NCBI RefSeq assembly: GCF_016908325.1 | Contig: NZ_JAFBDR010000024.1 | Span: 1-64,000 of the forward strand | Reading direction: 5' to 3' | DNA: 64,000 bases | From: Aquibacillus albus | Lineage (GTDB): Bacteria; Bacillota; Bacilli; Bacillales; Amphibacillaceae | Shown: piece by piece, positions 1 through 64,000 of the stretch | Numbering within the stretch: position 1 is the stretch's first letter | Layout of the letters: each line of letters begins with the position of its first letter | The notes under the pieces: model-generated | Seen by the model: the letters and a program-made list of their open reading frames with translations, nothing else | What the model was told of the DNA's origin: nothing | Databases searched by the model: none | Made by a program: the position numbers and the translations under genes

Positions 1-10
1 TATGTCGTAT

Positions 11-20
11 CTCCTCCTTA
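11..20 (-). promoter_or_regulatory. ribosome binding site of a gene leaving the left edge
   Basis: Read on the minus strand this is TAAGGAGGAG, a near-perfect Shine-Dalgarno. It is followed by ten bases with no complete start codon, so the start must lie at or just beyond base 1. The gene is therefore transcribed leftwards, divergently from yyaC. In Bacillus subtilis yyaC neighbours spo0J (parB), so parB is a natural guess, but no coding sequence is visible here to test it. Confidence 0.4.
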
Positions 21-230
21 CCGGAAGAATACGCTATTAATTATTAAAATTTAAGGCCTTTTTTTAAAAGTGTCCTTGACATAGGGACCACTTTAAACCT
101 CATGCTCGATCCTTTTTTATTTTAAAAATTACCATTATTTACCTCGTTCATTTAGAAGGATTTATCAGAGAAAAAAAGAATAGTTATCTAATAAGGTATT
201 CATGAACGATTGATGAGGGGGGAATGAGTA

Positions 231-827
231 ATGCTTCAACATTTAGAATGGGAAAAAACAGCTGATCCGCTTCAAAAAATAATCCCATATAACCATAAAT
301 TAGCACCGTTATTCATTAGAAACACACTATTTTCTCTTATTCCAGAAGGGACACAGCACATTTTTGTAGTTGGAATTGGCTCCAACCTTATTAATGGCGA
401 TAGCCTCGGCCCCTTTGTTGGTACACTTCTTCGTGACTTATACCCTGAGCACCTTACCGTATTAGGAAATCTTGAGTTTCCATTGGATGCTACAACCCTT
501 GTTCCCACTTATTCAAACCTCCATTTCCCTGACAATAGTTTTGTCATTGCAATTGACAGCGTTTTCGGTAAACAAGAATATATCGAATCCATTGTCGTTA
601 GTGAAGGAGCACTACATCCAGGTGCTGCTTTTGAACATAATCTCCCATCGATTGGAGATTGCAGTATGATGGGTGTCATTTTGGAAGATAATTTAACAGA
701 AAAAAGTTCCATCGTTTACACAAATCTTCACCTCATTTACACCATGGCAACGAATATTGCTACGGGAATCTCCCTTGCAATTCGACAATATTTCTCCTAT
801 CCCTCCGATCAGCTACTACTTAGGTAG
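231..827 (+). CDS. yyaC: YyaC-family spore protease-like protein (DUF1256)
   Basis: This is a 198-residue protein of the YyaC family, which is related to the germination protease GPR and found in spore formers. The conserved glycine-rich segment GIGSNLINGDSLGP (residues about 49-62) followed by FVGTLLR, and the later AIDSVFG and SIGDCSM segments, are typical of the family. The length matches the usual 200 or so residues, so the gene looks intact. The start has a strong GAGGGGGG ribosome binding site. It is monocistronic: it is divergent from the gene at the left edge and about 280 bases from the next gene. The exact substrate is not known for the family; a role in sporulation is inferred from its relatives. 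I see no convincing SigF/SigG promoter. Confidence 0.85.
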   Translation: MLQHLEWEKTADPLQKIIPYNHKLAPLFIRNTLFSLIPEGTQHIFVVGIGSNLINGDSLGPFVGTLLRDLYPEHLTVLGNLEFPLDATTLVPTYSNLHFPDNSFVIAIDSVFGKQEYIESIVVSEGALHPGAAFEHNLPSIGDCSMMGVILEDNLTEKSSIVYTNLHLIYTMATNIATGISLAIRQYFSYPSDQLLLR

Positions 828-1110
828 AAATAATTTCATGTTGCATTCTCCTTAACTTCATTTAATGATAACAATTATGTACTAGTGACTTTGAACAATT
901 AACAAAAGAAAATTTAGATATATTAAACATACGATAATCGATAAAAAAATGATACGATGAATATAGTCACATAAAACGTAATGAAACTTAACATATAAAA
1001 TAACTGAATATTTTAACAATATCTTTTACAAGTGAGTATGAAAGTTAAGTGGGTAATAAACAATTTATCACATTTTTACTTAAGACGACGTTGAAGGGGA
1101 CTGATAAAAC

Positions 1111-2535
1111 ATGAGCTTAGAGGCATTACAAGAACGAGTAAAAAAAGATCTTTCCTATCTTGCTTTCGGTGGGAAGGACTGGGTACGTCCGCTCAAACAT
1201 CCTGAGGGTCATGTTTATGATGCAGTAATTATAGGCGGAGGACAAAGTGGGTTAGCAACAGCGTTTGGACTTTTACGTGAACGAATCTCCAATATCCTTG
1301 TCCTTGATGAAAACCCAGAAGGCTTTGAAGGGCCCTGGGAAACATATGCACGTATGGTGACATTACGAACACCTAAGCATCTGACCTCAGTCGACCTTGG
1401 TATCCCATCTCTAACTTTTCGATCATGGTGGGAAGCTCAACATGGAGAAGAAGGCTGGGAAGAAATAGAAAAAATTCCTCGAAGCGACTGGATGAACTAT
1501 CTCCGATGGTATCGAAAGGTTCTCGATTTACCTGTTATTAATCGAGTAAAGCTACAGTTAATTGAGCCGATTGAAGAAGGGATTCATCGTCTTCATATAA
1601 AAGGGCCTGGTGCACCATCCAATTCCGTTCTAGCACGAAAGGTAATTCTCGCTACTGGAATTCAGGGGGGCGGTGAATGGCATGTGCCACCGATGATATC
1701 AGAAAGTTTACCAAGTCATCTCTATTCCCATACCTCTGAAACAATTGACTTTAAAGCACTGAAAGGGAAGAGAGTTGCCATTCTTGGAGGAGGCGCATCA
1801 GCCTTTGATAATGCTAATTTTGCACTTTCAGAAGGAGTAGGGGAAGCCCATGTTTTTGTTCGTCGAAAGGATTTGCCACGAATCAACCCAATCCGTCAGA
1901 TGGAGGTATCGGGGATGATTGAACGTTTTCATACCCTTTCAGATGCAGATAAATATGCCGCTATTGCTCATTTTTTCAAGCATAATCAACCGCCAACTAA
2001 CGATACGTTTAATCGTGCTTCATCATGGCCTGGCTTTAACCTTCATTTAGGTTCTCCGTGGCTTGATGTAAAGCAAACAATAGAGGGAGCAGAAGTAACG
2101 ACTCCTGAAGGTACATTCACATTTGATTTCTTGATCATTAGCACAGGTCTTCGTACTGATCCTGCTTTGCGCCCAGAGTTAGAGCTTGTTGATAATCACA
2201 TCGCTCGTTGGGGTGATCGCTATCATGCCCCTGAGGAATTGGCCAGTCCTATACTAGACGCACATCCTTATCTTAGCACAGGCTTTTCATTTTTAAGCCG
2301 CGATGAACAAGGTAAAAGGAAGCTACATGGTATTTTTGCTTTTAACTATTCAGCTTTGATTAGCTGTGGTATTTTGGCATCCGCACTTTCAGGTATGAGA
2401 TTTGGTGTACCAAGACTTGTATCAGCAGTAGCGGATCAGCTTTTCTTAGATGATCAAGATAAGATTTTAAAGGATTTCTTCGAATATGATGAAGTAGAAT
2501 TTATAGGGGAGTGGACAAAAGAAGTTTCCTATTGA
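1111..2535 (+). CDS. FAD/NAD(P)-binding oxidoreductase (class B flavin monooxygenase-like)
   Basis: This is a 474-residue two-dinucleotide-binding-domain flavoprotein. The FAD-binding Rossmann motif GGGQSGLAT lies near residue 42. A second glycine motif, ILGGGASAFDNA, near residue 228 should bind NAD(P)H. Between them are the aromatic-rich segments usual in CzcO/flavin-monooxygenase-like proteins, and the ATGIQ and STGLRTDP segments are the typical ATG-type linkers. It is probably cytosolic, with no signal peptide. The start has an AAGGGGACTG ribosome binding site. It stands alone with its own terminator, so context gives no substrate. The fold and cofactors are well supported; the reaction (monooxygenase or simple oxidoreductase) cannot be told. 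Confidence 0.8.
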   Translation: MSLEALQERVKKDLSYLAFGGKDWVRPLKHPEGHVYDAVIIGGGQSGLATAFGLLRERISNILVLDENPEGFEGPWETYARMVTLRTPKHLTSVDLGIPSLTFRSWWEAQHGEEGWEEIEKIPRSDWMNYLRWYRKVLDLPVINRVKLQLIEPIEEGIHRLHIKGPGAPSNSVLARKVILATGIQGGGEWHVPPMISESLPSHLYSHTSETIDFKALKGKRVAILGGGASAFDNANFALSEGVGEAHVFVRRKDLPRINPIRQMEVSGMIERFHTLSDADKYAAIAHFFKHNQPPTNDTFNRASSWPGFNLHLGSPWLDVKQTIEGAEVTTPEGTFTFDFLIISTGLRTDPALRPELELVDNHIARWGDRYHAPEELASPILDAHPYLSTGFSFLSRDEQGKRKLHGIFAFNYSALISCGILASALSGMRFGVPRLVSAVADQLFLDDQDKILKDFFEYDEVEFIGEWTKEVSY

Positions 2536-2557
2536 AATTTAAATTCTAGTAATAATA

Positions 2558-2596
2558 AGGTGTACGGTCTATTCAAGACTGTACGCCTTTGGTTTA
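2558..2596 (+). terminator. intrinsic terminator after the flavin oxidoreductase
   Basis: A 12-bp stem (AGGTGTACGGTC at 2558-2569 with GACTGTACGCCT at 2577-2588, two G-U pairs) with a seven-base loop is followed by a short T-rich run. It lies just downstream of the stop codon. Confidence 0.75.
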
Positions 2597-2745
2597 ATTC
2601 TATTGATTCCCAGACATTCGTTCCTCTATTTGTGCCGAATCATCTACTTTCAACAAAACTAGTCATTATTCTCGACAGACTGTGACAGGTTTTATGTAAT
2701 TATTCTTATATAATGGAGAAAAAGCAGAGTGGGGAGAAGGGCAAT

Positions 2746-3570
2746 ATGGAGACAGCTGTTAGAATTTATCAAATGAATAGTGGATTTTCTGAAACAGAAG
2801 AAGCTATGGCAGCAAAGCTAGAACCTAACGACATGTGCTTCTATCGCTTTATTGGTGGTAACTCTAGTGAAACAGATGATTTGACCAACCAACTATATGA
2901 ACTGAAAGAGAAAAGAGTTTTATTAATTGGAGTCTTTCGCTTCCCTTTTCGCTTTGAGGGTAAAAAAAGGTTTCAAACAGCTACCACACAATATTTTCGG
3001 ATGAAAGAGCTATGTGATGCCGTTATTTATTTTAATAGTGATGGTCTAATGGAAACGATTGATACGAACACAACCATTCGTGATGCAAACCTAATCTTCA
3101 ATGCAATTGAGGAACAAACGATTGAGTCCTTAAAAGAAATGATTCAAATGACAGGTGAAATGAATATTGATTTTCAAGATATTCAAACTTTCATTAAAGG
3201 AAATAAAGGTCCGTTATTTTTACATACTGTTGAGGGAGAATCATTTGATGAACCCTTAAAATATCTTATCTCAACACCTTATTTACCAGAAGACTTCACC
3301 GACGGCAAGCAATTAATTTTAAACATTGGATATACTCGTGATATGGATATGGAGGCCTTTCGTCAAATCAACTTACGTCTTCATGATCTTTTTTCAAAGG
3401 CCGATCTCTTCAAGCTTGGCTCTTATTTTATTGATGAACCTGGTGAACGTTTTAAGATTACTTTGCTTGTTAATGGCATTGAGGATCCAATAGACAGGCC
3501 TAGTGACTATAAAAAAATCCCAAAATACATGGGATTACTTAGAAAATGGCAGCTTCTGGGTCAAAAGTAG
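2746..3570 (+). CDS. divergent FtsZ/tubulin-superfamily protein without the canonical GTP-binding loop
   Basis: The preferred start is ATG 2746, preceded by GGGGAGAAGG; an in-frame ATG at 2713 lacks a site. The 274-residue product follows FtsZ from about the end of the tubulin signature onwards. FRFPFRFEGKKR matches the FtsZ stretch TxPFxFEGxxR. DAVIYFNSDGLMETID matches its DTLIVIPNDRLLEIVD. NIDFQDIQTFIKGNKGP keeps the T7-loop pattern NxDFxD. It ends close to the end of the FtsZ globular C-terminal domain, with no conserved C-tail. The N-terminal part is only about 35-50 residues, and the glycine box GGGTGTG is replaced by GGNSSETDD. GTP binding is therefore doubtful, while the catalytic-insert loop is kept. 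It sits alone between two terminators, convergent with serC. The homology is my own reading by eye; the function is unknown. Confidence 0.7.
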   Translation: METAVRIYQMNSGFSETEEAMAAKLEPNDMCFYRFIGGNSSETDDLTNQLYELKEKRVLLIGVFRFPFRFEGKKRFQTATTQYFRMKELCDAVIYFNSDGLMETIDTNTTIRDANLIFNAIEEQTIESLKEMIQMTGEMNIDFQDIQTFIKGNKGPLFLHTVEGESFDEPLKYLISTPYLPEDFTDGKQLILNIGYTRDMDMEAFRQINLRLHDLFSKADLFKLGSYFIDEPGERFKITLLVNGIEDPIDRPSDYKKIPKYMGLLRKWQLLGQK

Positions 3571-3614
3571 ACAACAACACAGCAAGCTTCGTGAAACAAT
3601 TTGTGTAACAATAT

Positions 3615-3643
3615 TATAAGGGTGGTGAGGCACCACCCTTATA
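3615..3643. terminator. bidirectional hairpin between the FtsZ-like gene and serC
   Basis: A perfect 13-bp inverted repeat (TATAAGGGTGGTG with CACCACCCTTATA) has a three-base loop. It lies between two convergent genes and ends one base before the serC stop codon. The T-run is modest on either strand, so it is a likely but not textbook shared terminator. Confidence 0.7.
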
Positions 3644-3644
3644 T

Positions 3645-4724
3645 TTAATGCTTACTTTCAAATTCCTTCATGAAAGCTACTAGTTCTTTTACTCCTTCTA
3701 TTGGCATTGCGTTATAGATGCTTGCACGCATGCCGCCGACAGAGCGGTGTCCTTTTAATGTTTCCAATCCTGATGCTTTTGCTTCCTTGATAAATTCGGC
3801 ATCCAAATCTCGGTTTGGAATAATAAATGGAATATTCATTATTGACCTGCTTTCCTTATTAACAGGAGAATCAAATAGGTCAGAAGCCTCAATATAATCA
3901 TAAAGGATTTGTGCTTTTTCACGATTGATTCGTTCCATTTCCTTTAGTCCGCCTAAATCATTTATCCATTCAAAAACAAGCTTGGCCATATAAATACTAA
4001 ATGTTGGTGGCGTATTATACAAAGAGCCACTATCACTGAACGTCTTATAATTTAGCATCGCAGGACACGTTTCTGATGCTTGTCCGATTAAGTCCTCACG
4101 TATAATGACAACCGTTAATCCTGCAGGTCCAATATTCTTCTGTGCACCAGCGTAAATCAATCCAAACTTTGAAACATCGATCTGTTCTGACAAAATATTC
4201 GAGGACATATCTGCGACGAGTGGTACATCACCTGTATCTGGAATTTCTGAAAATGCCGTTCCTTCAATGGTATTATTCGTTGTAATGTGCACATAATCCG
4301 CTTCCGGATTAATCATACCTTGATCAACCTTTGGGATGTAAGTGAAATTTTCATCCTCTGAGGAAGCAATCACTCGAACATCACCAAATTTCTTCGCCTC
4401 ACTTATTGCCTTTTTCGACCAGGAACCCGTGTTAACGAAGTCTGCCTTTTTACTTTTTACAAGAAGATTCATTGGCACCATACTAAATTGCTGCGATGCT
4501 CCGCCTTGCATAAAAAGCACCTTGTAATTATCGGGAATTTCCATTACCTGTCTAATCAATTGCTCCGCTTCCGTAATGATTTCAGTAAACAGTGCTGAAC
4601 GGTGACTCAGTTCCATGACGGACATACCAGAATCACCATAGCTTAGCAATTCTTTTTGCGCCTTTTCTAACACTGGTAACGGAAGCATGGACGGACCAGC
4701 TGAGAAGTTATAAACTCGATTCAT
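3645..4724 (-). CDS. serC: phosphoserine aminotransferase SerC
   Basis: SerC is a PLP-dependent class V aminotransferase. It converts 3-phosphohydroxypyruvate and glutamate to phosphoserine, the second step of serine synthesis, in the cytosol. The 359-residue length is standard. The start [12 protein letters not shown], the cofactor-contact segment [16 protein letters not shown], and the Schiff-base region [12 protein letters not shown] (Lys in AQKN) are all SerC signatures, as is [17 protein letters not shown] near the end. It is transcribed alone. The leader carries a ZTP-type riboswitch and an intrinsic terminator, so expression should rise when one-carbon (10-formyl-THF) supply is low. 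No serA or serB is adjacent. Confidence 0.96.
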
Positions 4725-4756
4725 TTTCGCAACATCCTATCTATTTTTTAGTAGTA

Positions 4757-4790
4757 AATAGAAAAAGGCAAGGATTCAATTTCCTTACCT
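4757..4790 (-). terminator. riboswitch-controlled terminator in the serC leader
   Basis: On the minus strand AGGTAAGG (4790-4783) pairs with CCTTGCCT (4773-4766) around a nine-base loop and is followed by TTTTTCTATT. It starts five bases after the end of the aptamer, the usual place for an expression platform, so ligand binding would be expected to prevent it forming. Confidence 0.8.
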
Positions 4791-4792
4791 CA

Positions 4793-4867
4793 TTTGCCCA
4801 GGCGAACGACTAATCCATGTTATGTGCTCCCTTGCGGTTATCCGCGTTTCGCCAGTTACACATAATC
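4793..4867 (-). ncRNA. ZTP (pfl) riboswitch aptamer upstream of serC
   Basis: All parts of the pfl/ZTP aptamer can be traced on the minus strand. A P1 stem pairs TTATGTG (4826-4820 and 4865-4859 on the plus strand). A GCGG/CCGC hairpin lies at 4834-4845, followed by a GGGAGCA stretch. The hallmark 3' element GCCTGGGCA is at 4803-4795. The segment GGCGAA (4853-4848) pairs with TTCGCC (4806-4801) to make the pseudoknot. ZTP/ZMP accumulates when 10-formyl-THF is short, and known members control purine and one-carbon genes. Control of serine synthesis, the main one-carbon source, fits. The covariation model was not run. Confidence 0.85.
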
Positions 4868-5090
4868 TTTGTGCTTATTTTATCAATATTTAACAGCCTT
4901 TTCAATGTGCATTTTTCTAAAGATTTTGTCGATTTAGAAAACGGTCAACATTTCACCTACCTATAAACGAAACGTAATCTATCAATGGGCTGTTGTTACA
5001 TGTGAAACTATTCTTTTGATTACAACGCTTTCATCGGATAAAATAGATAATAGATTAGATTTTTAAACAAATTATATGAGGAGGCTAAAT

Positions 5091-6071
5091 ATGGAAAAAA
5101 TCCCAAAGCCACATAAACCTATCGTAGACCATATTTATACGGCAGATCCTTCTGCCCATGTATTTGAAGGGAAAATTTACATTTATCCGTCACATGATCT
5201 CGACCACGATGGTCCTTCTAATGATAATGGCGACCAATACGCGATGGAAGACTATCATGTACTTTCAATGGAGGACTTTAACTCTCCTTGTATAGATCAC
5301 GGGGAAGCACTTCATGTGAAAGACGTACCTTGGGCAAAAAAACAAATGTGGGCACCTGATGCCGCTTATAAAAATGATACTTATTATTTGTTTTTTCCAG
5401 CCAAAGATAAAGATGATATTTTCCGTATAGGTGTAGCTACTAGCTCCAATCCTTCAGGGCCTTTTACACCCCAAGAAAGCTACATACCAGGGAGTTTTAG
5501 TATTGATCCGGCTGTTTTAGTAGATGATGATAACAGATCTTATATTTATTTTGGCGGACTCTGGGGAGGACAATTAGAAAAATGGCAAACGGAAACATTT
5601 ACTCCTGATGCGGAAGGTCCTGCAGCCAATGAACCAGCATTGGGGCCGATTGTCGCTGAATTAAGTGATGATATGCTCACATTCAAAGAAGAACCTCATG
5701 AAATTTCGATCATTGACGAAGATGGAAATCCGATCCTAGCTGGTGATGAGGATAGAAGATTCTTTGAAGGTGCATGGGTACATAAATATAATGACTATTA
5801 TTACCTTTCCTATTCTACTGGCACAACACATACGATTGCATATGCAATGAGTAAAAATCCAAAAGGACCTTTTGTTTACAAAGGAAAAATACTTGAACCT
5901 GTAATAGGGTGGACAACCCACCATTCCATTGTTCAATTTAAAGATAAATGGTATCTATTTTATCATGACTGTTCTTTATCCAACGGTATTAATCATAAAC
6001 GTTCTGTAAAATATACTGAATTAACATATAACAATGATGGGACGATTCAAACCATTGATCCATATAAATAA
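5091..6071 (+). CDS. intracellular glycoside hydrolase family 43 (xylosidase/arabinofuranosidase-like)
   Basis: The start chosen is ATG 5091, six bases after AGGAGG; an upstream in-frame ATG at 5076 overlaps that ribosome binding site. The 326-residue protein is a single five-bladed beta-propeller of GH43. The catalytic base lies in HIYTADPSAHVFEGK near the start. The pKa-modulating Asp is in SIDPAVLVDDD, and the acid Glu is in FFEGAWVHKY. There is no signal peptide, so it should act on imported oligosaccharides. GH43 members cleave beta-xylosides or alpha-L-arabinofuranosides; the specificity cannot be set here. It is monocistronic, with its own terminator, and convergent with a chemotaxis receptor gene. 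Confidence 0.88.
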   Translation: MEKIPKPHKPIVDHIYTADPSAHVFEGKIYIYPSHDLDHDGPSNDNGDQYAMEDYHVLSMEDFNSPCIDHGEALHVKDVPWAKKQMWAPDAAYKNDTYYLFFPAKDKDDIFRIGVATSSNPSGPFTPQESYIPGSFSIDPAVLVDDDNRSYIYFGGLWGGQLEKWQTETFTPDAEGPAANEPALGPIVAELSDDMLTFKEEPHEISIIDEDGNPILAGDEDRRFFEGAWVHKYNDYYYLSYSTGTTHTIAYAMSKNPKGPFVYKGKILEPVIGWTTHHSIVQFKDKWYLFYHDCSLSNGINHKRSVKYTELTYNNDGTIQTIDPYK

Positions 6072-6092
6072 ATGGAGAAGAGTCTGTCCCAT

Positions 6093-6143
6093 AAGGGTCT
6101 GACTCCCTCTTAGTTGAGGGGTCTGACCCCCTTTGATTTTGTA
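6093..6143 (+). terminator. terminator after the GH43 gene
   Basis: A composite stem (outer AAGGG with CCCTT, inner CCCTC with GAGGG) is followed by TTTGATTTTG. The repeated GGGTCTGAC words allow alternative pairings. It lies between two convergent genes. Confidence 0.6.
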
Positions 6144-6173
6144 ACATACTCGTTATAAGAAAGCATTACATTT

Positions 6174-7937
6174 TTAATCGACAATAAACTTTTGTACCTT
6201 ACCATTTAAGTTATCGCTCATCTCAGAAAGCTTTAACAATGCGTCAGAAACCTCTTCCATTGCTGCGTTTGCTTCTTCTGATATCCCAGCCACAGTTTCA
6301 GCATTTGCTGAATTTTGTTTTGCAACTGCTTCTATTTGTTGAATCGTCTCTAATACATTTCTTGTTCTTTCCATAACCCTACCTATATGTAATGACACTT
6401 GTTTTACTTCATCGGATACAGAAAAAGTTGAATCAACAATTTTCCCGAAATTATTACCAGCATTTATTATAATTTCTTTCCCTTGTTCTGTCATTTCATT
6501 CGTCTGTTCCATTGACTCCATTGTTTCTCTTGTGTCGTATTGAATTTCTTCAATAATAAAGCGAATATCTTTTGTTGCTTTCGATGATTGAGTGGCTAGT
6601 TTTCTTACCTCATCAGCTACTACAGCAAAACCTTTTCCTGATTCTCCAGCCCTCGCAGCCTCTATTGCCGCGTTTAATGCTAATAAGTTTGTCTGACTAG
6701 AAACGCCATGAATCAAATCAACAATTTTATCCACTTCAGAAGTTTTTTGTACTAACCTTTTTATTTTTTCTACCGATTCTTTTACCTTATATTCCATTTC
6801 ATTTATCTTTTCAATAATTTTATTCATATCCTCTTTACCATCATGTGCGTTTTGATTTGCAGTTTCTGATAAAGATGTAACAGCTTGAATATTATCCTTT
6901 ACTTCTTGAATATCATTTGAGATCTCACTCATATAAAGATCTGTTTTACTAATTCCTTCTAACTGCTCTTTTGTCTCTGATGAAACTTGCTCAACAGAAA
7001 CTGCAACCTGATTTACCCCTGCTTTTGTCTCTTCCGCATTATACGATAAATGTTCAGCCGTATGTGTTACACTCTTAACATTCTGCATCACGTCTTTAAT
7101 TACTTGACTTAATGATTGAGTCATTGAATTAAAATTGGAGGTTAATTGTCCTAGTTCATCATTCGTTTTTGCTTCTAAAGGTTCAACCGTAAAATCACCT
7201 ATAGCTACTTTATTTACTTGATGAGAAATTAGTGATATGGGCTTAGTGATTACGACAATGGTTATGTAAATTAGGATTACTGTAAAAATAATCGAACTAA
7301 TAGCAATGACAAAAATCCAAGAAATCCCTTCTTCATTTAACCGAACTGAATCATTTACACCTTCACTTATTTTTACTTTTGCGTTATCAATGATAGATAA
7401 AAGTGAATGATTAGAACGGTCAAAGAAAGCATTTCCTTTATATAACTCATCTTTTGCAACAAGGTGTTTACCACTTATAGAATTTTCAATGGTACTTGCA
7501 ATGTGTTCTTTGTATCCTTCCCATTGATTGGTAAAATCACTGTAATGTTGATTTATTTCTTCGTTATTTAACCGTTCTATTAATGGTTCTAGTTCATTTC
7601 GACTTGTTTCTAATCGATCAATCGTATCTTGTATTTCACTTTGCATTCGGTTTATTGTTACCGACATGGTGGAATTAACCATTAAATTTGCATATTTATT
7701 AATTTGAAGCATATCATTATTCATATTTGTTGCCTCAATGAGTATAGGAAGAGACAATTGATTAATTTCTTTATCATTTTGTGAAATAGCATTCATTTTA
7801 CTAAAGATAATGACACTCATAGTAACTAATAATAAAAGAACCATTGCAAAACTAACTATTAGTCTTGAGCGAATAGATAAATGAACGTCCCTAAGCTGTT
7901 TAAACCGTATCTTTTGTAAAATTGATAGTACCTTCAT
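6174..7937 (-). CDS. methyl-accepting chemotaxis protein with 4-helix-bundle sensor
   Basis: The start chosen is ATG 7937 (MKVLSILQK), seven bases after GAGGAGG; an upstream in-frame ATG at 7958 lacks a site. This is a membrane chemoreceptor of about 587 residues. A first membrane helix (about residues 25-47) is followed by a helical extracellular domain of the four-helix-bundle type (about 48-205), a second helix near 207-230, a HAMP domain ending near 290, and a long coiled-coil signalling domain. That domain contains the highly conserved hairpin tip [23 protein letters not shown] and EVRKLA. The ligand is unknown. It is convergent with the GH43 gene and followed upstream by a dead thioesterase gene, so no operon context exists. 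Confidence 0.93.
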
Positions 7938-8129
7938 TTCCTTCCTCCTCAGATTCACCCTTTTTTCGACATTAATCTATTGTTTATGATACAGAAATAT
8001 GAATCCAGGAAGAAGAGTAGTAGATGGAACTTAACTTATTCTTAACATTACTACTCGGATTTCTCCATTAACTTGCTTTTCTTATCAGATATGTTTCATT
8101 TGGAGAAATTTTGATTCAATCAATGACTC

Positions 8130-8444
8130 ATGGAATCAAAATATGTAAATGAATCACAAGGGTTGTGAGAACTAGCAGTTTTTTTTCTAACGATATTAAT
8201 GATCATAATACATTATTCGGAGGTAAATTAATGAATGATTGGAAAAATGGAAGCTACGGCATTTTTTTAACATTTGTTGCCCTAGATGATGACGGTAAAC
8301 CTTCCAAAGTTCCGGCAGTCATTCTGGAGACGAAAGAAGAAATTAAATCACATGAATCAGGAAAGAACTGAATTACGTAAAGATTACAGAAAAGCTAGCA
8401 TAGAATTAGCCGGTTTTTTTACTACAAAGAAAGCTTGGGAATAA
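8130..8444 (+). pseudogene. decayed YkhA-like acyl-CoA thioesterase (internal deletion and frameshifts)
   Basis: Pieces of a hotdog-fold acyl-CoA thioesterase can be read in order but not in one frame. ATG 8130 gives MESKYVNES. After a shift near 8155 the frame reads RVVRTSSFFSNDINDHNTLFGGKLM, which contains the family's N-terminal hallmark HNTLFGG. It then jumps directly to FLTFVALDDDGKPSKVPAV, which in intact relatives comes about 80 residues later, so most of the catalytic domain is deleted. A further shift near 8350 gives ERTELRKDYRKASIELAGF, like the charged C-terminal tail. The longest open piece, 8165-8371 with a GTG start, encodes only 68 residues and cannot form the fold. It is a relic rather than a small gene. 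Confidence 0.75.
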
Positions 8445-8483
8445 GTCATCAGATAAGAGTCCAGTCGGATGATTTTAGAAATT

Positions 8484-8526
8484 GGAAAGAGGGGTTAATA
8501 TTATTGAACACTCAATCCCTCTTTCC
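8484..8526. terminator. inverted repeat, probable terminator of the ABC importer/yesL operon
   Basis: A perfect 10-bp inverted repeat (GGAAAGAGGG at 8484-8493, CCCTCTTTCC at 8517-8526) lies about 55 bases beyond the stop of the YesL-like gene. There is no clear T-run on the minus strand, so the terminator role is only likely. Confidence 0.4.
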
Positions 8527-8581
8527 CTCTTCTATCTTTAAAATGAGTTTTACCCAAGGCATTAAAGCCATCTTCCTATTT

Positions 8582-9211
8582 TCAGGCAGAAATAATATAC
8601 TTATTTTTAATTTTTTCAATAGATTGTTCCGCTTGATACATAATAATTAAACTAATAATGCTCCCAGAGAAAAATGGGAAAATTGCAGGAATAAACAAGG
8701 TAAGATAATACATAAATAGTATACTTGCTAAAATGATTAGTATTGATAGCGGTGAATATATACCCAAATGAACGGCATATTTAATGTACTGTAACGGTTT
8801 CAACTCAAATTGAACAAAGACTGGGAAAACAAACACTAATGTTAAAAAATACAATATAGTTAGTAATATTAGCAATCCTGATAGAATGCTAACTAACATA
8901 CCTTCAAAATTACCTATGAATAGAAAATCTAAATACAGCAAGCCTCCCACTGCTAAAAGAATCAATATGAGGAAATTCGTTTTCAAAAAGTCTTTTTTAT
9001 ATGTTTGCCAAAAGGTTAAAAAAACTTTTACATCCTCCTCCCCCATCAGCCATTTCCGGATAACGGTAAACATGGCCGATGTCGCTGGTCCTATACCAAA
9101 AAGGAGGAGGCCAAGCAAACTAAACCCTATCCATAATAAGTTGACATAAACGAGACTTGTTACCCAATCGCACATTTTGTATAACCAGCCCATCAAATTA
9201 CCCATTGGCAT
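8582..9211 (-). CDS. YesL-like membrane protein (DUF624)
   Basis: This is a 209-residue integral membrane protein with about five hydrophobic helices (roughly residues 20-45, 75-95, 100-125, 150-175 and 178-195). Its length and layout, including the conserved segment GIGPATSAMFTVIRKWL near residue 40, match the YesL/DUF624 family. In Bacillus this family is regularly encoded next to YesM/YesN kinases and CUT1-type sugar importers. Here it is the last gene of such an operon, 22 bases after the second permease, with an AGGGAGG ribosome binding site. The biochemical role is unknown; accessory function in sugar uptake or its sensing is inferred from context only. Confidence 0.85.
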   Translation of the reverse strand: MPMGNLMGWLYKMCDWVTSLVYVNLLWIGFSLLGLLLFGIGPATSAMFTVIRKWLMGEEDVKVFLTFWQTYKKDFLKTNFLILILLAVGGLLYLDFLFIGNFEGMLVSILSGLLILLTILYFLTLVFVFPVFVQFELKPLQYIKYAVHLGIYSPLSILIILASILFMYYLTLFIPAIFPFFSGSIISLIIMYQAEQSIEKIKNKYIISA

Positions 9212-9233
9212 TTCTATTTCCTCCCTCTATAAA

Positions 9234-10118
9234 TTAACCCTTAACAGAACCAGCCATTAAACCTTTATTGATTTCATCCGTAAAGATTAAGTACATGATA
9301 ATAGATGGAATCGCAATTAAAGACATTACAGCAAATTGCGCACCATAATTGGAGGAATACTGTCCAACAAATTGAACGATAGAAAATGGTAATGTTTTAA
9401 ACTGATCCATGGTGTTAAATGTGTAAGCCATTATAAACTCATTCCAGCAGTTTATAAAATTTACAACACTTATTGTTGCAATAGCTGGTTTTGTAATTGG
9501 AAAAATAATTTTAAAAAGGATTTTCCATATACTGGCACCATCAATAACAGCCGCCTCTTCAATGGACCTCGGAATAGTTTCCATAAATCCAGTCACGATA
9601 AACATACTAATTGGAATGTTAAATGCAGTATATGGCAATATTAACGCCCAATAACTGTTTAACAGTCCTATTTCATTAAAGATAATAAAGTTTGGTAATA
9701 ATGTAGCATGAATAGGGATCATCATACCTAATAAAATAATATTCATGAACAATGCACTAAATCGCCACTTCATTCTTGTGAACGCATAGGCTAGGAGAAT
9801 AGACACAAATGCAGTAAGTGCAACAGAAACAAAAGTAACTAAAACACTATTAAAAAAGTACGGTAATACATTCCCTTGAGTAAAGGCACTAACATAGTTC
9901 CCCCACTGTGGTGGTGAAGGCAATTGGAAGATTGTATCCCCAAAAAAATCACCACTTTTTAACAAGGAATAATTAAATAACCAAAGTAATGGGAAAATTT
10001 GTAAAAATCCTATAATTGCCATAAAAGTATAAAGGATTACCTTTCCCACTCCAAGTGGCTTTCTTTTCCTCTTCTGTAAAATAGTTATAGTTTGGTTTGT
10101 ATGTCCTTGAATTTCCAT
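9234..10118 (-). CDS. carbohydrate ABC transporter permease, MalG type
   Basis: This is a 294-residue inner-membrane permease of the CUT1 family. It has six hydrophobic helices and the cytoplasmic ATPase-docking EAA loop EAAVIDGASIWKILFKIIFP near residue 195. The C-terminus GLMAGSVKG is typical of MalG/LacG-like subunits. Its ATG overlaps the stop of the MalF-type partner by one base, indicating translational coupling. It should pair with that permease and the lipoprotein upstream to import an oligosaccharide. No ATP-binding subunit is encoded nearby, so a shared MsmX-type ATPase is expected. Confidence 0.93.
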   Translation of the reverse strand: MEIQGHTNQTITILQKRKRKPLGVGKVILYTFMAIIGFLQIFPLLWLFNYSLLKSGDFFGDTIFQLPSPPQWGNYVSAFTQGNVLPYFFNSVLVTFVSVALTAFVSILLAYAFTRMKWRFSALFMNIILLGMMIPIHATLLPNFIIFNEIGLLNSYWALILPYTAFNIPISMFIVTGFMETIPRSIEEAAVIDGASIWKILFKIIFPITKPAIATISVVNFINCWNEFIMAYTFNTMDQFKTLPFSIVQFVGQYSSNYGAQFAVMSLIAIPSIIMYLIFTDEINKGLMAGSVKG

Positions 10119-11020
10119 TAGTATTCACCAACATCTCTTTTCAGAAATTTGTTTAAAACTACTGTGATTATTAGAACAACAATGACAAATAGCACAGAAA
10201 TTGCATTACCATAGCCATATTGTGCAGATGAAAATGCTGTTTGGTACAAGTAATTACCGAGTAGTTGTGTGCTATTTCCTGGACCGCCACCTGTCATTAA
10301 ATAAACTACTTCCATTTGTTTTAAACATGCAATAACAGCTATAATAACAGCAACACGCATCATAGGTGCTAACAACGGAATGACAACTTGAAGATATAAC
10401 TGAAATGGATTGGCTCCATCAATCTTAGCAGCCTCATAAAGTTCATCTGGGACCCCTTTTAGTCCAGCATAATAAAGTAAAAACGCGTAACCAAAACCTT
10501 GCCACATTGTTACGACAATAATAGACCATATAGCTATATCCGGATTACCTAACCAATCCTGTTTTAATGCAGATAAGCCAATTGATTCTAGGACATTGTT
10601 TAGCAATCCGTATTGTGGGTTGTATATACTAGCCCATAATTTTGCAGTTACAACAATCGAAATGATTGCCGGAATAAATAAAATTGTACGTAATACTTTT
10701 TCCCATCTTCCACAATGTGTAATTAAAATAGATAAGAAAATTGCTATTGGGTGTTGAATAAGAATTGTTGCCACTGTTAAAAGCAGGGCATTTATCAATG
10801 ATGTACTAAAAATTTCATCATTAAAAATAATATTCTTAAAGTTTTCTAAACCAACAAAATTGTAGTCTCCAATTCCTCCCCAATCTGTAAACCCATAATA
10901 TATACTCATCCCAATTGGGAAGATAATCATTGAAATAAGAATTAAAGAACCTGGCGCAACAAGGAAGAAGATTGTTCTTTTATCAGACATCAACTGATTC
11001 ATTTCTACCACTCTTTTCAT
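10118..11020 (-). CDS. carbohydrate ABC transporter permease, MalF type
   Basis: This is a 300-residue membrane permease of the CUT1 family with six predicted helices. The EAA loop EAAKIDGANPFQLYLQVVIP is near residue 205, and the MTGGGPGNST segment near 255 is typical of MalF/UgpA-like subunits. The longest frame starts at 11020. An in-frame ATG at 11002 has a weak GAGTGG sequence before it and may be the true start. It lies between the binding protein and the MalG-type permease. The 90-base gap after the binding-protein gene contains a long hairpin that probably sets the relative transcript amounts. The substrate is not identifiable. Confidence 0.93.
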   Translation of the reverse strand: MKRVVEMNQLMSDKRTIFFLVAPGSLILISMIIFPIGMSIYYGFTDWGGIGDYNFVGLENFKNIIFNDEIFSTSLINALLLTVATILIQHPIAIFLSILITHCGRWEKVLRTILFIPAIISIVVTAKLWASIYNPQYGLLNNVLESIGLSALKQDWLGNPDIAIWSIIVVTMWQGFGYAFLLYYAGLKGVPDELYEAAKIDGANPFQLYLQVVIPLLAPMMRVAVIIAVIACLKQMEVVYLMTGGGPGNSTQLLGNYLYQTAFSSAQYGYGNAISVLFVIVVLIITVVLNKFLKRDVGEY

Positions 11021-11054
11021 CTGTAAATATCATCTACAAATTCCTCTTTATGTT

Positions 11055-11086
11055 GAAGATGATGGCACAGCTGCACCATCACCTTC
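11055..11086 (-). other. 15-bp intercistronic hairpin between binding protein and permease genes
   Basis: GAAGGTGATGGTGCA and TGTGCCATCATCTTC can pair over 15 bp with three G-U pairs around a two-base loop. There is no T-run, so it is better seen as a 3'-end stabiliser of the abundant binding-protein message or a partial terminator than as a full stop. Confidence 0.6.
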
Positions 11087-11109
11087 CTTTATTTTATTTA
11101 CTTCAGATA

Positions 11110-12447
11110 TTATTCTGATGCTTCTCGAGCTTTTTGTGCAGCTGCATCCAACTCTTCACCGAACTCTTCTGGTGTAAGTTCACCTGTAAATAGCTCTTGA
11201 TGAAGGCTCATAATTGTTTCTTTAAATTCTGGTGTTGATTCATCAAGTATTGGTGTACCACTAGCAGATGTTAAACTATTAAAGATATCGACCATTTCTT
11301 TCTGAAGTTGGGACTCATCGCCAGTTAAATCAAATTTTTGAGCTGGCATTCCTGCTCCACTTTCCCAAACAAGTTTAGGCCAATTTTCAGAGCTATAGAA
11401 ATACTTTAAAAATTTAACAGCCTCTTCTTTATGTTCTGAGTTTTCAGCAATGGAATATCCAGCACCGTTATAAGCTAATAAATCTCCTGGTTCTGATTTG
11501 TCAGTAACTGGGTAATTGATAACACCTACGTTTTCTCTAAAACTTTCTGGGAAGTTTTCATCTGTAGCAAGTCCCATTTCCCAAGCACCCATTAAATACA
11601 TTGCTGCTTTTTCTTGTCCAAATAAGTTTCTTGCAGTACCGTAATCTGCAGTTAAGAAGCCCTCTGCAAATACACCAGCATCTACCATTCCCTTCATTTT
11701 AGCTGCTGCATCAATAACCGCTGGGTCAGTATAAGAAGCATCACCAGCAAGTGCTTGATCCATCAAATCAAAGCTGCCTGTTTCACGCTGTAATGCATAA
11801 TCAAACCACATTGGCAGAATCCAACCATCCATACCATTCGTTACAACTGGATTTATCCCTAAATCACGAAACTGTTTAGAAACTGCAATTAATTCTTCTT
11901 CTGTTTTCGGAGGCTCTAATCCGTTTTCTTCAAAAAGTCGTTTGTTAATAAAAAGAGGTAAAAAGTCCGTGTTCTTTGGTACCCCGTAAAGTTTGCCATC
12001 TTTCGAAAATCCATCAAAAGATCCTTCGATAAATCCCATACCTTCAAATTCAGCAGAATCAAGTTCATGTAACAATCCATTATCAATTAATGGTGCAATA
12101 AATGAAGATTGCCCCCATGTCATCAAAATATCAGGCAGTTGATCAGTAGATGAATAAATTTTAATCTTATCTTTGTATGGTTCATCTTGTAACGCTTCCA
12201 CTTCAATCGTTACATGTGGATTTTCTTCCATATAAGAATCGATAATTTGTTGTTCAACACCACCCATACCGGTCTCTCGGTCTGGATTTGGTGTAAAGAA
12301 GTTTAATGTCACTTTCTCTGATCCATCACCTTTGTCAGTCCCATTTCCATCTGAATTTTCTGATCCCTTAGCATTACTATTACATGCTGCTAAAGTAATT
12401 GATAGAGCAAGTATAGATACTAGCATTAGTAACCGTTTTTTCATCAT
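11110..12447 (-). CDS. extracellular sugar-binding lipoprotein of an ABC importer
   Basis: This is a solute-binding protein of the MalE/MsmE type, 445 residues. The N-terminus is a lipoprotein signal ending in the lipobox LAAC, so the mature protein is anchored on the outer face of the membrane by Cys 22. A Ser/Gly/Asp-rich linker precedes the two-lobed domain. The segments FTPNPDRETG, GVPKNTDFLP and AAMYLMGAWEM are typical of cluster 1 binding proteins. It is the first gene of the operon and is divergent from the kinase/regulator pair likely to control it. Two adjacent ATGs exist; the second (12444) is better spaced from AAAGGTGGG. A cre-like site lies just upstream. The ligand is unknown. 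Confidence 0.93.
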   Translation of the reverse strand: MMKKRLLMLVSILALSITLAACNSNAKGSENSDGNGTDKGDGSEKVTLNFFTPNPDRETGMGGVEQQIIDSYMEENPHVTIEVEALQDEPYKDKIKIYSSTDQLPDILMTWGQSSFIAPLIDNGLLHELDSAEFEGMGFIEGSFDGFSKDGKLYGVPKNTDFLPLFINKRLFEENGLEPPKTEEELIAVSKQFRDLGINPVVTNGMDGWILPMWFDYALQRETGSFDLMDQALAGDASYTDPAVIDAAAKMKGMVDAGVFAEGFLTADYGTARNLFGQEKAAMYLMGAWEMGLATDENFPESFRENVGVINYPVTDKSEPGDLLAYNGAGYSIAENSEHKEEAVKFLKYFYSSENWPKLVWESGAGMPAQKFDLTGDESQLQKEMVDIFNSLTSASGTPILDESTPEFKETIMSLHQELFTGELTPEEFGEELDAAAQKAREASE

Positions 12448-12466
12448 TTTCCCACCTTTTAAATTT

Positions 12467-12480
12467 TGTATCCGCTTTCT
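12467..12480 (-). promoter_or_regulatory. possible cre (CcpA) site before the first importer operon
   Basis: AGAAAGCGGATACA on the minus strand differs from the cre pattern TGNAANCGNTNNCA at two positions. It lies about 20 bases upstream of the binding-protein start. Carbon catabolite control would be normal for such an operon. Confidence 0.4.
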
Positions 12481-12651
12481 ATATTTAGTTTATGGGATAG
12501 AGACTATTATAACAATGTAGCATTTTTTAGATATCGTTTACATTTTTTAAAAAATCAATTACAGTAAATTATAAGTTTTATGAAGTTTAAGACAACATTT
12601 TGATGAGATCGATCGAATAACAACATATGTATTTACAAGGAAATGATTATT

Positions 12652-14445
12652 ATGAAGAAGAAAAAGCTAGTAACCTCCTATCTAGATTTACCCGTTCGAT
12701 TTAAGATTCTCCTTTGGTTCATCCCTTTGTTGTTAATTACAGTTACAGTAACCGGATGGTACTCTTATTACACGGCTAAAAATCAAGTATTAGAGAAGAT
12801 TAATATAGCACAGCTAGAATATACAGACCAAATTAGTAGTGAATTAGATTCCATTTCTAGAGATGCTGTTGATTTTACAAACTACCTATTTCTTCTTTCC
12901 AGTGTTCAACAATTTTTAAATCCTATTACCCAGGAAGATTCGATTTCCAGACGAAAACAAATTAACGAAATTGTTTCTAGTCTATTAATTAACCAACGTG
13001 ATTTTCAATCACTCGTTTTATATAGCTTTAGAGATGATGTGCCGCCACTAGCAATCAACCAAACAGGGGTCACTAGTACGATGTCTTTTAATGAATTTAA
13101 AGAGACATACCACTTCCAGGAAGCTTTAAAACGTGAGGTTAAGCCATCCTGGACATTATTAACCGGAGACGTTAATTTATTTGAAGGAGATAGTAAAACA
13201 AAAATAATCCTTACAAGATTTATTAAAAATTCATACACATTAAAAGATCTAGGAATTATAGTAATTGGAATTAACGTAGAAGAATTGAGAAACAAATACA
13301 CGACTGGATTAAGTAATAAAGCACAGCTGTTTATTTTGAATAACACGAACACTGTTGTTACATCAACAGACGAACAGTGGATTGGAAAAGGTGTGAACGA
13401 TATTCCTTACTTTAAGGATTTGAATGACAAAATTTCACTTACTAATGATGAAATGATGTTAGCACGATCAAGCACTGAAAACGGTTGGGATGTACTCCTC
13501 TTACAACCTAGAAAGGAAATTCTTACGGAACTAAATACGATTAAAGTTTGGACACTAGTTGTGACTGCACTCTGTTTTTTTGCAGGTGTTTGGTTCTCGT
13601 GGTATGTGTCGTTAGTCATCACAAAACCACTTAAAAAGCTAACGAAATCAATGTATCTATTACAGATGGGGGATTTTAATCAACAAGTGGCATTTCGAGG
13701 CAAAGATGAAATAGGTAAACTAGGAAAAGGCTACGACTTGATGGTACAACAAATTAAAAAGTTGATTGACGACGTTTACCGATCAAAACTTAGTCAAAAA
13801 GAAGCTGAATTAAAATCTTTACAAGCGCAAATTCATCCACACTTTTTATATAACACATTGGATACAATCTTTTGGAAAGCCCAAAAGAAAAACGATATGG
13901 AAATAGCTGAAATGATTTACTCTCTATCACAGTTTTTTAGATTAAGCTTAAGTGATGGAAAAGAATTTGTGACCGTGGGGAATGAATTGTCTTTGGTAGA
14001 AAATTATTTAACAATCCAAAAAAATCGCTTTTCTACTAAATTCACCTTTGAAATCAATGCGCTGGATTCAGTTAAGGAATTATTGATACCGAAGCTGTTA
14101 ATACAACCACTTGTTGAAAATGCGCTTATCCATGGACTTGATTCTATTGACGATAATGGTTTTATTTATATTCACGTTCATAAGGAAGAAAACGATCTCC
14201 TCATTGAAGTTATGGATAACGGAATTGGGATAGACAAGAACAAATTAAAAAGTCTTAATGATTATCTACAATCAACCGAATTTAAGGAGCCGATAGTGGC
14301 TGAACGGCAGGGCCGACCAGGTTATGCACTGATAAATATAATAGAACGCTTAAAAATAAAATATGGCAGCAAGTCGAAGATGACGATCGAAAGTAAAAAA
14401 GGAGTGGGGACAAAAGTAACAATTCGGATTCCTCTAAGTAAATGA
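12652..14445 (+). CDS. YesM-type sensor histidine kinase
   Basis: This is a membrane sensor kinase of the LytS/YesM class. A helix near residues 20-40 and a second near 300-320 flank an extracellular Cache-like domain of about 260 residues. A HAMP domain follows, then the His_kinase domain with phospho-acceptor His in QIHPHFLYNTLD near residue 395, and an ATPase domain with LLIQPLVENALIHG (N box) and VMDNGIGID (G box). The start 12652 is preferred because AAGGA sits ten bases upstream; ATG 12643 is too close to it. It is paired with the AraC-type regulator downstream and divergent from the sugar importer, so it probably senses an extracellular sugar or the loaded binding protein. Confidence 0.93.
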   Translation: MKKKKLVTSYLDLPVRFKILLWFIPLLLITVTVTGWYSYYTAKNQVLEKINIAQLEYTDQISSELDSISRDAVDFTNYLFLLSSVQQFLNPITQEDSISRRKQINEIVSSLLINQRDFQSLVLYSFRDDVPPLAINQTGVTSTMSFNEFKETYHFQEALKREVKPSWTLLTGDVNLFEGDSKTKIILTRFIKNSYTLKDLGIIVIGINVEELRNKYTTGLSNKAQLFILNNTNTVVTSTDEQWIGKGVNDIPYFKDLNDKISLTNDEMMLARSSTENGWDVLLLQPRKEILTELNTIKVWTLVVTALCFFAGVWFSWYVSLVITKPLKKLTKSMYLLQMGDFNQQVAFRGKDEIGKLGKGYDLMVQQIKKLIDDVYRSKLSQKEAELKSLQAQIHPHFLYNTLDTIFWKAQKKNDMEIAEMIYSLSQFFRLSLSDGKEFVTVGNELSLVENYLTIQKNRFSTKFTFEINALDSVKELLIPKLLIQPLVENALIHGLDSIDDNGFIYIHVHKEENDLLIEVMDNGIGIDKNKLKSLNDYLQSTEFKEPIVAERQGRPGYALINIIERLKIKYGSKSKMTIESKKGVGTKVTIRIPLSK

Positions 14446-14509
14446 TTCTTCATTTGAATAGTGTACTTTTTAATGGCTATGTTAAAGTTCAGTGTTGATT
14501 TTTGACTCA

Positions 14510-14554
14510 TCGTGTGAAATCAAGATTTCACACGACTTTCAGCATAGCTGAAAG
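14510..14554 (+). other. two back-to-back perfect hairpins between kinase and regulator genes
   Basis: A perfect 12-bp inverted repeat (TCGTGTGAAATC, loop AA, GATTTCACACGA at 14510-14535) abuts a perfect 8-bp one (CTTTCAGC, loop ATA, GCTGAAAG at 14536-14554) with no base between. There is no T-run, and the next gene's ribosome binding site follows 15 bases later. They may protect or separate the two cistrons' messages. Confidence 0.6.
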
Positions 14555-14582
14555 GATGCTCAATGGAAAAGGAGTGATAAGA

Positions 14583-16205
14583 TTGATTAAATTATTAATT
14601 GCCGAAGATGAGCAAACAATTCGTGATGGAATTGTATCTTCCATTGACTGGCAGAAACATAATATTGATGTTTGTGCAGAGGCTAGCAATGGAGAAGAAG
14701 CCCTTTACTTAGTTGAGTCACTAAATCCTAATATTGTTATTACAGATATCCAAATGCCAAGAATGAGCGGGTTAAATTTTATACAACGGGCAAAAGATAA
14801 AGGTTTTTCTTTTGAAGCAATTGTGCTAACAGGCTATGAGGATTTTAACTATGCAAAAGATGCCATCCGGCTTAATGTATTTGATTATATATTGAAACCT
14901 GCTCTACCAGATAAAATTTTAGAAACAACTCTTCAAGCAAAACAAAAGATTGAACAAGCACAGCTTATGGATCAACAAGTTCAACTACTAGAACAGTATA
15001 CGGATAAAAGAAATTACTTAGATAAAGTTGAGAAACTAAACTATTGGTTTCATTTCCCAGAACAGTCCCGAACGGATAACAAAGAAGAATGTATTAACGA
15101 TTTAAAAATGCGGTTTAATACTAATCAGGATATTCAAATTGGAATAGTAAGATGTACGAATCAATCAAGTTCTTATTATATGGATGATTATGAGCTGTTT
15201 AAATTTGCGTGCCTTAACATCACATCAGAAACATTATCCCCCTTTTATAAAGGGAATATGGAGGTATTATTTAATCATGAATTATTAGTTTGGGTGGCAA
15301 ATACTGATACTGAATACAAACCAAGTGAGCTTAAGCCGTATCTCTCTCAGTTAATGGATAACTTCAAACGATATTTAAAATTACCCATTTATATCGGTAT
15401 TGGCAATCCCAAACAAACAATTAATGATTTACATCAAACTTATAAAGAAGCTAAGCAAGCCTTGGATGAACATTATTACCACAAAGAGAAGCATGCTTTT
15501 TTCTTTATAGAATTAACTGATCGTGATGATAAGTTAATTCTTCATGACAGACAACTTTTAAAACTGGAAGATGACCTGGTTAAATCTATATATAATAAGC
15601 AATATGATGCTGCTCTAGATATGTTGGAGAGCTGGTTAACCTATCTAAAAGAAAGTACTTTTTACCCGAAGGATCAAGTGAACTTAAAGGCAATTGCCCT
15701 TATTATTGAAATGCAAAAATTTGTACGAGGAAAAACACATACAAAAATTAAGTGGGAAAATGACTTCATTAACTGGATCGAACAGATGCCTACTATGAGA
15801 ACATTTGATGATATGTCATCCATACTGAAAAAAATATTTCAAAACGTTTTTGAGATTTTAACTTCAGAACGACCGGTTCATCGGACAGTTCAACGGGCAA
15901 AGTCTATTATTCAGGATCGGTATTATGACAAAAACTTAACTTTAGAATCGATTGCTAATGAAGTATTTGTTTCTAGTGCATACTTAAGTTCGTTGTTCAA
16001 ACAAGAGTTAGGAATTAAATTCTTGGATTATTTACATCAGTACCGTATTTCACAAGCCAATATTCTGCTATCACAGGATTTTAAGATCTATGAAGTTGCT
16101 GATGAGGTTGGTTATAAAGACGAACGACATTTTAGTACCACCTTTAAAAAATGGACTGGAATTACTCCATCTCAGTTTCAGAAAGAAGCTAAAATAATTA
16201 AGTAA
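14583..16205 (+). CDS. YesN-type response regulator with AraC DNA-binding domain
   Basis: The start chosen is TTG 14583 (IKLLIAEDEQ), eight bases after AAGGAG; an upstream ATG at 14502 would translate through the two hairpins and adds no homologous residues. The 541-residue protein has a receiver domain (about residues 1-120; phospho-Asp in NIVITDIQMPRM, Lys in YILKPA), a long central helical region, and two AraC-type helix-turn-helix units at the C-terminus (about 440-540), including NEVFVSSAYLSSLFKQELG. It should be phosphorylated by the kinase upstream and activate the divergent importer operon. A terminator follows at 16332. Confidence 0.93.
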   Translation: MIKLLIAEDEQTIRDGIVSSIDWQKHNIDVCAEASNGEEALYLVESLNPNIVITDIQMPRMSGLNFIQRAKDKGFSFEAIVLTGYEDFNYAKDAIRLNVFDYILKPALPDKILETTLQAKQKIEQAQLMDQQVQLLEQYTDKRNYLDKVEKLNYWFHFPEQSRTDNKEECINDLKMRFNTNQDIQIGIVRCTNQSSSYYMDDYELFKFACLNITSETLSPFYKGNMEVLFNHELLVWVANTDTEYKPSELKPYLSQLMDNFKRYLKLPIYIGIGNPKQTINDLHQTYKEAKQALDEHYYHKEKHAFFFIELTDRDDKLILHDRQLLKLEDDLVKSIYNKQYDAALDMLESWLTYLKESTFYPKDQVNLKAIALIIEMQKFVRGKTHTKIKWENDFINWIEQMPTMRTFDDMSSILKKIFQNVFEILTSERPVHRTVQRAKSIIQDRYYDKNLTLESIANEVFVSSAYLSSLFKQELGIKFLDYLHQYRISQANILLSQDFKIYEVADEVGYKDERHFSTTFKKWTGITPSQFQKEAKIIK

Positions 16206-16331
16206 TTACATTTCATTCTATCGTAATATTCATCTTGTGCTTAAGCTTGAAGCAATGTTCATAATTCTTTAGAATGTTATGTTAATGAGGAGGGATAACT
16301 CCAACAAAACTTATAAATTCTAAAGTAACAT

Positions 16332-16366
16332 GAAAGGACTTAAGTATATTCAGTCCTTTCTCCTTT
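16332..16366 (+). terminator. terminator between the regulator and the exopolysaccharide operon end
   Basis: GAAAGGACT pairs with AGTCCTTTC around an 11-base loop and is followed by TCCTTTT. It lies between convergent genes and is stronger in the plus direction. Confidence 0.75.
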
Positions 16367-16371
16367 TACGT

Positions 16372-17325
16372 CTATTTAAGTAACTTGGATTTCCAGTAAC
16401 TGTAGTCATGTACAGCAATACCTCCAAATCCTGGATGCCCTGAAAAATGCTCTTTAAGCAATCGTAACTCCTGTTCCATAACTCTAGGAGGAGTATCGTA
16501 GAAGGTAGTGTGACTGCCTTCACTGGTTTTAATAACATTCACTCCAACAACAACGGATTTATTGTGATTTGCAGCTTGTTCAACAAGAGGAGATGAAATC
16601 CATCTGATTCCATTTTTCCCATCTGTGTAGTCTCGATAGGCCATGATGGTTATGGAATCTAATTTTGAGATCATCCATTCACCAACACTTTGACTTTCCC
16701 CAGGTATTTTGACTTCATCAATCCAAAATGGGAAATCTCCACTTATGTTAAGTTCTGTACCGAACTTTGCTTGTTTCGTAAGATGTTTGATGTTATTTAT
16801 CCACTGATTAATTATCTCATCGTTGTTGTTCTCCCAATCTGGTAGTAGATAAGGCTCAATATCGACATGTATTCCCTGAAACATCTCCTCTTCGGTTACC
16901 TGACGATTATAACCTTTAACGATCGAAACAAATTCATTTAAGCTTTTCTGATTTTTGGTTAAAGCCCAGTTCGGGTCACCACCAAGCGCATAGACTTCTA
17001 TATCCTCCTCTGATGCCCTTTTGATAAACGATTGAAAGTTTACTTTATCGAATGATCTTAAGCTGACATGTAAATAAATTAAATTCACGCCTTGTTCATT
17101 TACAAATGAAATGACATCCTCATAATTTTCTTCGAGACTATCAAGGTCCCAAATCCAAGTCGCTGTTACATAATTTTTTTTATTCATATTAATTCCTATT
17201 GATAGTAAGACCATTACTATTATAGTGATTGCAACAAATCCTGTTATTATAAAGAATAATGATTTTTTTCTAAAGAAGGACCTTTCATGAGTGAAAGGTC
17301 CTTTATTTCTATATTTATTCAACAT
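16372..17325 (-). CDS. membrane-anchored single-domain TIM-barrel protein, glycosidase-like
   Basis: This is a protein of about 317 residues with one N-terminal membrane helix (about residues 24-46) and an outside domain. The domain has beta-alpha repeats and the motif GIHVDIEPY (Asp and Glu two apart at the end of a predicted strand), followed by IMAYRDY, as in (beta/alpha)8 glycosidases. It is clearly homologous to both halves of the secreted protein at 27722-29413 (shared ALGG.P.WAL, DIEP and AYRDY segments). It is the last gene of the exopolysaccharide operon. ATG 17325 overlaps the end of the glmU-like gene; a GTG at 17337 is possible, and neither has a good ribosome binding site. The 5' codons run through a perfect hairpin at 17278-17301. 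A role in trimming the polymer is inferred from context. Confidence 0.7.
   Translation of the reverse strand: MLNKYRNKGPFTHERSFFRKKSLFFIITGFVAITIIVMVLLSIGINMNKKNYVTATWIWDLDSLEENYEDVISFVNEQGVNLIYLHVSLRSFDKVNFQSFIKRASEEDIEVYALGGDPNWALTKNQKSLNEFVSIVKGYNRQVTEEEMFQGIHVDIEPYLLPDWENNNDEIINQWINNIKHLTKQAKFGTELNISGDFPFWIDEVKIPGESQSVGEWMISKLDSITIMAYRDYTDGKNGIRWISSPLVEQAANHNKSVVVGVNVIKTSEGSHTTFYDTPPRVMEQELRLLKEHFSGHPGFGGIAVHDYSYWKSKLLK
17278..17301 (-). terminator. terminator-like hairpin inside the 5' end of the TIM-barrel gene
   Basis: A perfect 10-bp inverted repeat (GGACCTTTCA, loop CTCA, TGAAAGGTCC on the minus strand) lies 14 bases after the stop of the glmU-like gene. The following sequence is only partly T-rich. 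It may cut transcription before the last gene, giving lower expression of the barrel protein. Confidence 0.5.
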
Positions 17326-18295
17326 AAGGCATAGCACTTACATCGTTGGTTGTAGAGGAGTTTTGATATTTTGTTAGATTTATAGATTTATAATCCCATA
17401 GACCAATATCAGGACCAACAATGCGATTATCTCCTATTTGCGTATTTCCTTTTAAATGGGTCCGTGGTTTTATTACGGTACCCTTACCTATTGAAACCCC
17501 AACCTCGATAAAGGTAGAAGATGGGTCAATAATCGTAACACCATTACGCCTATGATACTCTATGATCCGTTTTTGATAAATTTTCTCTGCTCGAGCGAGC
17601 TGTGAGCGATCATTAATACCTAACCCTTCTTCTGCGTTATCCACATTCGTAGCGGATATTTTTCCGCCTTGACGTTTCAAAATCTCAATAACGTCAGGTA
17701 AATAATATTCATGTTGCTGGTTGTTAGTTGATACTTTCTCAAGAGCTTGAAATAACAGGTAATTGTCAAAGCAAAAAATGCCAGAGTTTACTTCATGAAT
17801 TAACTGTTCTTCTTCAGACGCATCCTTATGCTCTACGATTCTAATAACTTCTCCATTCTTTTCCCGCACAATACGACCATAGCCCGCTGGATCTTCCGGA
17901 AACATCGTTAAGATAGTAGCAGCTGAGTTTGTACTACAATGATGTTCTAGACATTTTCTTAGAGTCTGCTCTGTAATTAATGGCGTATCTCCAGTAATAA
18001 TTAACGTCGACCCTTGTTGGTCAGCAAGCTTTTTATGGCACATTTTCACTGCGTGCGCAGTTCCAAGCTGTTCCTCTTGGTGCGCATATTCTAAAGATGA
18101 GCCCAATTGTTGTTTAATCATTTCTGACTGATGACCTACAACCGTAATAATTCGATCTATAGAAATACGCTTCAATTGATCGATGACGTGCTGTACCATC
18201 GGTTCACCACAAACATCGTGAAGAACCTTTGGCAAATCTGATTTCATTCGAGTTCCTTTTCCCGCGGCTAATACGATAGCAAACGTTTGATTCAT
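17315..18295 (-). CDS. GlmU-like UDP-GlcNAc pyrophosphorylase lacking the acetyltransferase half
   Basis: The start chosen is ATG 18295 (MNQTFAIVLAAGKGTRM), preceded by GGAGGG; the longer frame to 18364 has no site. At about 326 residues it is some 130 short of a normal GlmU. The uridyltransferase domain is complete: the nucleotide loop LAAGKGTRMKSDLPKVLH, then QLGTAHAVK, ITGDTPL and a later NVDNAEEGLGIND. Only two or three left-handed beta-helix turns remain before the stop. The region that in GlmU carries the acetyl-CoA site is absent, and no remnant follows. It should make UDP-GlcNAc from GlcNAc-1-phosphate and UTP but not acetylate GlcN-1-phosphate. It lies between glmS and the barrel gene in the exopolysaccharide operon. 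Confidence 0.85.
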   Translation of the reverse strand: MNQTFAIVLAAGKGTRMKSDLPKVLHDVCGEPMVQHVIDQLKRISIDRIITVVGHQSEMIKQQLGSSLEYAHQEEQLGTAHAVKMCHKKLADQQGSTLIITGDTPLITEQTLRKCLEHHCSTNSAATILTMFPEDPAGYGRIVREKNGEVIRIVEHKDASEEEQLIHEVNSGIFCFDNYLLFQALEKVSTNNQQHEYYLPDVIEILKRQGGKISATNVDNAEEGLGINDRSQLARAEKIYQKRIIEYHRRNGVTIIDPSSTFIEVGVSIGKGTVIKPRTHLKGNTQIGDNRIVGPDIGLWDYKSINLTKYQNSSTTNDVSAMPYVE

Positions 18296-18414
18296 CTTTT
18301 GATAACCCTCCATTCTTTTCACTGGTAAAAAAACTTCTTTATTCATATCAACAGTAGTTATCAATCTAGCTACAATAATGAATGGTTTCTTAACTTCCCT
18401 ATTAACAGGAGCTC

Positions 18415-20247
18415 CTATTCAACCGTGACACTTTTAGCGAGATTTCTCGGTTTATCCACATCGTTGCCAAGAGCTAAAGAAGTATAATAAGAAATTAGTT
18501 GTAAAGGAATCACCGTCAATAAAGGAGTTACAGCCGAATGGGTACAAGGAATGTAGCAACTTTGATCGACATACTCCCAAATGTTCACATTTCCTTCTGT
18601 TGCAACTCCAAGAACTTGGGCGCCACGCGCTTTTACTTCTTGAATATTGCCTAGCATTTTCTCACTTATCTCGTCCTGAGTGATAAGTGCAATAATCGGT
18701 GTTCCTTCTTCAACTAATGCAAGTGTCCCGTGCTTCAGTTCTCCGGCTGCATAAGCTTCTGAATGGATATAAGAAATTTCTTTGAGTTTCAGGGAACCTT
18801 CAAGAGAAACCGCATGATCCAATCCTCTTCCAATAAAGAACACGCTTGTAGCATCCTTAATTGACTCACTATACCAACGAATCCCTTTCGAATGTTCTAG
18901 GATTTCTTCTATTTTACTCGGAATCTCGATAACAGATTGAAGCAGTTGGCGACTATAGTCTTCGGATACGGTATGTTTTCTTTGAGCAAGGTAGATACCT
19001 AGTAAATAGAACGTTAGAACCTGTGTAGTATAAGCTTTCGTAGATGCCACCGCAATTTCAGGTCCTGCCATAGTCAGGATTACTTCATCCGCTTCGCGAG
19101 CAATGGAACTTCCAACTACATTGGTAATTGCAAGAACATTTGCTCCTAGATGTTGGCTCTGTCGTAGTGCCGCCAGTGTATCAGCGGTTTCTCCGGATTG
19201 ACTGACAACGATAACCAGCGTTTTCTCATTGACAATCGGTCGACGGTAACGGAATTCAGAAGCTACCTCAACATCGACAGGGATGCGAGTTAATTCTTCA
19301 ATCACATGCTTCCCTATCAACCCAGCATGGTAGGCCGTTCCACAAGCAACGATTGTAATTTTATTCCATTGTGCAATAAATTCATCAGACCACTGTAGTT
19401 CTTCAAAATCTACCGTCATTGATTCTTTATTAAACCTTCCTGTCATCGTTTTTAGCAATGCAGCCGGCTGTTCATGAATTTCTTTCAGCATAAAGTGATC
19501 ATACCCGTTTTTCTCCGCCTGCTCCATATCCCAATTCACACGGAACATATCACGACTCAACTCTCTTCCCGTTTCGGTTTGTAGAAGAGTAACATTTTCC
19601 TTCGTGAGAATTGCCATTTCACCATCTTCTAAAATGTAAATGTCGCGTGTATGTTCAAGAACAGCCGGGATATCTGAGCTGATCAATGCTTCGTATTCTC
19701 CCGACCCTATAATGAGAGGACTAGCTTCACGTACTGCATAAAGACGATTTGGTTCATGCTTAGAGACAATTCCTAATGCATATGCGCCTTCTAATCGTTG
19801 AACAACCTTTTGTATGGTGGTAACCATATCTCCACTATATAAATGAGAAAATAGATGAGATATGACCTCAGAATCTGTTTCTGAACGAAATGTATACCCT
19901 TCTTCTATTAGCTCTCTTTTAATCTCTAAATAGTTTTCGATAATGCCATTATGAACAACCGCAAATTCTTGTTTATCGTCTGTATGAGGATGAGAGTTTT
20001 CATCAGATGGACGACCATGGGTAGCCCAGCGTGTATGACCGATGCCCATATTACCTAGAACAGGTGCTTGATCAAGTTGTTGTTGTAATTCTTCAAGTCT
20101 ACCTTTTGATTTTTCTACTTGAACGGACTCACCGTTAAAAACTGCGATGCCTACTGAATCATACCCACGATACTCCAACTTTCTTAATCCTGTCGTTAAC
20201 ACCTGCTGCGTGTCTTTTTCTCCTATATAACCAATGATTCCGCACAT
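18415..20247 (-). CDS. glmS: glucosamine-6-phosphate synthase GlmS (operon copy)
   Basis: This is a full-length 610-residue glutamine:fructose-6-phosphate aminotransferase. After Met removal the N-terminus CGIIGYIG supplies the nucleophilic Cys of the glutaminase domain, with GHTRWATHG and HNGIIENY. Two sugar-isomerase (SIS) domains follow, with VACGTAYHAG, SQSGETADT, the AVASTKAYTTQ loop and the C-terminal PRNLAKSVTVE. It makes glucosamine-6-phosphate, the committed step to UDP-GlcNAc. The 29-base gap to the preceding gene leaves no room for a glmS ribozyme, so this copy is probably controlled as part of the exopolysaccharide operon and is likely additional to a housekeeping glmS. Confidence 0.95.
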   Translation of the reverse strand: MCGIIGYIGEKDTQQVLTTGLRKLEYRGYDSVGIAVFNGESVQVEKSKGRLEELQQQLDQAPVLGNMGIGHTRWATHGRPSDENSHPHTDDKQEFAVVHNGIIENYLEIKRELIEEGYTFRSETDSEVISHLFSHLYSGDMVTTIQKVVQRLEGAYALGIVSKHEPNRLYAVREASPLIIGSGEYEALISSDIPAVLEHTRDIYILEDGEMAILTKENVTLLQTETGRELSRDMFRVNWDMEQAEKNGYDHFMLKEIHEQPAALLKTMTGRFNKESMTVDFEELQWSDEFIAQWNKITIVACGTAYHAGLIGKHVIEELTRIPVDVEVASEFRYRRPIVNEKTLVIVVSQSGETADTLAALRQSQHLGANVLAITNVVGSSIAREADEVILTMAGPEIAVASTKAYTTQVLTFYLLGIYLAQRKHTVSEDYSRQLLQSVIEIPSKIEEILEHSKGIRWYSESIKDATSVFFIGRGLDHAVSLEGSLKLKEISYIHSEAYAAGELKHGTLALVEEGTPIIALITQDEISEKMLGNIQEVKARGAQVLGVATEGNVNIWEYVDQSCYIPCTHSAVTPLLTVIPLQLISYYTSLALGNDVDKPRNLAKSVTVE

Positions 20248-20276
20248 ATTTTTCCTCTCCTTTATTTTGAATTAGT

Positions 20277-21635
20277 TTACAAAGCAATAAACTCGTTTTG
20301 TTTCTTGTTCACTTTTGATGTAGTACCTAACTTGTGGATGTGTGGTTGATCATAATCCTTGAAAGCATTCCGTGTATCCACAATCGGAACACCTAAATTC
20401 GCCAGTTCATCATAGTCAAAATCACTATGATTTGTAACCAATACCAAACAATCATATTGCTTCAACTGGTCTTTACTATACGATATGGAGTGAATGATAA
20501 AGCCATCATCATCAATGAAGCTATGAGCATGAGGATCATAGTAGTCCACTTCCGCCCCATTTTCTTTGTACAATTCATAAAGATAAAGACCAGGAGATTC
20601 ACGTAAGTCACTAATATTTGGCTTATAAGCCATGCCTAGAATAAGAATCCTCGAGCTATTAATAGATTTCCCATAAATGTTCAGTGCTTGTGATGTTTTG
20701 CCAACGACGACATCCGGCATATTATTATTTATAGATTGGGCAAGGTCTATGAATTTACTGTAGAAGCGGAAGCCCTTCGCTTTCCAGGATAAATACATCG
20801 GATCTAATGGAATGCAGTGACCACCGATTCCTGGACCAGGTTGGAACTTCATAAAACCAAAAGGTTTTGTCGCTGCCGCATCAATTACTTCCCATACATC
20901 GATATCCATTCGCTCACACATCATTGCAATTTCGTTAACGAATGCAATATTTACACTACGGAAAGTATTTTCCAAAAGCTTGGACATTTCAGCGACTTTA
21001 GGTGAGGATACCGGAACGACCTTTTCGATATAATTACTGTAAAGAAGTTCGCCAACTTGGTTGCATTTTTCTGTTATTCCGCCCATTACCTTAGGCACAT
21101 TATTTGTATGAAAAGACTGATTACCTGGGTCTACTCGCTCCGGGGAATAGCAAAGGAAAATATCGCTCCCAGGTTCATATCCCATTCGCTTAAATTCTTT
21201 CAAGATTAACTCTTCTGTTGTTCCTGGGTAGGTTGTACTTTCTAAGGTGACAAGTATTCCTTTCTTCATATACGGCTTAATACTTTCTATTACACTAGTG
21301 ATATAAGAAGTATCTGGATCTTGATTCTCACTAAGTGGAGTCGGAACACAGATACTTATGGCGTCTAGTTCCTTCACAATTGCATAGTTATTGGTAGGGA
21401 AAAAACGATTCGTATCTAAACACTCTTGCAAATCTTGATCTGAAATATCATTAATGTATGAATTTCCCTCCTTTAAGGACTTAATTTTTCCCTCATTCAA
21501 ATCTATTCCGCATACTGAAAATCCTACTCTTACCATTTCAACAGCGAGTGGTAAACCGACATACCCCATACCAATAACCCCGATGTTGGCTTTTTTCATT
21601 TCAATCTTTTGGCTTAACTGTTCAAAATACCCCAT
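20277..21635 (-). CDS. UDP-N-acetylhexosamine 6-dehydrogenase (WbpA/WecC type)
   Basis: This is a 452-residue nucleotide-sugar dehydrogenase. The NAD-binding motif GMGYVGLPLA is at residues 22-31, and YSPERVDPG and NEIAMMC are typical of the family. The catalytic Cys 274 lies in PGPGIGGHCIPLDPMYLSWK. That version of the active-site loop, with GHCIPLDP and YLSWKA, fits UDP-GlcNAc or UDP-ManNAc dehydrogenases better than UDP-glucose dehydrogenase. The product would be a UDP-N-acetylhexosaminuronic acid. Gene order (GT2, regulator, dehydrogenase, glmS, glmU) places it as a precursor enzyme for the polymer. The exact hexosamine is an inference. Confidence 0.88.
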   Translation of the reverse strand: MGYFEQLSQKIEMKKANIGVIGMGYVGLPLAVEMVRVGFSVCGIDLNEGKIKSLKEGNSYINDISDQDLQECLDTNRFFPTNNYAIVKELDAISICVPTPLSENQDPDTSYITSVIESIKPYMKKGILVTLESTTYPGTTEELILKEFKRMGYEPGSDIFLCYSPERVDPGNQSFHTNNVPKVMGGITEKCNQVGELLYSNYIEKVVPVSSPKVAEMSKLLENTFRSVNIAFVNEIAMMCERMDIDVWEVIDAAATKPFGFMKFQPGPGIGGHCIPLDPMYLSWKAKGFRFYSKFIDLAQSINNNMPDVVVGKTSQALNIYGKSINSSRILILGMAYKPNISDLRESPGLYLYELYKENGAEVDYYDPHAHSFIDDDGFIIHSISYSKDQLKQYDCLVLVTNHSDFDYDELANLGVPIVDTRNAFKDYDQPHIHKLGTTSKVNKKQNEFIAL

Positions 21636-21662
21636 ATTAATTCCCCTCTCTTTTAAAAGAAT

Positions 21663-22484
21663 TTATTCAGTCACTTTAACGAGTCTTTTGATTCGAGCTT
21701 GAAGCTCAATGAGTGAAAAGGGTTTAGTCATGTATTCCGCAACCCCATATTCAAAGGTTCGTTTAATGTCTTCTTCCAAATGTTTATTAGTTAAAACGAT
21801 AATTTCTGAGTGACCACGAGTTTGTTCATCCATATTTTTTATTTGTTTAATAAATTGATAGCCATCTACAGCAGACAGATTGATTTCTGTAATGACTAAA
21901 TCAGGCAGCAGTTTCTTATATAGATCAAGACCACTCTTTCCGTCTGTTGCCGTATGGACGGTATATTTTGTATGATGCTCTAAATATTTTTTCAAAAGCT
22001 GAAGAATGTGAACATCTTGATCTACAATGAGTATGGAACTTGTTTCAGTTTTCTTTAGGGTTGGATTTTTAAAAACCTGAATTTCTTTTCCATCACGCTT
22101 ATTATCTATAATTTCCTTAATCATATGGAAAAGCATTTGTTCAGCGTCATCACTGTTTTCAGGAAAACTCCCCACAATCATGGTTCCCGTTAATCGATCA
22201 TGTTCCTTTAAGAATTCTTTTACGTATAAGGCGTAAAAGTGAGTGTAACCAAGGTTACAACCATCCAACAATAATCCAATAATACCTTTCTTCGCGTCAT
22301 AGTTAACTTGAACAGCCGTAGCAGGCTCTTCCTTTTCCAAATGTTCTTTTAGCTTACTAATCCACGATTTATCAAGGTCTGCACGTGCGACAATTACTCC
22401 ACAAGGTAAATTACTCGCTTGATAATAATAAAGAAAGTGATGAAAGGATTGTAAAATACTAGAATCAATATGTGCTTCAGTCAT
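21663..22484 (-). CDS. degenerate signalling protein: GGDEF-like region plus receiver with Glu instead of phospho-Asp
   Basis: This is a 273-residue soluble protein in two parts. Residues about 150-270 form a CheY-like receiver with VDQD at the acidic pocket, IIVLTN (Thr) and MTKPF (Lys) in place. The phospho-accepting Asp is replaced by Glu 200 in DLVITEINLSAVDG, a change expected to block phosphorylation or mimic it. The N-terminal part resembles a shortened GGDEF domain by eye: a DLDKSW segment where DxD would be, NYDAKKGIIGLLLDG in place of the GGDEF strand-turn, and LTGTMIVGSFPENSDDAEQML like the end of the domain. The GGDEF signature itself is missing. It sits between the synthase and the dehydrogenase and may gate the synthase allosterically. 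The receiver is certain; the GGDEF reading is tentative. Confidence 0.75.
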   Translation of the reverse strand: MTEAHIDSSILQSFHHFLYYYQASNLPCGVIVARADLDKSWISKLKEHLEKEEPATAVQVNYDAKKGIIGLLLDGCNLGYTHFYALYVKEFLKEHDRLTGTMIVGSFPENSDDAEQMLFHMIKEIIDNKRDGKEIQVFKNPTLKKTETSSILIVDQDVHILQLLKKYLEHHTKYTVHTATDGKSGLDLYKKLLPDLVITEINLSAVDGYQFIKQIKNMDEQTRGHSEIIVLTNKHLEEDIKRTFEYGVAEYMTKPFSLIELQARIKRLVKVTE

Positions 22485-22513
22485 TTTCTGATTCCTCCTA
22501 ATAAATAAATGCT

Positions 22514-23941
22514 TTACGCAGCTTGATCTTTTTCGACACCTTCATTCCAACTGGTCCTCGTCATCGTTCCCCAGGTGTTATTCTTTCGCATGAAATCAAT
22601 GTGTCCGAGGAACCTCCACACAATACCGAGTTGTCGGTACCCAAAAAACATTAGAATGGTATAGAGTACCATTTTAAAGTAGTCTCTAATTCTCGGATAA
22701 CGTTGGAAGGCCATTTCTTCAAGCAATAATGACCCTAGTCCCAGCAATGTTCCATACAATACATTAATCAGCATAAAGACAGCTATAATCTTCCATCCCG
22801 TCATATCTAACAAACTATAGCCAATAAGAGATAGAAAACCAGTAATTCTAAAATAAGGACTTAATGTTTCAAAAATAATATTATAAGGAATTGTAAGCCA
22901 ACCCATTATTTTGTATTTCGGGCGCATGAACATGTACATTCCCTCTTCAATCATGTTCTTCAGATTCCCTCTACCCCAACGTTTTCGCTGGCTTCCCAAA
23001 ATTTTGAAGGTATCGGGGGCCTGTGTCCAGCACACCGCATCCGGACAAAAGTCAATTTTATAAGAGAGGTCGTTATCCAGCATATAGCGATGTAGCTTGA
23101 TAATTATATTCATATCTTCACCTGGATAACCTCCGCGGTAGCCTCCTACTTTAATAACATATTCTTTTTTGAAAACACCGAATGCGCCAGATACAATAAT
23201 TAATCCATTGATTTCACTCCAGCCGATTCTTCCTCCAAGGAATGCCTTAATATATTCAACGGTCTGCATCATCGGCAACAATTTTTTTGGTAATTGGACT
23301 TTCTTCACCATACCATTTGCAATTTCACAGCCGTTTGCAATTCGGACATTTCCACCAATCGCTACGTATTCATCTGGCCTCTCCATATATTTCCTAGCAA
23401 TTCGAATAAGTGCATCATTTTCCAGAAGCGAATCCGCATCAATCGAAGAAATAAGTGAATAATGGGACAAGTTAATACCTGCATTCAAGGAGTCTGCTTT
23501 TCCTCCATTTTCTTTATCAACAAGATATAAATTAGGATATTCAGGGTTGTAATAAACCCCCTTGACTTCTGCTGTAGCAATGGTGTCTTTCATAAAAGTC
23601 GGTTTATAGTAATTCAATCGAAATTCATCAATTAAAACCTTCAACGTGTCATCTTCAGAACCATCATTAACCACAATGACTTCATGAGTTGGATAATGTA
23701 AAGCTAACAAAGAACGAACGTTTTCTTTAATAGTAAGCTCCTCATTAAATGCCGGCACAAGAACCGAAATGGGCGGCACATACTTAGAACCTGATAGAGG
23801 TTCATACCTTGAATAAAAGGTTTCCTTAATGATTTCAACAATTTTCTTGAAGGAAAACGTGATAATTCCTAAATAAATCGTGTTGATTGTCATTACGTAA
23901 TACATAGCAAATATCCCATAAGCTAGTAGTAACTCTCTCAC
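22514..23941 (-). CDS. processive family 2 glycosyltransferase, polysaccharide synthase
   Basis: This is a 475-residue membrane synthase, translated from GTG 23941 after GGGGGGG. An N-terminal membrane helix (about 5-30) is followed by a GT-A catalytic domain with PAFNEELT, VVNDGSEDDT (Asp 93), SSIDADSLL (Asp 168/170), GYPGEDM (acidic base region near 275) and QRKRW at 318-322, the QxxRW product-binding motif of processive synthases. Three or four membrane helices follow (about 345-435). It belongs with PgaC/IcaA, hyaluronan and cellulose-type synthases. With UDP-HexNAc and UDP-HexNAcA enzymes in the same operon, it most likely polymerises one or both of these and extrudes the chain. Confidence 0.92.
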   Translation of the reverse strand: MRELLLAYGIFAMYYVMTINTIYLGIITFSFKKIVEIIKETFYSRYEPLSGSKYVPPISVLVPAFNEELTIKENVRSLLALHYPTHEVIVVNDGSEDDTLKVLIDEFRLNYYKPTFMKDTIATAEVKGVYYNPEYPNLYLVDKENGGKADSLNAGINLSHYSLISSIDADSLLENDALIRIARKYMERPDEYVAIGGNVRIANGCEIANGMVKKVQLPKKLLPMMQTVEYIKAFLGGRIGWSEINGLIIVSGAFGVFKKEYVIKVGGYRGGYPGEDMNIIIKLHRYMLDNDLSYKIDFCPDAVCWTQAPDTFKILGSQRKRWGRGNLKNMIEEGMYMFMRPKYKIMGWLTIPYNIIFETLSPYFRITGFLSLIGYSLLDMTGWKIIAVFMLINVLYGTLLGLGSLLLEEMAFQRYPRIRDYFKMVLYTILMFFGYRQLGIVWRFLGHIDFMRKNNTWGTMTRTSWNEGVEKDQAA

Positions 23942-23956
23942 TACTGCCCCCCCTTT

Positions 23957-25123
23957 CTATATCGCCTTTGTTAAATCATCATTTTTTCCAAAGTATTTTT
24001 GATAGGTATATAATTTGTTGTTATAAACAGTCATATCATTTAATTGCGAAAACCTATCGATTGATTGTTTCAGATCTTCTTCAATAAATTCGTTAGCCAC
24101 TTTTCTTCCACGCTCTCCATAGAGACCGACTGCTATTTCGCAGAGAATTTCAAAACCTCGAGATCCTAGTTGAACGAGACTTTTTGCACTAGAACGGGAA
24201 ACTAACCAATTGGAATCCTGAACTCGATCTTTCAATAATTCAGCATATTGTATGAGTTCCGAGTTTCCGATCCACTCAGTAAAAAGATTACGAATCTCCC
24301 AATCCGGAAACTGAAGATATTCACGAATATCTTGCTCCTTTAGAACCATGGAGGTCATTAATAGTTTGGCAGCAAGAATTCTTATCCCTTTGTCATCGGA
24401 TTGAACGAACGAATGAATGTTTTCCGGTAGATCAAGTTCAATTTGATCTTGTAAACTTATTAAGCCTACTTTATTTAATTGTGCTTGTTCTTCATAAAGG
24501 AAACTGACGTAAACCGATCTTAAGTCCAATGATGATTCTTTCGAGATATCTGCAATCAGGTGAATATTCTCGTTCCCATTCTCAACAAGATATTGAATAA
24601 GACCTTTTATTTCATTTGGTTCCTTTGATGTTTGAGCAATCGAACGAGCGATAATATAAACGGAAGATTTAAACTTTTCCTGATATAGCATTGAAAATAA
24701 TTCTGGTGTTGATCCACTATCTCTTAATATTCCTAAATGATATGCGGCATCAATACGAGTTATCGTCCAACGACTTCTCAACCGCTTTCTGTTATGTTCA
24801 ATTAAACCTATATCTTCACATAATGTGAGAAGCTTTTGTCTATGAATTCCATCCAACCGGTCCACCCATTGTAATAATGTTTTTTGTAGGACTTCTTTTT
24901 CAAAATAACTTAATGGATTTCTTGGTGATCGCAAACGGGCTTCATTATCTAACTGAATCTGAAGGTAGTCCAAATAACTTCGAAAACCGGACAAGCATTT
25001 TTCTTCTTTTTTCTTAAATCTCTTTTTGTTCAATTTAATGATTAACGTAATCACAGCTACGGTGAGCATTAACATAAGTAAAATCCCTATCATCCAATAA
25101 GCAGCTTGTAAATTGATAAACAA
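23957..25123 (-). CDS. membrane-anchored HEAT-repeat protein
   Basis: This is a 388-residue protein starting at TTG 25123 after GGGGGG. One membrane helix (about residues 8-30) is followed by a basic stretch KLNKKRFKKKEEK, so the rest should be cytosolic. Residues about 80-350 are regularly spaced amphipathic helix pairs of the HEAT type (for example RIDAAYHLGILRDSGS and RSSAKSLVQLGSRG). Such repeats bind proteins. Its position between the glycosidase-like lipoprotein and the synthase suggests a scaffold or co-polymerase partner for the synthase. I know no close named homologue, so the function is inferred from context alone. Confidence 0.75.
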   Translation of the reverse strand: MFINLQAAYWMIGILLMLMLTVAVITLIIKLNKKRFKKKEEKCLSGFRSYLDYLQIQLDNEARLRSPRNPLSYFEKEVLQKTLLQWVDRLDGIHRQKLLTLCEDIGLIEHNRKRLRSRWTITRIDAAYHLGILRDSGSTPELFSMLYQEKFKSSVYIIARSIAQTSKEPNEIKGLIQYLVENGNENIHLIADISKESSLDLRSVYVSFLYEEQAQLNKVGLISLQDQIELDLPENIHSFVQSDDKGIRILAAKLLMTSMVLKEQDIREYLQFPDWEIRNLFTEWIGNSELIQYAELLKDRVQDSNWLVSRSSAKSLVQLGSRGFEILCEIAVGLYGERGRKVANEFIEEDLKQSIDRFSQLNDMTVYNNKLYTYQKYFGKNDDLTKAI

Positions 25124-25140
25124 GGTGTTTCCCCCCTTCC

Positions 25141-27297
25141 TTATTCAATATCATTAAAAGCGTCTTGAACAATGTAGTAGCTTTCTTTGACTTGTTCGTC
25201 ATATTCAACTTCCTGCCAATCATCCCAGTTATAAAGGGGATAATCTGTTATAGCAATGAGTGAAGATTCACTTTTTAATCCGTGGACAGTTTTAGAGCTT
25301 TTATCAATAATCCATGGAATAAAACGTATTCCGTCTATTTTCTCTGTAGGCATTTCTATATCTCCTTTTTTTATAGGACTGTAGCTCACCACCTGTTTAG
25401 AGCTGGGATCTGAAAATCCAAGTAAAGCCCAAGGAATTTTTATCTCAATGACATTGCCTTGAACAGCCCATTCGGCCATTGAATCATTAGATAGTGAAGC
25501 TCGCTCCATATGTCCTACAACCACTTCTTCAAAAGGTAATTCTACTTTTGCATCGGGGTACTCAAGTTTACGACTTACCGCTAACTTCCACGAATGGATA
25601 GCATTGTCCTGATTACTTTTTGGTGCATGAACATACAGACGGTGATGAAAATCGTAACTTGGAGCAACCAGTACTTCACTTTCGTTGTCATTACCTAACC
25701 GAACCACTGTCTCTAGTCCTTCATCAAGCATTTTCCCTTTTAGGAAATCAGGATTCTTTATACCCCCGGAAAGTGTATCCACACCAAGGTAGAATGTGTT
25801 TTCTTTAGGATTAAAATCTCCAGGTAATCGGCTTGATATATAGACATAACCCTCATCCTTCGTAACCTTTAAATCAGCCAGTGGAGTTGAAACTGTTCTG
25901 ATTTCACTACCATCAATCGTTGACCAGTCTTCTAACTTACCATCTATCTTTAGATCGTTATGTTTATTTGGATACATTCCTAACAGGCCATAGGACATTT
26001 CGACAGATAAAGCGTTATACCAGAAAGGCCGTCGATCAGGATTTTCAAACGCCATCGTGTTCCATGTTTTCTTAAACCATTCATCCTGCCAAGTAAAGAT
26101 AACAGCACCCGCATGACCTTCCCGGTAGATATGTTTAAGCATATCCGTAATGTGCCGACCTTGCTCGACTTCGGTATGTCCCCCTTGATCTCGTCCAAGT
26201 GGACCAATGTGCGCATTTCCACGTGATACAGGCACACCAAACTCCGTAATCATAACCGGCATCTCTCTGTGATAATTTTTGAGTTCACGAAGATACCCTT
26301 TATATGTATCCATTTGTCCCTTATCATTCTTCACATCTTTATACTTGTCGGTATATCTTAAAAAATCCGGATAGTATGGGTAAGCATGAAAGGAAGCAAA
26401 ATAACCAGCTTCTCCATTTATACGCTGAATATTGGTTGCATCAACACTTACAAGATCTTCCATCACAAGTGGTTCATCTGGATGCTCCAGTGGATCTGTT
26501 GTAATCCAATTGGTAAATGTGATCGGATGCTGCCAACCTGCTTTCTCTTCTTCTTTTGCTGTATGATTCATTAGATGAGCTAACCAGCTTTCAAAAGGAG
26601 AAGCATCTTTATTACTTTTAAAAAAGTCGCCTTGAAAAACTGGATCATCGCTATGTTGATTATTCGTGTTTTCCACCATTTCCGGATCCCATTCCGTTCC
26701 TATATGCCAGGCAACTAAATATGAGCTGGCGTCTGCTGTGTATTTGCCACTTGCCTTTCCAGGTTGGTCTGGAAGTGTTATTTCTCCGTTAACGGCCCCT
26801 ATGGCGTCGGATATTTCTTTTTCGAATTGTTTTGTTACTTCAGGAGACCATGCATCATTTGTCTTATGCAGTAAATTGACTGGTGACCATACCCCTTGCA
26901 TAAAGAAGAGGGGATTTTTGACATTCTCCTGATTGTACTCAACTAATGCTTGATAAAATTCAGGATTGAGAATCGTATAAATACGAATGGTATTGGCCCC
27001 CATTTCCTGGATCATCTCAAACCAACGCAGATAATCCTCCTTCTTAATTGATAGCTCACCAGGAAAATGTCCAGGTAAAGAAGCTCCTAAATTAACACCT
27101 TTAACAAAAAAGGGGGACCACCTTTCATCTTTGTAAATTTCGACCTGATCTTTCTTCGTCCGGAATTTTATTTGTGCTCCATTCTCTAGTTCTTTACTTT
27201 CTGCTTGATTCATTGAGTGTGTTGTTGAGTAAAATACACATCCCCCCAGAATTGTCATTAAACATAGCATCAGAAGCCCTTTACCTTTCCATTTCAT
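25141..27297 (-). CDS. glycosidase-like surface lipoprotein (clan-A TIM barrel plus C-terminal beta-sandwich)
   Basis: This is a 718-residue lipoprotein with lipobox LGGC (Cys 20), the first gene of the exopolysaccharide operon. Residues about 60-430 look like a retaining clan-A (beta/alpha)8 glycosidase. FVKGVNLGASLPG starts it, Glu 202 in WHIGTEWDP fits the acid/base, and Glu 352 in MITEFGVPVSRG fits the nucleophile. Residues about 450-718 form a beta-rich region with DGKLEDWS, YVYISS and IEIKIPWALLGF segments like CBM9/DOMON-type sandwiches. It would sit outside the cell where the polymer emerges. It may trim, transglycosylate or release the polysaccharide. The family assignment below clan level is uncertain. 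Confidence 0.78.
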   Translation of the reverse strand: MKWKGKGLLMLCLMTILGGCVFYSTTHSMNQAESKELENGAQIKFRTKKDQVEIYKDERWSPFFVKGVNLGASLPGHFPGELSIKKEDYLRWFEMIQEMGANTIRIYTILNPEFYQALVEYNQENVKNPLFFMQGVWSPVNLLHKTNDAWSPEVTKQFEKEISDAIGAVNGEITLPDQPGKASGKYTADASSYLVAWHIGTEWDPEMVENTNNQHSDDPVFQGDFFKSNKDASPFESWLAHLMNHTAKEEEKAGWQHPITFTNWITTDPLEHPDEPLVMEDLVSVDATNIQRINGEAGYFASFHAYPYYPDFLRYTDKYKDVKNDKGQMDTYKGYLRELKNYHREMPVMITEFGVPVSRGNAHIGPLGRDQGGHTEVEQGRHITDMLKHIYREGHAGAVIFTWQDEWFKKTWNTMAFENPDRRPFWYNALSVEMSYGLLGMYPNKHNDLKIDGKLEDWSTIDGSEIRTVSTPLADLKVTKDEGYVYISSRLPGDFNPKENTFYLGVDTLSGGIKNPDFLKGKMLDEGLETVVRLGNDNESEVLVAPSYDFHHRLYVHAPKSNQDNAIHSWKLAVSRKLEYPDAKVELPFEEVVVGHMERASLSNDSMAEWAVQGNVIEIKIPWALLGFSDPSSKQVVSYSPIKKGDIEMPTEKIDGIRFIPWIIDKSSKTVHGLKSESSLIAITDYPLYNWDDWQEVEYDEQVKESYYIVQDAFNDIE

Positions 27298-27599
27298 TCT
27301 GTATCATCCCTCCTTATATTTTATTTTTTGTATTAAGGAAAAATATTTTACCACTTGCAAAAATTGGTTCAAACAGTTAATTTAAAAATGTGATTTGTTT
27401 TCCTCGCCATTTACAGTAACACGGAGTTTACCAATGTTCATCGAAAACTATATTTCGGAAGAACGAATTTCTATTTGTGGTACCACAGTATTTCTCTTAC
27501 ATGAATAAACATTTACCCCGAACTTTACTTACTAGGTCTTTATAAAAAACGTAGACACTAAGGATGTATAAAACGCTTCCATATTATTTAGTTTCGGAA

Positions 27600-27615
27600 T
27601 TGCGGAATCCCCTAA
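27600..27615. promoter_or_regulatory. candidate ComA box
   Basis: TTGCGG-AATC-CCCTAA compares with the B. subtilis ComA operator TTGCGG-N4-CCGCAA. The first half is perfect, the spacing is exact and four of six bases match in the second half. A TTTCGG word lies ten bases before it, as in the paired boxes of srfA. The comA gene is about 2 kb away. Confidence 0.45.
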
Positions 27616-27660
27616 AATCCCTGGGTTCACACCCCTGGATTTGTTTAGTTTTTTATTTTT
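27615..27660 (+). terminator. terminator-like hairpin in the leader of the tandem-barrel gene
   Basis: AAATCC (27615-27620) pairs with GGATTT (27637-27642), with an inner GGG/CCC pairing, followed by a run of mostly T to 27660. It lies 60 bases upstream of the start codon, so it could be an attenuator, or stop stray transcription. Confidence 0.4.
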
Positions 27661-27721
27661 GCCTAATAAGAAAATAGGACAAAATTAATACAATGTAGCA
27701 AAAAACATGGGAGGTCTATAA

Positions 27722-29413
27722 ATGAAGCAGCAACAATTATCTCTATTCGTACTGGCTATTACCGCCCTTATATTAATCACAGGGTTCTCAAATTCTAATG
27801 AATTGAAGAAAGTCATGTGGGTAGAAAATTCAGACATAAATAAAAGTAGTGAAGCAATCATTAAAACTGCAAAGGAAAATGAGTTTAACGTCTTATATCT
27901 AAACATTGATCAAGAAAAAGCCACTGAATTTTATACTGATTTCATCCGGCAGGCGAATGAAGAAGGAATTCAAATCCATGCTTTAGGCGGGGAGCCATCC
28001 TGGACACAAGAGGAAAATCAACAACAAATTCTTAACTTTATTCAATGGGTAAAAACATACAATGAAGGGGTTTCTAAAGAGGAACAATTCGTTGGAATTC
28101 ATCTAAAAATACAGCCACAATATCTACCTGAATGGTACGATGATCAAACATCCGTTATTAGGGAATGGAAACAAAACCTGACCGCTTCTTTAAATGCTAT
28201 ACCAGAAGACAGTCAGCTAGAAATAAGTAGCTCCATTCCTTTCTGGCTAGACAATGTTGAGACACCAGGTGACCCGGATACGCCATTTAATACGTGGTTG
28301 ATACGTCAATTTGACCATACTACCATTCTCGCTTATCGCGATACGTTAGAGGGTCCAAATGGCATTGTGAATCTAACAAAAAGTGAATTTCAAACCGCTG
28401 ATAAGCACAATAAACAAATTATCATTGGAGTGACAATAGCAGATACAGGACAAGATCATACCACTTTTTTCGAAGAAGGCATTGTTGATATGAATATGCA
28501 TTTAAGGCTTATTGATAAGCACCTAGCTGAGTACAACTCGTATATAGGAACAGCAGTTGATGACTTATCCAGTTGGAAAGATCAAGAAGAACAGCTTTCA
28601 ACACAGTCAGAAGACAAAAAGAAATATCGAGGTACGTATATTTGGGAAGCTGAAACACTAATCAATGAAAAAGACAAAATTATTCAGTTCGCGATCGATA
28701 AAAATATTAACCTCTTATACACACGACTAGACCTAACTCAACCATTCGGTGCATATTCTGACTTTGTTGAAAAGGCAAATGCAGCTGGTATTGAGGTTCA
28801 TGCTATGGGAGGTCACCCAGCCTGGGCACTCAAGGAAGAAGAATCGCGCGTGCTAAGACTCGTAGACTACGTCAAAAAATATAATGATTCGGCCAATGAA
28901 AATCAGAAATTTGCAGGAATCCACCTTGATATCGAACCCTACGTCACACCATCATGGACCGAAAATCAAAATGAGGTGCTATCTGAATGGATGGACAATA
29001 TCGAGTTGTTTGTTAAAGAAACCAAACGAGAATCGAATTTGGAAGCCAGTATGGACTTAGCCATGTGGTTTGATGACACGGAAACTCCAGGTTATCCCGA
29101 CACCCCCTTTCACGAATGGGTAATCAATCAAATGGACCATACTTCAATAATGGCCTTTCGCGATTATGCCAAAGGATCCGGTGGTATACTAGACATGGCT
29201 CAAAATGAAACTGATTTTGCAGAAAGCATCGATAAAAATATCATTATCTCTGTGGAATTAAAAGAAAACAGAGACAACCCACACATCTCCTTTCATGAAG
29301 AAGGAGAAGCTAAAATGGAAGAACAGTTACAAATCGTGGACAAAGAGTTAAACTCTAATTCCGCATATAATGGCTATACCGTTCACGCCTATCGCTATTG
29401 GAAAAACCAATAA
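27722..29413 (+). CDS. secreted protein with two tandem TIM-barrel glycosidase-like domains, first one degenerate
   Basis: This is a 563-residue protein with an N-terminal signal sequence (about residues 1-24). Two copies of the domain also found in the operon protein at 16372-17325 follow, at about residues 29-298 and 305-563. Both copies keep the ALGG/AMGG.P.W segment and the IxAxRD segment near the end. The second copy has the intact motif HLDIEPY at 401-407 (Asp 403, Glu 405). In the first copy the same place reads HLKIQPQ at 127-133, so both acidic residues are lost. One half is thus probably catalytic and the other a binding or structural module. The gene is divergent from the exopolysaccharide operon and followed by comA, suggesting a secreted hydrolase or modifier of that polymer. 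Confidence 0.75.
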   Translation: MKQQQLSLFVLAITALILITGFSNSNELKKVMWVENSDINKSSEAIIKTAKENEFNVLYLNIDQEKATEFYTDFIRQANEEGIQIHALGGEPSWTQEENQQQILNFIQWVKTYNEGVSKEEQFVGIHLKIQPQYLPEWYDDQTSVIREWKQNLTASLNAIPEDSQLEISSSIPFWLDNVETPGDPDTPFNTWLIRQFDHTTILAYRDTLEGPNGIVNLTKSEFQTADKHNKQIIIGVTIADTGQDHTTFFEEGIVDMNMHLRLIDKHLAEYNSYIGTAVDDLSSWKDQEEQLSTQSEDKKKYRGTYIWEAETLINEKDKIIQFAIDKNINLLYTRLDLTQPFGAYSDFVEKANAAGIEVHAMGGHPAWALKEEESRVLRLVDYVKKYNDSANENQKFAGIHLDIEPYVTPSWTENQNEVLSEWMDNIELFVKETKRESNLEASMDLAMWFDDTETPGYPDTPFHEWVINQMDHTSIMAFRDYAKGSGGILDMAQNETDFAESIDKNIIISVELKENRDNPHISFHEEGEAKMEEQLQIVDKELNSNSAYNGYTVHAYRYWKNQ

Positions 29414-29419
29414 AAAAAG

Positions 29420-29466
29420 GCAGCCAAGGGAAGTTACTTTTCTTCTCTGGCTGCTTCTTTTTTATC
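29420..29466. terminator. terminator between the tandem-barrel gene and comA
   Basis: GCAGCCAAGGGAAG pairs imperfectly with CTTCTCTGGCTGC and is followed by TTCTTTTTT on the plus strand; AAAAAAA before the stem gives the minus strand a T-run too. It probably serves both convergent genes. Confidence 0.8.
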
Positions 29467-29534
29467 TGTTAAGTGTGAGTAGATCCAATCAATCATGAAA
29501 GGATGAAAAAACCAGTGTTGAATAGATGAGTAGT

Positions 29535-30197
29535 TCATTGGATTTCATCTGTAATAATGCCCCATTGCTTTGATTTCAACACAGCCTCCGCTCTTGTTTT
29601 CACACGAAGCTTTTTAAATATTTCTGTCAAATTATACTCAATCGTACGAGGACTCTTATAAAAGAGTTCAGCAATTTCTTTATTGCTCTTCCCCTTGGCA
29701 ACTTCTTTTAGAATCTCTTGCTCTTTTGGATTGATTGAAACTTCACTTGCCACTTCATCAGAGGTTGTTTCCGTTTCATCTACCCGCACTTCACTTTTCC
29801 TCAATTGTTCAAACAAAGAAACAGGAACAATTGCTTTTCCTTTCACTCCATAACGAATTGCTTGAATCAGTTCTTCGCGTGAAGATGTTTTACTAATAAA
29901 ACCAGACACCCCAGCATCAATTAATGTATTAAAATATGGATCAACTTCATGACCAGTATAAATTAAAACGGGAGCAGTTTTACCCATCGAACGAACATGC
30001 TTTGTCAATTCAATGCCATTCATCCCTTTCATACGCAAATCAAACAGCATAATCGTAAAGTCTTCATTTTTTAGAATATCGATGGCTTTTCCTGGACTAT
30101 CAACGATGGTCACTTTCATATCTTCCTCTTTCTCAATAATTAGCTTAGAACCTTCTCCAATGACTGGGTGATCATCCACTAACATAATTTTAATCAT
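29535..30197 (-). CDS. comA: ComA-type response regulator of the quorum-sensing locus
   Basis: This is a 220-residue NarL/LuxR-family regulator. The start ATG 30197 follows GGGAGGAG, located after the comP stop codon; the longer frame from 30212 lacks a site. The receiver domain has MLVDDHPVIGEGS, phospho-Asp in TIMLFDLRMKGM and a conserved Lys in FISKTS. The LuxR helix-turn-helix (about 150-205) contains NPKEQEILKEVAKGKSNKEI. Directly downstream of a ComP-type kinase, comX and comQ, it is the ComA orthologue. In B. subtilis ComA-P activates surfactin and other secreted-product genes. A ComA-box-like site in the exopolysaccharide control region suggests a local target here. Confidence 0.92.
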   Translation of the reverse strand: MIKIMLVDDHPVIGEGSKLIIEKEEDMKVTIVDSPGKAIDILKNEDFTIMLFDLRMKGMNGIELTKHVRSMGKTAPVLIYTGHEVDPYFNTLIDAGVSGFISKTSSREELIQAIRYGVKGKAIVPVSLFEQLRKSEVRVDETETTSDEVASEVSINPKEQEILKEVAKGKSNKEIAELFYKSPRTIEYNLTEIFKKLRVKTRAEAVLKSKQWGIITDEIQ

Positions 30198-30211
30198 GTC
30201 TGCTCCTCCCA

Positions 30212-32467
30212 TTACATTACTTCAAAATAGTTTCTAATTTCTAGTTCTGATTGAAGTAGAATGGCAACTTCGACACCGGAATTTTCCGGTGAATATATCT
30301 CCATACTTCCCTGCATACTATGGACACGTTGCCTTATTCCTGCAAGTCCCATACTTTGAGTAGGACTGTATTGCTTATTCGATGGCAGCCCTACCCCGTC
30401 ATCTATATAACTTATAATAACAAGATCACCTGCACTCTTTATTTCAATGTTAATGAGACTTGCTTCCGAATGTTTCGATGCGTTATTTAATAATTCTTGG
30501 ACAATTCGATAAATGGCCAAAGCTTGATCATCTCCCAAATCAACTTTAAAATCCCGAGAGATAAATTGAATGTCAAAACATTCACGAGCCCGATAATGCT
30601 GAATCAAGTAAGATAATGCTTCAACAATACCCGTTTCTTTTAAAAATGGTGGCCTTAATAGTGTACAAGTTTCTCGAATTTGCTCCACAACCCCCAGCAA
30701 TCCTTCTCGTAAATCAGTTAATTGTTCTCTAATTTGAATAGGTATTTGATCTCCTTCCAATAAGTCCTCCACTTTGCGATACCATATTAATTGCTCTTGT
30801 AAAGCGGAATCATGCAAGTCAGAAGATAATCTTGCTCGCTCTTTTTCAGATAGGTTAAATAATAACCTCAGAATCCAGGATGGCATAGCATGATCATTGT
30901 GTAACGATTGATTCAAATCCTCAGTAACACCTTCTATCAGCTGAAAGTTTTCATACACAATGCTCGTATAATGAACAAGCGTCTCTATCCATCGTTGCTC
31001 ATCTTGGTTAAATGAAGTATAATTCGCCTTCTGCTCAATCCATAAAATATGAATAGAATCATGTTGCTCACTGACGATGTAGCACAAATTACCTTCAATT
31101 AAAAATTGAGAACCTATTGATAACATTGATTCGTGATAAATCATATACATCTCTATTAAGTCTTTTGAATAATGTTCATCACCAGCAGAAGAGTGCACAA
31201 TCGCCTCATCCTTATCAAACCTTACAAGAGAGACATTTTCAACAGGGATAACTTCTTTGATTTCTTGGATTAACCTCTCATCTAATTCTTCTTTCTTTAC
31301 TATTTTAGCTATATCATAAGAGAAACGATCGAGATTGAATTGTTCTTTAAATAATTTGCGTCGAACATTTAATTTCTCTTCTAAATAGAAAAATAGAATT
31401 AGCAATCCGTAAGTTAACATCGTTAGTCTTGCCCACTGCAAATACGATAAATTTGTAAAGAATATAACTAATCCGATAATCACTCCTGTCAATATCAATG
31501 AAATAAAAGAATAGTACCGAAGCCGACCATTAATAAAATCAATATCAAACACTTGATTCATCAAAGCTAAATAAAGAAAGAATACTGGTAAAAAAACAAG
31601 GCATGCAGCCGTAATTGGAGCAGGAAGCAATTCCACTCCAAATATAGTGCTTGGTAATGCAGTTAAAAAGATAAATGGGAAGAATGAGACTGCAATACCA
31701 AAAATCGCATTCTGAAAAATCGGCTTATGAACCGTTTTTCGGAACTTTATATAATAGTGAATAAGTACAAAGAAACCAAATAAAAATTCTAAAGAAAATA
31801 GGATTAATTGCGCATTCCTAATAAATTCATACATACCGCCGATATATAAATAACTCGCTAGCATGCCGATTAAAACCACGAACAAGTTTACCGCATAAAG
31901 CATCGCAAGAATTTTTCGTTTAATTAATTGGAACTGATACTTCAAAAAATAACGATAATGGAAATGAATAAATAGTAAAGGTACCATCATTAGAGAGAGA
32001 CTATTAATAAAGCGGGCGAATGGATCTGCCCGAGCTGAAGCTCCCGCACTCAAATAACCAAGTCCAACCGCTAATAGAAACGCAATTAAGATTAAAACGA
32101 CCTTATTCTCTCGTTCCTTCCAATAAATATAAAACGAGAATCCAAAGAGCACCATGAATACAATCAAAGGTAATAACGTATGGTACAAAAGAGTATTGTA
32201 GTTAATTGGAATTTGAACTTTATATTCAAGCTGATCTCCATTTCGCAGAACCTTCACTTGATCGAGGTTACCAATCACTCCATACTGTTGAATAGAATGA
32301 TACAAGTCGGGAGATTGTTCATTAACTTCTGTAATGATATCTCCTAATTGAATCTTCCTTTGTCCTGCCCAACCAATAGAGTCTACTTTTGTAACTTCCC
32401 ACATTCCATTTGTATTCTTCTTTACATCTAGTCCTACATAGGTTTCAGCCACTGTCACATAAACCAT
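30212..32467 (-). CDS. comP: ComP-type quorum-sensing histidine kinase, 5' end probably frameshifted
   Basis: This is a membrane sensor kinase of 751 residues in the open frame. A PDZ-like extracellular loop (KIQLGDIITEVN) is followed by several membrane helices (about 90-360), a GAF-like region, and a HisKA_3 kinase core with the phospho-acceptor in SSDLHDSALQEQL near residue 556 and an ATPase domain with ELLNNASKHS. The open frame starts at ATG 32467 with no ribosome binding site and without the first helix of ComP. Just upstream, ATG 32535 after AAAGGAG begins MEFIKCNKFIVFF, which runs into a T9 tract. One extra T would continue it as LIIIKLVAIYMVYVT in the comP frame, restoring the missing helix. 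The full gene is therefore probably 30212-32535, with a shift at 32496-32504. It should sense the ComX pheromone. Confidence 0.92.
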   Translation of the reverse strand: MVYVTVAETYVGLDVKKNTNGMWEVTKVDSIGWAGQRKIQLGDIITEVNEQSPDLYHSIQQYGVIGNLDQVKVLRNGDQLEYKVQIPINYNTLLYHTLLPLIVFMVLFGFSFYIYWKERENKVVLILIAFLLAVGLGYLSAGASARADPFARFINSLSLMMVPLLFIHFHYRYFLKYQFQLIKRKILAMLYAVNLFVVLIGMLASYLYIGGMYEFIRNAQLILFSLEFLFGFFVLIHYYIKFRKTVHKPIFQNAIFGIAVSFFPFIFLTALPSTIFGVELLPAPITAACLVFLPVFFLYLALMNQVFDIDFINGRLRYYSFISLILTGVIIGLVIFFTNLSYLQWARLTMLTYGLLILFFYLEEKLNVRRKLFKEQFNLDRFSYDIAKIVKKEELDERLIQEIKEVIPVENVSLVRFDKDEAIVHSSAGDEHYSKDLIEMYMIYHESMLSIGSQFLIEGNLCYIVSEQHDSIHILWIEQKANYTSFNQDEQRWIETLVHYTSIVYENFQLIEGVTEDLNQSLHNDHAMPSWILRLLFNLSEKERARLSSDLHDSALQEQLIWYRKVEDLLEGDQIPIQIREQLTDLREGLLGVVEQIRETCTLLRPPFLKETGIVEALSYLIQHYRARECFDIQFISRDFKVDLGDDQALAIYRIVQELLNNASKHSEASLINIEIKSAGDLVIISYIDDGVGLPSNKQYSPTQSMGLAGIRQRVHSMQGSMEIYSPENSGVEVAILLQSELEIRNYFEVM

Positions 32468-32495
32468 ATATATAGCAACTAGTTTAATAATGATT

Positions 32496-32504
32496 AAAAA
32501 AAAA
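32496..32504 (-). repeat. T9 homopolymer at the start of comP
   Basis: Nine consecutive T on the coding strand lie 11 codons after the likely comP start. With nine the frame stops at once at TAA; with ten (or seven) it joins the long comP frame. This could be a slippage-prone switch, a fixed mutation or a sequencing error. Confidence 0.8.
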
Positions 32505-32572
32505 CAATAAACTTATTGCATTTGATAAATTCCATGCAATTCTCCTTTCCCCTTATTTATCAAAAACTACAA

Positions 32573-32597
32573 AAGCCAGAGTAACTCTGGCTTTTTA
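32573..32597 (-). terminator. hairpin between comX and comP
   Basis: AAGCCAGAG, loop TTA, CTCTGGCTT forms a perfect 9-bp stem with TTTTGTAGTTTTTG after it on the minus strand. It would end comQX transcripts before comP, so comP expression may depend on read-through or its own promoter. Confidence 0.7.
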
Positions 32598-32665
32598 ACA
32601 TCAAATACTTATTATATTTAAACCAGATGCCGTCGAAGTAATGCCTGGTATCGCACCGCAAATCG

Positions 32666-32836
32666 TTATTGCCAGTAGCATTTTTGTACATCAATGCCTT
32701 GAACATCCTCTTTACCTAACACATCAAGTACAGCGGCTTTTTCTGTTTCTGAAATTCCAAAATTAAGCTTACCTTTTTTAAACTCTTCCAAAAGATTCGG
32801 TTGTTCAATTAATTTTTCAACTACTTTCTGTAACAT
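32666..32836 (-). CDS. comX: ComX pheromone precursor
   Basis: This is a small peptide precursor of 56 residues starting at ATG 32836, with AAGGAGG upstream; the longer frame to 32908 would overlap comQ and has no site. It has the ComX layout: N-terminal MLQKVVEKLIEQPNLLEEF, a FGIS segment, and a C-terminus DVQKCYWQ. ComX pheromones are released from the C-terminus and isoprenylated by ComQ on a Trp; here the only Trp is residue 55, next to last. Length, position between comQ and comP, and the C-terminal Trp make the call firm although the sequence is strain-specific. The Cys two residues before the Trp is unusual enough to note. Confidence 0.9.
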   Translation of the reverse strand: MLQKVVEKLIEQPNLLEEFKKGKLNFGISETEKAAVLDVLGKEDVQGIDVQKCYWQ

Positions 32837-32868
32837 TATTATTATCCTCCTTACTGTTAGAATATCTT

Positions 32869-33807
32869 TTATAAATGTTCTAAATACTCTTCCATACAGG
32901 ACTTCCATTCCTGACTTACATGCAAATCTCTCATTCTATCAATTGCTTTTCTTTGATACAATCGTTTTATTATGCGCACGTATGATATAACTGGAGATTG
33001 ATGTATCCACTGAAACAAAGACTCTTCTCTCTCTACCAAAAACTTTTGATTTACCTTGTTATTGTAATAATCTCGTATCCATTGCGCTTTTTCATCTTTT
33101 TCTTTAGAAAGTAGCATAATTGGAAGCGTCCATTGCTTTTGCAGCAAATCATTCTTCGTATCTAAACGCAGTAGTCCATTTATGTCATTGGCTAGTTGTG
33201 CTGTAACCCCAAAGCTACGGGAGTAATCACGAATGGTTTCTTGCTGTGTTGAATGATTAAGCGTTGCTCCGATGAGAGTCGAGCAAGCCATTAGTGACCC
33301 TGACTTATCTTCAATCATTCGTAAAAAATCTTCTTCGATAGTATTGGAGCGTTTAAGATCTTGATGCTGCCCCTTGACTGCTTGCAAAACCTGTCCATGC
33401 AGATGCTGAAGTGCAGTCGACTTCAACTTTTCTTCATAAGGGGCTTGCTCTAGAATAAGCACACTTAGCATTAAAAAACCTGTTGATATATTCATTGAAG
33501 TGGAAAATGGGGTTTTTGACCAAGGTTTTTCCATATCATCCTGGTCTTGCAAATCATCCAGTATATCCAAAGCCAAAATTAAGAACTCTACAGCCGCAGA
33601 AACAGGTAGCATACCAGGGCTTTTCTCATCGTTATCCATATGATAATGAATCTGAGTTAATTCCGAGAATGAAAAACCCTCCTCTCTCTTATACAGTATG
33701 AAAGGAATAGCATTCTCTTTGAGATCATTATCATCCAAATGAATATTCACCACTCTAAGCATAACTTCTGTTATTTCATCCGGTGAATATTTTGGAATTA
33801 ATACCAT
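32869..33807 (-). CDS. comQ: ComQ isoprenyl transferase
   Basis: This is a 312-residue member of the trans-isoprenyl diphosphate synthase superfamily that modifies ComX. The first aspartate-rich motif DDLQDQDD is at residues 84-91 and the second is the reduced form ANDINGLLRLD near 207, as in ComQ proteins. The start has AGAGAGGTGA. It is the first gene of comQXPA and lies 32 bases upstream of comX. It acts at the cytosolic side, adding a farnesyl or geranyl group to the Trp of ComX; which one cannot be told. Roughly 650 bases of AT-rich non-coding DNA lie upstream. Confidence 0.92.
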   Translation of the reverse strand: MVLIPKYSPDEITEVMLRVVNIHLDDNDLKENAIPFILYKREEGFSFSELTQIHYHMDNDEKSPGMLPVSAAVEFLILALDILDDLQDQDDMEKPWSKTPFSTSMNISTGFLMLSVLILEQAPYEEKLKSTALQHLHGQVLQAVKGQHQDLKRSNTIEEDFLRMIEDKSGSLMACSTLIGATLNHSTQQETIRDYSRSFGVTAQLANDINGLLRLDTKNDLLQKQWTLPIMLLSKEKDEKAQWIRDYYNNKVNQKFLVEREESLFQWIHQSPVISYVRIIKRLYQRKAIDRMRDLHVSQEWKSCMEEYLEHL

Positions 33808-34464
33808 ACGTCACCTCTCTTTCTATTAAGTACGTAGATGACAATTGCAAAACAAGCCTATCATACTCTATATAACGGAAAAAGGTGCTAAAGTAATATG
33901 CAGATAGTCAGATAACTCCCCATTTGACGCAGGTGATTTACCCTTATCATTTTGATAGTAGAAAAGCCAATAAAAGCTTATACATATCACAAGGATGCAA
34001 TAAACTTGTAATAATTAATAACTAAATAAAACGGAACCATTAATAGAGTAGAACAATTAGAAAATGAAAAAATATGCATTTTTTATATCTTTTTTGCTGT
34101 AACAATTTTTTCTTTACTTAATCAATTTACAAATCCTTCATTAATATTTAAAATTTTTTTAAATATATTGTAAAAATTCATCTTTTTTATTGTTGTAGGA
34201 GAAAGTATATTTTCCTTGATTAAGAAAGGGCATTCATAAATGACATAAACATAAATTCATACAAGGGAATTTAAAATAATTACCAAAAACTGTAATCTAT
34301 CCGGGACTTATATCATAAAATTATCATGAAAAAACAATGTAAATTTCTAATGAATTTCGTCTAAATTGTTTTTTTTGCCTCTACTTAAGGTGAAATGCAT
34401 CTTTTAATGACCATTTGGTAATTTTTGTCCCGTCAAATTTAGTTAATCGTTATACGTTTGATTA
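33808..34464. other. AT-rich non-coding region upstream of comQ
   Basis: No reading frame, RNA gene or repeat that I can support. It presumably holds the comQ promoter. The composition is strongly AT, in sharp contrast with the element that follows. Confidence 0.5.
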
Positions 34465-34480
34465 TATCCTAGAACAAAAA
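34465..34480 (+). repeat. direct repeat, left copy, flanking the structured element
   Basis: TATCCTAGAACAAAAA; matches the right copy at 34753-34768 (TATACTAGAACAAAAA) in 15 of 16 bases. Confidence 0.65.
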
Positions 34481-34756
34481 CGCAAGCGCCCTGGTAGCGA
34501 CGTATGGACTGGGACTGCGGTTACTCGTCCCACCGAAAACATTTGGACTTAACCGCAGGTAATAAAGGAAACATGCCCCTTCATAGGGGTATGCCGACGT
34601 TGGGCTCAGGAGCCCGATTTTAGTCGGCCTTCCTTAAGTTGGAACCGATGTTGACTTATCGTACAGCGAGGGAAGTCTCACTGGGCTCTGGAGCTGGACG
34701 TCGCTAACCTAAGCCAATTATCCACAAGCCAGCCATTTTATAATTTCCTGGCTATA
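34481..34756. ncRNA. GC-rich structured non-coding element
   Basis: A compact block with no coding frame contains five nested or adjacent inverted repeats. The outer stem pairs GGTAGCGACGT (34493-34503) with ACGTCGCTAACC (34698-34709). Inside are CTGCGGTTA (34515-34523) with TAACCGCAG (34550-34558); ATGCCCC (34573-34579) with GGGGTAT (34586-34592); GCCGAC (34593-34598) with GTCGGC (34623-34628); and GGGCTC (34602-34607) with GAGCCC (34610-34615). It is much richer in GC than its flanks and is bounded by a 16-base direct repeat. It could be a structured RNA, a small non-autonomous mobile element, or both. The strand is not certain. I cannot assign it to a named family. Confidence 0.6.
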
Positions 34757-34768
34757 CTAGAACAAAAA
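34753..34768 (+). repeat. direct repeat, right copy, flanking the structured element
   Basis: TATACTAGAACAAAAA. Its A-run also forms the minus-strand T-tract of the terminator of the next gene. Confidence 0.65.
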
Positions 34769-34803
34769 AAGAACCCCCTGCCATCATTAGACAAAGGGGG
34801 TTC
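34764..34803 (-). terminator. terminator of the anchored GH43 gene
   Basis: On the minus strand GAACCCCCTTT pairs with AGGGGGTTC (34771-34803) and is followed by TTTTTTT. It is a textbook intrinsic terminator, ten bases after the stop codon. Confidence 0.9.
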
Positions 34804-34812
34804 AATTAGCTC

Positions 34813-37611
34813 TTAATTAATAGTGCCTTTTCTACTCCTTATAAAGAAGATAACACCACCAATTACTATTAATAATAGTCCTAGTGCTAACCAATTATAT
34901 TGGTTTGTAGAAGTATCTGGCAGGGTTTGACCTTCTTCTCCTTGCTGATCGTCATTTCCAGATTGTTCATTATTTCCTGTTTGGTTCTCATCTCCTGCTT
35001 GTCCATCATTTCCAGTTTGACTGTCGTCTTCTGTTTGATTTTCAGTTTCCTCTGGCTTTTCATAAAGTGAGACAACTTCATCGGCAGGAAGAGCAACTCC
35101 ATCATAAACACGTACCTCGTCCATTAGACCTTTGAAAGGTGTATCCCAATAGTTAACACCTAAACCAAATCCTGCATCTAACGTAGTAAATACATTTGGG
35201 AAGCCGTCCCCTGAGAATTTCTCTTCACCATTGATATAAAATGTTGCATCACCGTCTTCAACTGTAAATGCTAGATGTGACCATTCTCCTACTGGTATCG
35301 TCATATCCGTTATTGCATCATACCAATCATCGCCATTGTGTGACCAAACCATTGTTTGTGCAAATCCTGTTTTGGGAACAATGCTAATCCAGTTATTCTC
35401 GGTTCTGTTACCAAAGAATGTAGTAGTGAAATCAGTAATCTCTTCAGGCTTCACCCATAAGGATACGGAATAAGTGTGCCTTGTAATTAACCCATCATCT
35501 AAACGAAGTCCTGCGTTTCCATCAAACTTAGCAGCTTGATCTACAACACCCTCAGCGAAAGTAATCTCTCCACCTTCATTGTTGAAACGATTTCCGGTTA
35601 CAGTTGCATCAGCGCTATTACCAGAGCTATCTTTGAATCCATCATTAAAGTCATAGGATGCGGATAAGCCAGCTTTTGCTAGTTCTGGTACAGTAACAGT
35701 TAACGTTTGTGTCTCTGTTACAACTCCTAGTGAGATTGTTGCTGTTAAATCAACAGTCGCATCTCCAGAACCATACTCTGGTTGTACAACAACACCTTCA
35801 TTAGAAATAACTTCCGGATTAGAAGATTCCCAAGTAATTTGCGTTCCTTGTGTAGCCACTGTTGGTAGTGAAATGTTATTAATGGCATTCTCTGGGATTG
35901 CAGTACTTAGCTCTTGTTTCATGCCATCCACAACTTCTTGATCTGCCTTAGCTTCTACATGACTACCCCAGATAACGACACCTTCATTAGACATTGCGCT
36001 TAAAGTCATTACCCATTTATCGGAAGTAGGGTCATATTGACGAATGAATACACCATCATAAGTACCTTCACCATCAATGGTTAGCTCTACTCTGTAATCA
36101 TCATATAGCTCCCATGTACCTGTTACAGCACCAGAAACCGTTTTATCTGCATTTAATTTCACCCATGTTGATTCAGTAAGTTCACCAGTAATTTCTTTTC
36201 CATGGTTAATGTACTTGTAATCACCTGTTACGTCCGCTTCGGAAACGATTTCAATTGTTTCACCAGCATAGTGATATGGTGTTGGCACTGGCCAGTTATC
36301 ACTGTTTTTAAACGTTTGGTGTACACGAACCTGGTGCATTTCTCCTTGTTGTGGGAACCGAGTGTGCGTAACGATAAATTCTTTACCTAATCCATCATCA
36401 ATTAGATAAGAGTTGTGACCTGGAGCCATGTAACCAGTACCGATTCCAGTACCTGCCTCCCCAAGATCTCTCTTAAATAAAAAATTCCCCATCATTTTGT
36501 TCCCAATATCTTTATGATCGTCATTGCCTGGGAAATTCCCTACGCCAATATCAAAGCTTTCTGGGAAAACAGCTTGATTTCCTTCTGCATCTACATATGG
36601 GCCTTCGATATTTTCTGACCTAAACTGCCTCATATTATATCCACCATCAGATGCTAGACCACCATATGTGATATATAGATAGTAATAGCCAGTTTCCTCA
36701 TCATACACTGCATACGTTCCCTCACCTGATCTTCCATAACCACCAGCAATCTTTGTACCATAATATCTGTCAATCATTCTGCCATCAGCAGTTTCTCCGT
36801 CTTCACCAGGATAAACAGGTAGACCAGTATCTTTTTCCAATGGCAAAATAAATGTACCACCAGACCAAGAACCATATGTCATCCATAAATCGCCATTTTC
36901 ATCGTAAAGAATATTTGGATCAATCGCATTGGTGTACAGCGCATTATTAAAATTACCTTCATCCGTAAACCAATCCGGATTTGCCTCATCCATCACACCT
37001 TCATCAATTAGATCTGCAATATTCGTATTTTCCCAATGTTTATTAACATCACTGTTGTTGTCATAAGCTTCATAATTAGTAAAACCAGAATACATAATGG
37101 TATCCAAATATTCATATGGGCCTTCAACATCTTTGGATACTGCAACACCTATTGCAGAACGAATATACGTAGAGGACGCACTGTAATAAAGCATGTATGC
37201 ACCAGTGGAACCATCTTCCCATACATAATCTTTGTTCCAGAAAATATCAGGAGCCCATACGGCAAAGCCACCCGTACTATCTGCATCATCTTCTCCAGCC
37301 CATTCAAATGACTCAGCAAGGTTTGCGGATAAGTCACCGTATATTGGGTTATTTTCAGGAGTTTGATATTCTCTTTCCACTATAGAATTCCAATCAATTA
37401 AATCTTCTGATTCAGCAACTGCAATATGTGAACCAAATACATAATAGGAGCCATCATCTGCTTTAATAATAGATGGATCATGCACAGAAGCACGCTCAAA
37501 TTCTATTGGTTCCGAATTACTAGCTTGCTCATTACCAAGAACAGTACTTGGTATGAATAAGAGTAATATAAGAAAAATCAATGAACATTTTTTAGTAAAA
37601 CTCTTCAACAT
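34813..37611 (-). CDS. cell-wall-anchored GH43 arabinanase-like enzyme with LamG domain
   Basis: This is a 932-residue secreted enzyme. A signal peptide (about 1-26) is followed by a GH43 beta-propeller (about 35-440) with catalytic-type residues in RASVHDPSIIKADDG, TNAIDPNILYDENGD and GRSGEGTYAVYDEE. The HNSYLIDDGLG.EFIVTHTRF part and the following small beta domain are typical of endo-alpha-1,5-L-arabinanases. Next come an Ig-like segment (WESSNPEVISNEGVV, near 590), a LamG/concanavalin-like domain (about 650-860), a low-complexity Glu/Asn/Gln/Asp linker, and a sorting signal LPDTS plus a hydrophobic helix and RSRK tail. LPDTS is the form used by class D sortases in Bacillus. It is monocistronic, with a cre-like site at its promoter. 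Substrate specificity is inferred. Confidence 0.88.
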   Translation of the reverse strand: MLKSFTKKCSLIFLILLLFIPSTVLGNEQASNSEPIEFERASVHDPSIIKADDGSYYVFGSHIAVAESEDLIDWNSIVEREYQTPENNPIYGDLSANLAESFEWAGEDDADSTGGFAVWAPDIFWNKDYVWEDGSTGAYMLYYSASSTYIRSAIGVAVSKDVEGPYEYLDTIMYSGFTNYEAYDNNSDVNKHWENTNIADLIDEGVMDEANPDWFTDEGNFNNALYTNAIDPNILYDENGDLWMTYGSWSGGTFILPLEKDTGLPVYPGEDGETADGRMIDRYYGTKIAGGYGRSGEGTYAVYDEETGYYYLYITYGGLASDGGYNMRQFRSENIEGPYVDAEGNQAVFPESFDIGVGNFPGNDDHKDIGNKMMGNFLFKRDLGEAGTGIGTGYMAPGHNSYLIDDGLGKEFIVTHTRFPQQGEMHQVRVHQTFKNSDNWPVPTPYHYAGETIEIVSEADVTGDYKYINHGKEITGELTESTWVKLNADKTVSGAVTGTWELYDDYRVELTIDGEGTYDGVFIRQYDPTSDKWVMTLSAMSNEGVVIWGSHVEAKADQEVVDGMKQELSTAIPENAINNISLPTVATQGTQITWESSNPEVISNEGVVVQPEYGSGDATVDLTATISLGVVTETQTLTVTVPELAKAGLSASYDFNDGFKDSSGNSADATVTGNRFNNEGGEITFAEGVVDQAAKFDGNAGLRLDDGLITRHTYSVSLWVKPEEITDFTTTFFGNRTENNWISIVPKTGFAQTMVWSHNGDDWYDAITDMTIPVGEWSHLAFTVEDGDATFYINGEEKFSGDGFPNVFTTLDAGFGLGVNYWDTPFKGLMDEVRVYDGVALPADEVVSLYEKPEETENQTEDDSQTGNDGQAGDENQTGNNEQSGNDDQQGEEGQTLPDTSTNQYNWLALGLLLIVIGGVIFFIRSRKGTIN

Positions 37612-37637
37612 TTCATTTCCCCTTTCATTATAGTACG

Positions 37638-37651
37638 TGAAAGCGCATCCA
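37638..37651 (-). promoter_or_regulatory. cre-like (CcpA) site before the anchored GH43 gene
   Basis: TGGATGCGCTTTCA on the minus strand fits TGNAANCGNTNNCA with one mismatch and lies 27 bases upstream of the start codon, so CcpA would be expected to block transcription there. Confidence 0.55.
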
Positions 37652-38125
37652 TTTTAAATCTTAAAAATTCCTATCGTTTGGCTAAAAAATTTTTGAAAGT
37701 CCCGATAGGAAATATCTCTTGGTGTTGAGAACAACAAGTATTCTTATATATAAGAAACTGAAAAACAGATGCCTTTACATGCGCTTACAATTGTTTTACA
37801 TTGCCATTCTTTTCATCATTTGTTACATGCTTTCTAAATCCTACCCCCTTTTTTATAATTCGTACTTACAAGAAGTGAACCGCTTACATAAAATTAATAA
37901 ACAAGTACTTCTCTAAATAAGAGTACTATAAATCTACTATTTTCTCAATAATAGACTAACAAAATTTGTAAGATTCTATAGAATCCTTTTAGCTTCCCCA
38001 CATTAATTTAATTACTTAGTGATTAAAGTGGAATGAAATTCATTATAAATGATAATAGAATCAATCTTATTTCTAATTTCTCGTACGTACAGGTGTATTC
38101 TGTACACCGTAGTTATTTAAAAGGC
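37652..38125. other. non-coding region between GH43 and GH78 genes
   Basis: I see no gene here. A 65-codon frame at 37719-37916 has no ribosome binding site and no recognisable product. The promoter of the GH43 gene must lie at its left end. Confidence 0.5.
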
Positions 38126-38163
38126 AAAAATGGCATTGGTGTTTTTTCACCAATGCCATTTTT
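38126..38163. terminator. bidirectional terminator downstream of the GH78 gene
   Basis: A perfect 16-bp inverted repeat (AAAAATGGCATTGGTG with CACCAATGCCATTTTT) has a six-base loop and T-runs on both strands. It lies about 140 bases beyond the GH78 stop. Confidence 0.85.
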
Positions 38164-38299
38164 CAATTACTAATTTGCACATAACTGTAGGTTCGATTAA
38201 CAGCTAATTGAAATCCACCATGCCTAAATTAGAATCTTTGATTAATTATCTTCATTATTTTAATGACTATTTGAAAGGGTTTTATATAATTTGCAAAAA

Positions 38300-41200
38300 T
38301 TAATTAGTTACTTTATTGTTCTGAATAGTTGACTCAAACACATAATACCCCGATTCTATTTGAAGAATTGCTTTTCCTTCCTTATAATCGATAACTTCCA
38401 TTTCATCATGCTCACTAACCAGTTTTCCATCTACTTTTACCGTATGTTGATTACTAGTAGGCAACCAAACTGTGGCAGTTGTATTCGCCGGAATGGAAAC
38501 ATTATAATGAAGCGTATCGTCTTGAATCTTCCATTCACTTTTTATGGTGCCATAGACTGACTTGTACTCTCCACTTACTGATGTAAGACGCTTATTCTTA
38601 TCAATATTTGGTTGTAAATGTATATGCTTAAATCCAGGTCTTTCCTCATCATTAGATATACCCGCCATATATTTGTACATCCATTCGGCAATAGCTCCGT
38701 AAGCGTAGTGGTTAAATGAATTCATGCCTACGTCGCCAAAGCCATCCTCTACAGAGTATGAATTCCAGCGTTCCCAAACTGTTGTTGCCCCATTATTCAC
38801 AGAGTATAACCATGAAGGCATTTGATCCTGTAACAATAAGGAATAAGCAACTTCCGAATGACCAACCTCTGATAATATTGGAGCAATCACATTTACCCCA
38901 AGAAAACCAACTGCCAATGTATTTTCGGCATAATTTACACGATTACTATTCGGATGTGTTCGCTTATATTCTTTATCATTTTTTATATTTTCAACAAGTA
39001 AATCAACCATTTGCTGCTTCTGGTCTTCGTTTTCATACAGCTCTAATTTTATACTCCAAAGCAGTCCAGCTTGACTATTATCTGCTACATCAGCGGAAGC
39101 ATAAAAATTAGGCATATAAAATGGAGAACCATTCGTAGACTTCAAAGTTAATTTCCCATTTTCATCTATCTCAATGTAGTTCTTGATAAATTCTTTTTTA
39201 ATCTTTTCAAACAACCTACGATATTTTTCTGCTTCCGTTTGTTTATCAATGGCTAGTGACATTTTCTCCATCAGTTTCGCATCATAAGCATAATAAGCAT
39301 CACTCATTAGCTCTTTAGCTGTCCCCTCAAAATTCAACCAATCTCCTATACTACCAGGCCCTCGATATGTTTCTCCTGTTTGGCGATAGATCCAATCCAT
39401 ATATTTAACCATGGCATTGTAGTTTTTTTCGATAATCGTCGTATCACCAGTCATCTGCCATACCGTCCATGGAACAACGACACCAGCATCAGCCCAACCA
39501 CTATTTCCGACAACACCCATAAAATCTGAGTACCTTCCACTTGGCGAAGCGGAATGGAAGTTGCCCTCACCATAAATTTCTTGAGAGTCTGTAAGCATCT
39601 CCATCCAATTTTCCAAGAAAATGGCAGCATCCATATTATATAAAGCAGTATTCGCAAAAAGTTGTGTATCTCCTGACCATCCAACTCTCTCGTCTCTTTG
39701 TGGGCAATCGGTTGGAATCCATAGATAGTTACCTCGATGGCCCCATAAAATATTAGAAAATAGTTTATTGACATCTTGATGTGACGTGACGACACTTCCG
39801 GTCTCCTCAAGTGCAGACATTACAACTTTACCGGTTAAGCTTTTCACATGGATTGTAGTATTCGTTGAAACTACTGTAACTTCAACATATCTAAAACCAT
39901 GAAATGTCAAAGTAGGTTGGTATGTTTCCCCTTCTAAGTCTCCCTTTAGCGTATAATAATCTGTTGCTTTTGCTGTCCGTAAGTTTGCGGTATATATTGA
40001 CCCTTGAGGACCATCAGCCCCTTCACTATCGTCATTTAACATCTCGGCAAAACGCAATTTTACTTGACTTCCCTTTTCTCCTTGAACAGTGATTTTCGGA
40101 ACTCCCACCATGTTTTGGCCAAGGTCAAAAATAACCGTATCTTTATCAGAGATTGTAACATCGCTTTTCTTAGCTCGCTCTGAATCGAGAATTGTCCGAT
40201 TTGAATCAGTATTGATCGTTCCTCGTCCATTTTTACTAGAGCCTTTATTGATTACGTCTGTATAATAAGTAATGGATTGAGGAAATCGATCTAATTCATC
40301 GATAATTTGTGCTGTATCACCATGAAATGCAGTAACGGTTGCATTAGGGAATACCTTTGTAAAATCATGTTCTTTAACTTCATTCCATTCTGAATCATTA
40401 AATCCGTTATCATTCCAACCCTGAATCTCCATGGTTGCATCATATGTTTCTCCATCATATATATCGTCTGAACGTATTGGGCCAGAATCTGTCGCCTTCC
40501 AACCAGAATTGATATCCGTTACCACCGAATGAACAGAATCATCTTCATAAGTAATGAATAACTTAGCAAATAAAGCGAGTTCATTCCCTTCATCCGAATA
40601 ATACTTTGTTTGGCCACTTTTTACGTCTCCCTTTGATATACGACAATTCCACCAGCCATTTCCCAGTACGGCTGCAAGGGTTACAGAGTTACCCTTCATA
40701 TAAGGCGTTACATCATAGGTCATATAATTTATATTGGAATCATAATTCGTCCATCCTGGAGGCATGAATTCTATCTTAGGACTCTCATTACCTTCATTAA
40801 TGACCCCAAGTTTATTACCATTTATATAAGCATCATAGACTCCTAATGCGGATATATATAGTCTTGCTCTTTTAACCGCACCGGTTAACTTCTCTTGCTT
40901 TCTAAGAAAAGGAGCACCAGGACTATCAGAAGCTTTTCCATCCATTGAAATCCATTTGGCACCACTCCAGCCTTTCACACCATCCGTGCTTTTCAAACCT
41001 GTTTCAAATTGAGCATTTTCCTCAGCCTGAATCGGTTTATCATCTTGGTTCCACACAATAACTGTCCAATAATATTTCATTGATGGCTTAAGGGAACCCC
41101 CATTGTATTTAATTGCTACGGAAACATCTGATACTACTTTACCGCTATTCCATATATCTGCACTATTTTCATTTAATTTTGAAGGACTTGACGCAACAAG

Positions 41201-41359
41201 TATTTGATAAGCGGTTTGTTTTTGTCCATGTAAACCTGATTCCATCATCCAACTAAATCGTGGCTTTTCTTCATCAATGCCCAGTGGGTTGTATGAACCT
41301 TCAACTTTCAAGTTATTAATCTTTACCTTGCTCTTTAAATTATCCTTTTGTATATTCAA
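38300..41359 (-). CDS. alpha-L-rhamnosidase, GH78
   Basis: This is an intracellular enzyme of about 1019 residues. The start chosen is TTG 41359 (NIQKDNLKSK), six bases after GGAGGG; the longer frame from 41389 would translate the ribosome binding site. The order is the usual one for bacterial rhamnosidases. An N-terminal beta domain contains GSYNPLGIDEEKPRFSW, and a central beta-sandwich contains DLGQNMVGVPKI. The (alpha/alpha)6 catalytic barrel contains WIPTDCPQRDERVGWSGDTQ with the acidic residues, GDWLNF and, later, TTVWERWNSY. A C-terminal beta domain completes it. It releases terminal L-rhamnose from imported pectic or glycoside fragments. It is downstream of dgoD and the second importer on the same strand. 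Confidence 0.94.
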   Translation of the reverse strand: MNIQKDNLKSKVKINNLKVEGSYNPLGIDEEKPRFSWMMESGLHGQKQTAYQILVASSPSKLNENSADIWNSGKVVSDVSVAIKYNGGSLKPSMKYYWTVIVWNQDDKPIQAEENAQFETGLKSTDGVKGWSGAKWISMDGKASDSPGAPFLRKQEKLTGAVKRARLYISALGVYDAYINGNKLGVINEGNESPKIEFMPPGWTNYDSNINYMTYDVTPYMKGNSVTLAAVLGNGWWNCRISKGDVKSGQTKYYSDEGNELALFAKLFITYEDDSVHSVVTDINSGWKATDSGPIRSDDIYDGETYDATMEIQGWNDNGFNDSEWNEVKEHDFTKVFPNATVTAFHGDTAQIIDELDRFPQSITYYTDVINKGSSKNGRGTINTDSNRTILDSERAKKSDVTISDKDTVIFDLGQNMVGVPKITVQGEKGSQVKLRFAEMLNDDSEGADGPQGSIYTANLRTAKATDYYTLKGDLEGETYQPTLTFHGFRYVEVTVVSTNTTIHVKSLTGKVVMSALEETGSVVTSHQDVNKLFSNILWGHRGNYLWIPTDCPQRDERVGWSGDTQLFANTALYNMDAAIFLENWMEMLTDSQEIYGEGNFHSASPSGRYSDFMGVVGNSGWADAGVVVPWTVWQMTGDTTIIEKNYNAMVKYMDWIYRQTGETYRGPGSIGDWLNFEGTAKELMSDAYYAYDAKLMEKMSLAIDKQTEAEKYRRLFEKIKKEFIKNYIEIDENGKLTLKSTNGSPFYMPNFYASADVADNSQAGLLWSIKLELYENEDQKQQMVDLLVENIKNDKEYKRTHPNSNRVNYAENTLAVGFLGVNVIAPILSEVGHSEVAYSLLLQDQMPSWLYSVNNGATTVWERWNSYSVEDGFGDVGMNSFNHYAYGAIAEWMYKYMAGISNDEERPGFKHIHLQPNIDKNKRLTSVSGEYKSVYGTIKSEWKIQDDTLHYNVSIPANTTATVWLPTSNQHTVKVDGKLVSEHDEMEVIDYKEGKAILQIESGYYVFESTIQNNKVTN

Positions 41360-41519
41360 ACCTTTCCCTCCCCAATAAATAACCTTCAAGTTTATTAGTA
41401 ATTTATCTAAATAAATTATAGTATTTATTAAACAACTATAAGATAGCTAATCCGGACAAATTAGCATGTTATATAGACAACTTGATTAAACTTAATCTAA
41501 CTTCTCAGTCTCTCATCAA

Positions 41520-42668
41520 TTACCATTCGGCGATGCTTCCGTCTTTATGTCTCCAAATTGGATTTTTCCAGTTATGGCCTTCTTTAGCCTTTTCCTTAAC
41601 GTATTCCTCATTGATTTCAATGCCAAGTCCCGGTCCTTGTGGAATTTTCACGTAACCGTCCTTGTAATCAAACACACTTCGATCCTTCACATAATCCAGG
41701 ATGTCATTTTCTTTGTTGTAGTGAATGCCTAAGCTTTGCTCTTGAATAAAAGCGTTATGCGAGGTCGCATCGACTTGTAAACAAGCAGCCAAAGCAATTG
41801 GCCCTAATGGACAATGTGGTGCAAGCGCCACATCGTAAGCTTCAGCCATTGAAGCAATTTTCTTTACTTCGGTTATTCCACCTGCATGGGATAAATCTGG
41901 TTGGATTATATCGACATAACCATCTGATAAAATGGTTTTAAAATCCCATCTAGAAAACATCCTCTCCCCAGTTGCGATAGGAATATGCGTATGGTTAGCA
42001 ATATCCCGTAGTGCTTCATTATTTTCAGGCAGGACCGGCTCTTCAATAAACATCGGTCTATATGGCTCAAGTTCTTTTGCTAGTATTTTTGCCATTGGCT
42101 TATGTACACGGCCATGAAAATCAATACCGATTCCGATGTCATTACCAACAGCCTCTCGTACTGCTGCAATACGTTCCACTGTTTCATCTATCTTTTTGTA
42201 GGAATCAATATATTGTAGCTCCTCAGTACCATTCATTTTTACAGCAGTAAATCCTAAATCTACTACATTCCTAGCAGCCTGGCCAACATCGGAAGGACGG
42301 TCACCCCCAATCCATGAATATACACGAATAGAATCTCTAGCCGCACCACCTATTAGCTGATAAATAGGGGCATTATAATATTTACCCTTAATATCCCAGA
42401 GTGCCTGATCAATCCCAGCAATTGCACTCATAAGGATTGGCCCTCCGCGATAAAAACCAGAGCGATACATCATGTTCCAGTGATCTTCAATTCGTAATGG
42501 ATCCTTATTAATTAAATAATCCATTAATTCCTTGACCGCAGCATTAACCGTATCTGCTCTTCCTTCGATGACAGGCTCTCCCCAGCCAACAATTCCATTA
42601 TCCGTTTCAATTTTCAAAAACAACCATCTAGGTGTTACCTTATACAGTTCATAGTTACTTATTTTCAT
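41520..42668 (-). CDS. dgoD: D-galactonate dehydratase
   Basis: This is a 382-residue enolase-superfamily enzyme (mandelate racemase group). The start ATG 42668 follows AAGGAAGG; the longer frame lacks a site. It matches E. coli DgoD almost throughout: [63 protein letters not shown] (metal Glu), [17 protein letters not shown] and the end [14 protein letters not shown]. It dehydrates D-galactonate to 2-keto-3-deoxygalactonate. It lies between the importer permease and the rhamnosidase, so the imported material probably contains galactose or a galactonate-like acid along with rhamnose. No kinase or aldolase of the pathway is nearby. Confidence 0.93.
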
Positions 42669-42754
42669 TGTACTAACCTTCCTTTTTATAGCCAGACTTA
42701 ATCCGCATTCGATATGTGCAATCCCATAAATACCAAATGTCATCTAGATTTTTA

Positions 42755-42789
42755 GAGAGGCTGACCCTTTGTTTTTTGGGACAGCCTCT
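42755..42789. other. inverted repeat between permease and dgoD genes
   Basis: AGAGGCTGACCC pairs with GGGACAGCCTCT around an 11-base T-rich loop (one mismatch). There is no T-run on the coding (minus) strand, so it may be a transcript stabiliser or partial terminator between the importer and dgoD. Confidence 0.5.
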
Positions 42790-42812
42790 ATTTCTTTCTA
42801 TTTAAACGAATG

Positions 42813-43643
42813 TTAACCTTTTACTGCCCCACTTGTCATACCCTTCATAACAAGCTTATTCAAAACTAGATATAAGACTAATGTCGGGATAATCGCTAAT
42901 GAGATAGAAGCAAATGTTGGCCCCCATTGCCTCTGTCCATACTGTCCTGTAAAGTTAATTAAGCCCGTCTGGATTGTCCTTAGTTCAGAATCACTAATAA
43001 ATGTCATAGCAAATATTAAGTCATTCCACACAAAGAAGAATTGTACTAATGCGACAGAAACAAAGGCATTAAGAATCATTGGTATCGATATTTTAAAGAA
43101 AATTTGATAAATACTTGCACCATCAATAATTGCTGCCTCAATTAATTCATTTGGTAATGTCTTATAATAACCGCTAAACAAAAAAATTGTTAGAGGTAAT
43201 CCAAATGCAATATAAACAATAATTAATCCTAATAGATTGTTTAGTAAACCAGTACTATGATAAATCGAAAACAACGGCAATAAAACGATTTGCATTGGAA
43301 TCATAATCCCTGCAAGAAAAAGTAGCATTACTGCGTTATTCAGTTTCCATTTCATTTTTTCAATTGCAAAAGCTGCTGCTGCCCCAAATATCAATATAAA
43401 AAATAGAGAAGGAAAGGTTACGAGAATACTATTTTTAAAATAAGTACCCATATTACCGATTGTCCATGCATCAATGTAATTTTGAATATAAACCCCGTCA
43501 GGTAAACTATACATTGGATTAGAAAACTCACCTGGGTCTTTAAACGATGATAGTATTAACCAAACGATTGGATAAACTGTTATTAACAAAAACGTAAAAA
43601 TAAACGCTTTTCCTATAAAGTTACTAAACGCTTTCTGCAACAT
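42813..43643 (-). CDS. carbohydrate ABC transporter permease, MalG type (second importer)
   Basis: This is a 276-residue six-helix permease of the CUT1 family with EAA loop EAAIIDGASIYQIFFKISIP near residue 178 and the C-terminal GMTSGAVKG. A strong AAAGGAGGGG site precedes the ATG, 15 bases after the MalF-type partner. It forms the second permease of the importer whose lipoprotein is at 44613-45917. No ATPase gene is present in the cluster. The substrate is inferred to be a rhamnose- and galactose-containing oligosaccharide from the flanking enzymes. Confidence 0.93.
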   Translation of the reverse strand: MLQKAFSNFIGKAFIFTFLLITVYPIVWLILSSFKDPGEFSNPMYSLPDGVYIQNYIDAWTIGNMGTYFKNSILVTFPSLFFILIFGAAAAFAIEKMKWKLNNAVMLLFLAGIMIPMQIVLLPLFSIYHSTGLLNNLLGLIIVYIAFGLPLTIFLFSGYYKTLPNELIEAAIIDGASIYQIFFKISIPMILNAFVSVALVQFFFVWNDLIFAMTFISDSELRTIQTGLINFTGQYGQRQWGPTFASISLAIIPTLVLYLVLNKLVMKGMTSGAVKG

Positions 43644-43658
43644 TCTATTCCCCTCCTT

Positions 43659-44543
43659 TTAGTCAATATCTTTACGCGAAAATCTGTAGATGAGTAATGT
43701 TACAATTAAACATAGTACTAACAAAAATACTGCTACTGTACTACCATAGCCGTATTCGTTATATGAGAAAGCAGAATGATACATATATACTGTCAATGGC
43801 GACGTACTTGTTCCTGGACCCCCATTAGTCAAGGCTACAATCGATTCAAAAACTTTAAGTGTACCATTTAAACTAAAGATAATTGCAGATATTAAGATTG
43901 GACGGATCATTGGAATAATAACGAAACGGGATAGCTTAATGCCACTTGCACCATCTAACCTAGCTGCTTCTAAAAGTTCTTCTGGAATATCAATTAATCC
44001 AGCATATAATAAAACAGCATAGAATCCCATGGAACGCCAAACATCCATAATAACAATCACCCAGAAGGCGGTATCCCCACTTCCAAGCCAAGCTTGCACC
44101 CACATTTCTAAATTCAATGCACTTAGTATGCTGTTCACCAAACCAAGTTGAGGGGTGATTTCAAATAATTTAGAAAACAATTGTGCAACGGCTACCGCTG
44201 GCAACACAATCGGAAAAAAGATTAGCGTTCGAATTAAGACAGAAAAACGTTTTAGTACTAAAACATAAAAAATAGCTAATATTAATCCTAAGAATACTTG
44301 CCCCGTAGTTACAACCAAAGCATATTTTATACTTAGCCAAAAACTACTAAAAAATTGCCGATCCGAAAAGATTTCAATATAGTTGTTTAATCCGATGAAT
44401 TCAAATCCACCAATTGGCGACCCTTCATAAAAAGAATAACCAATGGACCATACTGTAGGTACTAATACAGCTGCGATATAAACTAATAATGATGGAAGTA
44501 TGAATAGAAAAATAGCTCGTTTATCTCGTAAAACCTTTTGCAT
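43659..44543 (-). CDS. carbohydrate ABC transporter permease, MalF type (second importer)
   Basis: This is a 294-residue membrane permease with six predicted helices. The EAA loop EAARLDGASGIKLSRFVIIP is near residue 190, and LTNGGPGTSTSPLTVYMY near 245 is usual for this subunit. It has a clear AAGGAGGG site. It follows the binding-protein gene after a 69-base gap holding a hairpin. It is about as distant from the MalF-type protein at 10118-11020 as expected for importers of different sugars. Confidence 0.93.
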   Translation of the reverse strand: MQKVLRDKRAIFLFILPSLLVYIAAVLVPTVWSIGYSFYEGSPIGGFEFIGLNNYIEIFSDRQFFSSFWLSIKYALVVTTGQVFLGLILAIFYVLVLKRFSVLIRTLIFFPIVLPAVAVAQLFSKLFEITPQLGLVNSILSALNLEMWVQAWLGSGDTAFWVIVIMDVWRSMGFYAVLLYAGLIDIPEELLEAARLDGASGIKLSRFVIIPMIRPILISAIIFSLNGTLKVFESIVALTNGGPGTSTSPLTVYMYHSAFSYNEYGYGSTVAVFLLVLCLIVTLLIYRFSRKDID

Positions 44544-44575
44544 TAGTATCCCTCCTTCTTACTTTAGTAAATCAA

Positions 44576-44600
44576 GGAAGGTCCGATACCCAGACCTCCC
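44576..44600 (-). other. intercistronic hairpin after the second binding-protein gene
   Basis: GGGAGGTCT pairs with GGACCTTCC (two G-U pairs) around a seven-base loop, right after the stop codon of the binding protein. As in the first importer, it could raise the binding-protein message over the permease part. Confidence 0.55.
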
Positions 44601-44612
44601 TCTAATATTTTA

Positions 44613-45917
44613 TTACTCTATTTCTTTTGCTAATTCTTCCATATACTCTTCCGGGCTTATACCATCTGAGATTAATAACTGTGCATTATCTTCTGAAACT
44701 TGTTTTGTTCTTGCATCGAAATTAGCTTCAAACCATAATGCTCCATCTTTTACATTTGCAATTTCTTCACTAATTAACTTAGTTAATGGATTAACATCTT
44801 CAGGCATTTCTGCCACATCAAAACCAGAAATTAAACCTAGGTCCTTCATCGCTCTGTCACCATAATCAGAGAATACCGCTTTCGTCCATTCCTTCATTTT
44901 GTCATTGTACTTGTCTTTAGAGAAAGCAACGATTAACCCAGCATTCATGTTGTATTCATCTAGTGTTCCAACGCCGCCTTCAACAGTAGGAACATTAAAG
45001 AAACCAATGTTATCTATACCTATTTGATTTCGGTCTTCATTACTAAAGTCTGCAATTGCCCATGTTCCCATATAATACATAGCAGCTTGTCCTTGAAGGA
45101 ACATATCTACAGCAGCATCAGCATCAAGTGTATTAGCACCTTTTCCAAAGTATCCTTTATCTGCCATGCTTTTCACTTGTTCAGCTGCCTTCACAAAGCC
45201 TTCTTCTGTGATATCAAGCTCACCACGACTAACTTTTTCCATAGCTTCTACACCATAATAACGCATAACATACGCATTAATTAATCGTGTAATCGGCCAC
45301 TTTTCTTTTCCCGCAACCGCAAACGGTTGAACACCATTTTGTTTTAAGGTTTCAGAAACGTTTAACATTTCATCCCAAGTAGTAGGTACTTCTAGGCCAT
45401 TTTCTTCAAAAATTTGTTTGTTAAACCAAAATCCTTCAAGGTTTAACTCAGTAGGAACAGCATATAATCCCTTACCGCCAGCTAAACGCTTCAATAAATC
45501 AACTGCACCTGGATTTAATTGTTCATAAATTCCTAATTCTTTAAACGCATCTTCTACGTTAAGAACTGCATCTGCATCGATTAGTTCTTGTAAAGGTTTA
45601 CCAGATTCATAATCAAAAACCTCCGGTAAATCATCACTTGCCGATAACAATTGAATCTTCTTAACTAAATCTGTTTGTGGCACTGTTTCTATGTCTAATT
45701 CATAATCTGTTTTTTCTTCTGTTAATGAAACATATACTGGAACTTCCCCGCCACTTGCATTGTTTGTAGATAAGTAATGAACACTATCGTCACTTGCTTC
45801 ATTGGAAGATGATCCTTCTTTTCCTTCAGCATTGTTGCCTTCATTGTTACTTCCACAACCAACAATTAATAATGAAATCATCATTGCTAATAGTAGTTGA
45901 AGTAATTTCTTATTCAT
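44613..45917 (-). CDS. extracellular sugar-binding lipoprotein (second importer)
   Basis: This is a 434-residue cluster 1 solute-binding protein. The signal MNKKLLQLLLAMMISLLIVGC ends in the lipobox IVGC with Cys 21. An acidic Ser/Asn/Glu linker follows, then two lobes with PTELNLEGFWFNKQIFEENG and AAMYYMGTWAIADF. It is the first gene of the second importer operon. Its start has AAAGGGG. Two cre-like words lie 44-80 bases upstream. The YesM/YesN pair encoded directly upstream on the same strand, separated by a terminator, is the likely regulator. Confidence 0.93.
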   Translation of the reverse strand: MNKKLLQLLLAMMISLLIVGCGSNNEGNNAEGKEGSSSNEASDDSVHYLSTNNASGGEVPVYVSLTEEKTDYELDIETVPQTDLVKKIQLLSASDDLPEVFDYESGKPLQELIDADAVLNVEDAFKELGIYEQLNPGAVDLLKRLAGGKGLYAVPTELNLEGFWFNKQIFEENGLEVPTTWDEMLNVSETLKQNGVQPFAVAGKEKWPITRLINAYVMRYYGVEAMEKVSRGELDITEEGFVKAAEQVKSMADKGYFGKGANTLDADAAVDMFLQGQAAMYYMGTWAIADFSNEDRNQIGIDNIGFFNVPTVEGGVGTLDEYNMNAGLIVAFSKDKYNDKMKEWTKAVFSDYGDRAMKDLGLISGFDVAEMPEDVNPLTKLISEEIANVKDGALWFEANFDARTKQVSEDNAQLLISDGISPEEYMEELAKEIE

Positions 45918-45960
45918 TTGATTACCCCTTTCAATTTTCTATTTATTATGACACTTTTAA

Positions 45961-45993
45961 TTGTAAGCGCATTTATTTTAAAATGTAATCGCT
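45961..45993 (-). promoter_or_regulatory. two weak cre-like words before the second importer
   Basis: TGTAAGCGCATTTA (45961-45974) and TGTAATCGCTTCAT (about 45980-45993), read on the plus strand, each miss the cre pattern at two positions. Their pairing upstream of a sugar-importer start is suggestive only. Confidence 0.3.
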
Positions 45994-46054
45994 TCATTAT
46001 TTAGAATCTTGTCTGTTTTTTTTGGATTTTTCCCTTTAATATACGTTTTTTTTA

Positions 46055-46098
46055 GAAAAAAAAGCTGTGTCTATTTTTGGATATTCAAAGACACAACT
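46055..46098 (-). terminator. terminator of the second kinase/regulator operon
   Basis: On the minus strand AGTTGTGTC pairs with GACACAGCT around an 18-base loop and is followed by TTTTTTTT. It lies 14 bases after the regulator's stop codon. Confidence 0.85.
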
Positions 46099-46111
46099 CC
46101 GTTCATAATCT

Positions 46112-47572
46112 TCACTTTTTATACTGACCAGGGCTTACACCAACCTTTTTCTTAAAGACTTCAGAAAAGTGTCTATACGTGTGGTAACCTACTTTTTCAC
46201 TAACTTCTGTTACCTTCTCCCCTTTTTCCAGCATCTTTTTCGCTTTTTCAATTCTTATATCTGTTAAATATTTAATATAAGAAAGTCCCAGTTCTTCCTT
46301 AAACAAATAACTAAAATAAGTAGGATTCATGTCAACTTGTTCAGAAACTTCACTTAACGTAATGGATTTGCCAAAATTTTTTTCTATATAATCGATCGCT
46401 TGTTTAATAGATGGATGGATATTCATATTTTCATTGTTTAATCCAGCCATGATTCCTTCAATCTGAAGTCTAAACCACTCTTTCATTTCTTCCTTCGTCT
46501 TGATTTGCCGTATCTCTACGTGAGGAAAATAATTCATAAAAAGATATTTAGATTTTGCTAACCCTTTTTCTTGAACTGTTTCAATAACCATGTAGATAAC
46601 CTTTAAGACTTCTCTTTCGACGATATCCGGTTCTAACCATTTATTTTCCAACATTTTTATATAACTATCAAAATATTGTAAAACACTCTCCCTATCTAAT
46701 TGCGTAACCCCTTCCCTAATCTTAGAAATAATGGTTACATTATCATCAGAAATATAGTCCTCACTTTTAATTTGTTCGTAATAATAAAAGCCGTACAGAT
46801 TCATATACTGGCCATACCGAAGTGCTTTAACAGATTCATTATAACTTCTCGTTATTCCCTCTTTCTTGATTGATGTTCTTCCCACCCCTATAATTGCTTT
46901 CACAAGATCAAGTTCATCTGCGAGTATCTCTGAGTACGAGGTCAGGATATCATACTCCAAGATTACATAGATGTAATAATTCTCAAGATAAAGTTCTTGT
47001 ACAAAATAAGTGGTTTGGTCACCATCTTTCCATGAAAGCTTTTTTGTTGAGGAAAGAACAGTTACGCCTAAAATAGGGTTCAGTGATATTTGGTCAATTT
47101 GCTTTTGCCATTTGCCCTCTGCCTTGTCACCTTTAAATAAAAGTTCTATCATTGCTCTTTCTAATTGCTCCGTTTGACTCAATTCAGATTGCTTTTGCTC
47201 TTCTATTTTATTTAAGGTTTTGACGATAACCTCTTCTATATTCTTAATAGTAATCGGCTTTTCTAAATAATCAATAACACCTAATTTAAGTGCTTTTTTA
47301 ACGTAATCATACTCTTTAAAGCCACTAAACACGACGCAAATTGTTTCTGGTGCAACATCCATTACATATTCAATTAACTGCAGTCCATCTAATCCAGGCA
47401 TACGGATATCTGTAAATATAATCTCAGGTTGCTTCTTCTTCACTACGTCCATTGCTGTGTTTCCATCAGTTGCACTTCCAACGATTTCAATTCCATATTT
47501 CGACCAATCAATCATTTGCTGTAAGCCTTTAATGACAATTGGTGCATCATCAAATATTACTGCCTTAAGCAC
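46112..47572 (-). CDS. YesN-type response regulator with AraC domain (second)
   Basis: This is a 486-residue regulator. The start is GTG 47572 with GGAGGAGAGG upstream, and it overlaps the kinase stop by eight bases, so the two are translationally coupled. The receiver (about 1-120) has AVIFDDAPIV, phospho-Asp in EIIFTDIRMPGLDG and a Lys in YLEKPI. The C-terminal 100 residues carry two AraC helix-turn-helix units (SEVSEQVDMNPTYFSYLFKEELG and VSEKVGYHTYRHFSEVFKKK). It probably activates the importer operon that follows on the same strand. Confidence 0.93.
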   Translation of the reverse strand: MLKAVIFDDAPIVIKGLQQMIDWSKYGIEIVGSATDGNTAMDVVKKKQPEIIFTDIRMPGLDGLQLIEYVMDVAPETICVVFSGFKEYDYVKKALKLGVIDYLEKPITIKNIEEVIVKTLNKIEEQKQSELSQTEQLERAMIELLFKGDKAEGKWQKQIDQISLNPILGVTVLSSTKKLSWKDGDQTTYFVQELYLENYYIYVILEYDILTSYSEILADELDLVKAIIGVGRTSIKKEGITRSYNESVKALRYGQYMNLYGFYYYEQIKSEDYISDDNVTIISKIREGVTQLDRESVLQYFDSYIKMLENKWLEPDIVEREVLKVIYMVIETVQEKGLAKSKYLFMNYFPHVEIRQIKTKEEMKEWFRLQIEGIMAGLNNENMNIHPSIKQAIDYIEKNFGKSITLSEVSEQVDMNPTYFSYLFKEELGLSYIKYLTDIRIEKAKKMLEKGEKVTEVSEKVGYHTYRHFSEVFKKKVGVSPGQYKK

Positions 47573-49316
47573 GATCCTCTCCTCCTTTCAGTGGAAATCG
47601 TATTGTAATCTTTGTACCCTTGTTTTCTTCACTTTCCACTTTAAACATGCTTGCCGATCCATAGTATAATTTCAATCGTTCTCTAACATTTCTCATACCA
47701 AAACCCTGGTTGACTCTGTCCATATCTTTTATTCCTACACCATTGTCGCAAACCGTAAATATTGCGCTATTGTCAATTAATCTTCCGGTAACTTTTACTG
47801 TTCCCTTGCCTACCTTTGGCTCAATTCCATGATAGACAGCATTTTCGATAAGTGGCTGCAGTAGCAATTTTAGAATATCCTTATCCAATAAATCATGATC
47901 AATATCTTTAATAAACTCAAACCGGTCTCCATAACGTATATTCTGAATATTTATATAATGTTTGATATGTTCTAACTCTTTTTCGATTGGCATGGTTTCT
48001 TTTCCTCTGTTCAATGCCAATTTAAAACTCTCTGATAAAGAAATGGACATCTGAGCGATTTTATCATTACCATCTATCATTGCCATCCAATAAATAGAAT
48101 CTAACGTATTATATAAAAAATGTGGATTAATTTGTGATTGTAATATTTGCAATTCAGCTTCTCTTTCCTTTACTTGCAGCGCAGTAACCCGTTTATTTAA
48201 TTCATCATTTTCTTTTGAAACTGTCTTAAAGGTATTTGCAATAGTTCCAATTTCATCATTACTGAATTTATCATCAAATGTACTCTTTCCTTTCGCCCAG
48301 TCTAGCATCATCTTTCTTATTTTTTTCAATGGCTGGGTAATTGATTTAGATAAAATTAGCGATAGCAAAATGGATACGATTGAGATCACTAAGACGATTG
48401 TTATCGTTAACCCGCTTATTTCATTTGTTTCTTTAAAAAATACATCAGGAGCAACAGCTGTAGCAAATGTCCATCCCGTTGTTTGATTGCGAATTCTAGT
48501 AATTAAGTAGCCATTATCATTTAATTTTTCTAAGCTTTGTATGTCATCCCCAATATCCGTACTACTCCGCGAATAAAAAACTGGTGACTTTGCATTATTA
48601 TCATGTTGAACAATAAAGTTACTATTTGGTCCCCTCGGTAGCATCTTTGCGAACATATCTTTTTTAAGGTTAACAATTAAAATCCCTAATCTTTGATGTG
48701 GAAAGTTATTTGGATCTAGTAGCAGCTTTACTGATGAAAACGTATGGATTGAATCGCCAGTATCTTCTAGTACATTATAATGAAAGAATATTTCTTTTCC
48801 ATCTGCATCGACAATTTTTTGATACCAATCCGAGTCAATAATTTCATAAGACTTCCCCTCGTATCTCCCAATATTGTTCGATCTTCCATAACAAACCGCT
48901 CGAAGACGATTATCTAACAGACAAACGGAGCTAATGTTATTTTGGTCAATGAAATATTGGGACATAATCCGCTGAATGTGAAAAGATTGATCCCCTTCAC
49001 TTATGACACCTTCTTCTCCCAAATCAGATTGGGCACTTAATCGTAATTCCTCTTGAATGGAGGGATTACCAAGAATTAACCGGTGTAATCTTATAACATT
49101 TTCAAACATTAATTCCGCTAGTTCATTTGTGGACTGTAAATAATCTTGATTGGTTTCAACATGCTTATCTATCAGGGTACTTTTAGCAATATTAAAAGAA
49201 ATAAAACCTAACAAAACTAATGGGATTACTGTTAAAGGTATCATAACCGTAAGAAAACGAGTACGTATATATGCACTTTGGAATCGTGACAAGCATTTCC
49301 GCCAAAAAGCTCTCAT
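47565..49316 (-). CDS. YesM-type sensor histidine kinase (second)
   Basis: The start chosen is ATG 49316 (MRAFWRKCL), after GTGAGGG; GTG 49328 overlaps that site. The 583-residue membrane kinase has helices at about 20-42 and 290-312 around an extracellular sensing domain. HAMP, then a His_kinase domain with QSQINPHFLYNTLDSIYWMA (phospho-His in NPHF) and an ATPase domain with LLLQPLIENAVYHGI and CDNGVGI follow. It is the sensor for the regulator downstream. The signal is likely a plant-wall oligosaccharide, judging from the enzymes on either side. Confidence 0.93.
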   Translation of the reverse strand: MRAFWRKCLSRFQSAYIRTRFLTVMIPLTVIPLVLLGFISFNIAKSTLIDKHVETNQDYLQSTNELAELMFENVIRLHRLILGNPSIQEELRLSAQSDLGEEGVISEGDQSFHIQRIMSQYFIDQNNISSVCLLDNRLRAVCYGRSNNIGRYEGKSYEIIDSDWYQKIVDADGKEIFFHYNVLEDTGDSIHTFSSVKLLLDPNNFPHQRLGILIVNLKKDMFAKMLPRGPNSNFIVQHDNNAKSPVFYSRSSTDIGDDIQSLEKLNDNGYLITRIRNQTTGWTFATAVAPDVFFKETNEISGLTITIVLVISIVSILLSLILSKSITQPLKKIRKMMLDWAKGKSTFDDKFSNDEIGTIANTFKTVSKENDELNKRVTALQVKEREAELQILQSQINPHFLYNTLDSIYWMAMIDGNDKIAQMSISLSESFKLALNRGKETMPIEKELEHIKHYINIQNIRYGDRFEFIKDIDHDLLDKDILKLLLQPLIENAVYHGIEPKVGKGTVKVTGRLIDNSAIFTVCDNGVGIKDMDRVNQGFGMRNVRERLKLYYGSASMFKVESEENKGTKITIRFPLKGGEDRA

Positions 49317-49370
49317 AATATCCCTCACTTCTTGAATCAGACAAAACTAGTTGATTTATTTTATACATAG

Positions 49371-49409
49371 AAAAGAAGTATCCCTAATGTTTTTGGGATA
49401 CTTCTTTTT
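49371..49409. terminator. terminator between the GH78-like gene and the kinase operon
   Basis: AAAAGAAGTATCCC pairs with GGGATACTTCTTTT around a ten-base loop, with T-runs on both strands. On the minus strand it ends the upstream GH78-like transcript about 125 bases after its stop. Confidence 0.88.
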
Positions 49410-49534
49410 ATTATACCACTATTATTGCTCATAGCAGACCTAATCCTGTTTTAACGATTAAATCTATTTAGTTGGAATCATCCTCTTTTAAAACTACCTC
49501 CGCAACTGTCTCCACCTAAAACCTACAGATTATT

Positions 49535-51103
49535 TTATAGATACTCTCTCAACAAATAGGTTGGTGTACAGCTCCAAGCATGGCAATAACTATTAATTAA
49601 ATGGTTACCATACGGTGAGAATTCTTTATCTTTCGGATTGTATAACTCCCAGAATGTATCTGCTCCTTCTTTAAGCATACCGCCCCAATACATTTTCATC
49701 CAATCTAAAGCTTCTTTCTTCATGTCTACCATTAACAACGCTTCTACCAAATGGTGATGCATATACGGAGTATTCATCTCAATATTAGGTTTATTTTCTA
49801 ACAATCTTGTTAATAGTTCCTGATTCTTTTCTGGCTGTAGTACTTCTGCTAAGACCATCCACACTTGTGTTGCCCAAGAAACCTGGGCATTTTCACCACT
49901 AACAAAAAAGCCTAAGTCCTCTTGCCATAAATGTATAATCGTTGCCTCTAGCACTAGTTTGAGGTGCTTTTCCATCTTTTCTTGCTCTTCCTTTTTCCCA
50001 AGTGTATCTGCTAATGATATTGCTCTTCGTAAGGTATATATCAAAATGGCTTGTGATGGTGCTTGTTTATTTAAATCCTGATGCCAGTCAATAAAAGACC
50101 ACCAACTTTCATCATCTTTCAAAATCCCATGATTATCTAACCTTTTTAATCCTATTTCCACTTGTCGATAAGCTGTTGGCCACAATTCTTCTAATGTCTC
50201 ATAATCCTTTGTTGCTTGAAAATAGTCATATAACGTTGTGGTAAAAAACAAAGAATAATCATATAAAAACGTATCGTCCGGGATCAAGAATGGCTCGTTG
50301 AACAGATTTGCAGAAACTTGTCCATCTTGATTAGGTACTGCGGCAAATTGATACAAATTACGCTTCACCAAATCATTGTTTTTAAAAGTTGAATAATTTG
50401 CTAAAGCTTGTAAACGTAAATCGCCTAACCACAATCTACGGTCACGTTTGGGGCCATCTTCAAATACATCTTGCATGCAATCTTGTAATGTTTTTATACT
50501 TACCCGGTCAATTTCAACTAACTCTGGATCGTCATGACTAAAGCTCCCTACCTTACATACATCCGCCGAAGTGACAGCTTCAACAGTTGCCTTTTTAAAT
50601 GAGACTTTATATTTTGGTGAGGTGTCAAGTACTTCAATTTTTAAATAGCGGAAACTATAGCGTCTTGGTAAGGACAGTTGATTCGGTAGCACATCAACAT
50701 GTATTGTTTCCTCTTGTAGCCATGAGCTACTAATCCATCCGTCATAACTAGAAAAAGACTCAGCCATCTCTACAGGCATTTCACCAAAAGTAAGCCGCAT
50801 ATGAAGCGGTGCATCGGGCGGGCTGCCAACAGGTACAATATGAAGTTGCAGATAGCCCACTTGATGATCACCAAAGTCAAGTATCACTCTATCGCCTTTT
50901 CCTAGCACTTCCTCCGATAATTCATTCGCTGGCTTTAGAGGTTTTGCTTCCCAGTTATGAATTTTTTCTTTATTTTCAACAACATCTATTAAGTTTGTTG
51001 GTTCTATCACATGGCGAAATAGAGTTGGTTTCAATGATTCTGCTTTTTCCTCAAAAGATTTATTTCTTTTAACCTCATGTGTTTGATTTTTTTGGAAACT
51101 CAT
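49535..51103 (-). CDS. GH78-like (alpha/alpha)6-barrel hydrolase, short form
   Basis: This is a 522-residue cytosolic protein. An N-terminal beta-sandwich part (about 40-190) contains ILDFGDHQVGYLQLHI and RRYSFRYLKIEVLD, like the sugar-binding/beta domains of rhamnosidases. The helical barrel follows, with DVFEDGPKRDRRLWLGDLRL, which corresponds to the CPQRDERVGWSGD catalytic segment of GH78. It is about half as long as the other rhamnosidase in the window and lacks the extra beta domains. It is probably a rhamnosidase-related exo-hydrolase acting on imported fragments. It has its own start (GAGGAGTG) and terminator and lies upstream of the second kinase/regulator pair. Confidence 0.82.
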   Translation of the reverse strand: MSFQKNQTHEVKRNKSFEEKAESLKPTLFRHVIEPTNLIDVVENKEKIHNWEAKPLKPANELSEEVLGKGDRVILDFGDHQVGYLQLHIVPVGSPPDAPLHMRLTFGEMPVEMAESFSSYDGWISSSWLQEETIHVDVLPNQLSLPRRYSFRYLKIEVLDTSPKYKVSFKKATVEAVTSADVCKVGSFSHDDPELVEIDRVSIKTLQDCMQDVFEDGPKRDRRLWLGDLRLQALANYSTFKNNDLVKRNLYQFAAVPNQDGQVSANLFNEPFLIPDDTFLYDYSLFFTTTLYDYFQATKDYETLEELWPTAYRQVEIGLKRLDNHGILKDDESWWSFIDWHQDLNKQAPSQAILIYTLRRAISLADTLGKKEEQEKMEKHLKLVLEATIIHLWQEDLGFFVSGENAQVSWATQVWMVLAEVLQPEKNQELLTRLLENKPNIEMNTPYMHHHLVEALLMVDMKKEALDWMKMYWGGMLKEGADTFWELYNPKDKEFSPYGNHLINSYCHAWSCTPTYLLREYL

Positions 51104-51558
51104 GTTAACACTCCTCTAAAAAAGGGTTCAGTTTAAATTAAAGCACATTGCAATTCTTCCAGCTAGGTCTGATCTATAAAACAACTTTGCTCTTCTAAGT
51201 GTTTAAGGATATTCTTAATGTGTTCATTAATCGTATTTACTCCTTTTGGAATAGCTCTGCTATTCCTTTTTGTGTCATCCAATTATTAACTGATACTAAT
51301 TTGATCTAATACTTTTTAATAAACTCAATTTCAACCTTTTGTTTTACCACTATTTATGGTACGGTTCACTTTGCATTCATGGTAAAGCATCCTAAAATTC
51401 TGCCACACCCACTCATTGCCTTTGTGACAATTCTATTCTGGAATATAAACAACGAATATTTTTATTCCTCTGTAGGATTATATAGTCCATTAAGCTCTAA
51501 AGCTGGTATTGCTGAAGAACATCCTTGAGTGAGTTGACGAATCTCTAAAAAGGTACTC
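51104..51558. other. non-coding region with a palindromic hairpin and a repeat remnant
   Basis: There is no gene. It holds a perfect hairpin with a T-run on the plus strand (GGAATAGC, TCT, GCTATTCC, TTTTT at 51248-51271), although no plus-strand gene precedes it. It also holds a repeat word at 51343-51361 that recurs near 55.2 kb. Confidence 0.55.
51343..51361. repeat. dispersed repeat word, copy 1
   Basis: TTTACCACTATTTATGGTA, itself an imperfect palindrome, is identical over 19 bases to 55186-55204. It is followed by CGGTTCAC and GGTAAAGCATCC, words partly shared with 57101-57129. Confidence 0.6.
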
Positions 51559-52938
51559 TTATAACCATGCTTTTCTTAAAAGATTTACACCAAGTTCGAT
51601 TTCATCATAAGAAAGACCGCTAAACCCTAATTTAATCATTGGAGTTTCCGGATGATTTTTTATGAAATAGATCGAAGTTGGACGCACTTTAACACCATAA
51701 AGGGAAGCCTGCTCGATTAGCCATTCTTCTGAATGCCCTAGATATACCTTGATTAAAACGTACAAACCAGACTGTTCGCCAATAATGGATATACTTTGCC
51801 CAAAATGTTTTTTTAATAATGAGACGAGGTGTTCCATTTTTCGTTTATAAACAAGGCGCATTCGCTTAATGTGCCGATTCCATTCCCCATTTTCCATAAA
51901 TTTAGCCATTGTAAATTGGCTAAAAAGTGACGTTGAGCTTTCGAAATTCAGGAACTGATTTTTATAACGATTTATAAGTTGCTTTGGTAACACCATATAG
52001 CTTATACGTAGTCCCGGTAGAAAAGACTTTGAGAAATTTCCCAGATAAATGACCCTTGTTGCATCAATAGAAGCGAGCGCTGGAAACGGCCGTTGCGTAT
52101 ATCGGAACTCACTATCATAATCGTCTTCAATAATGTATCCCTGTACCTTGTTTGCCCAGTAAATGAGCGTTTGTCGTTGTTGAATAGACATGTTCACACC
52201 GTACGGACTGTGATGAGAAGGTGTTACATAGATTAAATCTGAATCCATTTGTTTAATTTGCGAGAGATCTGCACCTGTTACATACACCGGCAAATATTCA
52301 AGTGAAAAGTGATGGAATTGAAAAGCTTCCCTTGCACCATGGAACCCTGGATCTTCTACGATAATACATGAATAATCTTCCTTTAGTATATGGCCTAGAT
52401 TAATAAGCATTTGTTGTGTACTGCTACCGATTATAATGGCATCTGCATCTGTTCTTACCCCACGTGATTGGAGTAAGTATGCGGCAATTTGTTCGCGCAG
52501 ACTCACCTCTCCAAAGGGTTCTCCATACCGAAAGCTCTCAGGTAACGTTAAGACCTGATTCGCTATTCGCCTCCATATTTTTAAGGGGAAATGGGACTGA
52601 TCAACAGCATCTGTCCTAAAATCGACACGAACGGACTCTTTCTTGCTCGCCCTCTTTTTGTTAGGGAGGATTGGTGATTCCTGGTATAACGATGGCTCTA
52701 ATTGATTGACAAAATAACCTTTTCGTCCTTCTCCGCGTATATAACCCTCCACTACAAGTTGGTTATACGCCATTAGGGTTGTATTACGACTTACTTGAAG
52801 AGAATCAGCAAGTTGCCGAATGGATGGTAGCTGTTCATCAGCTTTCACATTACCCTGTTCAATAACTGATTTAAACTGCTCGTAGATTTGTTTGTATTTA
52901 GGAGATCTTTCGTTTAAGGCAAAAAGATAATTTTTCAT
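51559..52938 (-). CDS. MocR/PdxR-family transcriptional regulator
   Basis: This regulator of 459 residues starts at ATG 52938 after CAGGAGAG. An N-terminal GntR winged helix (about 1-75) has SIRQLADSLQVSRNTTLMAYNQLV. A fold-type I aminotransferase domain follows, with the PLP Schiff-base region YLGNFSKSFLPGLRIS and IIEDDYDSEFRY. MocR proteins sense PLP or amino compounds and control neighbouring genes, commonly those transcribed divergently. Here the divergent neighbours are a PaiB-like flavin-binding protein and a trans-sulfuration enzyme, which are its likely targets. Which effector it senses is unknown. Confidence 0.9.
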   Translation of the reverse strand: MKNYLFALNERSPKYKQIYEQFKSVIEQGNVKADEQLPSIRQLADSLQVSRNTTLMAYNQLVVEGYIRGEGRKGYFVNQLEPSLYQESPILPNKKRASKKESVRVDFRTDAVDQSHFPLKIWRRIANQVLTLPESFRYGEPFGEVSLREQIAAYLLQSRGVRTDADAIIIGSSTQQMLINLGHILKEDYSCIIVEDPGFHGAREAFQFHHFSLEYLPVYVTGADLSQIKQMDSDLIYVTPSHHSPYGVNMSIQQRQTLIYWANKVQGYIIEDDYDSEFRYTQRPFPALASIDATRVIYLGNFSKSFLPGLRISYMVLPKQLINRYKNQFLNFESSTSLFSQFTMAKFMENGEWNRHIKRMRLVYKRKMEHLVSLLKKHFGQSISIIGEQSGLYVLIKVYLGHSEEWLIEQASLYGVKVRPTSIYFIKNHPETPMIKLGFSGLSYDEIELGVNLLRKAWL

Positions 52939-53062
52939 ATATGTCTCTCCTGACATGCTTTGTTATTTTAAATTGTATCTTTATAAATGTCAGTTTATAT
53001 CATAATATATTTTATATGAGCGATAATATACTTTCAAACATTAATTAAGATAAGGAGTGATA

Positions 53063-53680
53063 ATGATCTATATTCCAAAGCACTTTGAAATCAAAGATGA
53101 AGAAGTGATTTATGAGATTATGAAAGAAAATGGATTTGCTACGCTATTTTCCCAACATCAGGGTCATCCGTATGCGACCCACCTTCCTTTGATTTTAGAT
53201 AAAGAAAACAGATATTTGTACGGTCACTTTGCAAAACCGAATAAGCAGTGGAAAGATATAGAGGAACAGGAGGTACTTGCCGTTTTTCAGGGGCCGCATT
53301 GTTATATCTCGTCTTCCTGGTATGAAACAAATAAAGCTGTTCCGACATGGAATTACATAACAGCTCATGTATACGGAAAGGTCGAAATCATAAACGGGAA
53401 AGAAATGATGGATTCCCTTCATCATAAGGTATTGAAATATGAAGATCCAAATAGTTCATATCAATGGGACCAATTGGATGCCCATTTTTTAGATGGACAA
53501 GCAAAAGGCATTGTTGGGTTTAAAATCAAAATCGATAAAATCGAAGGAAAGGCAAAGTTGAGTCAAAATCATTCCCCTGTGCGATTAAAGCTTGTTATTT
53601 CACAACTTGAACAATCCACAAGTGAGGATGAGAGGGAAATTGCATCTCATATGAAAACTATTCTTAGAAAGAAAGCTTAA
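53063..53680 (+). CDS. PaiB-like FMN-binding protein
   Basis: This is a 205-residue protein of the PaiB family (split-barrel, flavin-binding type). The start ATG 53063 follows AAGGAGTG; GTG 53057 overlaps that site. The N-terminus [14 protein letters not shown], then [24 protein letters not shown] and [19 protein letters not shown] are the family's conserved blocks. PaiB was named as a negative regulator of protease and sporulation genes in B. subtilis. Many members next to MocR regulators probably have a metabolic role instead. It is divergent from the MocR gene and upstream of the trans-sulfuration gene. Confidence 0.87.
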
Positions 53681-53775
53681 AGGTTGAACAAAACTTTTTA
53701 AATTATCTCAATTGAAGCAAACAAAGCTCATGGATAACACATCATGACAATAATCTTTGAAAGCGAGGAATATGT

Positions 53776-54903
53776 ATGCGTTTTGAAACAAAAGCCATTC
53801 ACTCCGGGCGTTCGATTGACAAATCAACGAGCTCAGTCACCATGCCAATCCATCTCTCTACGACATTCGAAAGAGCTCAAGATGGCTCATATCCAAATGA
53901 ATTCGAATATAGCCGTGAAAGTAATCCCAATCGTCATGCTCTGGAAGACTGCCTCACATCGCTCGAGGATGGGTATGATTGCGTCACATTCGCATCAGGG
54001 ATGGCAGCAATCACTTCATTAATCGAGGCACTTCCTTCGGATAAACCACGTCGAGTTATTATGCCAAACGATATGTATTTTGGTATTCGTTCCCTTCTTT
54101 CGAAAACGGATATTGGATCAAAATTTGACATTGTGATTGTTGATATAACAGATCTTCATGAGGTTGAGAAAGTGATAAAACGTGCACCAACCGGGCTGGT
54201 TTGGATGGAGACACCTTCTAATCCACTTCTGAAAGTTATCGATATTGAAGCAGTGGCACAGATAGCACAAGAGGCCGGTGCGTACACCGTTGTTGACAAT
54301 ACGTGGGCTACTCCAGTTCTACAGCGTCCGCTCAACCTTGGAGTTGATTTCTCACTCCATGCTGTGACCAAATATATCGGGGGGCATAGTGATTTAATGA
54401 TTGGCGCAGCAATCGCAAAATCTGATAGCTCTATGTTGGACAATCTCCGGGCTTGGCAGCATTCAAAAGGTGCTGTGCCTTCTCCATTCGAATGCTGGCT
54501 TGCTCTGCGCGGCGTTCAAACGCTTGCCCAGCGTATGGAGACTCACTGTTCAAATACATCGGCAATTGCGGATTTTTTGGAACAGCACCCGAATATCGAA
54601 GCCGTTCATTATCCCGGTCTTGATGAACATCCGGGACATCATATTGCAGCACGGCAAATGAGTTCATTCGGCGGTATGTTATCCTTTCAGGTAAAAGGCG
54701 GTCAGGATGAGGCAATGGCTGTTGCTGCAAAGGTGCAATTGATTACCCGTGCTACAAGTCTGGGTGGAACGCACAGTCTCATTGAGCACCGTGCTTCAGT
54801 TGAAGGGAGCACAACGATGGCTCCGCCTAATCTCCTGCGCCTATCAATCGGACTCGAGCATGTGGATGATCTAAAGGAGGATTTATCTCAGGCGCTGGAA
54901 TAA
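53776..54903 (+). CDS. PLP-dependent trans-sulfuration enzyme (cystathionine gamma-synthase/lyase family)
   Basis: This is a 375-residue Cys/Met-metabolism PLP enzyme. KAIHSGRSIDKSTSSVTMPI at the start, the EYSRESNPNRHALE cofactor-anchor segment, FASGMAAI, VWMETPSNP, VVDNTWATP and the Schiff-base Lys in HAVTKYIGGHSD are all present, as are SLGGTHSLIEHRAS and LLRLSIGLEH near the end. Members make cystathionine or split cystathionine/methionine; the reaction cannot be fixed from sequence. The start has GCGAGG. Base composition is visibly richer in GC than the neighbours, especially in its second half, which may mean a more recent arrival. It probably belongs to the MocR regulon with the PaiB-like gene. 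Confidence 0.9.
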   Translation: MRFETKAIHSGRSIDKSTSSVTMPIHLSTTFERAQDGSYPNEFEYSRESNPNRHALEDCLTSLEDGYDCVTFASGMAAITSLIEALPSDKPRRVIMPNDMYFGIRSLLSKTDIGSKFDIVIVDITDLHEVEKVIKRAPTGLVWMETPSNPLLKVIDIEAVAQIAQEAGAYTVVDNTWATPVLQRPLNLGVDFSLHAVTKYIGGHSDLMIGAAIAKSDSSMLDNLRAWQHSKGAVPSPFECWLALRGVQTLAQRMETHCSNTSAIADFLEQHPNIEAVHYPGLDEHPGHHIAARQMSSFGGMLSFQVKGGQDEAMAVAAKVQLITRATSLGGTHSLIEHRASVEGSTTMAPPNLLRLSIGLEHVDDLKEDLSQALE

Positions 54904-54917
54904 GTAAAATGAATCTC

Positions 54918-54955
54918 TATTCAGAGGTGCTAATTCTTTCTTCCACCTCTGAATA
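54918..54955. other. inverted repeat after the trans-sulfuration gene
   Basis: A perfect 12-bp inverted repeat (TATTCAGAGGTG with CACCTCTGAATA) with a 14-base loop lies 15 bases after the stop codon. There is no T-run; it may be a 3' stabiliser or weak terminator. Confidence 0.55.
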
Positions 54956-55089
54956 CTAGTTGAAGAAGTATTCCCTGACTTTTGGGTAAGGTCATATCTA
55001 TGTCATTTCACATTAGAGCATTTAAAATTAACAATATGGCAGGTTTGCGGAAGGCTAATTTCAATCCAATTTGTATAACAAGTTCACTT

Positions 55090-55136
55090 AGGATACCTTA
55101 CTATTTTACTAATTAAGTACGGTATCCTTGTTTTTT
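55090..55136 (+). terminator. second terminator downstream of the trans-sulfuration gene
   Basis: AGGATACC pairs with GGTATCCT around a long AT-rich loop, which can pair further, and is followed by TGTTTTTT. Confidence 0.65.
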
Positions 55137-55185
55137 AAAGATTCTAAATAATAACTCCTTATCTAAGACGACTTTAGCTTTCTGC

Positions 55186-55204
55186 TTTACCACTATTTAT
55201 GGTA
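55186..55204. repeat. dispersed repeat word, copy 2
   Basis: TTTACCACTATTTATGGTA is identical to copy 1 and is followed by GGCATCACC, a word close to the AGCATCACC found after copy 3. Confidence 0.6.
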
Positions 55205-55392
55205 GGCATCACCGTGACATAAGAACTGGAAATAATGTTTTCTATTATTATTGATATATAATTCAATTTTAAGGAACAATTAAAGAAAAATTAGAGAACG
55301 AATAGAGAATGATTAAGGAACAAATAAGGAATATTTAAAGACATTTTAAGTACCAATAAGGTATAATTAGTGTAGAAAAAATTTTGTAAAGG

Positions 55393-56520
55393 ATGGGAAA
55401 TCTATTGTATCATCCGTCGTTTTCATATACTAATATTATGGTTAGAGATTTGATGTCAATTCAACACTCTCGTGCAATAGTTGAAGTAATGCCCATTCCA
55501 GCTCATATTGAGCGTGAATTAAAAGAACAAGCAAAGCTTAAAATGACTCATTATTCCACGAGAATTGAAGGAAACAATTTAGACATCGAACAAGTATCGC
55601 GTGTGGTCAAACAAAAACAGAATCAAGCACGTATTCCTGCTGAACAGGAAGTACGAAATTATTGGGAAGCTCTTTCCTATTTAACCCGAGAAAAGCAAAA
55701 AGGAACTCAAATTACAGAAACTTTTATACAGAAACTCCATTCTATTATTATTCAGCAAGGAGTAGGAAGGAAGCCATTTAAAAGTGAATATAGAGGGCCT
55801 ACTCCACCTGGTGTTTTATTTGCAGTTTTTGATAATATCAGTGGACAACCAGATTACATACCACCAGAATATTCGGATGTTCCTTCCCTGATGTCAGAAT
55901 TTGTAGATTGGATAAAAATTGAGAACGAACTGCCTGCTCCAATTAAAGCTGCTATTGCAAGCTATCAGTTTTTAACAATACATCCTTTTGAAGATGGGAA
56001 CGGAAGAACTGCCCGAGCACTTGCTTCTTACATTTTGTCTTTAGCTGATTATGATGTAAAAGGATTTCATTCTATGGAAGAATATTATGTTGAAGACCTA
56101 CAAGGATATTATCAAAATTTACAAATGGGGTTTCCCCCCACTTATTATAATGGAAGAAATGCACCTAAAGATCTGGCCCCGTGGATTGAATACTTTGTTC
56201 GAATCATGGCCCTTGCATTTGAAAAAGTTGCAAATCTATCAAAACGTTATGCTAATAATGAGATAGATCCTAAGATTAGCCGTCTTGAACCAAATGAAAA
56301 AACATTGTTGCGTTATCTAATAGAAAAAAATAGGCCTGTAAAACCAAAAGAAATAGCAGAATTATTTCAAGTTCATTCAAGGACAATCTCTAAATGGTCT
56401 AACCAATGGATTGAAAATGGAATTATTCAACCGGCAAGTGGCAACAAACGAGTTACGTCTTATAAACTAGGAGAGAACTTTCAAGATCTAACATTAAATG
56501 ATCTTGGCTATGCTGAATAA
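55393..56520 (+). CDS. Fic-domain protein (AMPylase-type) with winged-helix tail
   Basis: This is a 375-residue Fic protein. The active-site motif HPFEDGNGRTARA at 197-209 is complete (catalytic His, phosphate-binding GNGR). An N-terminal inhibitory helix motif STRIEGNNLD (S/TxxxEG, residues 55-64) marks a self-inhibited class II Fic enzyme. The C-terminal 65 residues (RLEPNEKTLLRYLIEKNRP onward, with FQVHSRTISKWSNQWIENG) form a winged helix, which suggests DNA binding. It would transfer AMP or a related nucleotide to a protein target. No antitoxin or target gene is adjacent. ATG 55393 abuts its AAAGG; TTG 55405 is a better-spaced alternative. It lies alone between dispersed repeats, as an accessory gene might. 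Confidence 0.9.
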   Translation: MGNLLYHPSFSYTNIMVRDLMSIQHSRAIVEVMPIPAHIERELKEQAKLKMTHYSTRIEGNNLDIEQVSRVVKQKQNQARIPAEQEVRNYWEALSYLTREKQKGTQITETFIQKLHSIIIQQGVGRKPFKSEYRGPTPPGVLFAVFDNISGQPDYIPPEYSDVPSLMSEFVDWIKIENELPAPIKAAIASYQFLTIHPFEDGNGRTARALASYILSLADYDVKGFHSMEEYYVEDLQGYYQNLQMGFPPTYYNGRNAPKDLAPWIEYFVRIMALAFEKVANLSKRYANNEIDPKISRLEPNEKTLLRYLIEKNRPVKPKEIAELFQVHSRTISKWSNQWIENGIIQPASGNKRVTSYKLGENFQDLTLNDLGYAE

Positions 56521-56578
56521 TAATTGAAAGCACAAAGCATAAATTTTAATAATTCTTAATATATTTGAGGTTTTGCAG

Positions 56579-56982
56579 ATGAACTTTAAACTTTATATCG
56601 TAAGTGCCATATAGAAAAGTTTTATCAAGAAGGAATAAAGGAATATGAAAAGCGTTTGAGTAGGTACTTTAAAATAAAATTACAGAAGTTTAAAAATGAG
56701 GAATCACTCTTAAAGAAAATCACCAATAAATATTATAAAATCCTTGTGTCAACTGACAAGGAAGGGATGATTAGCTCTGAGGGTCTTTCGGCGAAAATAG
56801 ATATCCTTGGTATTTCAGGAAAGTCGGATGTTGTTATTATAATCGGAACAGAGAATATAACTGCTGATGAGATATTTAACAATAGTCCAATGGAAATTGA
56901 TATTGGATTAAAGACAACGATTATGTTTGAACAGATTTACCGAGCATATCGCATCTTACATAATCAGCCCTACCACAAATAA
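56579..56982 (+). pseudogene. decayed or diverged RlmH (23S rRNA methyltransferase) paralogue
   Basis: Homology to RlmH can be read across a frameshift. ATG 56579 gives MNFKLYIVSAI and then a stop. One frame over, EKFYQEGIKEYEKRLSRYFKIKLQKF continues in the RlmH order, and the open part (56656-56982, TTG start) ends with FEQIYRAYRILHNQPYHK, the RlmH C-terminal hallmark. The SAM-binding GGSxG loop is replaced by IIGTENITAD, and the stretch before the C-terminal helix is shortened, so catalysis is unlikely. A strong terminator overlaps the stop codon. It is either a pseudogene of a second rlmH or a diverged short protein; the frameshift favours the first. Confidence 0.7.
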
Positions 56983-57008
56983 AAGGTGACCTAATAAAGT
57001 CACCTTTT
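56981..57008 (+). terminator. terminator of the RlmH-like relic
   Basis: AAAAGGTGAC pairs perfectly with GTCACCTTTT around an eight-base loop, overlapping the TAA stop. Confidence 0.8.
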
Positions 57009-57100
57009 AGCCTTTCATACAGACCGCTTCACTTTGGTTATAACACCATTTTTCATATACAGAACAAACTCTACGTAATAACTAAAATCGATAAATATTT

Positions 57101-57129
57101 GTTTATGGTTCGGTGTGGTAAGCATCACC
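57101..57129. repeat. dispersed repeat, degenerate copy 3
   Basis: GTTTATGGTTCGGTGTGGTA followed by AGCATCACC shares TTTATGGT, CGGT and GGTAA.GCATC words in the same order with the longer copy at 51343-51391. Confidence 0.4.
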
Positions 57130-57279
57130 CCACCTATTTAACTGGCGGTTCTTTTAATACAAAAGCAGAGGTCATAAAATTTCCCTCTGCATGAGTTAAC
57201 ATTACAGCTTCTTATAAAAATTGATGTTGCACATGTTTGTACCTGAACATAGAATGCACACACTTTCTCTGTTTATCAT

Positions 57280-59640
57280 TTATTTAGCTAACGGAATTTT
57301 CACCTTTATGTTATATTCAGAATCGGATTTTAAATCTTTAATGACTCCATCTTCAACATATTCACCATTTAAATAGACTTCTATACTATCAACATTATCT
57401 TCTCTCTTTATATCAATTGTGAGTTCTACTCCCCTAAACGAGCGTTGGATAGAAGCCTCCTCCCAATGAGACGGAAGTTGCGGCTTAATGCGAAGACCTT
57501 CCTTTGTCCCTTGTAAACCAAATAATCCATCGATTAACGTACGATATACCCATGAGACAGTTCCAGTGTTGAATAGATGACTTGAGCGACCGGCTGTGCG
57601 TGGGATTTGACGATAGGAACCACGGTAATAGTTCGGAATAAATACCGGCAATTGTCCGCGTTGTTTAATATCCTCAAGATCAGGTCCCGGAATCATTTTA
57701 CGAAGGAGACGATATGCATTGTCTTCCTCCCCAGCTGTGTAGAGGGCATAAATATAGAATATCGCGGCGTGATTATACACAGAGCCATTTTCTGCAGAGC
57801 CAGGATGCTTTTGCGTTACTCGTCCGACATCGACTCTCATTTTTGTATACGCTGGCGCTAACATCTCAACACCATAAGGAGATTCTAACTGCTCCGTTAC
57901 GGCTTTTAATAATTTCTCTTTCTTCTCTTTATTAGCCGCACCACTTAAAAGCGCCCATCCTTGGGAATTTAAGAAAATTCTACCTTCCTTATCCTTACTA
58001 ATTCCAAAGACGACATTATCATCTGTAATTCCACGGGCATACCAGTTGCCATCCCATAAATATTTATTGATGATTTCATTTGATTTGTCAGCCTCTTGCT
58101 TGAACTCTTTACCAGTTTCTGCTTGATTAACCGTTTCACAGATATCCGCCCAAATCATAAACGCATAGGCTGAAGCAGTCGTTAACCAACCAGAAACACC
58201 TTTTCCTTTATAGCCAACCATGTTCATTGGATCATTCCAATCCCCTTGGTTGATATAATTTAAGCCACGCTCATCTCGATCATTAATCAACCAGTGCATG
58301 GCGCGGTTAATATGTTCAAACACCGTTGCTTCTTCCTTGACACCTGAAAATGGAACAATTTCATCTAAAATACCGTAATCATTTGTCTCATCTAAGTAAG
58401 CACTTAAACAAATAGGCAACCAAACACAGTGATCAGTGTGAGGGACTTGGTTAATATATTTCAACTCGGCATCCTTATGCAAAATAATTCCATCCGGCAT
58501 TGCTCCACTCGCTTTTTGTTGACTTAACGCCATCAGAAAAGCGCCTCGTGCAATTTCCGGCTTGATATAGATCATCCCCATATTATCTTGTAAATAGTTA
58601 CGCGTTTGCGGATCTGTGGACAGACGATTTGTGATCCCATGATAATACACTTGGCGTGGTAACCAATGATTCACAAAATTATCTAACTCGGCATCTGGTG
58701 TTTTAATCTGAATGCTCCCTTTACCTTCCGCAATGTAGTTTGCATACTCGATTTCCGCTTGCTCAAACCCATCTTGTATAAAGTACTCCTCACGAATGCG
58801 AGCTACATTTTCGTCAGTTTTTGCCGGTCCAAACACAAAGCGATACTCTTCTTCCGCACCAGGGTTTAATTCCAAATTATATTGGAGTACGCCAATCGGC
58901 ATTTCATATCTTGACTCTCCTTTTGATAGTTTATCTTGTTGTAGAGCAGATGGATTTGTAATCCCACCTTCACCTTCAAATTCCCCCTGGTTCACTTCCC
59001 AAGCAACCGGCTTTCGATCGGCTAAAAGGTAGGTCTTATCTTTGAGATTTTTGATCTTATCATAGTCTTGATATTTTTGATAAGGTGTAATCGATGAACA
59101 AATAATTCCTTGCAAATCCTCATGATATTCACCTGACTGATTCATCCATGACATATATCCAATCGTAAACGAAGGATAGATACTTATGTTTCGTTTCTTT
59201 TCAGATCGATTGGTAACTTTTACACGCCAAAGTTCCATCGCCTCTTTTTTCGGTAAGCTTAAAGTCATTTCAATCAAAATATCCTTATGTTCTACCTTCC
59301 AATTGATATTATGTTTCCCTACAGAAAATGTGTACTTTTCAGGAAGCACACGCATCGGTTCATATGGGGCAGAGAACATTTCACCGTTATCCTGGTCTTT
59401 TATATAAATAAAACGACCAGGATGATGCGCGTAATAAGGTTGTTCAGGCTGCATAAACGTTTTCGCTTCCAAATTGGGAGCATACGAATATTTGGCCGGT
59501 TCTGGTTGCATGAACTGTGCAACCGCATACCCACGGCAATTCACATGAATCATCATCTCATCATTCCATAAATAGCCCGATGCCTTTGGAATCATGGTAG
59601 GACTCGTTAATTCAATATTGTTTTCCGTTGCTCTAATCAT
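57280..59640 (-). CDS. GH94-like glycoside phosphorylase
   Basis: This is a 786-residue cytosolic enzyme of the cellobiose/chitobiose phosphorylase type. An N-terminal beta-sandwich (about 1-260) is followed by a helical linker and an (alpha/alpha)6 barrel with YINQGDWNDPMNMVG (catalytic Asp in GDWND), QKHPGSAENGSVYNHAA and GTVSWVYRTLIDGLFGLQ, then a small C-terminal beta domain. Such enzymes split beta-linked di- or oligosaccharides with phosphate, giving a sugar-1-phosphate. GH94 fits best, though related families share the fold. The gene follows an AraC regulator and a GH42-like hydrolase in the same direction, forming part of a third sugar-use cluster that continues beyond the window. Confidence 0.82.
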   Translation of the reverse strand: MIRATENNIELTSPTMIPKASGYLWNDEMMIHVNCRGYAVAQFMQPEPAKYSYAPNLEAKTFMQPEQPYYAHHPGRFIYIKDQDNGEMFSAPYEPMRVLPEKYTFSVGKHNINWKVEHKDILIEMTLSLPKKEAMELWRVKVTNRSEKKRNISIYPSFTIGYMSWMNQSGEYHEDLQGIICSSITPYQKYQDYDKIKNLKDKTYLLADRKPVAWEVNQGEFEGEGGITNPSALQQDKLSKGESRYEMPIGVLQYNLELNPGAEEEYRFVFGPAKTDENVARIREEYFIQDGFEQAEIEYANYIAEGKGSIQIKTPDAELDNFVNHWLPRQVYYHGITNRLSTDPQTRNYLQDNMGMIYIKPEIARGAFLMALSQQKASGAMPDGIILHKDAELKYINQVPHTDHCVWLPICLSAYLDETNDYGILDEIVPFSGVKEEATVFEHINRAMHWLINDRDERGLNYINQGDWNDPMNMVGYKGKGVSGWLTTASAYAFMIWADICETVNQAETGKEFKQEADKSNEIINKYLWDGNWYARGITDDNVVFGISKDKEGRIFLNSQGWALLSGAANKEKKEKLLKAVTEQLESPYGVEMLAPAYTKMRVDVGRVTQKHPGSAENGSVYNHAAIFYIYALYTAGEEDNAYRLLRKMIPGPDLEDIKQRGQLPVFIPNYYRGSYRQIPRTAGRSSHLFNTGTVSWVYRTLIDGLFGLQGTKEGLRIKPQLPSHWEEASIQRSFRGVELTIDIKREDNVDSIEVYLNGEYVEDGVIKDLKSDSEYNIKVKIPLAK

Positions 59641-59655
59641 AGGATTCCCTCATTT

Positions 59656-61200
59656 CTACTCTTTTCGGTATTCCCTTGGACTTTTGCCTGTGTACTTTTT
59701 GAATGTATATGAAAAATACTTATAGTCGTTATAGCCTACTTTCTCTGCAATTTCAGCGGTTTTGGCTTTTCGATCTTGTTTAAGCAATCCTTTTGCTTTG
59801 ACAATTCGATAATGATTCATCCAATCGACAAAGGTTTGATTCGTTTCTTCTTTAAAAATTCTGCTAAAATAATTTGGCGTAACGTAGGTAATTTTCGATA
59901 TATGATCTAACGTAATGGGCACGTGATAGTGCTCCTGCACATATTCCATTGCTGCTTTGACAATATATTGATACTTCTTGTTTTTGGATTGTTCGATTCG
60001 CTCAATATAACCATAGTATTTGTCTTCAAACCAAGCCTTCATATCGTTTATCGTTTTATATTTGTTAATATCATCAATGACTTCCGATTCTAGCTTCCCT
60101 ATTCCCAAATCTAATAGAGCTTGTTCTGAAGCGATTAAATAGCGTATACAGAGGGCCTTTACTTCCGTGTAAGATACAGCCTTCTCCATTATTTCCTCAA
60201 ACAATTGATCTACTAACTTTCTAATTTCCTGTTTGTTTGTCAGTTTTAATGCTTCAATGAAGGCTTGGTTCAACTCACTTGAATATAATACGTCCTCCGT
60301 CACTTCGTTTAGAGCTTCTTGGTAGAATAAGAGGACATTTTCGCCCCGATACATTTTCTCTTGTAAGGCAGAATGTGCTTCCAGATAAGAATCCTGAATT
60401 GATTCAAAGGCTTTATAAACATATCCAAAGGCAATCGTCACGGTATCCTTCATTTCTTGAAAAATGAGTTCTTGAACATGCTTATACGTCTTAATGATCA
60501 TCTTTTTATTTTGTTGTTCTAGATTCATTAAACAAATGAGTTGACTACCTTGCCAATCGCCTAGGATTGCACCCACTTTTTCTTCTAACATTTCATTTAT
60601 ATCATGAAAAATCTTGAACTTATCTTGTTCGTTTATATCATAATTATCAATCTCGACCAGACAAACTTGATAAAATGGTCCCCGAATCGATAAATCTAAC
60701 GGTTGAGCCTGGGTCTCAGCCTCTTCCTGTGTACATTGGTTGGTTACAATTCTCTTAATCAACTTTCCTTGTACAATAGGCTTCAACTGATCATATTGCT
60801 TTTTTGCCTCATTCTCACTTTTTTCAACTTCAATTTGCTCTTTTAGTTTCACAAAGAGCTTGATCAATTCTTCCGATCCAACGGGCTTTAATAGAAAATC
60901 CTCTACCTTTAGCTTTAGCGCTTGTTTGGCATAGTCAAAATCATCATACCCTGACAAAATAACAATCTTGATATGAGGATAATTTTCACGGATTTCCCTT
61001 GTTAATCCTAATCCATCTAACACCGGCATACGGATATCTGTTAAAACAATATCAGGTTCAAATTCACTTATTTTCGTTAAGGCCTCAACGCCATTTTTAG
61101 CTTCCCCAACAACTTCAACGCCATATTCTGCCCAATTGATCGACAACTTGATCCCTTTACGTATAATCGCTTCATCATCGACTATCATAATTTTTATCAT
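59656..61200 (-). CDS. YesN-type response regulator with AraC domain (third)
   Basis: The start chosen is ATG 61200 (MIKIMIVDDEA) after TTGGAGGG; the longer frame from 61263 adds unrelated residues. The 514-residue regulator has a receiver (about 1-120; phospho-Asp in DIVLTDIRMPVLDG, Lys in FLLKPV), a long middle region, and two C-terminal AraC helix-turn-helix units (ISKITYVTPNYFSRIFKEE and IAEKVGYNDYKYFSYTFKKY). It sits 15 bases upstream of the phosphorylase gene on the same strand and probably regulates this cluster. No partner kinase is in the window; it should lie beyond the right edge or elsewhere. Confidence 0.92.
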   Translation of the reverse strand: MIKIMIVDDEAIIRKGIKLSINWAEYGVEVVGEAKNGVEALTKISEFEPDIVLTDIRMPVLDGLGLTREIRENYPHIKIVILSGYDDFDYAKQALKLKVEDFLLKPVGSEELIKLFVKLKEQIEVEKSENEAKKQYDQLKPIVQGKLIKRIVTNQCTQEEAETQAQPLDLSIRGPFYQVCLVEIDNYDINEQDKFKIFHDINEMLEEKVGAILGDWQGSQLICLMNLEQQNKKMIIKTYKHVQELIFQEMKDTVTIAFGYVYKAFESIQDSYLEAHSALQEKMYRGENVLLFYQEALNEVTEDVLYSSELNQAFIEALKLTNKQEIRKLVDQLFEEIMEKAVSYTEVKALCIRYLIASEQALLDLGIGKLESEVIDDINKYKTINDMKAWFEDKYYGYIERIEQSKNKKYQYIVKAAMEYVQEHYHVPITLDHISKITYVTPNYFSRIFKEETNQTFVDWMNHYRIVKAKGLLKQDRKAKTAEIAEKVGYNDYKYFSYTFKKYTGKSPREYRKE

Positions 61201-61266
61201 GAGGTTCCCTCCAAGCAAGTCAACTCTGTCCTTATTATAGCCAATGACTGCTTTAGTGTACAAATA

Positions 61267-64000
61267 CTAGGGGGTCGTTACATTCACCTCATCAGGGCGA
61301 TAAACAGCGGTGACTATTCCATTGCGATTGGTCGCAAACATGACGGTACGATCGCTTTCTACTGTAAACTCGTATACCTTATTCGTTTTTTTATCTTTAA
61401 TCGTAAGCTCATTATCAAACGAATCTTCGGAAACGAAGACAAACAGACTTCCACCTTCAAAATCGACTCTTCGACCATATACACCGGCTAATTCATACCC
61501 TTTGATCCACTCGAGTCCTGATTGGACATCTGCGGTTTTCAATGCCTTTTGATAAACACCTTTTAACGGTTCATCGTTGTTATTTAACTCAATTGGCAGT
61601 GAACACCACAAGACCTTCCCTTTTCCTACTTCCTTCATCAACAATTTGGAACCTGTTTGTTCATGGCGAGATCCCTCCACCAAGACTTCCTTTTCAAGTT
61701 CCGCTAATCTATTTTTCCCAAATGTTACAGATAACTGCTGATCCGTTAAAAAGGATACAGGATATTCAACACCGTCGACCTCAATCCGTTCTTCCCTAAC
61801 AATATTGCTGGGTTTTGTCTTCCCAAAAAGTTCTGTTCTCGGTCTGTGCCGCCAGTAAGGATCTAAGTTTAATGGTCCAGTCCACAAGAGCGTTCCACCA
61901 TGAACTTCGATATGCTTCATCAGCTTTTCAAAAGCATCGGTTTCGAAATTATGGGCACTTGGGACAATAATTAATTTTGGTGGATGCTCTGCTAAAGTAT
62001 CTAAATGATACTCACTCAATCCACGGAAAGGTACGCGTAGATGGTAGTTCATAACTCGTGTTAACTTTGCAGTCGACGCAAAGGCAACATCTCTATTAGA
62101 AAAGTCATTCGAATATGGATAAATTACTGCCACATCTTCCAGCTTACGTCCTTTAAAAAGGTCTCGTATTTTCGGAATAAAAGCCCCAAAATCATAAGAT
62201 ACATCTGTTTCTAATTTTTCCGTTTGATCGGACCGAATAGCTCCAATATTGGATTCGTTAATATTGTCCATGTAATGGTTCGTATTCCAAAGCCACTGGA
62301 CAGCACCCGCTCCACCTGTTGCGAAGGAGTACGCGTATTTCCGTTCAAGAATCGATTTCAATTCCTTCTCAGATCGCTTCGATCTTCCATCTGGTCGTTC
62401 CACATGCATAATGCCTGTTTCCTGAACAACATTTGGTTTGTGTGGATCTTTTGTAAAAATGCCATCCCAAACCAGGTGGTCCATCAGCCACCAAGAATGA
62501 ACGGTTGTATAGTCAACAGCTTCTGCGTAAAAGAATGGCGATGGACGCTTCCCTCCCAACGCTTCATCTTGCCCAACCGTTACAAGCTGATTTGGAGCAA
62601 TCTTTTTAATCGTTTGCGTTAATTGGCGCGCCCAACGATTATGCATTTCCATAGAAAATAAACTATAATCAAGCCAACGGTTGCCTTTCATATCTTGCTT
62701 TTCCGTTGTTTTAAAGTTAATCTCTTCTTGTTTCGGTAATTCGATTGATTCGAAACTCGGAAGTTCATCCGGTGTCATGTTCCAATGCTCTTGTAAAACA
62801 CGAATGTTTTTATGACGATTTTTCAACCATTCAATAAAAGCTTCTCGTTCGAAATGATCGCCGCTGGTGTGTGCACCTTGAAAGATTTTCTTCGGATTAA
62901 ACATTGATGGTTCGTTAATCAAATCCCATTGAATATTAGTCGTTTCTTTATGACGGGATACAACCCCAGCAATGAAACGCTTTTGCGCATTTACACTTCT
63001 TGGATCTAAATATGGGTTTTCTCCTTCCCACGTTTCCGGAGTAAAAGAGAAAAAGTTAAAAGTCACTTCTAAATCATGTCGTTTGGCCGTTAAAATAAAG
63101 GCGTCGATTCCACGTAATACTTCTTCGTACGCATGACCATCGACAAACATAACACTTTTCCAAGCCGTCCATAATCCTGTTCGGATATAGTTAATTCCAG
63201 CCTTTTTCATTTGCCGCATATCTCGGTCCCAAGCCGATACATTCGGTAAAAACAGATATTTACGCGCAACATCTGAAGTCATGTAGGTCATACCTACGAT
63301 TGGAAACGGTCGCTCGTCCTTCACAAAATAATCCCGTTCGCACGCTAAGGCACTTCCTTCCTTAAGCAGATCTTGATCAAATCCCCAAAATCCATGATGG
63401 AAAATTCGGCACTCTCCATCCTCATCAATTGCTTTACATGTTAAATGGTAATAACCAGTCTTCACCTGGTGTGTAATTGAAAATTGTTGATACTCAATTT
63501 CATCTGAAGCAGGTAAGCTCACTTGCGATGACCAAACTTCTACACCCGAATCCGCCACCAATGAAAGCTGGAAAGTCCAGTTTTGTTTAAGTGAGTTTTC
63601 CTGCTGTAAGGCTTGAGTTTGAATGCTTAATCGAGGCTGTTCACCAGGATGATAAGACGCATAATTGGTTTTCACCCAGATTTCTGTTACACCTTTTAAG
63701 CAGAATTTCCCCCATTTTTGTAGAGCTTCTACGCCCCCATTATTCCAAAATTCATCTGTAATTTCTTGATTTAAAAAAATCCATCTTCCACCTGTAAATT
63801 GTCCTTTAGTATGCTCTAACAAAACCATTGGGGCTGCAGCTTCACGTCCATTTTTACTAATCCCTTTAAGGAGAGGATAAAAATGGGCATCCATTGGCCC
63901 CCCTGATCCATTTTCATTTGGATAGTCCTTCTTTCGTGTCACGTGTAGAGTAAATGAATAAGTGGGCTTCACTTCTAGCAATATCTCATCTTGATCAACG
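61267..64000 (-). CDS. GH42-like beta-glycosidase, 5' end cut by the window
   Basis: The frame stays open to base 64000, so the protein is incomplete at its N-terminus (more than 910 residues present). A beta-rich N-terminal region is followed by a (beta/alpha)8 clan-A barrel with INYIRTGLWTAWKSVM, acid/base Glu in WDLINEPSMF and nucleophile Glu in NVVQETGIMH. The next domain, with VAVIYPYSNDFSNRDVAF and KLIIVPSAHNF, looks like the class I amidotransferase-like trimerisation domain of GH42 beta-galactosidases. There is no signal peptide in the part seen. It is probably an intracellular beta-galactosidase or related enzyme co-transcribed with the regulator and the phosphorylase. The exact family is uncertain. 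Confidence 0.8.
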   Translation of the reverse strand, partial: VDQDEILLEVKPTYSFTLHVTRKKDYPNENGSGGPMDAHFYPLLKGISKNGREAAAPMVLLEHTKGQFTGGRWIFLNQEITDEFWNNGGVEALQKWGKFCLKGVTEIWVKTNYASYHPGEQPRLSIQTQALQQENSLKQNWTFQLSLVADSGVEVWSSQVSLPASDEIEYQQFSITHQVKTGYYHLTCKAIDEDGECRIFHHGFWGFDQDLLKEGSALACERDYFVKDERPFPIVGMTYMTSDVARKYLFLPNVSAWDRDMRQMKKAGINYIRTGLWTAWKSVMFVDGHAYEEVLRGIDAFILTAKRHDLEVTFNFFSFTPETWEGENPYLDPRSVNAQKRFIAGVVSRHKETTNIQWDLINEPSMFNPKKIFQGAHTSGDHFEREAFIEWLKNRHKNIRVLQEHWNMTPDELPSFESIELPKQEEINFKTTEKQDMKGNRWLDYSLFSMEMHNRWARQLTQTIKKIAPNQLVTVGQDEALGGKRPSPFFYAEAVDYTTVHSWWLMDHLVWDGIFTKDPHKPNVVQETGIMHVERPDGRSKRSEKELKSILERKYAYSFATGGAGAVQWLWNTNHYMDNINESNIGAIRSDQTEKLETDVSYDFGAFIPKIRDLFKGRKLEDVAVIYPYSNDFSNRDVAFASTAKLTRVMNYHLRVPFRGLSEYHLDTLAEHPPKLIIVPSAHNFETDAFEKLMKHIEVHGGTLLWTGPLNLDPYWRHRPRTELFGKTKPSNIVREERIEVDGVEYPVSFLTDQQLSVTFGKNRLAELEKEVLVEGSRHEQTGSKLLMKEVGKGKVLWCSLPIELNNNDEPLKGVYQKALKTADVQSGLEWIKGYELAGVYGRRVDFEGGSLFVFVSEDSFDNELTIKDKKTNKVYEFTVESDRTVMFATNRNGIVTAVYRPDEVNVTTP

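Follow-up and report, generated by a model that had tools for sequence, protein, structure and literature searches.

Programmed transcriptional slippage at A/T runs is described in bacteria for mxiE of Shigella (PMC1088944; PMC3711429; PMC5009743), for dnaX of Thermus, with nine A, and for IS elements (PMC1088944); in each, an A/T run of about nine lies at an ORF junction and the tract and ORF layout are kept in homologues. The mxiE gene uses a run of exactly nine T. One comparative screen of 108 bacterial genomes found seven cases of conserved slippage use, six of them IS elements (PMC1088944). Programmed −1 ribosomal frameshifting is represented by dnaX of E. coli and by the IS3 family. In prfB (RF2) a conserved frameshift near the start gates the full-length protein (PMC12421855); its motif and direction are different and it is autoregulated. 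The ComQXPA quorum-sensing system of Bacillus subtilis consists of four adjacent genes on one strand. In the Aquibacillus albus locus described here, the start of comP, the gene for the pheromone receptor, is broken at a run of nine T. As in the slippage genes, an A/T run of nine stands at the junction of two frames of one protein; here, however, the run begins (over the seven species compared below) within codons 6–11 of a membrane receptor gene and frame 0 would make only a short peptide, so that a shift would gate the whole protein. Compared with E. coli dnaX and the IS3 family, the in-phase slippery heptamer and the direction of shift are the same, but no SD-like stimulator was found in the interval tested and no structure is shared by the seven species. 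Compared with prfB, no feedback of that kind is known here. Recoding as such is known; its proposed occurrence at the start of a quorum-sensing receptor gene is what is new. In a literature search confined to open-access papers and judged by titles and openings of abstracts, none was found on slippage or T9 frameshifting in comP.

The window, that is, the whole stretch of 64,000 nucleotides analysed, carries a comQXPA locus on the minus strand: comQ (isoprenyl transferase, 312 aa; 33807–32869; Pfam polyprenyl_synt, E 9.1e-17), comX (pheromone precursor, 56 aa; 32836–32666; Pfam ComX, E 4.5e-17), comP, and comA (response regulator, 225 aa; 30212–29535; Pfam Response_reg and GerE). The Pfam domains match those of the B. 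subtilis system, and ComX ends in KCYWQ, with a tryptophan near its C-terminus. A terminator-like hairpin, AAAAGCCAGAGTTACTCTGGCTTTT, stands between comX and comP (32595–32571, minus strand) and may lower comP relative to comX transcription; a CCAGAG...CTCTGG hairpin was found in all seven T9 loci and in two of the three unbroken loci scanned with them (genomes G263 and G339, not G407).

The start of comP was read directly from the sequence. A Shine-Dalgarno sequence, AAGGAG (32547–32542), is followed after six bases by ATG at 32535, which opens a 13-codon frame, MEFIKCNKFIVFF, ending GTT-TTT-TTT-TAA at 32496–32494 (frame-0 ORF 32535–32494, minus strand). The stop lies in the T9 run (32504–32496; core GTTTTTTTTTAR at 32505–32494). 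ComP continues in the −1 frame, which is open from 32512 to 30212 (766 codons from stop to stop); its body (32497–30212, minus strand) comprises 761 codons from TTA in the tract, plus stop, and encodes the rest of the predicted first membrane helix, a weak PDZ match below the Pfam cut-off, a membrane part, HisKA_3 and HATPase_c. The first ATG of this frame is at 32467 (32467–32465), and no purine-rich site was seen by eye just upstream of it. A −1 ribosomal shift, or one extra U in the transcript, would give the same protein, ...VFF-LIIIKLVAIYMVYVTVAETY. The observation made in the initial annotation, that an ATG at 32535 with a perfect ribosome binding site leads into a T9 tract from which one more T restores ComP with its first helix, was thus confirmed. 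Its interpretation, that comP is misread or switched off by a phase-variable tract, was only partly supported: the upstream ATG is the likely start, the shifted frame supplies a predicted first helix and the tract matters, but the inactive or erroneous state is not supported, and the programmed recoding to which the comparative data point had not been listed.

Relatives of ComP were sought in several genome sets. Among 159 genomes of the same family three further ComPs were found at 70–74% identity over the searched part (genomes G034, apparently Gracilibacillus sp. YIM 98692, G032 and G022). A sample of 397 genomes of the order gave three more at 64–68% in another family (G231, G427 and G338), and 29 genomes of that family gave these same three. 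All six have exactly T9 at the same distance from the Met/Leu codon matching 32467; pairwise identity among the seven ComPs is 58.8–94.2%. In all seven, an ATG behind a G-rich or purine-rich stretch opens 8 to 13 codons ending GTT TTT TTT TAA or TAG. The start regions of 42 distinct ComP homologues were read (20 places, 19 further ones, and three for which only runs of eight or more were looked for). The T9 arrangement is present in 7 of 7 members of one clade, supported 100/100, and in 0 of the 35 other homologues; the other 28 rows of the 35-row tree lack it. Eight closer relatives in a third family (45–57% to the query) have no such run and read through in frame from a plausible start codon. 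These counts cover only the 20 best places of the order-wide search and leave out its weaker hits (22–34% identity), except those of genomes G025, G027 and G126, which were read from the family search. A class-wide sample of 398 genomes gave, at E 1e-50, only the genome of the window (G000), G585 and G720, and their three other ComPs show no run of eight or more in the 150 bases before the match. A plasmid search gave five records at 26–28% identity, which the counts likewise leave out, and a further collection of genome contigs gave one locus, apparently the same assembly as G034, with the same start sequence.

This recurrence bears on two of the rival explanations. Homopolymers are common sites of sequencing error, and a true tract of T10 would restore the frame; however, exactly T9 in the same phase was found in seven species, two of which (G022 and G032) are represented by single-contig assemblies, and an error or a chance OFF phase would not be expected to recur seven times, so that a sequencing or assembly error is regarded as all but excluded. 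DNA-level phase variation, with T9 OFF and T10 ON, switching by replication slippage and giving signal-blind cheaters, was the reading of the initial annotation. Homopolymers near gene starts are known contingency loci and A/T runs are slippery for DNA polymerase too (PMC3711429); quorum-sensing mutants arise in Bacillus subtilis (PMC7661731). Loss mutants of comP are common. On the other hand, a phase-variable tract should differ in length somewhere, whereas 0 of 7 species, each represented without further strains, show any length but nine; all would be OFF at once, which, if they are treated as independent with equal odds, is (1/2)^7, or below 1% by our own estimate, and comP is under constraint across the seven. 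Phase variation is therefore not excluded but fits poorly and is considered unlikely.

The tract appears to be maintained. The comQ, comP and comA frames are open in all seven loci (in the six other loci the check covered these three genes and left out comX), and comP is under purifying selection (pN/pS 0.256 with pS 0.664). The block GTTTTTTTTTA is invariant over 11 nt, whereas the longest invariant block in the 2295 aligned columns downstream is 10 nt; 0 of 3 other invariant Phe-Phe pairs keep their codons, and other A/T runs of six or more are shared by at most four of the seven species. Columns with an invariant residue keep one codon in all seven in 61 of 343 cases, among them 9 of 28 Phe, 5 of 54 Leu and 1 of 23 Val. 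The seven sequences nevertheless form one clade and not seven independent origins, and the tract could have been kept partly by hydrophobic codon choice. The T9 run is the only A/T run of nine or more in the window. The genome as a whole avoids such runs, with 56 against about 290–470 expected from Markov models of order 1–4, which were fitted to the 64-kb window only and not split into coding and non-coding sequence. However, 28 of the 56, that of comP included, lie in frames open for at least 100 codons, so that A9/T9 is tolerated in genes here; this number is above the 20-gene mark at which PMC1088944 asks for such a test of avoidance.

The specificity of the arrangement was examined by pattern searches. 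A pattern of AAGG, ATG and GTTTTTTTTTAR within set distances matches 8 places in 8 of the 159 genomes of the family; four are comP, and none of the other four pairs an in-phase stop with a long −1 frame, although one of the loci examined (L132) has 95 open codons in the other shifted frame. A similar GGGG pattern matches 6 of the 397 genomes of the order; four are comP, and the other two are frames in which the run is read through without a break. The reversed control matched 7 genomes in the first search and 17 in the second, so the bare pattern is not enriched; what is special is its place in comP.

Whether ComP could simply start, or re-start after the short ORF, at ATG 32467 without the first helix, the upstream ORF being a leader, was considered next. 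An ATG stands at this position, 30 nt after the tract codon TTA begins, in 5 of 7 species, and a published census of comQXPA loci reports ComPs lacking the N-terminal membrane helix in 9 of 60 cases (PMC4008528). Use of 32467 by relatives, together with retention of the shifted upstream frame, had been named beforehand as evidence against the T9 switch, and was found only in part: relatives do keep the shifted frame, but the Met is Leu in G427 (CTC) and G338 (CTT), which rules out 32467 as a shared start. The codons between the tract and this position stay hydrophobic in the shifted frame in all seven (LIIIKLVAIY, LAIIMLIGLY, LTIVLLIGLY, LAIVLLIGLY, LIIIALIAFY, LILTAFTAVY and LIIVVVTAAY), with pN/pS 0.61, less constrained than the rest, and with most changes at third positions (83, 60, 99). 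Joined to the frame-0 peptide they form a stretch with a 19-residue hydropathy of 2.28–2.76, as in three unbroken relatives (2.02–2.39), whereas from the 32467 position onward the maximum is only −0.24 to 0.27. Unbroken relatives have this predicted helix, and without it the PDZ-like part would, by inference, lie on the other side of the membrane. A start at 32467 is thus considered very unlikely. In G427 and G338 (loci L042/L043), however, both the zero frame and the ComP frame have an ATG before the T9 run, so that two starts could feed the same receptor. The ATG in the ComP frame lies 0–1 nt after the G-rich site, too close by ordinary spacing rules, but a start of ComP there without a shift cannot be excluded.

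Two mechanisms of recoding were compared. For a ribosomal −1 shift, the heptamer U UUU UUU is in phase in 7 of 7 (GTT TTT TTT TAR), with a stop codon next, and U_UU.U_UU.U is among the motifs chosen for more than 0.10% shifting without stimulators in E. coli (PMC4066793). No SD-like stimulator of the tested kinds was found 6–17 nt upstream in 7 of 7. The RNA just downstream of the tract folds better than shuffles in the window (32490–32421, minus strand; −17.0 kcal/mol, z −2.5) and in the same region of G032 (locus L036; −17.0 kcal/mol, z −3.05), which could help a ribosomal route, but not in the other five species (z −1.18 to +1.76); the folds differ in position, and 0 of 18 consensus pairs have two-sided changes. 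Structure-stimulated ribosomal frameshifting was rejected on these grounds. A structure is not always found in prokaryotic cases (PMC4066793). In the same consensus, RNAalifold pairs the ribosome binding site with the U-tract (32547–32494, minus strand); this pairing, mostly G-U and A-U, is very weak and without two-sided changes, and it could mask initiation or be an artefact of composition. Only seven U are needed for the ribosomal shift, yet nine are fixed, though the two outer T also fit the hydrophobic codons. For transcriptional slippage, nine is the length at which selection against A/T runs becomes evident in a large proportion of 108 bacterial genomes (PMC1088944), runs of more than eight T are cited for transcriptional realignment (PMC3711429), and E. 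coli RNA polymerase gave 5% and 10% rescue by insertion on poly(T7/8) (PMC6260861). Transcriptional slippage was therefore placed first, at about even chances, and ribosomal frameshifting second, as the less likely main mechanism, with both possibly acting.

Taken together, conserved programmed frameshifting by either route is considered the likely explanation, on comparative evidence alone. In this view, ribosomes would start at ATG 32535 and read into the run; on an exact U9 mRNA they would stop at UAA and make only a 13-residue peptide, whereas messages to which RNA polymerase has added one U, or a ribosomal −1 slip, would yield full-length ComP with its first membrane helix, and the slip rate would set a low, steady receptor dose. 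The analysis itself establishes the anatomy, its conservation in seven species, and purifying selection on the body and, more weakly, on the shifted segment; that frame 0 is translated, that a slip occurs, that it is mainly transcriptional and that it sets receptor dose are inferences. It is possible, although put at somewhat less than even chances, that a whole clade of bacteria makes its pheromone receptor only from messages on which RNA polymerase has slipped at a fixed T9 tract; receptor dose, and so the quorum threshold, would then be set by slippage rate and could respond to polymerase speed or UTP supply. A sensor kinase that must be recoded to exist would add a layer of control to quorum sensing. 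By inference, annotation would call such a ComP frameshifted or start it at 32467 without its first helix, and some of the nine helix-less ComPs of the published census (PMC4008528) could be unrecognised frame breaks or wrong starts.

The other T9 sites of this genome were also scanned for a similar break. Two loci (L095 and L099) have open frames whose start follows the run, but no start ORF like that of comP was seen in the frames examined. At a further locus (L109, on contig C16 of the genome), one open frame (MKKKLYFPATALRNLAALSLFVAFL...) holds two separate T9 runs, at bases 829 and 1226, both read in frame, although such runs are rare in this genome.
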